A DNA stretch of 33,424 nt, from IMG/VR virus record IMGVR_UViG_3300013306_000040, positions 1-33,424 of that record; one strand, given 5' to 3'. Under the pieces are notes generated by a model. The model saw only the letters and a list, made by a program, of their open reading frames with translations. It did not search any database and had not been told where the DNA came from. The position numbers and the translations under genes were made by a program. The DNA comes from a virus. This document shows positions 1 through 33,424 of this stretch, in pieces (positions within the stretch are counted from its first letter, which is position 1; each line of letters begins with the position of its first letter).

Positions 1-692
1 CGTCGAACGTTTACTTCCTCACCCTCGACGGGGGTGGTGCACCTCCTGCACCAGGGGTAGCGCAGAAGATTCACCCGGGTAGTGCAGCAGGTTCACCCCC
101 TAGTGAATCTCCTGCACCAGGGTGTAGTGCAGCAGCTGCACCCAGAATCAGTAACTCTCTTGAACCAGTCATGGAACCGGTCATTGAACCAATTACACCC
201 CCGGCTCCCGCCGCGGTTGTGCCGGCTCAGTCCCGCGGCTTGGTGCTGGTTGTTGATCGCACCGACGCCCCACGGGTCGAGATCCCCGCCGACATGCCGG
301 GCCCCAAAGACCAGACCTGCAAAACCTTCAAGGTCTGGGCGAACTACGCCATGGCTTACCGCAAACGCTACGGCGCCTGGCCGGTGTGGAATGCCAAGGT
401 CGGCGGCCAGCTCGGTCAGTTGGTCGACCGCCTGGGGGCCGATGTCGCTCACCATGTCGCCGCTCACTTCCTGAAAACCAGTGACGCCGCCGTCCTGCGC
501 AAGTGCCACAGCCTCAACGAACTGCTGATCAACGCAGAGAGCTACCACACCCAGTGGGTGACCGGGCAGCTCGTCAACGGCACGACCGCCCGCCAGATGG
601 AACGGACAGAAGCGAACCACTCCGCAGCGGAGCAGGCCGCCCAGATGGTTTTGGCCAAACGCCAAGCAGGTGACCGCAATGAATACCTTTGA
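1..692 (+). CDS. Phage replication protein, lambda O-like, 5' end outside the window
   Basis: The frame is open from the left edge (first full codon at base 3) to a TGA at 690-692, giving 229 visible residues, so the start and probably an N-terminal winged-helix DNA-binding domain are missing. The first ~50 residues are a Gly/Ala/Pro/Ser-rich linker encoded by five ~22-bp repeats. The rest is a compact domain rich in Trp, Tyr and His (around WANYAMAYRKRYGAWPVW). Initiators of the lambda O type have this plan: an N-terminal domain that binds origin repeats within the gene and a C-terminal part that recruits the helicase loader. The assignment rests on that architecture, on the repeats and on position upstream of nin-type genes; no catalytic motif is visible. 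An internal ATG at 171 is possible but would leave the upstream open frame unexplained. The gene overlaps the next by 14 bases. Confidence 0.7.
   Translation, partial: SNVYFLTLDGGGAPPAPGVAQKIHPGSAAGSPPSESPAPGCSAAAAPRISNSLEPVMEPVIEPITPPAPAAVVPAQSRGLVLVVDRTDAPRVEIPADMPGPKDQTCKTFKVWANYAMAYRKRYGAWPVWNAKVGGQLGQLVDRLGADVAHHVAAHFLKTSDAAVLRKCHSLNELLINAESYHTQWVTGQLVNGTTARQMERTEANHSAAEQAAQMVLAKRQAGDRNEYL
35..143. repeat. Five ~22-bp iterons inside the replication gene, candidate phage origin
   Basis: Five imperfect copies start near 35, 58, 80, 101 and 125. Four begin TAGYG and the first begins TGGTG. A representative copy is TAGTGCAGCAGGTTCACCC. Each is itself a partial inverted repeat (TGCACC or its complement at both ends), and two are nearer the opposite orientation. 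Spacing is 21-24 bases, about two helical turns. In lambda the origin is a set of iterons inside gene O bound by O protein; the same function here is inferred from number, spacing, symmetry and location. Confidence 0.6.
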
Positions 693-1467
693 AATGAATG
701 ACCAGCAGGTTGCCGGATTGGCCGCCGCCATCTGCGCCACAGCCGAGGCCATGGGCCAGGAAATGAACCCGGGCACTGCCGCGATGATGGCTGAAGACCT
801 CTGCGCGTATCCGGTGCCCGTCGTCAAAGCCGCATTGAAGGCCTGCCGCTTCGAGGTGAAGGGCAAGCTGGCAATGGCTGACATCCTGCAGCGCGTCCAG
901 TCCTCCGACGGCCGTCCCGGCAAGGATGAGGCCTGGGCTATCGCTATGACCACCAACGACGAATTTGAAACTGTGGTGCTGACCGATGAAATCCAACTGG
1001 CCCTGGCCGCTGCGAAGCCCATCTTGGATGGCGGCGACAAGATCGGCGCGCGCATGGCGTTCATCGACGCCTACCAGCGGTTCGTGAGTCAGGCCCGCCA
1101 GGACGCGAAGCCGGTCAACTGGCACGTATCCGTAGGCTTCGACGCCAACCGCCGTATCCAGGCTGTGACCAAGGCGATGGAATTGAAGCGAATCCCGCGC
1201 GAACACGCCCAGAAGTACCTGGCGGACCTGAGTGTCGAGCCAGTCACCGAAGACGGTCGCGCGATTGCTGGCTTGCTCACCGGCACCGTTACGCGGCCAG
1301 CGCCGGCTCTCCGCAAAAAGCTCGAACTGGTGAAGTCTTCGATGCTGGAGATGCGTGCCGCCAGCGCTGAGAAAAAAGACGAAATGCGAATCGAGGCTGT
1401 CAACGAGCTGGCCGACCGCCGCGCATTGCTGATCAAGCAGGCCCAGGAATTGGAGCAACGGACATGA
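679..1467 (+). CDS. Replication-region protein, function unknown (position of helicase loader)
   Basis: A 262-residue soluble protein with no motif I can name. It starts MNTFEMNDQQVAGLAAAICA, has an Ala-rich helical N-terminal half, and ends in a charged, probably coiled-coil stretch of Glu, Lys and Arg. I chose the ATG at 679 over the in-frame GTG at 670 because AGGTG lies about seven bases before it. The gene overlaps the replication protein end and shares an ATGA junction with the next gene (1464-1467), so they are co-translated. In lambda the gene after O is P, which loads the DnaB helicase; a similar role is possible from position only. No Walker motif is visible, so it is not a DnaC-type ATPase. 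Confidence 0.75.
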   Translation: MNTFEMNDQQVAGLAAAICATAEAMGQEMNPGTAAMMAEDLCAYPVPVVKAALKACRFEVKGKLAMADILQRVQSSDGRPGKDEAWAIAMTTNDEFETVVLTDEIQLALAAAKPILDGGDKIGARMAFIDAYQRFVSQARQDAKPVNWHVSVGFDANRRIQAVTKAMELKRIPREHAQKYLADLSVEPVTEDGRAIAGLLTGTVTRPAPALRKKLELVKSSMLEMRAASAEKKDEMRIEAVNELADRRALLIKQAQELEQRT

Positions 1468-1700
1468 CCGTAACCAGCATTCGATACAGCACCGCCCAGG
1501 CCAGGCCAAAACCGCAGGCCGGAGACGAACGTTTCCTGAAGGGGCGCGGCGTCACCCAGATTCGCCAGCAGCAGTACAGCACGATGTACCGGGCCTACAT
1601 GGTCAGTAACGGCCGTCCGGTGTGGGAGTGGGTCGACAAGGGCAGTGAGCAAGATCGCACATCTGAGGCATGGAGCCAGGCAAGGAGGACGAAGCCATGA
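1464..1700 (+). CDS. Small basic hypothetical protein, 78 aa
   Basis: A short basic protein, rich in Arg, Lys and Gln, with no signal peptide or membrane segment. The ATG overlaps the previous stop by four bases (ATGA), which supports translational coupling and this start. The last codons overlap the next gene and contain its strong ribosome binding site (AGGAGG at 1682-1687). It belongs to the early operon between the replication and nin-type genes. I cannot assign a function. Confidence 0.65.
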   Translation: MTVTSIRYSTAQARPKPQAGDERFLKGRGVTQIRQQQYSTMYRAYMVSNGRPVWEWVDKGSEQDRTSEAWSQARRTKP

Positions 1701-1873
1701 AGGGGATATTGATCAATCTCATATTTGCTCTAGTGGCTTCGGTCATGCCCGCGCTGATCATGGCCGTGATGACTGATAGCCGCGTCATTGGGCTGATCGC
1801 ATACATCTGCTGCCTCGGGTTCTTTTTTGATGTTGGAAGGCCGAAGGCTGATCGTGGGGAGAATTGGCAATGA
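1697..1873 (+). CDS. Small membrane protein, 58 aa, two predicted TM helices
   Basis: The start is fixed by AGGAGG at 1682-1687, about nine bases before the ATG at 1697; the frame extends upstream but without a good site. The protein is almost entirely hydrophobic: one helix around residues 4-24 (LINLIFALVASVMPALIMAV) and a second around 32-48 (VIGLIAYICCLGFFFDVG), with a short polar tail. Stop and start codons overlap both neighbours. A membrane protein among replication and recombination genes is unusual. It might act in host-cell modification or exclusion, but that is a guess from topology. Confidence 0.6.
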   Translation: MKGILINLIFALVASVMPALIMAVMTDSRVIGLIAYICCLGFFFDVGRPKADRGENWQ

Positions 1874-2340
1874 CCGACAAGATCAGCGTCAACTGCCGAT
1901 CCATGCTCACCGAGGCCATCACCCGCATGTCCAAGATGTTCGAGGACAAGCACTTTGTGGTGGTGAGCCTGCGCCCTGGCAAGGACCGCACCCTCGACCA
2001 GAACCGCCTGTGGTTCGCGATGTACAAGCGCATTGCCGAGATGACCCAGATCGGTGATGCGGCCGAGTCCCGCAAGTACTGCAAGCTGCACATCGGCGTG
2101 CAGATCCTGCTGAACGAGGATGCCGGGTTTCAGGCCGAGTGGTACCGGGTCATGCGTCACCTCCCGTACGAAACGAAGCTGGACATGATGGGCGAGTGCC
2201 ACCTGTTCGGGCCGGACGGCTTCCCGGTGACCAGCCTGTTCAATCGCGCCCAGGGCATCGCCTACACCGACCGCATCGTCGCGCGCTTTGCTCCACAGGG
2301 CGTGTACTTCTCTGACCTGCTTAGCCAGGAGGCCGCATGA
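1870..2340 (+). CDS. ninB: NinB-like recombination protein
   Basis: A 156-residue protein with the pattern RTLDQNRLWFAMYKRIAEM near residues 36-54, which resembles the LEQN-x-LW core of lambda NinB (Orf), a protein that helps RecA-family and phage recombinases load on SSB-coated single-stranded DNA. Length is close to the family's ~145 residues, and NinG lies two genes downstream as in the lambda nin region. The ATG at 1870 is preferred to the in-frame TTG at 1864; GGGGAG lies about nine bases upstream. Resemblance is from memory of the family and not an alignment, so the call is moderate. ATGA overlaps link both neighbours. Confidence 0.6.
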   Translation: MTDKISVNCRSMLTEAITRMSKMFEDKHFVVVSLRPGKDRTLDQNRLWFAMYKRIAEMTQIGDAAESRKYCKLHIGVQILLNEDAGFQAEWYRVMRHLPYETKLDMMGECHLFGPDGFPVTSLFNRAQGIAYTDRIVARFAPQGVYFSDLLSQEAA

Positions 2341-2654
2341 GCCATAACTTCAAGCCGGGCGACCTGACACTGACGGTCGGGCTCAGCGACCAAAACAACT
2401 TCCGGACGGTCGATCTGTTGCGCCACGCCGGGGTTCCCGAAGGAGTCACCATTCAAGGCCAGTATTTCCTCAATTCCAGCCATCACGACATGTGGCTGGT
2501 GCGCAGCTTGAACGATCCGATTTTGCCTTCGAAAAAGATGCGGGACCAATTAGGCATAGGGCCTATGGAGGAGGTGGAGATACCGACGCGCAACCTCATG
2601 CCCCTACGCGGCGACTTCGCTCCAGAGCAGCATAAAGCCAAGGAGGCTGTATGA
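2337..2654 (+). CDS. Hypothetical protein of the nin-like region, 105 aa
   Basis: A soluble protein starting MSHNFKPGDLTLTVG, with a beta-rich look in its first half (SH3-like spacing of short hydrophobic strands) and a charged C-terminus. No catalytic motif is recognisable. It overlaps the NinB-like gene by four bases and ninG by four bases, so the three are almost certainly one translational unit. Role unknown. Confidence 0.65.
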   Translation: MSHNFKPGDLTLTVGLSDQNNFRTVDLLRHAGVPEGVTIQGQYFLNSSHHDMWLVRSLNDPILPSKKMRDQLGIGPMEEVEIPTRNLMPLRGDFAPEQHKAKEAV

Positions 2655-3286
2655 AGCGCACCCCATTACAGCGCAAAACCCCGCTCGCGTCCGGCGGTCC
2701 ACGCCGCCGGCGCTGCCCAGCGTGCCGAGTGATGTTCGCCCCCGTCCGCGCCTCCCAGGCCGTATGCGGGGAGATCGAGTGCGCCATTGCTCATGGGCAG
2801 TCGGAGAAAGGCCGGGCGATCGCCGGGAAGGCCTTGGCAGAAGTAGGGCGCCGCGAGATCAAGGTCCGCAAGGAGAAGCTGAAGAGCAGGGCGGATCACC
2901 TGCGCGAAGCCCAGGCGGCGGTGAATGAATACGTGCGTCTCCGTGACGCGCACCTGCCCTGCATCAGTTGCGACTGCACGCCGAACGATAACGACCTCAT
3001 GACCGGCAGCCGCTGGGATGCTGGGCACTATCGATCCGTCGGCGCCTGCCCGGAGCTGCGCTTCGAGCCGCTGAACATCCATCGCCAGTGTGTGAAGTGC
3101 AACCGCAACCTTTCCGGCAACGCCGTGGAGTACCGCATCCGCCTAGTGCAGCGCATCGGCGCCGACAAGGTGGCCTGGCTGGAAGGACTGCACCCGGCCT
3201 GCAAGTACACCGTGGAAGAGATCAAGGCCATCAAGGCCGAATACCGGGCAAAGACCAAAGAACTGAAGAAGGGGCTCGCAGCATGA
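2651..3286 (+). CDS. ninG: NinG/Rap recombination protein
   Basis: A 211-residue protein matching the NinG (Rap) family, a Holliday-junction and D-loop endonuclease that promotes phage recombination. The N-terminus has the family start MKRTPLQRKTPL, a basic patch RRRRCPAC, and Cys at 22, 25, 39 and 44 able to bind zinc. The central region carries a second Cys/His cluster (CISCDC, AGHYRS, NIHRQCVKCN), the HNH-like core, with the family's WDAGHYRS-type segment. Length agrees with the ~200-residue family. It overlaps the next gene by four bases. Confidence 0.88.
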   Translation: MKRTPLQRKTPLASGGPRRRRCPACRVMFAPVRASQAVCGEIECAIAHGQSEKGRAIAGKALAEVGRREIKVRKEKLKSRADHLREAQAAVNEYVRLRDAHLPCISCDCTPNDNDLMTGSRWDAGHYRSVGACPELRFEPLNIHRQCVKCNRNLSGNAVEYRIRLVQRIGADKVAWLEGLHPACKYTVEEIKAIKAEYRAKTKELKKGLAA

Positions 3287-3960
3287 AACTGATCAACGCA
3301 AGGCAGGTATGGACTGAGGCTCAGCACGAATCGAACGCGTCGATCAGCGCTGTGGCCATCGACAAAGCGCAATCGGCTCCGATCAAGAAGGGGCAGCGCA
3401 TGCGCCGAGCAGAAGCCGTGTTTGCTGCGCTGGGGGAAGACAAGGAGGAGCGCATTCAGGTCGTGCGGCAGAAGATCAGTATCAGCGAGACGCGCGGGAC
3501 GCCGCTTGGACGGTCAACCGCCCGCGCCGCGCACCTGGCGACTATCGGGAAGGTTTTGCGCGCCATCGACACACTGCCGTTCCAGGTGCAGCAGTTTGGC
3601 CACTATCTCTACCACCCGGCAATGAACATGCGGCACCTGCTGAATGCGGTACTGCTGATCACCGCCAAGGCCGCTCTGCCAGACCTGACATCGGCGAAGC
3701 GAGTGAAGGCGCAGTACCTGGTGACCCTGGCCCTGCAATCGTACAAGGGGGAGGTGGCCGGATCTGCCGAGTGGGGGCCGGCGCGGGTAGCCGCCGAGAT
3801 GAACACGTTCTTCGGCGTGACCATCGATCCGAAGAACTGGACACGTGACTGGCTCGACCTTTGGGAATCCCTGAAAGAAGTGATCAAGGAAGTGGATATT
3901 CAGGCTCAGCAACCACTATGGCAGGTGATTCACGCGGAAAAAGATCAAGAGGCGGCATAA
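3283..3960 (+). CDS. Hypothetical protein in the position of late antiterminator Q
   Basis: A 225-residue protein starting MKLINARQVWTEAQHES. I use the ATG at 3283, which overlaps the ninG stop; the frame runs further upstream inside ninG but that part is shadow. There is a basic N-terminal half (KKGQRMRRAE), a helical middle with several aromatic residues, and a Trp-rich C-terminus (NWTRDWLDLWESL). I do not recognise Q by sequence. It is the last gene before a strong promoter and an immediate terminator (3966-4061), exactly where lambdoid phages keep Q, which modifies RNA polymerase at that promoter. The role is inferred from context only. Confidence 0.7.
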   Translation: MKLINARQVWTEAQHESNASISAVAIDKAQSAPIKKGQRMRRAEAVFAALGEDKEERIQVVRQKISISETRGTPLGRSTARAAHLATIGKVLRAIDTLPFQVQQFGHYLYHPAMNMRHLLNAVLLITAKAALPDLTSAKRVKAQYLVTLALQSYKGEVAGSAEWGPARVAAEMNTFFGVTIDPKNWTRDWLDLWESLKEVIKEVDIQAQQPLWQVIHAEKDQEAA

Positions 3961-3965
3961 TCATA

Positions 3966-3994
3966 TTGACATGACGGGGTTTTGCGCGTACTTT
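3966..3994 (+). promoter_or_regulatory. Strong sigma70 promoter, candidate late promoter pR'
   Basis: TTGACA at 3966-3971 and TACTTT at 3989-3994 are separated by 17 bases; transcription would start near 4001. The promoter lies just after the Q-position gene and before a terminator and the late genes, as lambda pR' does. A Q-binding element would lie between or near the two boxes but cannot be recognised without a known partner. Confidence 0.75.
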
Positions 3995-4036
3995 TCCCAT
4001 AGTGCACAAGTAACGCGAAACGCACACGAGACCCTG

Positions 4037-4061
4037 AACCCGGCCAAGCGCCGGGTTTTTT
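4037..4061 (+). terminator. Intrinsic terminator just after the late promoter (tR'-like)
   Basis: AACCCGGC (4037-4044) pairs with GCCGGGTT (4050-4057) around a CAAGC loop, followed by a T run to 4061. It ends about 60 bases after the predicted start site, so without antitermination it would yield only a very short RNA. The core CCCGGCCAAGCGCCGGG recurs at 23666. Confidence 0.88.
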
Positions 4062-4095
4062 ATTGCCCTAAGAAACCCACCACAAGGAATGCCGA

Positions 4096-4386
4096 ATGAT
4101 GAAGCGAATGTCCGCTTACCTGGGCCTGGCGCTCGCCGCCTGCCTGTCCTGTATCTCCATGTCGGCATTCGCCGAGCCCGTGGCTTATGCCTACCGATCC
4201 GTCGTGATGCTGGCCGATCTGCCAAGCGTCGGCGTGAAGCGGCTGGAACTGACCCTCGCCATGTGGCGAACGGGGAGCCAGACCACTGATCAGAGTTTGG
4301 CCTCCAATCTGCGCGCATCCAGCAACCACTTCGTAATGGCTTCGGCCAAGCCTGACCCTGATGACGTCGGCCTGACCCCCTGCTGA
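4096..4386 (+). CDS. Small exported protein, first late gene, 96 aa
   Basis: A classic Sec signal peptide covers residues 1-26: basic MMKRM, a hydrophobic core (LGLALAACLSCISM), then SAFA before the likely cleavage site ahead of EP. The mature part is about 70 residues, with no motif I know. AAGGAA lies a few bases upstream of the ATG at 4096; a second ATG at 4099 is equally usable. It lies alone between two terminators (4037-4061 and 4409-4437), so it forms its own cassette at the head of the late operon. A periplasmic or envelope role is inferred from the signal peptide. Confidence 0.7.
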   Translation: MMKRMSAYLGLALAACLSCISMSAFAEPVAYAYRSVVMLADLPSVGVKRLELTLAMWRTGSQTTDQSLASNLRASSNHFVMASAKPDPDDVGLTPC

Positions 4387-4408
4387 ATACGCCTGGAAGC
4401 AACAGAAA

Positions 4409-4437
4409 AAGCCCGGACATGCGCTCCGGGCTTTTTT
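4409..4437 (+). terminator. Intrinsic terminator after the exported protein gene
   Basis: AAGCCCGGA (4409-4417) pairs with TCCGGGCTT (4425-4433) with a 7-base loop, followed by a run of T. Late transcription would need antitermination to pass it. Confidence 0.85.
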
Positions 4438-4698
4438 GTACCTCCGAGGAAAGCCGCTACCTAAGTGGATGCTTTCCCAGATGTACCCAGTTTCACCTGT
4501 AGCCAGGACATCCCTCGGGATAGCCTGGACGTCGATAGCCGGTAGTGCGACGTACGGAAATAACACCGGCAGCCCGTGCATCCTGACCTCACTGTGCTTC
4601 CACGGTGGCGCGGGACAAGAGCAGCGCGATCGATGCATTAGGGCGTCGACGCTGGAATTGTCTTTGGCAGACAGCGCGGAAAGACGCACACCTATTCA
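4438..4698 (+). other. Non-coding gap with stem-loops, no convincing gene
   Basis: About 260 bases between two terminators. Open frames cross it on both strands, but none has a ribosome site and plausible composition. It contains CCAGG-AC-ATCCC (4503-4514) opposite GGGAT-AG-CCTGG (4517-4528), a long nearly perfect hairpin, and then GCCGGT (4538-4543) opposite ACCGGC (4565-4570). It could be a small structured RNA, a leader for the late operon, or the remains of a deleted gene. Confidence 0.35.
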
Positions 4699-4699
4699 G

Positions 4700-4730
4700 G
4701 GCCCCGCCATTGTGTGGGGCCTTTCTGTTT
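4700..4730 (+). terminator. Probable intrinsic terminator upstream of the coiled-coil membrane protein
   Basis: GGCCCC (4700-4705) pairs with GGGGCC (4716-4721), followed by TTTCTGTTTT. A weaker GGCC/GGCC hairpin with a T run follows at 4744-4762, so this may be a double terminator. Confidence 0.6.
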
Positions 4731-4778
4731 TGGGCTTTGCCCGGGCCAACGCAGGCCTTTTTTATTCATGGAGTGACG

Positions 4779-5150
4779 ATGGATCCTACTGACCTCGGCC
4801 CAGGCACAGCTACCTGGCTGGGCGGTACTGGAACCGTATTGCTGGGCGGCTTTCTGTGGCTGAGGAAATTCCTCTCCAAGGACGCGACCGACCGGGCGAT
4901 GGATAACGCCGACATCGGCACCGTCCGCCGGCTGAATGAGCTGCTCGATACTGAGCGGGCCCGCGCGAACGCTGCCGAAGCACGCGCCGACCAGTTCGCC
5001 AAAGAGCGCAATGAGCTGGCCGCAGCGGTAGGGCGAATGGAGGGGAAGATCGAAGCCCTCACCAGCCAGGTGGCGCAGCTCACTGCAACCGTCACCACGC
5101 AGAGCGACGAGATTGCTCGCCTGCGAACCAAGCTCGGAGGGCTCAACTGA
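4779..5150 (+). CDS. Membrane-anchored coiled-coil protein, 123 aa
   Basis: Start at ATG 4779, with GGAGTGA just upstream; the longer frame crosses the upstream terminator and is rejected. One hydrophobic segment at residues ~11-28 (TWLGGTGTVLLGGFLWLR) is followed by a long heptad-rich region from ~45 to 118, rich in Ala, Glu, Arg and Leu. The plan is a short outside or periplasmic N-terminus, one membrane helix and a cytoplasmic coiled coil. Similar phage proteins are sometimes misnamed chemotaxis proteins because of the coiled coil. Its stop overlaps the start of the next membrane protein, so they probably act together. A holin-like role is possible but unproven. Confidence 0.7.
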   Translation: MDPTDLGPGTATWLGGTGTVLLGGFLWLRKFLSKDATDRAMDNADIGTVRRLNELLDTERARANAAEARADQFAKERNELAAAVGRMEGKIEALTSQVAQLTATVTTQSDEIARLRTKLGGLN

Positions 5151-5488
5151 TGGATCGATGCGCAATCAACTTCATCGCCCGCCACTGGTGGAGGCGTGCC
5201 GAGGTATGGGTCATTGCGATCCTGCTGGTGTTCGGTGGGCTGACACTTGGCTACCAGGCCGGCGTGTGGTCTGCCAGTAGCGAGCAGACCAAGCAGCTTG
5301 CTGAGGTGCGCGCCGCGTATGACGCCGCCCTGGGCAAGCGTGACCTACGCCTGACCAATCTGGCCGAGAAGACGCAGGACGCAGCCGTGAAGGTGCAAGA
5401 CGCTTCACGCTCCGCAGTCCAGGCAGCTGATACGGCGAGCAAGGCGGCCGAGAAGGTCAACGAAGCGGTAGAGCGTCAGTCGCCGTAA
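5150..5488 (+). CDS. Single-pass membrane protein with coiled-coil tail, 112 aa
   Basis: The ATG at 5150 shares its A with the previous stop codon, so the two genes are translationally coupled. A basic, Trp-rich start (ARHWWRRAEVW) leads into one membrane helix at ~20-38 (VIAILLVFGGLTLGYQAGVW), then an Ala/Lys/Glu helix to the end, predicted coiled coil. The positive N-terminus suggests it stays inside with the tail in the periplasm. It may partner the preceding protein. Spanin-like by shape, but a clear Rz/Rz1 pair lies at 31849-32361, so another role is likely. Confidence 0.68.
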   Translation: MDRCAINFIARHWWRRAEVWVIAILLVFGGLTLGYQAGVWSASSEQTKQLAEVRAAYDAALGKRDLRLTNLAEKTQDAAVKVQDASRSAVQAADTASKAAEKVNEAVERQSP

Positions 5489-5537
5489 CCCGCGCCACGT
5501 TTTCGAATGCGCCAAATCGTGGCGCGAGGTTTTGCAG

Positions 5538-5729
5538 ATGAGCAACGTCACCCGCCTGCGCCACGCGCTACCGATGAGCCCGGACATCAACAACGCAGTG
5601 AGCGCTCTCGACAAGGCTATTGCCGATGCTGTGGACGCTGCCAAGCAAGCCGGGCTGCCCCAGGGCCTGATCGTTGGATTGCTCCACGGGCACGCCCATG
5701 CACAGACGCACCAGATGGTGACCGTATGA
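5538..5729 (+). CDS. Small hypothetical protein, 63 aa
   Basis: It starts at ATG 5538 with GAGG about nine bases upstream; a TTG two codons earlier is less likely. The sequence MSNVTRLRHALPMSPDINNA leads into an amphipathic helix and a His-rich end (HGHAHAQTHQM). The stop overlaps the next start (ATGA at 5726-5729). No family recognised. Confidence 0.6.
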   Translation: MSNVTRLRHALPMSPDINNAVSALDKAIADAVDAAKQAGLPQGLIVGLLHGHAHAQTHQMVTV

Positions 5730-5980
5730 CCGTCAAGGTTCTGCAGTTCAAGCGGGAGGACTGGCGCGACGCCGCCAAGACCCTTCGCAAGATTGCCGAC
5801 GACCTCGACGCGGGTGAGCACCCCGAGTGTACGGTAGGCGCCTTGACGCTGATCGGAGCGAAGGGAGAGGTAACCGTGTTCGGCCTCGGCCCTAAGTGTG
5901 ATGACCTGCAATGCCTCGGTGCGATGCGCCTGGGCGAGCAGAAGCTGATTGATGTGCTGCTGGATAGCGCAGAGGGGTAG
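5726..5980 (+). CDS. Small hypothetical protein, 84 aa
   Basis: Starts MTVKVLQFKREDWRDAAKTL with a four-base overlap to the previous gene. It appears mixed alpha/beta and acidic, ending in a helix (EQKLIDVLLDSAEG). Two Cys-containing segments (ECTVGAL and CDDLQCLGAM) do not form a clear metal site. The rightward group of small late genes ends here, facing a reverse-strand gene across a hairpin at 5983-6004. Confidence 0.6.
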   Translation: MTVKVLQFKREDWRDAAKTLRKIADDLDAGEHPECTVGALTLIGAKGEVTVFGLGPKCDDLQCLGAMRLGEQKLIDVLLDSAEG

Positions 5981-5982
5981 GT

Positions 5983-6004
5983 GTGCCGCAGGTGAGTGCG
6001 GCAC
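5983..6004. terminator. Hairpin between convergent genes, possible terminator
   Basis: GTGCCGCA (5983-5990) pairs perfectly with TGCGGCAC (5997-6004) around GGTGAG. There is no proper T run on either strand, so termination efficiency is doubtful, but its place between convergent stops at 5980 and 6010 fits. Confidence 0.4.
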
Positions 6005-6009
6005 TTGCA

Positions 6010-6210
6010 TTATTGCTTGTCGCCAAGCGCCTTTTGGATCTCGTCCGCATAGGCGGAAAGATTTCCCATGGCGTGTGTGAGTTGGTTTGCATCAGTCGAG
6101 TGAGAAACGCTTAGTGCAATCACTTCAAGTGCGGCAGCTACTGCTGTGGCCCGCTTGACCGAGTCCGGACGAGAGACGACCTCTACGAGGTGGTCGATAG
6201 ATTTGCCCAT
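6010..6210 (-). CDS. Small reverse-strand hypothetical protein, 66 aa
   Basis: Read leftwards it starts MGKSIDHLVEVVSRPDSVKR, with AAGGA about eight bases upstream of the ATG and its own promoter candidate (6241-6269). The product is one long helical, Ala-rich protein without a signal peptide. It is the only leftward gene inside the rightward late block, so transcription from the late promoter would oppose it. That suggests expression in the prophage state. Function unknown. Confidence 0.55.
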   Translation of the reverse strand: MGKSIDHLVEVVSRPDSVKRATAVAAALEVIALSVSHSTDANQLTHAMGNLSAYADEIQKALGDKQ

Positions 6211-6240
6211 TTGAAGATCCTTCCGTTGAGTTGATCTTTA

Positions 6241-6269
6241 CCAATACCGGCAACGCGCCACTATTTCAA
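6241..6269 (-). promoter_or_regulatory. Candidate promoter for the reverse-strand gene
   Basis: On the minus strand TTGAAA (6264-6269) and TATTGG (6241-6246) are 17 bases apart, placing the start about 25 bases before the gene's ATG. The -10 box is imperfect. Confidence 0.4.
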
Positions 6270-6283
6270 GTTCAAGGTGATCC

Positions 6284-6907
6284 ATGGACAGGCCATACCC
6301 TCCATCGTCACTGCTTGAACTGTCCGACCTGAGCGACTTCGGCATCCGCCTGACCCCAGCACCTGAGGTGTGGGAATGGCTCCAGGCTGAGATCCTTGCC
6401 GACACCGGCAGCATTCACAACGAAGACCATGCCCACCTACTGGATGCAGGCGTCCGGGTCATGTGGGCCTCGTCGAGCTTCAACAAGCAGGGTCGTACAG
6501 TCCTGGGCCAGGCCGAGCAGGTAGCGTTCCGCGCTGGAGGTTGGCAGAAAGCCCGGATGGAGCAACAGATGCGTGATTGGTTCGGCGATGTGCCAGCCTT
6601 CATCATCACCCTGGCTGCCGACTACTGCGCCCAATGCAGCGACCTTGAGTTCTGTGCGCTCTTGGAGCACGAGCTGTATCACCTGGCTCACGCGACCGAC
6701 AAGTACGGTCAACCAGCATTCACCCAAGACGGGGCGCCGAAGATCAAGCTGCAGGGGCACGACGTAGAAGAGTTCGTCGGTGTCGTCCGTCGCTACGGTG
6801 CGAGCCATGACGTTCAAGCGTTGGTGGATGCTGCAAACAGTCCTGCTGAGGTGGGTAAATTGAACATTGCGAGGGCCTGCGGAACCTGTCTGCTCAAGCT
6901 GGCTTAA
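6284..6907 (+). CDS. Putative phage metallopeptidase (HExxH)
   Basis: A 207-residue protein with the zinc-protease motif HELYH at residues 129-133, continuing HELYHLAH, where the two His and the Glu would bind zinc and activate water. The segment before it (DLEFCALLEHELYH) is a typical helix for this fold. It resembles the small 'putative phage metallopeptidase' proteins found beside terminase genes. AAGGTGA lies just before the ATG at 6284. It directly precedes the terminase small subunit. A head-maturation role is possible, but no prohead protease has otherwise been seen here, and the substrate is unknown. Confidence 0.75.
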   Translation: MDRPYPPSSLLELSDLSDFGIRLTPAPEVWEWLQAEILADTGSIHNEDHAHLLDAGVRVMWASSSFNKQGRTVLGQAEQVAFRAGGWQKARMEQQMRDWFGDVPAFIITLAADYCAQCSDLEFCALLEHELYHLAHATDKYGQPAFTQDGAPKIKLQGHDVEEFVGVVRRYGASHDVQALVDAANSPAEVGKLNIARACGTCLLKLA

Positions 6908-6938
6908 TCCTTGACAGCCCTTGACGGAAAACGAATCT

Positions 6939-7400
6939 ATGGCAGCCCTGAAAGATGAGGTGAAGGCCTTTATTGTCCAAGCCCTGGCCTGCTTCGACAC
7001 CCCCAGTCAGGTTTGTCAGGCCGTCAAGGAGCAATACGGCATCGAGGTGTCCCGCCAACTGTGTGAGCGATACGACCCAACCAAGTATTCCGGTCGGGAC
7101 CTTGGGCAGAAGTGGAAGACGTTTTTTGAAGAGTGCCGTAAGCGCTTCAGGGAAGAGACTGTTGATATCCCGATTGCCAACCGTGCCTTCCGCCTGCGCG
7201 CCATGAACCGCTTTGTGGAGAAGGCCGAGACGATGAAGAACATTGGTCTGGCCATGCAGATCCTCGAGCAGGCCGCGAAAGAGACCGGTGACATCTACGT
7301 CAACCGGGCACGGAAAGAAGAGACGGGCGATGAACCGGTGATCCCGACCCGCATCCAGGTCGACGTGGTGGATGCGAGGAAGCCGAATGCCGAGCCTTAA
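6939..7400 (+). CDS. Terminase small subunit, DUF2280 type
   Basis: A 153-residue protein starting MAALKDEVKAFIVQALACFD, the characteristic beginning of DUF2280 proteins, which occur as small terminase subunits in Pseudomonas and related phages. Residues ~10-50 form a helix-turn-helix-like DNA-binding region (FDTPSQVCQAVKEQYGIEVS). The small subunit recognises the packaging site on phage DNA and regulates the large subunit. I prefer the ATG at 6939 to the in-frame TTG at 6921 because it gives the family N-terminus. It overlaps the large subunit by 14 bases. Confidence 0.82.
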   Translation: MAALKDEVKAFIVQALACFDTPSQVCQAVKEQYGIEVSRQLCERYDPTKYSGRDLGQKWKTFFEECRKRFREETVDIPIANRAFRLRAMNRFVEKAETMKNIGLAMQILEQAAKETGDIYVNRARKEETGDEPVIPTRIQVDVVDARKPNAEP

Positions 7401-8688
7401 CGTTCCGCAGGCTCAGTTCCTCACGCTGCCCCACAAGTTTCGCGCGTTCGTTGCCGGGTTCGGCTCGGGCAAGACCTGGGTGGGATGCTCGGCACTGAGC
7501 AAGCACTTCATGGAGTGGCCCGGCGTTAACGCTGGCTACTTCGCACCGACTTACCCGCAGATCCGGGACATCTTCTATCCGACCATGGATGAGGTGGCCT
7601 ACGACTGGGGGCTGAAGACCAAGATCAACCAGGCGAACCACGAGGTTCACATCTACAGCGGCCGGCAGTCCCGCGGCACTGTGATCTGTCGGTCGATGGA
7701 GAAGCCGCAGACCATTGTCGGCTTCAAGATCGGCCACGCCCTGGTGGATGAACTGGACGTTCTGACCGCAGTCAAGGCGCAGCAGGCCTGGCGCAAGATC
7801 ATTGCCCGGATGCGCTACAACCTGCCCGGGCTGAAGAACGGGGTGGATGTCACCACGACGCCGGAAGGCTTCAAGTTCGTCTTCCTGCAGTTCGTGAAAC
7901 AGCTGCGCGATAAGCCGTCGCTGAAAGAGATGTACGGCCTGGTGCAGGCCAGCACGTTCGACAACGAGCTGAACCTGCCGGATGACTACATCGCCTCCCT
8001 GATGGAGTCGTATCCGCCCCAGCTGATCATGGCGTACCTCAAGGGCCAGTTCGTCAACCTGACGTCCGGCACGATCTACACGGCCTACGACCGCAAGCTC
8101 AACGGATGCTTCGACACCGTGCAGCCCGGCGAGCCGCTGTTCATCGGGATGGACTTCAACGTCGGCAAGATGGCGGCGATCACCCACGTCAAGCGCGACC
8201 AGGGGCTGCCCAGGGCAGTGGATGAGCTGATCGACGGTTACGACACGCCCGACATGATCCGCCGGATCAAAGAGCGCTACTGGCAGCACGACGGCAATGA
8301 CTTCAAGAAGACCTGCGAGATCAGGATCTACCCGGATGCCTCTGGTGATTCACGTAAGTCCGTGAACGCCAGCATTACCGACCTGGCCATGCTCAAACAG
8401 GCGGGGTTCTCGGTCATCGCTCCAGCGGCAAACCCGCCGGTGAAGGACCGAATCAACGCAATGAACGCCGTCTTCTGCAATGCGCAGGGCGAGCGCCGCT
8501 ACCTGATCAACTCGCTCACCTGCCCAACCTACGCCGACGGCCTGGAGCAGCAGGTGTGGGGCGCGAACGGGGAGCCAGACAAAACCGCCGGCATCGATCA
8601 CGCGAATGACGCCGGCGGCTACTCCATCCACCGCGAGTACCCGATCATCAAACCGGTCACCGCAATGAAAATGGGGGTCGCTCGATGA
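7387..8688 (+). CDS. Terminase large subunit
   Basis: A 433-residue packaging motor. The N-terminal ATPase has the Walker A loop GFGSGKT at 24-30 and Walker B ALVDELD at 118-124, with E122 the likely catalytic Glu. The C-terminal RNase H-like nuclease has D256 in GMDFNVG and D408 in HANDAGG as likely metal ligands. Together they cut concatemeric DNA and pump it into the prohead through the portal. GAGGAA at 7375-7380 sets the ATG at 7387 rather than the one at 7372. It overlaps the portal gene by four bases. Confidence 0.93.
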   Translation: MPSLNVPQAQFLTLPHKFRAFVAGFGSGKTWVGCSALSKHFMEWPGVNAGYFAPTYPQIRDIFYPTMDEVAYDWGLKTKINQANHEVHIYSGRQSRGTVICRSMEKPQTIVGFKIGHALVDELDVLTAVKAQQAWRKIIARMRYNLPGLKNGVDVTTTPEGFKFVFLQFVKQLRDKPSLKEMYGLVQASTFDNELNLPDDYIASLMESYPPQLIMAYLKGQFVNLTSGTIYTAYDRKLNGCFDTVQPGEPLFIGMDFNVGKMAAITHVKRDQGLPRAVDELIDGYDTPDMIRRIKERYWQHDGNDFKKTCEIRIYPDASGDSRKSVNASITDLAMLKQAGFSVIAPAANPPVKDRINAMNAVFCNAQGERRYLINSLTCPTYADGLEQQVWGANGEPDKTAGIDHANDAGGYSIHREYPIIKPVTAMKMGVAR

Positions 8689-10145
8689 CGGACGTCACTT
8701 TCACCCGCTCCGAGTACACGGCGGCGCAGTACCGCTGGCGCTTGGTGCGCGACGTCTGCAAGGGCTCGGAAACAGTCAAGGCTGCTGGCGATTACTACCT
8801 GCCCAGGCCGAACGCCTCGGACAAGTCACAGGACAACAAGGACCGGTACGACGCGTACAAGAAGCGCGCCGTGTTCTACAACGCAACTGGGCGCACGAAA
8901 CACAGCCTGGTGGGCGCGGTGTTCCGCACATGGCCAACGCTGACTGTTCCCGGTGCGCTCGACTACGTGACGAAGGACATCGACGGGCAAGGTGTCAGTG
9001 TTTACCAGCAATCGCAGTCAGTTATCGGGCATTTGCTCGAAGTCGGCCGTCACGGCTTGCTGGTGGATTACGCCGCCGTTGAGCCCGGCACCGTGAGCAA
9101 GGCGGACGAGCAGGCCGGTCGCGCCCGTGCAAACGTCGCCAGCTATCCGGCTGAATCAATCATCAACTGGAAAACGCGCCAGGTTGGCGGCCAACACCTG
9201 TTGAGCCTGGTTGTGCTGCGCGAAAAGATCGACGTCGATACTGCCGACGGATTCGGCAGTGAGCAGGTTGTGCAATATCGCGTACTGCGCCTGGATGCGT
9301 CCGGCGTGTACACCCAGGAGGTTTGGGAAGAGGGCTCCAGCAAGACGGAAATGACGGTGGCGCCTTTCGCCCCGCTGAACGGCTCAGGTCAGCCGTGGCG
9401 CATCATCCCGTTCCAGTTCCTGGGCAGCGAGAATAACGACACCAGTATCGACGACTCGCCGCTGTACGACATGGCCGAAGTGAACATCGGGCATTACCGC
9501 AACAGCGCGGATTATGAAGAGGCAGCGTACTTGGTGGGCCAGCCCCAACCATGGATGTCTGGCCTTGATGAGCAATGGCGCGACCACCTCGAAAAGGCCG
9601 GGATCTTCCTGGGCTCCAGGGCGCCTTGGCTGCTCCCTGTGAATGGCGCATGTGGCGTATGGCAGGCGCAGCCCAACACCGTCGCCAAAGAGGCCATGGA
9701 CGCTAAGAAGCAGGACATGGTGTCCCTCGGCGCCCGGCTGATCGAGCGTGGTAGCGCAGTGAAGACCGCTACCCAGGCCGACAACGACAGCGCCGCCGAA
9801 CACAGCGTTCTCTCCCTGGTGGTGAGCAACGTCAGCGAGGCATACAGCCAGTGCCTAGTTTGGATGGCCGAGTTCGTGAACGCCACCGGCGAGGTGGTCT
9901 ACAAGCTCAACCAAGACTTCAGCCAGATCACTCTGGACGCGACGATCCTGGCGGCACTCTTCAACGCAGTGCAGGGCGGCAAACTGCCGGAAGGCGATTT
10001 CTGGCAGTACCTGCGTGACCGTGGCGTGATCAACCCGGAGAAGACGGACGACAACATCCGGGATGAACTGGAAGCGCAAAGCGCCGGGCCAGCCCTGGAC
10101 GACACAGAGGTAATTCCGAATGGCGGCAAACCAAGCAATCCTTGA
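8685..10145 (+). CDS. Portal protein, DUF4055 type
   Basis: A 486-residue protein directly after the large terminase, where the portal belongs. It begins with RSEYTAAQYRWRLVRD and has a conserved-looking FRTWPTLTVP segment, both in keeping with DUF4055 portal proteins. Twelve copies would form the ring at one capsid vertex through which DNA passes and to which neck proteins attach. The C-terminal ~40 residues are acidic and overlap the next gene by 26 bases. The family call is from memory of typical members, and position strongly supports it. Confidence 0.85.
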   Translation: MTDVTFTRSEYTAAQYRWRLVRDVCKGSETVKAAGDYYLPRPNASDKSQDNKDRYDAYKKRAVFYNATGRTKHSLVGAVFRTWPTLTVPGALDYVTKDIDGQGVSVYQQSQSVIGHLLEVGRHGLLVDYAAVEPGTVSKADEQAGRARANVASYPAESIINWKTRQVGGQHLLSLVVLREKIDVDTADGFGSEQVVQYRVLRLDASGVYTQEVWEEGSSKTEMTVAPFAPLNGSGQPWRIIPFQFLGSENNDTSIDDSPLYDMAEVNIGHYRNSADYEEAAYLVGQPQPWMSGLDEQWRDHLEKAGIFLGSRAPWLLPVNGACGVWQAQPNTVAKEAMDAKKQDMVSLGARLIERGSAVKTATQADNDSAAEHSVLSLVVSNVSEAYSQCLVWMAEFVNATGEVVYKLNQDFSQITLDATILAALFNAVQGGKLPEGDFWQYLRDRGVINPEKTDDNIRDELEAQSAGPALDDTEVIPNGGKPSNP

Positions 10146-11205
10146 CGCCACCATCCGGCATGCCGTGTTCCTGGAGCAGCTGAAATCAGGGGAGGTGGAG
10201 AAGTTTGCGCCGTTCCTCAAGGAGATCGACCGCTCGATTCGTGAGCGGCTGACGCGGGCGGATCTGACGGACTACACCGTCGCCCGCCTGGAGCGGCTGC
10301 TTAGCGAGGTTGATAGCCTGCTGCTGGGCATCTTCGACCGGTACAGCGAGAAGCTGAACCTCGACCTGGTGGACATCGCCAATTACGAGGCCGAGTTTGA
10401 AGCGACCAGCCTAACCCGCGCGGCGCCGGTGGGCGTCACCTTCGATGCGGCGGTGCCAGGTGCTGCGGCAATCAGGGCGGCAATCCTCACCAATCCGCTC
10501 AGTGTGCGCGGTGCCGACGGCGGGAAGCTGCTCAAGGCGTTCATTGATGGCTTCACCGCCACGGAGCGGCAGCGTCTCACAGGCGCGATCAGGCAGGGCT
10601 TCTTCGAAGGCCAGACGAACTTCCAGATCATCAAGAACATCCGTGGCACAAAAGCGCTCCAGTACAACGACGGCATTCTGGCCACGACTAACCGCAACGC
10701 CGGCGCCATCGTGCGGACGGCAGTGCAGCACGTCGCCACCCAGGCGCGCATGGAGACGCTGAAGGAGAACGCCGATGTCGTGCAGTCGGTGGAGTGGGTC
10801 AGCACCCTGGATTCGAAGACCACCAGCCAGTGCCGGACGCTGGACAAGCAACGGTTCAAGCTGACTGAAGGGCCAAGGCCTCCGATCCACATCAACTGTC
10901 GCTCGACCGTGGTTGCGGTGACGCGCTTCAGCGCCTTGTTCGCCAAGGACGCCACTCGGGCATCTATCGGCGACGGCGGTGCTCAGCAGGTGAGGGCAGA
11001 CCTCAGCTATTACGACTGGCTCAAACAACAGCCGGCGGCGTTCCAGGATAAGGCCATCGGCCCGGTTCGGGCGAAGTTGTTCCGCGCAGGCGGCCTGAGC
11101 ATCGAGCGCTTTTCCGAGCTGCAGCTTGATCGCAACTTTTCACCTCTGACCCTCGCACAAATGCGCTCATTGGAGCCGCTAGCTTTTGAGCGATCCGGAT
11201 TGTAA
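10120..11205 (+). CDS. Minor head / head morphogenesis protein (SPP1 gp7 family)
   Basis: A 361-residue protein whose middle carries the SPP1 gp7/Mu F signature: RTAVQHVATQAR, then VSTLDSKTTSQCRTLDKQRF, then PPIHINCRST, with paired Cys and a conserved His. Members bind the portal, are packaged in small numbers and help assembly or DNA ejection. AGAGGT lies upstream of the ATG at 10120, inside the portal gene end. The next gene is an AT-rich insertion rather than the usual scaffold. Confidence 0.88.
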   Translation: MAANQAILDATIRHAVFLEQLKSGEVEKFAPFLKEIDRSIRERLTRADLTDYTVARLERLLSEVDSLLLGIFDRYSEKLNLDLVDIANYEAEFEATSLTRAAPVGVTFDAAVPGAAAIRAAILTNPLSVRGADGGKLLKAFIDGFTATERQRLTGAIRQGFFEGQTNFQIIKNIRGTKALQYNDGILATTNRNAGAIVRTAVQHVATQARMETLKENADVVQSVEWVSTLDSKTTSQCRTLDKQRFKLTEGPRPPIHINCRSTVVAVTRFSALFAKDATRASIGDGGAQQVRADLSYYDWLKQQPAAFQDKAIGPVRAKLFRAGGLSIERFSELQLDRNFSPLTLAQMRSLEPLAFERSGL

Positions 11206-11236
11206 GGTTTGTCTTAACTTGCACGGAGCAAAATAC

Positions 11237-11647
11237 ATGAGCGATCCAGATGTAGAAGACATCTCCATACACGATCTTGATGGGTGGAGGTTGCGTTACG
11301 CCTTTGCGAAACATGTTGCAAATCATGATGTGCGAATGGGTAAGTCGGACCCATTTAGCCCCGATCCATTTCTGGTAATTCATATAAATAGCATCCTATC
11401 CGGTGATGGTAGCTATGAGTCGCTTTCAATTAAAAACGAAGAAAGGCTTTGTAGGTTTTATCCGGAAGAAATTACAAATCTTTTAAAAAACAGTGATTTG
11501 GTTGTTGGAACCAATGAGGATTGCTATCAATGTACCGTTGATCGAATCGGTACTTTTGAAGCTGTGAGTGCGGATGAGGCAAAACAAAAGGCGATGATAG
11601 CTATCGCAATAAATGGAACTGTTGTTTCAATTCCTCAGATCAATTAA
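11237..11647 (+). CDS. AT-rich accessory gene (moron candidate), 136 aa, unknown function
   Basis: Starts MSDPDVEDISIHDLDGWRLR at ATG 11237, with CGGAG upstream; an in-frame TTG at 11186 lacks a ribosome site. Base use is visibly richer in A and T than in the flanking head genes, with AAA/AAT/TTT-rich codons. The protein is acidic, soluble, has a C-x2-C (CYQC) and ends in a short helix-strand unit (VSADEAKQKAMIAIAINGTVVSI). It ends at a terminator (11665-11688). Foreign composition, own terminator and placement between conserved head genes are the marks of a recently acquired moron. No family recognised. Confidence 0.72.
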   Translation: MSDPDVEDISIHDLDGWRLRYAFAKHVANHDVRMGKSDPFSPDPFLVIHINSILSGDGSYESLSIKNEERLCRFYPEEITNLLKNSDLVVGTNEDCYQCTVDRIGTFEAVSADEAKQKAMIAIAINGTVVSIPQIN

Positions 11648-11664
11648 GTAAAACAATTCAATCT

Positions 11665-11688
11665 AAACCGCCTTGGGGCGGTTTTTTT
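11665..11688 (+). terminator. Intrinsic terminator after the AT-rich accessory gene
   Basis: AAACCGCC (11665-11672) pairs with GGCGGTTT (11677-11684) around TTGG, followed by a T run. Confidence 0.88.
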
Positions 11689-11733
11689 ATGCCTGCAGGC
11701 AGGGCCTGCACCTACGTCTCTGGGAGACAACCA

Positions 11734-12441
11734 ATGCTGAAATTCCAACTGGATACCCTGGAAGGGGTAGATGAGGCCGTGCGCGCTCTTTACACCGAGA
11801 AGGACGGCAAGTTCGTACTCGGCATTGAAGGTCTGCCGCAGCAAGAAGATGTATCCGGTCTGAAGGCCAAGGTCGATGAACTGCTCGGCGAGAAGAAAGC
11901 CGCCGAGAAAGCTCGAAAGGATGCGGAAGAGCAGGCCCGGCTGGAGCGTGAAGAGGCAGCTCGCAAATCGGGCAACGTCGAAGAACTCGAGAAGTCCTGG
12001 TCCGAAAAGTACAACCGCCGCGAAGCTGAGCTGAACGGCATGCTGGAGCAGGAGCGTGGGACGCTGAGCACTCAGATCCGGGATCTGACCGTCGGCCGTA
12101 CCGCTACTGACATCGCGTCTGCCCTGGCAATCCCGGGCAGCGCCAAAGCCCTGTTGCCGCACATCGAACGCCGTCTGAGCGTCGAGCAGCGCGACGGGAA
12201 GCCTGTTGTGGTCGTCCTCGACCAGCAGGGCAAGCTCTCGGCGGCAACGCTGGATGAGCTGAAAGCAGAATTCGCAAACGACACGGCCTTCGCGCCGTTG
12301 ATCGCGGGTAGCAAGGCATCTGGCGGCGGGGCCGCTGGTGCTGGAGGTGGCGGCGGGGCCGCAAAAGGAAAAATCGGCGGCACCAAAGAGGAACGTACGG
12401 CCGCAATCGCGAGCCGGTTCCCGGATCTCCCACAATCGTAA
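11734..12441 (+). CDS. Capsid scaffolding protein
   Basis: A 235-residue protein just before the major capsid gene. Residues ~40-125 are a highly charged coiled coil (Glu, Lys, Arg, Ala), then a globular stretch, then a Gly/Ala-rich linker (~205-222) and a basic GKIGGTKEERTAAIASRF end that probably contacts the coat protein. Coiled-coil scaffolds of this shape guide prohead assembly and leave before packaging. GGGAG lies before the ATG at 11734; the upstream in-frame ATG at 11689 falls in the preceding terminator T-tract. Confidence 0.8.
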   Translation: MLKFQLDTLEGVDEAVRALYTEKDGKFVLGIEGLPQQEDVSGLKAKVDELLGEKKAAEKARKDAEEQARLEREEAARKSGNVEELEKSWSEKYNRREAELNGMLEQERGTLSTQIRDLTVGRTATDIASALAIPGSAKALLPHIERRLSVEQRDGKPVVVVLDQQGKLSAATLDELKAEFANDTAFAPLIAGSKASGGGAAGAGGGGGAAKGKIGGTKEERTAAIASRFPDLPQS

Positions 12442-12452
12442 GGAAATAACTC

Positions 12453-13421
12453 ATGTCCCTGTCGCAAATGCAGGTTTTCAACGAATACATCATGCCGGCG
12501 ACTCTCGAGACGCTGGATCAGTATCTCGCCGCTTTCAACGCCGCCAGCCGTGGTGCAATCGTGCTGTCCCCGGACGGCTTCACTGGTGACTTCCTCCAAG
12601 AGTCGTTCTTCCAGACTCTGGCCGCTGCCCAGCGCCGTGTGGATCGCTACAGCGCGAACGCTACTGTCGCTGCAACCGACCTGACTGAACTGAAGAACAC
12701 TTCGGTGAAGGTAGCCGGCGGCTTCGGTCCGATCCGCTACGAGCCGTCGCAAATGACCTGGCTGGAGCGCCCAACCGCGCAAGGCATCGAAGTCGCCAGC
12801 CGCGCGTTCGCTGAAATCCTGCTGAAGGACCAGTTGAACACCGCGATCGCCGCCCTGGTTGCTGCTATCACCGCCCAGGCTGCTGCCGTCAACGATGTGT
12901 CGGCTACCGCTGGCATCACCTACGCCGGCCTGAACAACGCCCACGCGAAGTTCGGCGACGCAAGCCAGAACCTGGTAACCCAGGTGATGCAGGGCACCAG
13001 CTACCACAAGTTGGTCGGCCAGAACCTGGCGAACCAGCAGCAGCTGTTCCAGGCGGGCAACGTCCGCGTCGTGGACATCCTCGGCAAGATCTCCGTTGTG
13101 ACGGATGCCCCGGCGCTGATGCAGGCCGGCACTCCGAACAAGGAAATCATCCTGTCCCTAGTGCAAGGCGCTGCGCTGGTCCATGACGGCCGCGACATCA
13201 TCAGCAACGTCCAGACCACCAACGGCAAGGAGCGTATCGAAACCACGCTCCAGACCGACTACACCTTCGGCCTCGGCCTGAAGGGCTACACCTGGGACAC
13301 CACCACCGGCGGCAAGTCGCCAACCGACGCCGAACTGGCGACCGGTACCAACTGGGACAAGACCGCCACCAGCATCAAGCACACCGCCGGTGTGGCTCTG
13401 ATCGGTGACGCCTCCAAGTAA
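12453..13421 (+). CDS. Major capsid protein
   Basis: A 322-residue protein following the scaffold, with very regular, high-GC codon use as expected of the most expressed gene. It begins MSLSQMQVFNEYIMPATLET and has an Ala-rich central region and a long beta-rich C-terminal half. The segment RVVDILGKISVVTDAPAL is typical of HK97-fold coat proteins of this group. AAGGAAA lies before the ATG. No delta domain or protease site is evident, in line with a separate scaffold. Confidence 0.85.
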   Translation: MSLSQMQVFNEYIMPATLETLDQYLAAFNAASRGAIVLSPDGFTGDFLQESFFQTLAAAQRRVDRYSANATVAATDLTELKNTSVKVAGGFGPIRYEPSQMTWLERPTAQGIEVASRAFAEILLKDQLNTAIAALVAAITAQAAAVNDVSATAGITYAGLNNAHAKFGDASQNLVTQVMQGTSYHKLVGQNLANQQQLFQAGNVRVVDILGKISVVTDAPALMQAGTPNKEIILSLVQGAALVHDGRDIISNVQTTNGKERIETTLQTDYTFGLGLKGYTWDTTTGGKSPTDAELATGTNWDKTATSIKHTAGVALIGDASK

Positions 13422-13470
13422 CCCTGACAGCTGAGTCGGGCCCAGTGCCCGGCTTGGCGAGGACATGATC

Positions 13471-14046
13471 ATGAGCAACAAAAACATCTGGTATCTGCCT
13501 GGTCCATTCCACCAGTACCAGGAAGACGTGAAGGCGCTGGCCAAGGCGAATGGCCTTCGCATCGTCGACGCGAGCGTTACCCAAATCCGCGAAGATGCTG
13601 CCGACGACGTGCCTGACGTGACGGTCAAGGAAGTGCCGAAGGTGCTGCTGATTGATGGTGGCAGTTCCAGCATCGATATCGATGCTTTCCGTGCCGAACT
13701 CGAATCTGTAGGTCTGATCGTCGAGTCATTCGCTGATCAAGCGCTGGCACGCCCAGAAGGCGAGCTTGGCCCTATCGCTGATCGCCTGTTTAAGGTGTTC
13801 GAAGCGGTAAACGCCGGCGTGGAAAGCCTCATCCGCGAGCGTGATGGTGAAGTGGCGAAGGTGAAAGCTCTGCAACTGCAGGTAGATGATCTTCTCCAGC
13901 AGATCGACAAAGCGGGTCGGGAAGATGCTGACGCGAAGGAAGTTGCCGACCTGAAAGCCAAGCTCGACGAAGCGAAGGTGCCATACCGGGCCAACGCCTC
14001 GAAAGAATCCTTGGAAAAGCTCGTCGCTGATCTGCCCAAGGCATGA
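13471..14046 (+). CDS. Hypothetical capsid-region protein with coiled coil and HeH-like end, 191 aa
   Basis: It starts at ATG 13471, which has GAGGA at a normal distance; an ATG at 13465 would be too close. The N-terminal ~85 residues look globular (NIWYLPGPFHQYQEDVKALA), followed by a coiled coil (~100-165) and a last ~25 residues resembling the short HeH/LEM helix pair (VPYRANASKESLEKLVADL). Proteins with such an end often sit beside capsid genes, as lambda FI does. A head-assembly or packaging-accessory role is inferred from place only. Confidence 0.65.
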   Translation: MSNKNIWYLPGPFHQYQEDVKALAKANGLRIVDASVTQIREDAADDVPDVTVKEVPKVLLIDGGSSSIDIDAFRAELESVGLIVESFADQALARPEGELGPIADRLFKVFEAVNAGVESLIRERDGEVAKVKALQLQVDDLLQQIDKAGREDADAKEVADLKAKLDEAKVPYRANASKESLEKLVADLPKA

Positions 14047-14104
14047 TAATGCTGGCTGCCGGTGACCCGGCGGCCGATCTCAAACCATTCCAGCGAGTTG
14101 ACGC

Positions 14105-14608
14105 ATGACACTCATCATCGAGGGCGGCACCGGCAAGCCTGACGCCGAAAGCTATGCGAGCGCCGAGGACCTGGCCCTGTATGCCGTGAAGTTCGGCACG
14201 GTCATCCCGGCGGGCGTGCCTGAGCAGGAAGCATTGCTGCGTCGGGCCGCCTTGGCGATGGATGGTATGACCTGGAAAGGCCGCAAGATGAGCAGCGAGC
14301 AGGCGTTGGCTTGGCCGCGCCGGGATGTTGAGCTGGACTGCCAGATCAAGCCAGACAACTACCTGCCGGCGCGGATCCAGTACGGGCAGATGGCCCTGGC
14401 CGCCGAGATTCATCAGGACGACATCGACCCGGTGGAGAAGCGCAAGGGTGCAGTAACACTGGAGCGCGTCGAAGGCGCTGTAACTCGAGAGTACGCGACG
14501 ATCTCCAACACCAGTGGTCGGCTGTTGCCGGCGGCGCCGGACCGGCCGAGCGCTACGCAGTTTGCCGACTACCTACAAAAGCGCGGGCTGTTCGCTGTTC
14601 GAGCATAG
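14105..14608 (+). CDS. Head-tail connector, DnaT-like family
   Basis: A 167-residue protein with the start MTLIIEGGTGKPDAESYASA, typical of phage proteins labelled 'putative DnaT-like ssDNA-binding', which act as the head completion adaptor below the portal. The middle shows the helical bundle pattern (QALAWPRRDVELD and a long Gln/Ala helix). Its place right after capsid genes and before neck proteins supports a connector role; real single-stranded DNA binding is doubtful. Confidence 0.75.
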   Translation: MTLIIEGGTGKPDAESYASAEDLALYAVKFGTVIPAGVPEQEALLRRAALAMDGMTWKGRKMSSEQALAWPRRDVELDCQIKPDNYLPARIQYGQMALAAEIHQDDIDPVEKRKGAVTLERVEGAVTREYATISNTSGRLLPAAPDRPSATQFADYLQKRGLFAVRA

Positions 14609-14645
14609 TGTTAGGTTTACCGTTTAAACGCAGAGGACGGTAGGC

Positions 14646-14846
14646 ATGACAGGGATTGAAGAGCAGCAGCAAAATGATGATGAATGGTTTAAGGAGGAAC
14701 GGCTGGCGTGGGACCAATATGCGGCTGCGTTTACCGCAAGTATAGCGAGTGACTGGAGTGGCGAACGGCAGGCAGAGTTCGTTGCCCGGTTTTCTGCGGA
14801 ATTTGCAGACAAGATGATTGAGGAACGGCGGAAACGCTTCGAATAA
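14646..14846 (+). CDS. Small acidic hypothetical protein, 66 aa
   Basis: A very polar, mostly helical protein: an acidic Gln/Glu/Asp start, Trp-containing middle and charged end (MIEERRKRFE). GAGGA lies about nine bases upstream of the ATG. It interrupts the usual connector-to-stopper gene order and is followed by a hairpin (14853-14872), so it may be a small accessory gene. Function unknown. Confidence 0.55.
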   Translation: MTGIEEQQQNDDEWFKEERLAWDQYAAAFTASIASDWSGERQAEFVARFSAEFADKMIEERRKRFE

Positions 14847-14852
14847 TACAGG

Positions 14853-14872
14853 GCCCAGCCATAGTGCTGGGC
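14853..14872 (+). terminator. Weak terminator-like hairpin
   Basis: GCCCAGC (14853-14859) pairs with GCTGGGC (14866-14872). Only TCTTC follows, so it is probably a partial terminator or an RNA-stabilising hairpin. Confidence 0.35.
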
Positions 14873-14892
14873 TCTTCACATCTGGAGCCACC

Positions 14893-15261
14893 ATGGCCTT
14901 CTACGACGAAATGGCCGTGATGGCTCTGGAGATGATCACAGAGTTCGGCCAGCCCGTGACCATCAGCAAGACGGTGCCGGGCGAGTACGACCCAGAGACT
15001 GGCGGCGAGTCGCCAGGCGCGACCGTCGAGCAAACCGCCCAAGGCATCCTGCTCGACTTCACCGGCCAAGAATTCCAGAACAACAGCCTCATCAAACAGG
15101 GAGACAAGAAGCTCAAGATCGCCGCGCAGGGATTGGCGTGGGTGCCTGGCCTGCTTGACAAAGTGGTTGCTCAGGGTCGCACCTGGTCAATCGTTCCACC
15201 GTTAAAAGAGGTCAACCCTGCCGGTACGCCGATCCTGTATGAGTTGCAGGTGCGGTCATGA
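14893..15261 (+). CDS. Probable head closure (stopper) protein, 122 aa
   Basis: Starts MAFYDEMAVMALEMITEFGQ at ATG 14893, with GGAG upstream; the longer in-frame extension crosses a hairpin. After a short helix it is beta-rich (VTISKTVPGEYDPETGG), like small head-tail joining proteins that close the head once packaging is complete. The order connector, this gene, gp10-like neck protein and tail terminator matches that role. It overlaps the next gene by four bases. Assignment is by length, look and position. Confidence 0.65.
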   Translation: MAFYDEMAVMALEMITEFGQPVTISKTVPGEYDPETGGESPGATVEQTAQGILLDFTGQEFQNNSLIKQGDKKLKIAAQGLAWVPGLLDKVVAQGRTWSIVPPLKEVNPAGTPILYELQVRS

Positions 15262-15914
15262 CGAACAAGTACGCGAGCATGAACGGTAGCTTCGCTGAGA
15301 ACATTCGTGATTTCGCGGAGCGGGCGAAAGGTGGCATAGACGCGACCATCCGCGAGATCGTGGTCGAGATCGGCAGCAGCGTTATCCGCATGTCACCGGT
15401 GGGCAATCCAGAGATCTGGGCTGCGAACGTCGTTCATCGACAGGCGAACAAGCGAGCCGCCGATGACTATGACTTCAAGGTCGCGGTGCGCAACACGATC
15501 ATCAACCTCAATGAATCGAACTTCACCGAGGCCGGCAAGCTGCGGCGCGGGGTCAAGTACGCCAAGCCCCTGACCAAGACCGAGCGCGACCAGAACTTCA
15601 ACGTGAACGGGTTGGTCGCGGGCAGGGACTACGTCGGCGGGCGGTTTCGGGGGAACTGGCAGTTTTCCATCGGCACGCCGGCGGAGGGCACACTTGACCA
15701 AGTCGACCCGGCTGGCGGTGTGACGTTGGCCAAGCTGCGACTACAAGTCCAGGCACTTACGGCTGGCGAGACGGCCTACATCGTGAATAATCTTCCGTAC
15801 GGCATCCCGCTGGAGTATGGGCATTCGACCCAAGCTCCCGGCGGCATGGTCCGGATTACCCTGGCCCGCTTCCAACAGATCGTCGACGAAGCCACAAGGA
15901 ACAACCAGGTATGA
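15258..15914 (+). CDS. Neck / tail completion protein, HK97 gp10-like
   Basis: A 218-residue protein with a long N-terminal helix (AERAKGGIDATIREIVVEIG), then the loop with VGGRFRGNWQFSIG and, near the end, YIVNNLPYGIPLEYGHS, the latter two being typical of HK97 gp10-like neck proteins. It would join the tail to the head. It is longer than the usual ~130-150 residues owing to an insertion around 75-125. It overlaps its neighbours by four bases on both sides. Confidence 0.78.
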   Translation: MTNKYASMNGSFAENIRDFAERAKGGIDATIREIVVEIGSSVIRMSPVGNPEIWAANVVHRQANKRAADDYDFKVAVRNTIINLNESNFTEAGKLRRGVKYAKPLTKTERDQNFNVNGLVAGRDYVGGRFRGNWQFSIGTPAEGTLDQVDPAGGVTLAKLRLQVQALTAGETAYIVNNLPYGIPLEYGHSTQAPGGMVRITLARFQQIVDEATRNNQV

Positions 15915-16327
15915 GCCACGCCATCATCGCGTCCATATACGAGGCCAAGTTGCTTGCATGGAGCAAGGCGAGGGCAGAGCCCATCAAGGTCGTGTTTGAG
16001 AATATGCAGTATGACCCGGCGGACGGCGAGACCTATCTGCGGGCGTTTATGCTCCCAGGCGATACCACAAGCAGCACGCTCGCTGGCGACCATCGCGCTT
16101 TCATCGGCGTCTACCAAGTCAGCATTGTGGCCCCGGCCGGCACCGGCAAGACCAAGACAAACCCACTTGTGGTTGAGTTGACCACGCTGTTCCCGCTTTA
16201 TGCGCGAGACACAAAGGCAGGCCTGACCGTCGTTACGATGTCGCCAGTTGATCCTGGTCCGGGCATTCCTGATCCGCCCACATATACCGTGTCGGTCTCG
16301 TTCGAATATCGAGCCGACTCCCTCTGA
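15911..16327 (+). CDS. Tail terminator protein, DUF4128 type (lambda U-like)
   Basis: A 138-residue alpha/beta protein of tail terminator size, starting MSHAIIASIYEAKLLAWSKA. The pattern of an early helix, a strand, then HRAFIGVYQVSIVAP and a long helix matches DUF4128/U-type terminators. These form a ring that caps the tail tube and stops its growth at the length set by the tape measure. Confidence 0.8.
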   Translation: MSHAIIASIYEAKLLAWSKARAEPIKVVFENMQYDPADGETYLRAFMLPGDTTSSTLAGDHRAFIGVYQVSIVAPAGTGKTKTNPLVVELTTLFPLYARDTKAGLTVVTMSPVDPGPGIPDPPTYTVSVSFEYRADSL

Positions 16328-16337
16328 TCTAAAACGG

Positions 16338-16343
16338 TAGAAT
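16338..16343 (+). promoter_or_regulatory. Possible -10 box of an accessory-gene promoter
   Basis: TAGAAT stands just after the tail terminator gene and about 30 bases before the zinc-ribbon gene. The best -35 (CCGACT, 18 bases upstream) is poor, so this is tentative. Confidence 0.35.
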
Positions 16344-16374
16344 CCCTTCATGAATTGATGTGGGGATACCTGCG

Positions 16375-16635
16375 ATGGACGAAATCAGGAAGCAACGACT
16401 TCAGTATCTAAGTGAGTGGGTTGAGCACCATTGCTATAGGAATCGTGAAGAGATTGCCTTGAGCGAACGGTGTCTATGCGTCGGATGCGGTCTCTGGCTC
16501 ATGCCAACTGACATTCTTAAGTGGTACGAGGATAAGCATGCCTGCTGCCCAAGCTGTGGTCTCACCGGTGTCGTCGTAGGCTCGAAATCCGGCATCCCTC
16601 TGGACGAGGTTAGAAGCAATATGAAAATCGATTAG
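16375..16635 (+). CDS. Zinc-ribbon accessory protein, 86 aa (moron candidate)
   Basis: It has two Cys pairs, C35-x2-C38 and C58-x2-C61, a zinc ribbon, with an additional Cys at 33 and 57. After the second pair it reads GLTGVVVGSKSGIPL, like the CPxCG-x-SVIG-xx-SGYP motif of small bacterial cytoplasmic proteins of unknown role. I chose the ATG at 16375 over a GTG at 16360. It splits the tail terminator from the tail tube gene, has its own possible -10 box and is followed by a terminator at 16671. That gene order is normally uninterrupted, so it is likely an inserted accessory gene. Confidence 0.68.
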   Translation: MDEIRKQRLQYLSEWVEHHCYRNREEIALSERCLCVGCGLWLMPTDILKWYEDKHACCPSCGLTGVVVGSKSGIPLDEVRSNMKID

Positions 16636-16670
16636 CAGCAAACACTTTTAGCCCGTTGGGCAAACCCCGA

Positions 16671-16692
16671 AACCCGCCTCTGTGCGGGTTTT
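16671..16692 (+). terminator. Intrinsic terminator after the zinc-ribbon gene
   Basis: AACCCGC (16671-16677) pairs with GCGGGTT (16684-16690) around CTCTGT, with TTTTG overlapping the end. The T run is short. Confidence 0.7.
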
Positions 16693-16718
16693 GTCATTTC
16701 TGAAAAGAGGAAACACCC

Positions 16719-17366
16719 ATGCAAATGCCCAACGGCGCCACTCTTGAGATCGCGTCCATCTACGGCACGGCGATCCCTTTCACCGCTCTGACCAATGCCA
16801 ATCCAGCCGTCGCGACTGCTGCGGCGCACGGCCTGGCCGAGGGCGACATCATTGCCGTAAATTCTGGCTGGACCCGCCTGGATGGTCGCGGCGTTCGAGT
16901 CGGGGAGATCGCCAGCGGCACGTTCGCGCTGGAGAGCGTCAATACGACCAGCATTCAACAGTATCCCGCGGGCTCGGGGATTGGTTCCGTTCGCGAGGTG
17001 ACGGCCTTCACCGAGATCTCGCAGATTACTGAGATGAATTCCAGTGGTGGTGATCAACAGTTCCTAACCTTCGGCTTTCTGGCTGACGATGATGATCGCC
17101 AGATGCCGACCACAAAGAACCCGATCACGCTGACCTTCACCGTCGCCGACGATCCGTCCAAGCCGTATGTGGCTGTCTGTGAGGCGGCGGACGATGATAA
17201 GCAGGCTCGCTTGCTTCGCCTGAACCTGCCGGGCGGTAGCAGCATTATCTACAACGGCTACGTGTCCATCACATCGACCCCGACCATGTCCCGTAACAAC
17301 CTGATGACCCGTGTTATCAGCCTGGCGCTGACCGGTCGCCCAACCCGTTACGCGGCTGCGGTGTAA
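16719..17366 (+). CDS. Major tail tube protein
   Basis: A 215-residue protein between the tail terminator and the chaperone pair, the place of lambda V. AGAGGAAA precedes the ATG. The sequence is beta-rich, with AAAHGLAEGDIIAVNSGW near residue 30 and a C-terminal domain containing KNPITLTFTVADDPSK and a turn-rich end (TSTPTMSRNNLMTR), the pattern of tube proteins of this type. It would polymerise in rings around the tape measure. Confidence 0.83.
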   Translation: MQMPNGATLEIASIYGTAIPFTALTNANPAVATAAAHGLAEGDIIAVNSGWTRLDGRGVRVGEIASGTFALESVNTTSIQQYPAGSGIGSVREVTAFTEISQITEMNSSGGDQQFLTFGFLADDDDRQMPTTKNPITLTFTVADDPSKPYVAVCEAADDDKQARLLRLNLPGGSSIIYNGYVSITSTPTMSRNNLMTRVISLALTGRPTRYAAAV

Positions 17367-17369
17367 TCC

Positions 17370-17750
17370 ATGGCTAAGTTCAAGTTGATCCAGAAACCGA
17401 CCTTCAAGGCGCCGGTGATGATCCAGCGCGCCGGCTATAACGCCGAAAAGGTGGAGTTCGAGTTTAAGTACTTGGACCGTACTGCGCTCGCCGAGCTGTA
17501 CACCGGTTGGAACGAGCGGCACGACGAACTGGGCAAGCAGGTCGGCGACATGGACCTCAAAGCTTTCACCGCCGCCCAGATCGCACTGCAAGCCGATCAA
17601 CTGCTGGATGTGGTTGTGGGCTGGGACATCGAAGAGGAGTTCACGCCTGAAAATGTGCGCATCCTCGTCAACTCGATCAACTCGGCGCCTAAGGCCGTGC
17701 TGAACGCTTACGCCGAAGCATTCAGTGAGGCCCGCCTGGGAAACTCCTAA
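17370..17750 (+). CDS. Tail assembly chaperone, short form (lambda G-like)
   Basis: A 126-residue acidic, helical protein starting MAKFKLIQKPTFKAPVMIQR. By order it is the counterpart of lambda G, which coats the tape measure before tube polymerisation. Its stop comes two codons after a GGGAAAC slippery site, the signature of the G/G-T arrangement. Only three bases separate it from the tube gene. Confidence 0.82.
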   Translation: MAKFKLIQKPTFKAPVMIQRAGYNAEKVEFEFKYLDRTALAELYTGWNERHDELGKQVGDMDLKAFTAAQIALQADQLLDVVVGWDIEEEFTPENVRILVNSINSAPKAVLNAYAEAFSEARLGNS

Positions 17751-18067
17751 GCGCCTCCCGCGCGCTGTATGAGCCCGGGCCGTCAGATGCTGATCTGATG
17801 GCATTCGGTTTGTCTCGCCAGGACATCCCCGACAAGGAAGTCGGCATCTGGCCGGACAACTGGGAGGCCTTCAAAGTCTTCGAGGCCATGAGCACCCAGT
17901 GGCGCACAGGCGCGTGCGGCGCAACAGGCATGGACTACAGCGTTCTCTCCGGGGTTATTCGGATGTGTGGCGTACCGATCAGCCAGCGACAAACCATTTT
18001 CAGCGACTTCCGCCGTATGGAGGCTGAAGCCCTGCAGGTGATGGCGGAACAGAGAGAAAACAAATGA
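17370..18067 (+). CDS. Tail assembly chaperone, -1 frameshift fusion (lambda G-T-like)
   Basis: Slipping one base back at 17738-17744 continues the chaperone into the next frame. The junction reads GKLLSASRALYEPGPSDADLMAFGLSRQ in effect, with no stop, and ends at 18067. The fusion is 232 residues: 125 from the first frame, then 107. The second part resembles DUF1799 proteins (MAFGLSR, WPDNWEAFKVF, TQWRTG), counterparts of lambda T. The only ATG for a separate second gene (17798) has no ribosome site, which argues that it is made only by frameshifting. In lambda the fusion is minor but essential and recruits tube protein to the tape measure. Confidence 0.85.
17738..17744 (+). other. Programmed -1 ribosomal frameshift site GGGAAAC
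   Basis: In the chaperone frame it reads G GGA AAC, and after slipping GGG AAA C. This is the X-XXY-YYZ form; lambda uses GGGAAAG in the same place. The stop TAA follows at 17748. Confidence 0.85.
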
Positions 18068-21000
18068 GCACCAACTTCGCTTCCCTGGGTATTGCGGTCG
18101 AGTCGTCGCAGGCCGCAAAGGCTGCTGATGATCTGGATAAGCTAGTCGATTCCGCTGAAGGCGCCCAGAAGGCCATTGATGACCTGGGCAAAACCGGCGA
18201 AGGCCTGGCCAACACCAGTAAAAAGGTTTCCCAGGCCGAAGCGGACGTTGCGCAAAGCGTCGATAAATCAACGGCAGCGAGGGACCGTCAAGCCGGGGCG
18301 AGTCGCAAAGCCACTGACAGCGCAGTAGCGGAAATCTCCGTCATCAGTCAGCTCGACAAGGCCATGACGGGTAATATCTCGAGCATGGAATCGCTGGTTC
18401 AAGCCGAGGGTTTGCTGGAGCGCGCCCGCAAGGGCGGCTTGGTCACCATCGAAGAGCAGGCGAAATACCAGGATCAGCTGGGAAAGGCCTACGACAAGAT
18501 TGAAAAGGCAGAAGCCAAAGAGCTGGCGCAGAAGCAGAAGCTGATCGAAGCGGAAAATCGTCAGATTGAGGCGCTGAAGCGTACCGTCAACGGGATTGAT
18601 CCAGTAACCGCCAAGCTGGCGAAGCTGGAGGCTCAGGAGAAGGCGCTCAATGATCTGCACAAGTCTGGTCAGATCGACGCCGACCGTTACAACGAGGCCT
18701 TGGCCAAAATCGGTAAGGATCGGGCTGGGCTGACTGAGGCAACCGGCGCATTCGACAAACTGAAGCTCGGTACCCGCCAAGCTCAAGAAAACGTCATGCA
18801 GCTGGCTAACGCGATCCAGGCAGGCGATCTAGGCAGTGGGGCGCGCGCGATCGCTCAGTTGGGTGCTGGCGCCGGTGAATCCGCGAAGAGCCTGGCAGGG
18901 ATGCTGCTTCCTGCCGGCCTGCTGGTCGCTGTGATCGGTTCGCTTGGCTATGCCTACTTCGACGCGATGAAACAGGCGCGCGAGTTCAATGCTGCGATCA
19001 ACGGCGGCACAAATGGCGCGGGGCAAACTATTGCCAGCCTGAAGGATATGGCCGACGGCGCTGGGCGTGTTACCGGTAATCTGTCCGGTGCGCGAGAGGC
19101 CGTTGTTTCGCTTGCGTCTGGCGCGGCCACCAGCGGCACCCAGATGCGCAATCTGGCTGAAGCAGCAGCCGCAGTCAGCGAAGTTACCGGTCAGGGGGCG
19201 GGCGAACTCGCCAAGTCCTTTGCCACCGCTGGCGATACAGCAACTGAAGCCGCCAGCAAGATCAGCAGTCAGTACGGATTGATCACCCTCGAGCAGTACC
19301 AGGTGATCAAGGGGCTGGATGACCAGGGCGACAGCCAGCGTGCCCTGGATGTGCTCAGCGAAGATTTGAATCAGGCCGCCTTGACGCGCCTGAAGACTTA
19401 CCGCGAGTCGTTATCCGACGCAGAGCGCGACTGGGACAGGATCAAGAACGCCATCAAAGGCGCGTACGCAGAAGTCCGGTCGGAGATATTCCCTGACCTG
19501 GCCAAGCAGATCGAGATCACCCAGCGCGTTCTGGATACCCGCAAAGGCGGCGGAATTGCGGGCGCCATCTCTAACGGTCTCAGTTCCTTGAACTCGGCTC
19601 TTGGTCTGGGCACCGGTGAGCATGACGACTCAACTGAGGCGCTTGAGAAAAAACTTGCCGACCTGAAGGCCAGACAGACTGCCAGCTCTAACCTGGCAAT
19701 TGTCACCGGTGAGAACGCCGACGCAAACCAGAAGGCAATCGAGGCTCAGAAAGCGCTGGATGCGCAACTCGACAACGTCAACCCTCTGAACAAGCGCAAA
19801 GCGGGACTGGAGAAGCTGAACAATCAGTTCAAAGCGCTTTACGAGAATGCAGAAAAGGCAGGGCAGAAATCGCCACTGCTTGACGGTGTGAGCTACGACG
19901 GCAAAAAGTTTTCCGGTGGTGCGTACGACATTCTTTTGAAAGGCCTTGGGGATAAAAACAAGGACCCGAAAACCGCCGGCACCCAAGTTGATCTGACCAG
20001 CTTCAACAACGCCAAGAACGACTTGGCTGCGATCACCGACACCTACAAGAACTATCAGAAGGAACTGGAGGCGGCACAGAAGGCTGGCCTACTGTCTGAG
20101 GAAGACTATCTGCTGCGGCGCCAGGCGCTGATCGGGAATCAGCTCGACCAGACAACGGCAGCCTACGAAGCAGAGATTGCGGCGCTTGAGTCCGCCAAGG
20201 GCAAGAAGTCCACGTCGGCTGCGCAAAGCATCCTGCTGGACCAGAAGATCGCCGACGCGCGCGCAGGAATGGTCAAGGCGCAGAAGGATGCCGACAGTCA
20301 GCTTGAAGTGCTCGCCACCAACGAAACCGGGCGCCTGGCAAAGCAGGAGCGGGCGATCAGCACGTACGTGCAGGCGCTGGGGCAGCAACAGAGGGCCTTG
20401 GAGCTTGCAGGTCAGCGTGCAGTGCTCGGCGTGGGTCAGGGTGACCGCCAGAACGCGCTGAGCGGCGAACTGAACAGCCAGCAGGACCGGTTTGCTCAGC
20501 AGTCGCTGGAGCTTGCCAACCAGAAATCCGACCCATCGCGGAACATGTCGGAGGAAGAGTTTAAGCGCAAATCGCAGGCTCTCGCAGACGCGAACAAGGC
20601 CGCGACGAACCAGATCCGGCAGAACTATGCGGATGTGGAGAATGCCCAGGGCGATTGGACGAAGGGCGCAACGGCAGCCTGGGATAACTACCTGGATTCG
20701 GCGCGCAACATCGCCGGGCAAACCAAAAGCCTGTTCGGCAACGCCTTCAGTTCCATGGAGGATTCCATCGTCAACTTTGCCATGACCGGGAAGGCGTCGT
20801 TCTCGGACTTCGCCAAATCGATCCTGGCCGACATGGCGCGTATCGCGACCCGCCAAGCCAGCTCCGCATTGCTGGGCAGTCTGGTGGGCGCGGCGGCAAG
20901 CTACCTCGGAGGTAGTGCTGCTGGTGGAGGCAACGGCATGGCCGCCGGGTCTGCCGGTGCCACGTCGTCGAACCTCGGGGCGTCATCGGCCGGATACTCC

Positions 21001-21414
21001 AGCACCTACTTTCCCCAGGCTTTGGGCGGCGCGTGGTCGAGCGGTGTGCAGATGTTCGCCGACGGCGGTGCGTTCACGAACTCCATCGTCAGCAAGCCCA
21101 CGGCTTTCGGGATGGCCAATGGCAAAACCGGCGTCATGGGTGAAGCTGGTGAGGAGGCAATCATGCCGCTGACCCGGACGTCGAGCGGCAAGCTTGGGGT
21201 TGTGGCCATGGGCGGCGGTGGGGCTGGCGGAACGCAGATCAATGTCGAGGTGCATATCGATGGCGACGGCAACGCTACCTCCTCGGCTGATGCACCTGGC
21301 TATGACCTCTTCGGCAAGGAGTTGGCGACGTTCGTAGAGCAGAAGTACCAGGAACTGCGGAGCAGGGACATGCGCCAGGGCGGCGTGATCAACAACGCAA
21401 TCAAGGGGCGATGA
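18064..21414 (+). CDS. Tail tape measure protein
   Basis: A 1116-residue protein, the second longest in the window, with long heptad-rich helices (residues ~15-75 and ~115-245), a hydrophobic stretch at ~280-302 (LAGMLLPAGLLVAVIGSLGY), further coiled coil, and a C-terminal part resembling lambda H (GKASFSDFAKSILADMARIA) followed by Gly/Ala-rich sequence. It sets tail length and is ejected with DNA into the host. It overlaps the chaperone fusion and gene M by four bases each. Confidence 0.93.
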   Translation: MSTNFASLGIAVESSQAAKAADDLDKLVDSAEGAQKAIDDLGKTGEGLANTSKKVSQAEADVAQSVDKSTAARDRQAGASRKATDSAVAEISVISQLDKAMTGNISSMESLVQAEGLLERARKGGLVTIEEQAKYQDQLGKAYDKIEKAEAKELAQKQKLIEAENRQIEALKRTVNGIDPVTAKLAKLEAQEKALNDLHKSGQIDADRYNEALAKIGKDRAGLTEATGAFDKLKLGTRQAQENVMQLANAIQAGDLGSGARAIAQLGAGAGESAKSLAGMLLPAGLLVAVIGSLGYAYFDAMKQAREFNAAINGGTNGAGQTIASLKDMADGAGRVTGNLSGAREAVVSLASGAATSGTQMRNLAEAAAAVSEVTGQGAGELAKSFATAGDTATEAASKISSQYGLITLEQYQVIKGLDDQGDSQRALDVLSEDLNQAALTRLKTYRESLSDAERDWDRIKNAIKGAYAEVRSEIFPDLAKQIEITQRVLDTRKGGGIAGAISNGLSSLNSALGLGTGEHDDSTEALEKKLADLKARQTASSNLAIVTGENADANQKAIEAQKALDAQLDNVNPLNKRKAGLEKLNNQFKALYENAEKAGQKSPLLDGVSYDGKKFSGGAYDILLKGLGDKNKDPKTAGTQVDLTSFNNAKNDLAAITDTYKNYQKELEAAQKAGLLSEEDYLLRRQALIGNQLDQTTAAYEAEIAALESAKGKKSTSAAQSILLDQKIADARAGMVKAQKDADSQLEVLATNETGRLAKQERAISTYVQALGQQQRALELAGQRAVLGVGQGDRQNALSGELNSQQDRFAQQSLELANQKSDPSRNMSEEEFKRKSQALADANKAATNQIRQNYADVENAQGDWTKGATAAWDNYLDSARNIAGQTKSLFGNAFSSMEDSIVNFAMTGKASFSDFAKSILADMARIATRQASSALLGSLVGAAASYLGGSAAGGGNGMAAGSAGATSSNLGASSAGYSSTYFPQALGGAWSSGVQMFADGGAFTNSIVSKPTAFGMANGKTGVMGEAGEEAIMPLTRTSSGKLGVVAMGGGGAGGTQINVEVHIDGDGNATSSADAPGYDLFGKELATFVEQKYQELRSRDMRQGGVINNAIKGR

Positions 21415-21752
21415 TGGCTATCGAACGATTCACCTGGGCGACAGAGAAGGGCGCTGAGGGCGACATTGCCCAGCGCGTCCGCTCCAAGCAGTTTGGCGAT
21501 GGCTACGAGCAGTCGGTCGAGGATGGCCTCAATAACCGGTCGCAATCCTGGCCCGTGACCTTCACGGGCTTGAAGGGGCGTATCAAGGACATCATGGCGT
21601 TCCTCGACCGGCACAAAGGGGCGAAGGGCTTTCTCTGGGAGCCGCCCCTTGGCGAACTTGGCCTCTACAAGTGCAACGGCTACAAGCCGGTGCACCGCGG
21701 CGGCCAGGTCTACGCCATCACTGCGACTTTCCAGCAAACCTTTCAGCCTTGA
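21411..21752 (+). CDS. Minor tail protein M-like
   Basis: A 113-residue protein with the pattern ERFTWATEKGAEGD, VRSKQFGDGYEQ and FLDRHKGAKGFLWEPP, characteristic of lambda M-family distal tail proteins. Order H-M-L-K agrees. Two adjacent ATGs (21411 and 21414) are usable. Confidence 0.88.
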   Translation: MMAIERFTWATEKGAEGDIAQRVRSKQFGDGYEQSVEDGLNNRSQSWPVTFTGLKGRIKDIMAFLDRHKGAKGFLWEPPLGELGLYKCNGYKPVHRGGQVYAITATFQQTFQP

Positions 21753-21763
21753 GATAACCGCCC

Positions 21764-22516
21764 ATGGCACTGATCACGGACATCCAGAAACTGGAGCCCG
21801 GCGGCGAGATTCGCCTGTTTGAAATTGATGGGACCGAGTACGGCGCGGATTACCTGCGTTTCCACGGTCACGCCATTCCGCACACGCCAGAGGAATTGCT
21901 TGCCTACGAAGGATCCGAAGAGGATCTGCCCGCCAAGTCGATTATCTGGCAGGGCCAGGAGTACGCGGCTTGGCCGGTGCAGATTGAGGGTATTTCCTCG
22001 AGCAGCGACGGCACCGCCTCTCGGCCGACCTTCGCCGCGGGCAACGTCAACGGGCGCGTCACCGCGCTGTGCCTGGCCTTCGAGGACATGCTCAAGTTCA
22101 AGCTCACAGTCCGCGAGACCCTGGCGCAGTACCTTGATGCAGCGAACTTCCCAGAGGGCAACCCAACCGCTGACCCGACGCAGGAGGCGCTGGAGATCTG
22201 GTACATCGACCAGAAAACCAGTGAGGACGGCGAGGCCGTCGTCTGGGAGCTGTCCTCTCCGGGCGAGATCGATAACCACGGCCTGCCCGGGCGGCAGATG
22301 ACCACGTTCTGCCACTGGGCAATGACCAATGGTTACCGGGGGCCGGACTGCGGCTATACCGGCGTGGCCATGTTCGACGACGAGGACAACCCCACGGATG
22401 ACCCGGCACTGGACCAGTGCAAGGGCTGCCTGTCGTCCTGCAAGCTGCGCTTCGGCGAAAACAACGAACTGTCCTTCGGGGGATTCCCCGCCGTTTCCCT
22501 CATTGCCCGGAGCTGA
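21764..22516 (+). CDS. Minor tail protein L-like
   Basis: A 250-residue protein starting MALITDIQKLEPGGEIRLFE, as typical of lambda L. Cysteines at 183, 196, 219, 222 and 226 lie in the C-terminal domain; lambda L binds an iron-sulfur cluster through C-terminal Cys, and the same is likely here. It forms part of the tail tip that links the tube to the host-recognition protein J. Confidence 0.9.
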   Translation: MALITDIQKLEPGGEIRLFEIDGTEYGADYLRFHGHAIPHTPEELLAYEGSEEDLPAKSIIWQGQEYAAWPVQIEGISSSSDGTASRPTFAAGNVNGRVTALCLAFEDMLKFKLTVRETLAQYLDAANFPEGNPTADPTQEALEIWYIDQKTSEDGEAVVWELSSPGEIDNHGLPGRQMTTFCHWAMTNGYRGPDCGYTGVAMFDDEDNPTDDPALDQCKGCLSSCKLRFGENNELSFGGFPAVSLIARS

Positions 22517-22518
22517 CC

Positions 22519-23280
22519 ATGCGCAAGCACATCATGGCTTCGATCCAGGCGCACGCGGCGGCCCAGTATCCGAAAGAGTGTTGCGGCCTGCTGCTGGCCA
22601 TCGGTCGCAAGCAGAAGTATTTCCCGTGCCGGAACATTGCCACGGAGCCGAGCGAAGAGTTCCGGCTCGATCCTGAGGACTACGCCGCGGCGGAAGACTT
22701 GGGCGAGGTGATCGGCATCGTTCACTCACACCCAGACGCCACCAGCAGGCCGTCACCGCACGACCTGGCCATGTGTGAGGCTACTGCCTTGCCATGGCAC
22801 ATTCTGTCGTGGCCCGAGGGCGACATGCGTACGATCACGCCAACCGGCAGCACGCCGCTGCTCAATCGGCCGTTCGTGCACGGCGCCTGGGACTGCTGGC
22901 AGGTCTGCGCTGACTGGTATGCGCGAGAATGGGGCTTGGAGTTCGAAGCCTTCCAGCGCACCGACGGCTGGTGGGAGAGCGCGGAGAACGCAAGTCTGTA
23001 CGAGCGGCACTACGAGGCCGCCGGCTTTGTTCGCGTCGACCGGCCACAGCGCGGCGACATGATCGTTATGCAGGTCGGCCGGACAGCTCACCCGAACCAT
23101 GCCGGGATTTACCTGGGTACCGATCCAGCGTTGCCCGGCGAAGAGTCCGACACGTTCGGCCCTGGCCCGTTCCTGCTGCACCACCTGTACGGCAGGCCGT
23201 CCGAGATCATCGTCTACGGCGGCCCCTGGCATGACCGTACGCGTCTGATCCTCAGACATAAGGACGCAAAACAACCGTGA
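22519..23280 (+). CDS. Tail tip peptidase K-like (JAMM + NlpC/P60)
   Basis: A 253-residue two-domain hydrolase. The N-terminal JAMM metalloprotease has a complete motif HSHP...S..D at H69, H71, S79 and D82. The C-terminal NlpC/P60 domain has Cys126 (GAWDCWQ) and His194 (NHAGIYLG). In lambda K is needed for tail tip assembly; the NlpC domain may cut peptidoglycan during entry. I chose the ATG at 22519, three bases after the L stop. In lambda K overlaps I closely, while here a 1.2-kb accessory island follows. Confidence 0.9.
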   Translation: MRKHIMASIQAHAAAQYPKECCGLLLAIGRKQKYFPCRNIATEPSEEFRLDPEDYAAAEDLGEVIGIVHSHPDATSRPSPHDLAMCEATALPWHILSWPEGDMRTITPTGSTPLLNRPFVHGAWDCWQVCADWYAREWGLEFEAFQRTDGWWESAENASLYERHYEAAGFVRVDRPQRGDMIVMQVGRTAHPNHAGIYLGTDPALPGEESDTFGPGPFLLHHLYGRPSEIIVYGGPWHDRTRLILRHKDAKQP

Positions 23281-23365
23281 CGCGGCCGGGGCGCGCAAGT
23301 CATGCAGAATTGGCATTCCATCCAGGGTTGGTGACTGAACAGTACATCAGTTGAATGATGGCAAA

Positions 23366-23394
23366 TTGACCTTGCGCAACGACAACTGTAGATT
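23366..23394 (+). promoter_or_regulatory. Candidate sigma70 promoter of the first accessory cassette
   Basis: TTGACC (23366-23371) and TAGATT (23389-23394) are exactly 17 bases apart, in the gap after gene K. A small inverted repeat, CTCG-TTG-CGAG, lies near the expected start (from about 23415) and could be an operator. Confidence 0.6.
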
Positions 23395-23460
23395 CCTCGC
23401 GAAAGAGCGGCTCGCTCGTTGCGAGTGATCAAGAACAATCATCGTATGAAGGGAATCAAC

Positions 23461-23643
23461 TTGGCCAAATTTATGTGGTTCGTCACCATCGGAATGTCGT
23501 TTATTGGTGCGGTTGTGGGTTTTGGCGGGATGATGCTTGCGAAAAGCGCCCCGCAGGAAGCGGCCGCAGCTGCAATGGGGCTGACCTGCGCAGTGATTCC
23601 TTATTGCATTGCTCGGGCATTCACTGAGCTACGCTCGTTGTAA
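23461..23643 (+). CDS. Small inner-membrane protein, 60 aa (moron candidate)
   Basis: Two hydrophobic segments cover almost the whole protein: FMWFVTIGMSFIGAVVGFG and, after a short polar loop, AAAAMGLTCAVIPYCIARAF. GGGAA lies about six bases before a TTG at 23461, the best site; an ATG at 23446 without a good site would add five residues. It has its own promoter (23366-23394) and terminator (23666-23688), so it can be made without late transcription. Small two-pass membrane proteins in this setting are often superinfection exclusion factors; that is inference. Confidence 0.65.
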   Translation: MAKFMWFVTIGMSFIGAVVGFGGMMLAKSAPQEAAAAAMGLTCAVIPYCIARAFTELRSL

Positions 23644-23665
23644 GGTCAGAAGCAGGCTCATGAAT

Positions 23666-23688
23666 CCCGGCCAAGCGCCGGGTTTTTT
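23666..23688 (+). terminator. Intrinsic terminator, copy of the one at 4037
   Basis: CCCGGC (23666-23671) pairs with GCCGGG (23677-23682), followed by TTTTTT. Stem, loop and T run are identical to those at 4039-4061. Confidence 0.88.
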
Positions 23689-23714
23689 GCATCTGGCTGT
23701 CCCAGTGCTACAGT
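23687..23714 (+). promoter_or_regulatory. Candidate promoter of the exported-protein pair
   Basis: TTGCAT (23687-23692) and TACAGT (23709-23714) are 16 bases apart. The -35 overlaps the end of the preceding T run; the start would be about 20 bases before the ATG at 23740. Confidence 0.5.
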
Positions 23715-23739
23715 CCCGCCAAACCAACGAGGGAACGAC

Positions 23740-24072
23740 ATGCGGATTTTATTATCAGGTACAGCGATGATGGCGCTTGTTTTGTCTTCAGGCATTACAC
23801 TTGCTGCAAAACCATCCGATGAAACGCTCAGTTATTGCACTTCCGTTTCAGAGATGGCCGCTTCGATTATGAAAAATAGGCAGAATGAAGTTTCAATGGC
23901 CAAAATGATGAAAGCCTCTGCTGGAGACCCATCTGTCGACGCGCTTGGGGCGGAAGTCATCAAGGACGCTTACAGCACTTCGGCCTTCCGTACGGAGGAA
24001 AACCAAAAAAGGGCGGTTAGCGAATTTGAAAATAAATGGTTTTCTATATGCCTGAAGGCGAAAGACAAATGA
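23740..24072 (+). CDS. Exported accessory protein, 110 aa
   Basis: Residues 1-23 are a signal peptide (basic MRI, core GTAMMALVLSSGITL, AA before KPSDE). The mature part is a soluble helical domain with two Cys (C33 and C105), which could form a disulfide in the periplasm, and four Met-containing turns around SIMKNRQNEVSMAKMMK. GAGGGAA precedes the ATG. Base composition is richer in A and T than the neighbouring tail genes. It overlaps the following lipoprotein gene by four bases. No family recognised. Confidence 0.7.
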   Translation: MRILLSGTAMMALVLSSGITLAAKPSDETLSYCTSVSEMAASIMKNRQNEVSMAKMMKASAGDPSVDALGAEVIKDAYSTSAFRTEENQKRAVSEFENKWFSICLKAKDK

Positions 24073-24449
24073 GAGCTCTGGGCTCGGTACACAAACTTGT
24101 TTTGGCCTTCATTATTTGCTCGTCGGCGGCGATGCTCGCGGGGTGCATGGCGCCCACGATGAATGAGGCGCGCCAGAGCGGACCTTACAAGGTAATGAGC
24201 TCGAAAAAGGCCGACGCCGCGCTGGCAAAGTGCGTTCAGTACGAATGGCAGAACCAGTCGATCTTCGGCGGCACGCCTGGCGCGACTCTTCAGCCTGGCC
24301 GCGATACGGGTTACACCGTGTTCACCGAGGGATCCCAGTACTTCGTTGACATCCAGCCTAAAGGCTCGGGGGCCGAAGCGAAGTATTACGTGGTGGTCGG
24401 AAACTGGATTGCGAATAAACGATTGGCTGCGCTGCAAGGCTGCCTATAG
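24069..24449 (+). CDS. Accessory lipoprotein, 126 aa
   Basis: A lipoprotein signal peptide ends in the lipobox LAGC at 23-26, so Cys26 would be lipidated; the residue after it is Met, not Asp, which fits outer-membrane sorting. The mature ~100 residues are Tyr- and Gly-rich and beta-like (GYTVFTEGSQYFVDIQPKG), with Cys near residues 55 and 125. I chose the ATG at 24069, which overlaps the previous stop. It ends before a terminator at 24467. Prophage lipoproteins can alter serum resistance or block phage receptors (lambda Bor, T5 Llp); no sequence match is claimed. Confidence 0.75.
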   Translation: MRALGSVHKLVLAFIICSSAAMLAGCMAPTMNEARQSGPYKVMSSKKADAALAKCVQYEWQNQSIFGGTPGATLQPGRDTGYTVFTEGSQYFVDIQPKGSGAEAKYYVVVGNWIANKRLAALQGCL

Positions 24450-24466
24450 TCAGCACCACTTCACCA

Positions 24467-24491
24467 AAGGCTCGCTTCGGCGGGCTTTTTT
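24467..24491 (+). terminator. Intrinsic terminator after the lipoprotein gene
   Basis: AAGGCTCGC pairs, with two G-T pairs, to GCGGGCTT (24480-24487) around TTCG, then T to 24491. Confidence 0.8.
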
Positions 24492-24510
24492 ATTGCCCGG
24501 AGAAAAGTTA

Positions 24511-25122
24511 ATGGCAGCACTCGCTATCAATTATCAGCCCATGACCACGATCCTGCTTTACGGTCAACTTCGACAGTTTGGCCGGTCCTTCCGCATGGCA
24601 GTGAAGTCGCCCGCAGAGGCGATCAAGGCGCTGTGCGTGCAGATCCCCGGATTTGAGCGCTTCCTGTCGAACGCCAAATCCCGAGGGATTGAGTTTGCCG
24701 TATTCCGAGGAAAGACGAGCCTGGCAGAAAAGGAGCTTGCGTTTTCGGGCGGCGGCGATATTCGAATTGCCCCGATCATCACCGGCAGTAAGCGCGGCGG
24801 GGCGCTGCAAACCATCATCGGAGCTGTGCTGATTGTTGTCGGTCTTGTCATCACCGGCGGCACGTTCGGCGCAGGTGCGCCCTTCGGCTCCGCTCTGATC
24901 ATGATGGGCGGATCGATGGTGCTGGGCGGCGTGATCCAGATGCTCAGCCCGCAGGCAGGCGGCCTTAAGACCAGCGCTGCGCCTGAGAACACGCCCGGCT
25001 ACGCCTTTGGCAGCGCAAAGAACACCACGGCCTCCGGCAATCCTGTCTCGCTATGTGCCGGCCGCCGGCGCTGGGGTGGCGCGATCATCAGTGCCGCTAT
25101 TTACGCCGAAGACCAGATGTAG
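24511..25122 (+). CDS. Tail assembly protein I-like
   Basis: A 203-residue protein with the lambda I pattern: an N-terminal ubiquitin-like part (MTTILLYGQLRQFGRSFRMAVKSPAEAIKAL), a membrane-like hydrophobic region at ~95-150 (TIIGAVLIVVGLVITGG and GSALIMMGGSMVLGGVIQML), then GSAKNTTASGNPV and CAGRRRWGGAIISAAIYAED at the end. I acts in tail tip assembly with J. GGAGAAAAG sets the ATG at 24511. Confidence 0.88.
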   Translation: MAALAINYQPMTTILLYGQLRQFGRSFRMAVKSPAEAIKALCVQIPGFERFLSNAKSRGIEFAVFRGKTSLAEKELAFSGGGDIRIAPIITGSKRGGALQTIIGAVLIVVGLVITGGTFGAGAPFGSALIMMGGSMVLGGVIQMLSPQAGGLKTSAAPENTPGYAFGSAKNTTASGNPVSLCAGRRRWGGAIISAAIYAEDQM

Positions 25123-25140
25123 CCAACAGCCGAAAAACTG

Positions 25141-25165
25141 AAACCGCCCAAGAGGCGGTTTTTTT
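25141..25165 (+). terminator. Intrinsic terminator between I and J
   Basis: AAACCGCC (25141-25148) pairs with GGCGGTTT (25154-25161) around CAAGA, then a T run. It directly abuts the J ribosome site GGAGAAAAG. Confidence 0.88.
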
Positions 25166-25181
25166 ATGCCTGGAGAAAAGC

Positions 25182-28100
25182 ATGGGCGCAGCACGCAAGA
25201 TCGATGTTTATGGCGCCAAGGGCGGTTCCGAGAAGCCTAAAACCCCAACCGAGGCACCAGACAGCCTGCGCTCCGTCGCCATTGCGAAAATGCTTATTGC
25301 TGTGGGTGAGGGTGAGTTTGAGGGGGCTCCTACCGCCAGGGACATCTTTCTCGACAACACGCCGCTGCAAGACCCGCAGGGGAACATGAACTTCCCAAAC
25401 GTGAAGTGGGAGTGGCGTAGCGGGGCTGTGGACCAGCCCTACATCCAGGGCATCCCATCGGTCGAGAACGAAACAACCATCAGCACCGAGCTGCGCAGCG
25501 GCACGCCGTGGGTTCGAGCGATCACCAATACCCAGCTCTCGGCCGTCCGTGTGCGCTTTGCTTGGCCTGCGCTCCAATCGGTCGACTCCGGCGGCAACAT
25601 CAACGGTTACACGATCGGGTATAAGGTCGAGCTGGCCACGGATGGGGGGACTTACCAGGAGGTTTTGAACGAGGCAGTGTCTGGCAAGACCACCAGCCTG
25701 TACGAGCGAACCCGCCGCATCAATCTGCCGCGCGCGACAACCGGGTGGCTGCTGCGCATCACTCGACTAACGGCCAACCAGAACAACAACAAAATTTCCG
25801 ACACCATGCAGATTGCCGGCTTCACTGAGGTGATCGACGCGAAGATTCGATACCCGAATACCGCGCTGCTTTACATCGAGTTTTCTGCCGAGCAGTTCCG
25901 AAGCATCCCTGCCGTGACCATCGAATGCGATGGGCGTAAATGGCAGGTTCCGAGCAACTACGACACCAGGTCGCGCACCTACACGGGCGTCTGGGACGGA
26001 ACGTTCAAAGAGGCCTGGACCGACAACCCTGTTTGGCACACTTACGGGATCACCACGAACGACCGGTTCGGCTTGGGTCGTCGCATCAAGTCGTGGATGG
26101 TAGATAAGTGGGAGCTGTACCGCATCTCGCAGTACTGCGACCAGCTGGTGCCGGACGGGAAGGGCGGTCAGGAGCCGCGCTTCATCTGCAACCTGAACCT
26201 TCAGAGCAAGGCTGACGCCTGGTCTCTGCTGCGTGACATATCCACGATCTACCGGGGCATGACCTACTGGGCACAGGGCCAGGTGTTCACACTCGCGGAT
26301 ATGCCGCGTGCTACCGACTTCGACTTCGCCTACACCCGGGCGAACGTCATTGACGGCAAGTTCACCTACTCCAGCGCATCGGAACGCACCCGTTACAGCC
26401 GCGCGCTGATCAGCTACGACAACCCGCTGAACAACTACGACACCGATGTCACCCCGGTGACCGATCCGAAGCTGCAGCGGCGCTACGGCGATAACCCGCT
26501 GGAGATCAGCGCCATCGGCTGCACCCGTGAATCCGAAGCCCAGCGCCGGGGCAAGTGGGCGCTGCTCACGAACTCCAAGGACCGGGCCGTTACCTTCAAG
26601 GTTGGGTTGGACGGGCGTATTCCGTTGCCTGGCTACGTAATCCCGATCGCCGACGAACTGCTGGCCGGTCGGCCCGTGGGCGGGCGCATCTCGGCGGTGA
26701 ACGGCAAGGTCATCACCCTGGACCGCGACACTCAGGCCAAACCCGGTGACCGGCTGATCCTCAACCTGCCAGATGGCAAGTGCGAGGGCCGCACCGTGCA
26801 ACTGGTCAGCGGTCGGCAGGTCACCGTAACCGTGGCTTACTCTGTTGCGCCAGAGCGCGAACTGGTGTGGGCGCTGGATGCTGACGACCTGGCCATCCCG
26901 CTTTATCGCGTGGTCAGCGTGGCGCGGCCAGAGCTAGGCGTGTTTGAAATCTCGGCGGTGCAGTACGACCCGAGCAAGTTCGATCACATCGACACCGGCG
27001 CTCGACTGGAAGAGCGGCCAATCAGCGTTGTGCCAATTACCGTGGTACCGGCACCGGCGAGCGTAACGCTGACGTCGAGCTACGCCGTGAATCAGGGCAT
27101 CGCCATCAGCACCATGAACATCTCGTGGCCTGCCGTGAATGGCGCGGTCGCGTATGACGTGGAGTGGCGCAAGGACAGCGGAAACTGGATCAAGCTGCAG
27201 CGCACGGGCGCAACAAGCGTGGACGTCACCGGCATTTACTCGGGCGCCTACCTGGCCCGGGTGCGTTCGGTGAGCGCCTTCGAGATCTCGTCGATCTGGA
27301 AAAACTCCAACCTGACCAATCTGGAAGGGAAGGTCGGGTTGCCGCCGGCGGTGTCGTTCCTGACCACCACCAGCGAACTGTTCGGTATCGGCATTCGCTG
27401 GGGTTTCCCTGCTGGCGCCGAGGACACCCAGCGCACCGAGTTGTGGTATGGCCAGGCCAATGACTTGTCGGTGGCCACCAAACTGGCTGACCTGGCGCAC
27501 CCTCAGGCGGATTACAGCATGCAGGCGCTCCAGGCCGGCGCGCAGTTCTTCTTCTGGGCTCGCCTGGTGGATCGCACTGGCAACATCGGTCCGTTCTATC
27601 CGGTCGCTAATGGCGTGATGGGCCAGGCCAGCGCAGATGCAGCGCCGGTGCTGGAGTTGATCGCCGGACAGATCGGCCGCACGGAGCTTGGCCAGGACAT
27701 CGTCGACGAAATCGACAAGATTCCAGGGCTTCAGGCGCAGATTGATGCGCTCGATGGGCTATCGGCCTACGACCCTGAGTCGGTTTACCTCGAGGGCGAC
27801 CTGGTGGTTGTCGGAAAGCGGATCTACCAGGCTACGCAATTGGTACCCGTGGATACCTCGCCGCCAAACGCCGCGTACTGGGTGGACGTGGGCCAGGTGT
27901 TGGTCACCGCCAACGGGCTGGCGCGCCAGGTAGAGCTCAACACCACCAGCATCACCGAACTGGACGGTGTGGTCACTGCCCAGGCGTCGAGCCTTCAGTC
28001 CTTGCAGTCAGCCTATCGGGATGACACCGGCGAGGGCGACCTGGCGGACGCGCTCCAGGGGTACAACGCCTCGGCGAGTTTCGCGCAGGAAGTGAAGACG

Positions 28101-28748
28101 CGCGCCTCGCAGAACTCGGCCATGGTGCAGCGGCAGACGGAGCTCACCGCTTCGGTGGCTGAAGTTAGCGGCTCGGTGACGGAACTCGAAAGCGTTGTGG
28201 TCAGCGATCGCGAGGCGACTGCGCAGGCTATTCAGCAGGTGGGCGTCGCCATCGGGGAAAACACGGCTGAAATCCAAACGGTAAGCCAGGCACAGGCCGA
28301 TACAGACGGCAAGCTGTCCACCATGTGGTCCGTGAAGATGCAGCTCAATCAAAACGAGCAGTACGTGTATGCAGGTGTCGGTCTCGGAATCGAGAACGTT
28401 GAAGGGGTTCTGCAAAGCCAGTTTCTGGTCAGCGCTGATCGTTTCGCAATCGTCAACACCATTGCTGGTGGCGCCGTCAGCGTTCCTTTCGCCGTACAGG
28501 GCGGCCAAGTGTTCATGAGCTCGGCCTTCATTCAGGACGGTAGCATCACCATGCTCAAGATCGGGCAGGCGCTGCAATCTGACAACTACGTCGCCGGTGT
28601 TCAGGGGTGGCGCCTTGATAAAGCCGGCAACCTGGAGTTCAACGGACCAGCACCTGGTGGTGGGCGCCTGACCATGACCAACCGCGCAATTAAGGTCTAC
28701 GACGAGAGCGGCGTTAAACGCGTGCAGCTTGGAGATTTAACAGCATGA
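25182..28748 (+). CDS. Host specificity / central tail fibre protein J-like
   Basis: At 1188 residues this is the largest protein. It starts MGAARKIDVYGAKGGSEKPK, contains the J core (EGEFEGAPTARDIFLDNTPL early; a receptor-tip platform with RYSRALISYDNP near 400), fibronectin type III-like modules around 615-790, then Gln/Glu/Ala-rich helices and a C-terminal DUF1983-like end (GQVFMSSAFIQDGSITMLKI, GWRLDKAGNLEFNG). It closes the tail tip and contacts the host receptor. GGAGAAAAG lies before the ATG at 25182. It overlaps the next gene by four bases. Confidence 0.92.
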   Translation: MGAARKIDVYGAKGGSEKPKTPTEAPDSLRSVAIAKMLIAVGEGEFEGAPTARDIFLDNTPLQDPQGNMNFPNVKWEWRSGAVDQPYIQGIPSVENETTISTELRSGTPWVRAITNTQLSAVRVRFAWPALQSVDSGGNINGYTIGYKVELATDGGTYQEVLNEAVSGKTTSLYERTRRINLPRATTGWLLRITRLTANQNNNKISDTMQIAGFTEVIDAKIRYPNTALLYIEFSAEQFRSIPAVTIECDGRKWQVPSNYDTRSRTYTGVWDGTFKEAWTDNPVWHTYGITTNDRFGLGRRIKSWMVDKWELYRISQYCDQLVPDGKGGQEPRFICNLNLQSKADAWSLLRDISTIYRGMTYWAQGQVFTLADMPRATDFDFAYTRANVIDGKFTYSSASERTRYSRALISYDNPLNNYDTDVTPVTDPKLQRRYGDNPLEISAIGCTRESEAQRRGKWALLTNSKDRAVTFKVGLDGRIPLPGYVIPIADELLAGRPVGGRISAVNGKVITLDRDTQAKPGDRLILNLPDGKCEGRTVQLVSGRQVTVTVAYSVAPERELVWALDADDLAIPLYRVVSVARPELGVFEISAVQYDPSKFDHIDTGARLEERPISVVPITVVPAPASVTLTSSYAVNQGIAISTMNISWPAVNGAVAYDVEWRKDSGNWIKLQRTGATSVDVTGIYSGAYLARVRSVSAFEISSIWKNSNLTNLEGKVGLPPAVSFLTTTSELFGIGIRWGFPAGAEDTQRTELWYGQANDLSVATKLADLAHPQADYSMQALQAGAQFFFWARLVDRTGNIGPFYPVANGVMGQASADAAPVLELIAGQIGRTELGQDIVDEIDKIPGLQAQIDALDGLSAYDPESVYLEGDLVVVGKRIYQATQLVPVDTSPPNAAYWVDVGQVLVTANGLARQVELNTTSITELDGVVTAQASSLQSLQSAYRDDTGEGDLADALQGYNASASFAQEVKTRASQNSAMVQRQTELTASVAEVSGSVTELESVVVSDREATAQAIQQVGVAIGENTAEIQTVSQAQADTDGKLSTMWSVKMQLNQNEQYVYAGVGLGIENVEGVLQSQFLVSADRFAIVNTIAGGAVSVPFAVQGGQVFMSSAFIQDGSITMLKIGQALQSDNYVAGVQGWRLDKAGNLEFNGPAPGGGRLTMTNRAIKVYDESGVKRVQLGDLTA

Positions 28749-29071
28749 TAGGGGGGCTCAGGATATGGGGCGCTACAGGCGTTCTGGAGTTAGATGAAAA
28801 CACGTTTACTGTTGGGGTTACCTATTCAGCAGTGATTGGTGCGTCAGGACGAAGTACGTTTATCTCTATCCCTGGAGTTGACCCATCTACCCATTCTGCT
28901 GTCTGCGTGCCTATATCCGACTACACCACAGACGCGCAGAGCCCTTACGCTATTCAGTTCACACCAGTAGTTGGTTCTGGAGGGGTAACTATATATTTTG
29001 GGTGCCCATCAAGATCGACTGGTCCTATAGGATTAACCCCTCAAAGGCTGTTAGTCATGAGGTACAGATAA
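28745..29071 (+). CDS. Fibre-associated protein 1, 108 aa
   Basis: Starts MIGGLRIWGATGVLELDENT, four bases overlapping J. A beta-rich protein with many Thr, Ser, Gly and Val and a Cys in each half; codons are richer in A and T than in J. The pattern of a short N-terminal strand, LD, then alternating hydrophobics recurs in the next protein (VVTLDSEFSRLVVI), suggesting a related fold. Encoded between J and the side fibre, it likely decorates the tip. The similarity is judged by eye. Confidence 0.62.
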   Translation: MIGGLRIWGATGVLELDENTFTVGVTYSAVIGASGRSTFISIPGVDPSTHSAVCVPISDYTTDAQSPYAIQFTPVVGSGGVTIYFGCPSRSTGPIGLTPQRLLVMRYR

Positions 29072-29727
29072 TGGCTTTTGGATTAACTTATGTGAATAGC
29101 GGTAATGTAGTAACTTTGGATTCTGAGTTTTCTAGATTGGTTGTAATTGCTCGCGGCACATGGAGCGGAAACGGATCCGGGGTCGGTGTGTCTTTCCCTG
29201 CGGTTGTAACAACTGCCGAACCGCCATTGGTGTTTGTAAGGCCTAACCAATCGAATACATTTTGCTTTTGCAAAGTCTATGGCTCAGCCGGCGCCTGGTC
29301 TGGTTTTTCCTTCTCTGGCGTTTCGGGGCAGGGAACATCAGGCTCATGGTTTTCCGCTGCTTTTAAGTCGCAAGAAACGGCTAAGTTCGGATTAAGGCTT
29401 TGGGACGGATCTTCCAAGTTGCTTTTCGACAATGGAACCCCGGCTGCCCAGTTTACGAGAACCATATCCGGATGGAGCTACCTCGGAGCTGAGCAGACAA
29501 GTCAGGGGGTGTACAGGTTGAGCTGGACCGCATATTCCCCTTTAAATACTGGCGACTATATGCTGTTGAACAACATTGCAATGGATGTTGCGGGCGGTAC
29601 CTCAAGGCAAGGAAATATGTATGCAGTCTGGGATTATGGCAATAACCGATTGGTTATTCAGGTTATCGGTGTTGATATACAAACAACTTTATATACGCCA
29701 GTTGTCTGGGCCAAACCAATTTCCTAG
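29071..29727 (+). CDS. Fibre-associated protein 2, 218 aa
   Basis: Starts MAFGLTYVNSGNVVTLDSEF at ATG 29071, one base overlapping the previous stop (TAATG), with GAGGT upstream. Beta-rich, Ser/Gly/Trp-rich, with about ten Trp spread along the chain, like carbohydrate-binding or receptor-binding beta-sandwich proteins. Base use is AT-richer than J. It precedes the side fibre gene by nine bases. A role in surface binding is likely from place and composition, not from a recognised family. Confidence 0.65.
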   Translation: MAFGLTYVNSGNVVTLDSEFSRLVVIARGTWSGNGSGVGVSFPAVVTTAEPPLVFVRPNQSNTFCFCKVYGSAGAWSGFSFSGVSGQGTSGSWFSAAFKSQETAKFGLRLWDGSSKLLFDNGTPAAQFTRTISGWSYLGAEQTSQGVYRLSWTAYSPLNTGDYMLLNNIAMDVAGGTSRQGNMYAVWDYGNNRLVIQVIGVDIQTTLYTPVVWAKPIS

Positions 29728-29736
29728 AGGTATCAC

Positions 29737-30921
29737 ATGACCTGGTACAAAACAGGAACTGTCGCTGTTACGCAGGGCAGTAATGCTGTGATCGGCACCG
29801 GCACATCGTTCATTGCGAACTCACGCGTCGGTGACGCCTTCCGTGGTCCTGACGGTGAATGGTACGAAGTCACCAACATCGCGAGTGACACGGCGCTGTC
29901 GATCGCGCCAGCCTACCAGGGAGCTACTCTCGCAGCTGGTGGTTACTCGCTCGCGCCAATGCAGGGGTACGTCAAGGACTCGGCTGATGCACTGAGAGCA
30001 GCCACTCAGTTGATAGCCAGCGGTGTTGCTGACATGCAGGAGCAGGTGGCGACCGCGACCGAGGCTGCTGAGTCTGCTGCGCTGTCTAAGGCAGGTGCTA
30101 CCGAACAGGCAGGTATCGCCACCGCTGCTGCTTCTTTGTCCACGGAGAACAGAGACGCTGCACAGCTGGCTGCTCAGCAAAGCGCCTCTTCTGCTCAAGC
30201 ATCAGGTTCAGCCGCAGATCGGTCAGAAACCGCTCGGGATTCGATTGTTCAATCTGAACAGGCAGCAGCTGCATCAGCCGCAGCAGCAGCTGAATCTGCT
30301 GAGCAAGCCGAAGCTGTGACGGTTGGTAAGGCCGCCAGTGGTGATAACAACGACATCACTTCACTGCGTGCGCTCTCAGCGGATGGCCTTGACAGGATCA
30401 GGCTGGGGCTGGCGCCACTCGTGGGTGCAACGGCAAGTGCTGCGGGCACGAAAGGTCTGGTGCCGGCGCCATCTATCTCTGATCGCCTTAAGGTGCTCAG
30501 TGGGGCCGGCACCTGGGTAGCATTACCAACAGGTGCTGCCTGGGGTGCTATTACTGGAACGCTTTCTGCACAGACGGATTTGCAGTCGGCTCTTACATCG
30601 CTAGGCGCACAATCCTATCAGATGGAAGTTGAAAGCCTATGGACTGGACTTATTGGCGCCGCCGGCCAGGTGACACTTAACCGGAGTTTGCGATCTGGAG
30701 ATACATTGTTTTTAAAGCACAGTGACAGCTCTACGCTGACCACCCAGCTTGTGCCTGTTTTGGATATAACTAGCGGTAAATACCTTATTTTCTTCGCCTC
30801 ATCTTCTGCCGTAACTCAATCATTTGTTGGGGCCACCCCGAACATCCTTAGTTTTAGTAGTTTTACGTCAGGATATGGTGTGACCGGAATATATTCTTTA
30901 AAGGTGAGTAAGAAACCATGA
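29737..30921 (+). CDS. Tail fibre protein
   Basis: A 394-residue trimeric-type fibre. Residues 1-80 form the attachment domain (MTWYKTGTVAVTQGSNAVIG, GTSFIANSRVGDAF), known from fibres of Pseudomonas phages. Residues ~85-200 are an Ala/Ser/Gln/Glu coiled coil with AAESAA/SAAAAAESAEQ repeats like lambda Stf. After ~205 comes the shaft-tip domain (DDNNDITSLRAL-type segment) and a last ~100 residues whose codons become AT-rich, probably the receptor-binding tip. AGAGG precedes the ATG. It overlaps its assembly chaperone by four bases. Confidence 0.87.
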   Translation: MTWYKTGTVAVTQGSNAVIGTGTSFIANSRVGDAFRGPDGEWYEVTNIASDTALSIAPAYQGATLAAGGYSLAPMQGYVKDSADALRAATQLIASGVADMQEQVATATEAAESAALSKAGATEQAGIATAAASLSTENRDAAQLAAQQSASSAQASGSAADRSETARDSIVQSEQAAAASAAAAAESAEQAEAVTVGKAASGDNNDITSLRALSADGLDRIRLGLAPLVGATASAAGTKGLVPAPSISDRLKVLSGAGTWVALPTGAAWGAITGTLSAQTDLQSALTSLGAQSYQMEVESLWTGLIGAAGQVTLNRSLRSGDTLFLKHSDSSTLTTQLVPVLDITSGKYLIFFASSSAVTQSFVGATPNILSFSSFTSGYGVTGIYSLKVSKKP

Positions 30922-31262
30922 GTGAAACTGATAAAGAGATTAATACTATCGTTTATACAAATGGATCTTACCTACAAACATATCCGGTTCCTGATGGACC
31001 TGAATGGCGGGTAGCTACTGAGGAGGATATCGAAACAATTGAAGCTCCTAACCGGCTGCTACGGGCGGGCTTGATCGAGGATGAGTGGCGCGAAGAACAG
31101 ATGCCTATCGCCCGTAACACGGTGACCGCAATCGATTTCGGGGAAGAAGGCATTCCCGGGACCATTGAGCAATGGAAAGCCTACTGGCTGGCCTTGCGCA
31201 AGTGGACGGTTAATAACCCAGATTTTCCTGACAGCAGCAAGCGTCCTGTCGCGCCGACCTGA
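30918..31262 (+). CDS. Tail fibre assembly chaperone
   Basis: A 114-residue acidic protein starting MSETDKEINTIVYTNGSYLQ. The second half, with NTVTAIDFGEEGIPGTIEQW and KAYWLALRKWTVNNPDFP, has the Trp-x-x-(Tyr/Leu)-R-x-Leu-R pattern and NPDFP end of phage tail fibre assembly (Tfa-like) proteins. Such chaperones lie just after the fibre they fold and trimerise, as here. The gene is followed by a terminator. Confidence 0.82.
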   Translation: MSETDKEINTIVYTNGSYLQTYPVPDGPEWRVATEEDIETIEAPNRLLRAGLIEDEWREEQMPIARNTVTAIDFGEEGIPGTIEQWKAYWLALRKWTVNNPDFPDSSKRPVAPT

Positions 31263-31279
31263 CGCTACCGAACACCAGA

Positions 31280-31304
31280 ACCCGCTAAGAGCGGGTATTT
31301 TTTT
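31280..31304 (+). terminator. Intrinsic terminator between fibre and lysis genes
   Basis: ACCCGCT (31280-31286) pairs with AGCGGGT (31290-31296) around AAG, followed by a T run, then the endolysin ribosome site GGAGAAAAG. Confidence 0.85.
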
Positions 31305-31318
31305 GCCTGGAGAAAAGC

Positions 31319-31852
31319 ATGCCTATAACTGAGCAGCAGTTGCTGCAGATCCTCCCGAACGCCGGCCGCCAAGCCGGCGTTTTTGTTCCTGCACTGAACG
31401 CCGCCATGGGCAAGTACGGGATCGTGACCAAGCTGCGTATCGCCGCATTCATCGCCCAGGTCGGGCACGAGTCGGGGCAATTGCGCTACGTACGCGAGAT
31501 CTGGGGCCCCACCGCGCAACAGGCCGGCTACGAAGGGCGTGCTGACCTAGGCAACACGGTGCCGGGCGACGGCTTCAAGTACCGTGGCCGGGGCCTTATC
31601 CAGATAACCGGCCGGGCGAACCATGCCGCGTGCGGGGAAGCGCTGGGCGTAGACCTCATCAGCAACCCTGAACTGCTGGAGCAGCCGCAGTACGCCGCGA
31701 TGTCGGCGGCCTGGTTCTGGTCGACCAAGGGCCTGAACACGCTTGCGGACCAGGGCGACTTCGTGAAGATCACCCGTCGCATCAATGGCGGACTCAACGG
31801 CCTTGAGGATCGCCTGCAGTTGTGGGAGCGCGCGAAGAAGGTGTTTGCATGA
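31319..31852 (+). CDS. Endolysin, glycoside hydrolase family 19 (chitinase-like lysozyme)
   Basis: A 177-residue single-domain muralytic enzyme. E51 (in AQVGHESGQL) and E60 (YVREIW) are the probable catalytic acid and base, and KYRGRGLIQITGRANH is the signature substrate-cleft segment. It cuts the glycan chain of peptidoglycan. No signal peptide or SAR helix is seen at the N-terminus, so it would need a holin to reach the cell wall. GGAGAAAAG lies before the ATG. It overlaps Rz by four bases. Confidence 0.93.
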   Translation: MPITEQQLLQILPNAGRQAGVFVPALNAAMGKYGIVTKLRIAAFIAQVGHESGQLRYVREIWGPTAQQAGYEGRADLGNTVPGDGFKYRGRGLIQITGRANHAACGEALGVDLISNPELLEQPQYAAMSAAWFWSTKGLNTLADQGDFVKITRRINGGLNGLEDRLQLWERAKKVFA

Positions 31853-32361
31853 CGCCGGTGCAGAAGCTGGCCGGGCTGGTGGTGTTAATCGTGGTGCTGA
31901 TGGCCGGCGCCGCGGGCGTCACCTGGCAGGTTCAGGACTGGCGGATGGGCAAGAAGCTCGCTGAGCAGGCCGGCCTGTACAAGGATGACCTGGCCGCGAT
32001 CTCCAATGCTGCCGCCAACCAGGTCCGCACCGAGCAGGACAAGCGCCTGGCAACCGAACAGGTCCTGGCCACCTCCGACCAACAACACACCAAGGAATTA
32101 TCCGATGCCCAGCGCAACCAGGCTCGCCTGCGTGATCAGCTTGCTACTGCTGATGTCCGGCTGTCAGTCCTCCTCGAGGATCCAGCCAGTGCCTGCAACG
32201 TGCCTTCCGCCGCCGGCGCCGGCGGCGTGGTTCATGCAGCCCGTCGAGCCCAACTTGACCCAGCGCATGCGCAACGAATTATCGCCATCACCGACGATGG
32301 GGATAACGCCGTGATCGCGCTGCGTGCCTGCCAGGCTTACGTCAGGGCTGTGGCCCCCTGA
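31849..32361 (+). CDS. i-spanin Rz-like
   Basis: A 170-residue protein with one N-terminal membrane helix at ~8-26 (GLVVLIVVLMAGAAGVTWQV) and a long periplasmic coiled coil (~35-110), ending in AVIALRACQAYVRAV. This is the Rz plan: an inner-membrane subunit that, with the outer-membrane lipoprotein Rz1 in the complex, disrupts the outer membrane at lysis. It overlaps the endolysin end and contains Rz1 in another frame. Confidence 0.88.
   Translation: MTPVQKLAGLVVLIVVLMAGAAGVTWQVQDWRMGKKLAEQAGLYKDDLAAISNAAANQVRTEQDKRLATEQVLATSDQQHTKELSDAQRNQARLRDQLATADVRLSVLLEDPASACNVPSAAGAGGVVHAARRAQLDPAHAQRIIAITDDGDNAVIALRACQAYVRAVAP
32105..32314 (+). CDS. o-spanin Rz1-like lipoprotein nested in Rz
   Basis: In the +1 frame inside Rz, ATG 32105 opens a 69-residue protein: signal peptide MPSATRLACVISLLLL, lipobox MSGC (LMSGC) with the Cys near residue 20, then a short Pro-rich mature part (PVPATCLPPPAPAAW), all typical of Rz1. 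It would sit in the outer membrane and meet Rz across the periplasm. The frame is open further left, but that part lacks a signal peptide and is not used. Confidence 0.87.
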   Translation: MPSATRLACVISLLLLMSGCQSSSRIQPVPATCLPPPAPAAWFMQPVEPNLTQRMRNELSPSPTMGITP

Positions 32362-32701
32362 GGACGGTCAGCTCCAGGAGAAGCCGCTGGTTTTCAACGC
32401 GAAGGTGTGAGTTCTGGCTGGCGATCATTTTAAGGCTCATGATCTCTTTGCTCTGCTCAGAGTTGTCGACGTTCGCATGGCTGAGTTGTGAGGATATCGA
32501 CCTGAGCTGTTCCTCAGCTGCGGCCTTCCCTGTGATCAATAGGTCGTTCATATGAACGAGGCCGGCAACGTTCGCTCGCGCCTTGGCCAGCTGCCGCAGC
32601 AGGTCGCTGATCTCGTCCTCGAGCATGGCGCATTGGTGCTTGTACATTTCCAGGGGCGTAGGGCATCCAAGCCACTCGCAGGTCTCTTCATCAAGGTTCA
32701 T
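32342..32701 (-). CDS. Reverse-strand coiled-coil protein, 119 aa, possibly SOS-controlled
   Basis: Read leftwards from ATG at 32701 it starts MNLDEETCEWLGCPTPLEMY, then continues as a long helical coiled coil (EDEISDLLRQLAKARANVAG, EEQLRSISSQL, HLRVENQRLLLELTVL). Cys-rich CEWLGC and a later Cys may bind metal. An upstream ATG at 32731 lies inside the LexA-box palindrome (32720-32735), so I prefer 32701, although its ribosome site is weak. Its 3' end overlaps the Rz end by 20 bases, convergently. Family unknown. Confidence 0.62.
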   Translation of the reverse strand: MNLDEETCEWLGCPTPLEMYKHQCAMLEDEISDLLRQLAKARANVAGLVHMNDLLITGKAAAEEQLRSISSQLSHANVDNSEQSKEIMSLKMIASQNSHLRVENQRLLLELTVLRGPQP

Positions 32702-32719
32702 GGCAGGGAAATCCGAGTG

Positions 32720-32735
32720 CTGTATGTGCATACAG
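32720..32735 (-). promoter_or_regulatory. LexA (SOS) box
   Basis: CTGTATGTGCATACAG is a perfect palindrome and fits the LexA consensus CTGT-N8-ACAG used by enterics and Pseudomonas LexA. It lies just upstream of the reverse-strand coiled-coil gene, where repression would be relieved on DNA damage. Confidence 0.65.
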
Positions 32736-32783
32736 TAATCGAGCTTTTTACGTGACGCGATTTAAGGCGACGAGCTGTAGGGT

Positions 32784-32993
32784 TTACTCCGGCGCCATGA
32801 GCACTGCCAGGGTCAGTTTTATGAACTCTTCGTTCTCGTCGATGGTATGCAGAGCGCCCCGGATATTCTCGGCTACATCTGCGGAGCCGCGCTGCTCGAC
32901 CCAATTCGACAACTCCATGATGGAGGCTTCCAGGGCCAGCTGGTTTTCGTAGAGTTTAGAGAGTAGGGACGGGAGTAGGTCTGTATTCGGCAT
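32784..32993 (-). CDS. Small reverse-strand hypothetical protein, 69 aa
   Basis: A perfect AAGGAGG lies about eight bases before the ATG at 32993 (read leftwards). The protein, MPNTDLLPSLLSKLYENQLA onwards, is an acidic, all-helical bundle (ALEASIMELSNWVEQRG and ALHTIDENEEFIKLTLAVLM) without signal peptide or membrane segment. It lies 52 bases upstream of the LexA-box gene and could be co-transcribed with it. Proteins of this look recur at this place in Pseudomonas prophages, to my recollection; function unknown. Confidence 0.65.
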   Translation of the reverse strand: MPNTDLLPSLLSKLYENQLALEASIMELSNWVEQRGSADVAENIRGALHTIDENEEFIKLTLAVLMAPE

Positions 32994-33106
32994 GTCTGTT
33001 CCTCCTTGGGGTGAACAGCTTAGCAGCGGGCTTAATCTTGGGATTTGATTTAGTCGGCAGGACGCCGCGAGGGGGGGTATGCAGTTTCGGCATGGGATAA
33101 AATTTT

Positions 33107-33136
33107 CCCGTTGGGACCAGTCTTGGGACCAACGGG
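33107..33136. repeat. Inverted and direct repeats near the right end, possible attachment or Int/Xis site
   Basis: CCCGTTGG (33107-33114) faces CCAACGGG (33129-33136) across 14 bases, and TTGGGACCA occurs twice within it (33111-33119, 33123-33131), 12 bases apart. Such short repeats beside the end of a phage suggest recombinase-arm or accessory sites. There is no T tract, so it is not a normal terminator. Confidence 0.4.
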
Positions 33137-33141
33137 TGCAT

Positions 33142-33424
33142 TTCGGTGTGCTATTGCTGATTACTTATGACGACTTGGCCCAGCAAACACTGATCAACAG
33201 TAATCATCAGAATGCGTTTCATACCGCATGGTGATGTTAGCTGTGGAGATCAATTACTTTACCTATCAATGGGTTGCGAGCGTGGAGGCAGGAGCCTTCA
33301 GGCATGCATCAACAGCGACATCAAGGCGCGAAACCCGGTCGCTGAGCAAAAAATGGGGGATGTGTGTTGGAATTTGGCGCGCATTGTCGCATATGTCAGG
33401 CGACAGTTGTATGGCGGCCGACGA
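33142..33424. other. Gene-poor right end, possibly phage end or host flank
   Basis: No gene is supported in these ~280 bases; all frames break early. Imperfect inverted repeats occur: CTGATTACT (33157-33165) with AGTAATCATCAG (33199-33210), and ATGCG (33212-33216) with CGCAT (33225-33229). No tRNA gene end is recognisable. The exact prophage boundary cannot be placed without the left end. Confidence 0.4.

Follow-up and report, generated by a model that had tools for sequence, protein, structure and literature searches.

A conserved coiled-coil gene behind a predicted LexA operator at the end of Pseudomonas prophages, a candidate member of an exchangeable DNA-damage cassette

Prophage genes under LexA control are commonly interpreted as triggers of induction, and the classical rationale for Tum, GfoA, and GftA is a repressor unable to cleave itself. 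Tum of phage 186, AntC of N15, and GfoA/GfhA/GftA of the Gifsy prophages are small LexA-controlled proteins encoded outside the immunity region, and the Gifsy repressors, which lack the self-cleavage signature, are bound by their antirepressors (PMC3121763). In prophage P1 of Pseudomonas putida KT2440, PP_3901 is controlled by LexA1/LexA2 and was reported to be necessary for the damage induction of prophage genes, as cited in PMC4595014. PP_3901, whose locus was located via published primer sequences, codes for a DUF1654 protein (PF07867), has the LexA box CTGTCTATGCATACAG directly upstream, and lies in a prophage that carries an S24 repressor. The induction result is said to come from Abella et al. 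2007. SRAP is a DNA-damage protein that traps abasic sites. The SRAP family has been tied to SOS operons (PMC3765255).

The DNA analysed here, called the window, is the 33,424-nt stretch of the IMG/VR virus record IMGVR_UViG_3300013306_000040, and at its right end a leftward gene, X, stands behind a palindrome (Table 1). The initial annotation described this palindrome as perfect and as overlapping an upstream ATG, and proposed that it places a coiled-coil gene outside the immunity region under LexA control, possibly as a Tum-like antirepressor.

Table 1. Coordinates of the features at the right end of the window.
Feature	Position	Strand	Remarks
Endolysin gene (GH19), lysis block before X	31319..31852	+	PF00182, phrog_181
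Rz-like spanin gene	31849..32361	+	phrog_2466 E 4.1e-55, PF03245
Gene X	32342..32701	-	119-aa helical coiled-coil protein (predicted); N-terminal WLGxPTPLE motif; start ATG 32701
In-frame upstream extension from box ATG (32731)	32702..32731	-	probably untranslated leader; box ATG not conserved
LexA operator (SOS box), predicted	32720..32735	.	CTGTATGTGCATACAG; conserved in homologous loci
69-aa gene, phrog_12397, upstream of X, same strand	32784..32993	-	PHROGs E 1.7e-38
attR core, 5' end of ybiT-like (ABC-F) host gene	33223..33270	.	host DNA onward to 33424

The putative operator is the sole CTGT-N8-ACAG found by a pattern scan of the window. Its 7-bp arms, CTGTATG and CATACAG, are perfectly paired, but the central TG is not self-complementary, so that the box falls short of the perfect palindrome initially described. 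A lone match of this kind is weak evidence by itself, because 38 of 100 shuffled windows contain one too; roughly one such window in three would hold a single copy by chance, which is what speaks for a chance palindrome without any control over X. The comparison of homologous loci is decisive despite the shuffle result: among the 84 distinct X loci with upstream DNA, 80 carry an exact CTGT-N8-ACAG before the gene and three more carry it with one mismatch, at 20-44 bp from the start codon across these 83 loci (30-44 bp in all but one), whereas the pattern occurs in no more than 1.8% of 105-nt stretches drawn at random from these loci, true sites included. Moreover, the conserved block extends beyond the half-sites (CCTCGATTACTGTA....TACAGTA), and this non-coding box is kept at a near-fixed distance while the X protein diverges to ~30% identity; the comparative data already contradict the chance palindrome, which is extremely improbable. 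The single exception, L043, holds CTGTACATACAG, with a 4-bp deletion in the spacer, and offers a natural test case for the loss of LexA control. In five X-carrying host genomes, lexA1 is preceded by CTGTATAAAAAGACAG and the second lexA by AGTACATTTGTACT; at the motif level, a LexA recognising the X-box motif is therefore very likely present in the hosts, and two features of the Pseudomonas LexA regulon are found together, an operator at the promoter and, on the same motif-level evidence, a host LexA to read it. Judged from the sequence, X is very probably LexA-controlled; the initial observation holds in its essentials, and the comparison makes it firmer than the window alone could show.

The initially noted ATG does lie within the box, but it is not the gene start. 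In many homologs the box reads CTGTACGCACATACAG, without an ATG, and the ATG at 32701 is kept, so that a start inside the box was rejected and X was taken to begin at the conserved codon. Synonymous changes exceed non-synonymous ones three- to seven-fold (dN/dS 0.14-0.32), which indicates purifying selection and identifies the leftward frame behind the box as a real gene. An AlphaFold2 model of X (mean pLDDT 87) consists of a short helix followed by one helix of ~100 residues (residues 16-115), by which the coiled coil of the initial description is predicted anew, probably as a dimer, and the conservation is concentrated in the N-terminal WLGxPTPLE motif and in the first third of the long helix. 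A structure search of BFVD with X gave no match, a result that a single long helix makes little informative, and searches of Pfam, NCBIfam, PADLOC, and PHROGs returned no family explaining X. The names suggested by weak coiled-coil matches (PPP1R21_C, YabA, phrog_95 integrase, SMC, keratin, Lpp) were rejected. In GenBank, the homologs MF975720.1 VW6S_23 and OP626800.1 WHS04348.1 are named 'DarA' and 'minor tail protein', names for which Pfam, PHROGs, and NCBIfam gave no such match. The literature search found no study linkable to X.

Homologs of X are carried by the phages VW-6S, SC_8_H2H8_2017, PseuP_222, and PseuP_224, by 14 IMG/VR contigs and two genome contigs, and by 107 of 399 Pseudomonas genomes. 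Among 391 genomes of the order, strong matches were confined to genomes already within the Pseudomonas sample, and the search of the order outside Pseudomonas gave weak coiled-coil matches only, mostly in long frames. A small, helical, damage-switched protein that is specific to Pseudomonas in the genomes searched is what would be expected of a protein docking on a host partner, such as an SOS-induced brake on cell division or the cell cycle or a host-takeover protein, and the resemblance of X to YabA and similar coiled coils is weak and not significant; generic coiled-coil matches are, however, expected from its composition, and none of the known families of division inhibitors matched X in the family searches, which leaves this reading rather unlikely.

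The position of X at the prophage end agrees with the initial placement outside the immunity region, as X adjoins attR. Specifically, X lies ~0.5 kb inside attR, beyond the lysis genes, on the strand opposite to the late genes and outside the late operon, and in most longer relatives its distance to the S24 repressor gene ranges from several kb to tens of kb. From 33223 onward the DNA is found unbroken in host chromosomes, with up to 99% identity. In genomes whose right end is similar, a second copy of the 48-bp att core lies at a distance of 25-67 kb, and an empty attachment site was read in L172. The host gene at attR resembles ybiT, which codes for an ABC-F protein; the core covers its TTG start and first nine codons. 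Upon integration, a short truncated frame (LISTANITMRYETHSDDYC*) is left at attR, and the remainder of the ybiT-like gene may come under phage-side control at attL. In VW-6S, PseuP_222, and PseuP_224, X flanks the late genes at the end that faces the integrase gene, which would fit an attP placed between integrase and X. The only gene between X and attR in the window is phrog_12397, which codes for a conserved protein. It precedes X in 22 of the 86 distinct loci, and numerous prophages that carry X or the gene Y described below have it close by the LexA box, on the upstream side.

On its other side, X converges with Rz, the two 3' ends overlapping by 20 bp in the window, and in 32 of the 86 loci the two genes abut in this way, with a short overlap and nothing between them. 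Together with the single phage records that call X a minor tail protein or DarA, this contact would suit a structural or lysis-timing protein for which the LexA box merely provides early expression. Such a role is very unlikely, given that family searches do not bear out those names, that X is read from the strand opposite to the late genes and has a damage operator of its own, and that SRAP or Dam intervenes before Rz in many loci.

Downstream of X on the same strand, the gene found most often is SRAP (PF02586), which follows closely in 24 of 86 distinct loci and is absent from most X loci, the window included. Viewed from SRAP, the same slot elsewhere contains a LexA box followed by Y and SRAP or by SRAP directly. 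Gene Y (phrog_19595; L146:753-1478, also in L149, L155, L141, and L147) codes for ~241-246 aa with a C-terminal CxxC...CxxC, has no Pfam match, and replaces X before SRAP, mostly directly behind the LexA box. We conclude that the stretch from Rz to the attachment site is a cassette site, in which the LexA promoter is constant, the genes change, and X is one occupant. At L135 (G001:C1:1905704-1906054), a 153-aa frame codes for a UmuD-like S24 protein with the nearby box CTGTACGAATGTACAG, which also precedes SRAP in L144 and L154; the X gene of this P. marginalis genome lies ~40 kb away.

The initial comparison with Tum fares less well than the operator itself. X shares with the Tum and Gifsy genes the LexA box and the location outside the immunity region (PMC3121763), which would fit a LexA-controlled antirepressor or an induction co-factor that binds the repressor or aids its inactivation upon damage; in addition, PP_3901 is reported to be required for induction (PMC4595014) even though its prophage has an S24 repressor. 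The Tum and Gifsy scheme further involves a repressor without a self-cleaving S24 domain and an antirepressor matched to it, and neither is seen here. An S24 LexA/CI-type repressor with an HTH domain, presumably cleavable, is encoded in 12 of 13 X-carrying phage records, the remaining one being a 27-kb fragment; this count rests on relatives, since the repressor gene of the phage in the window lies outside the contig. Moreover, G405 and G406 encode 100% identical X proteins together with repressors without BLAST similarity, and the repressors of G403 and G406, whose X is 91% identical, are again without such similarity, a pairing that fits an immunity-independent role. The slot of X is otherwise occupied by SRAP, and PP_3901 lends X no kinship: X was rejected as its homolog, as there is no BLAST match between the two and PP_3901 belongs to DUF1654, and PF07867 matches neither X nor anything else in the window. 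Besides X, four carriers (L002 VW-6S, G003, G407, and W03) encode a DUF1654 protein of their own, at ~1-2.5 kb from the repressor gene. Taken together, an antirepressor or induction co-factor is unlikely, although X may be a broad-range antirepressor or, like PP_3901, a general helper of induction. Two further observations concern these regions: the DUF1654 gene of VW-6S (L002:893-1242) also has a LexA box, CTGTATATCCATACAG, and in one contig (L017, G004:C1:6852-7226) X is preceded at ~2 kb by a second gene for an HTH-S24 repressor, which possibly belongs to a neighbouring prophage or codes for a PrtR-like regulator.

The reading that we favour, with a probability of about 0.55, is that X heads an exchangeable cassette of DNA-damage genes, which is placed under LexA control near the end of the prophage and benefits the cell under damage or the phage DNA during its replication. 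It starts from what is observed, namely the conservation of the box, the reality of the gene, its position, and its neighbours. According to this reading, X would be the leading gene, and in the window the only one, of an SOS cassette that temperate phages of Pseudomonas carry in the interval from the lysis genes to the attachment site. LexA bound to the box would silence X during lysogeny; when RecA filaments form, LexA would cleave itself and X would be expressed from a promoter that is its own and does not depend on the phage repressor. The product, a predicted long coiled coil with the WLGxPTPLE motif and most likely a dimer, may dock on a DNA-repair or replication factor of the host or the phage and may thereby support the damaged cell, or phage DNA undergoing replication, while the SOS response lasts, accompanied in about a quarter of the loci by the abasic-site trap SRAP. 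Against this stand three points: since SRAP is missing from most X loci, its association with X may only mirror a common SOS promoter; a coiled coil is compatible with many roles; and a scan around the box found no sigma-70 promoter consensus. Taking the favoured cassette reading further, it may tentatively be supposed that X represents a new family of coiled-coil proteins, induced by the SOS response, by means of which Pseudomonas prophages act on the host damage response (e.g., on RecA, LexA, or a polymerase) independently of the repressor, in an exchangeable island shared with SRAP and Y.

The SOS operator is kept in almost every member of the X family. About one in four of the sampled Pseudomonas species carries X, and the family raises the testable question of whether prophages alter the survival of host DNA damage, apart from the induction decision. 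Compared with the known systems, X resembles Tum, AntC, and GfoA/GfhA/GftA in its putative LexA control and in its location outside the immunity region, but the Gifsy repressors are uncleaved, whereas X carriers have S24 repressors and one X pairs with unrelated ones. Like PP_3901, X is small, belongs to a Pseudomonas prophage, and immediately follows a LexA box; PP_3901, of unrelated sequence, lies beside hicAB and near the repressor gene, unlike X, which is near attR. The SRAP/YedK/HMCES operons (PF02586) are, like X, linked to the SOS response, and SRAP adjoins X downstream (PMC3765255 for the SOS link of the family), but X is a predicted helical coiled coil without an SRAP domain, and SRAP is also found behind LexA boxes without X. 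Lastly, gene Y, which the X profile does not detect, and phrog_12397 are, like X, uncharacterised occupants of the att-proximal slot, and it is Y that takes the place of X behind the LexA box and before SRAP.
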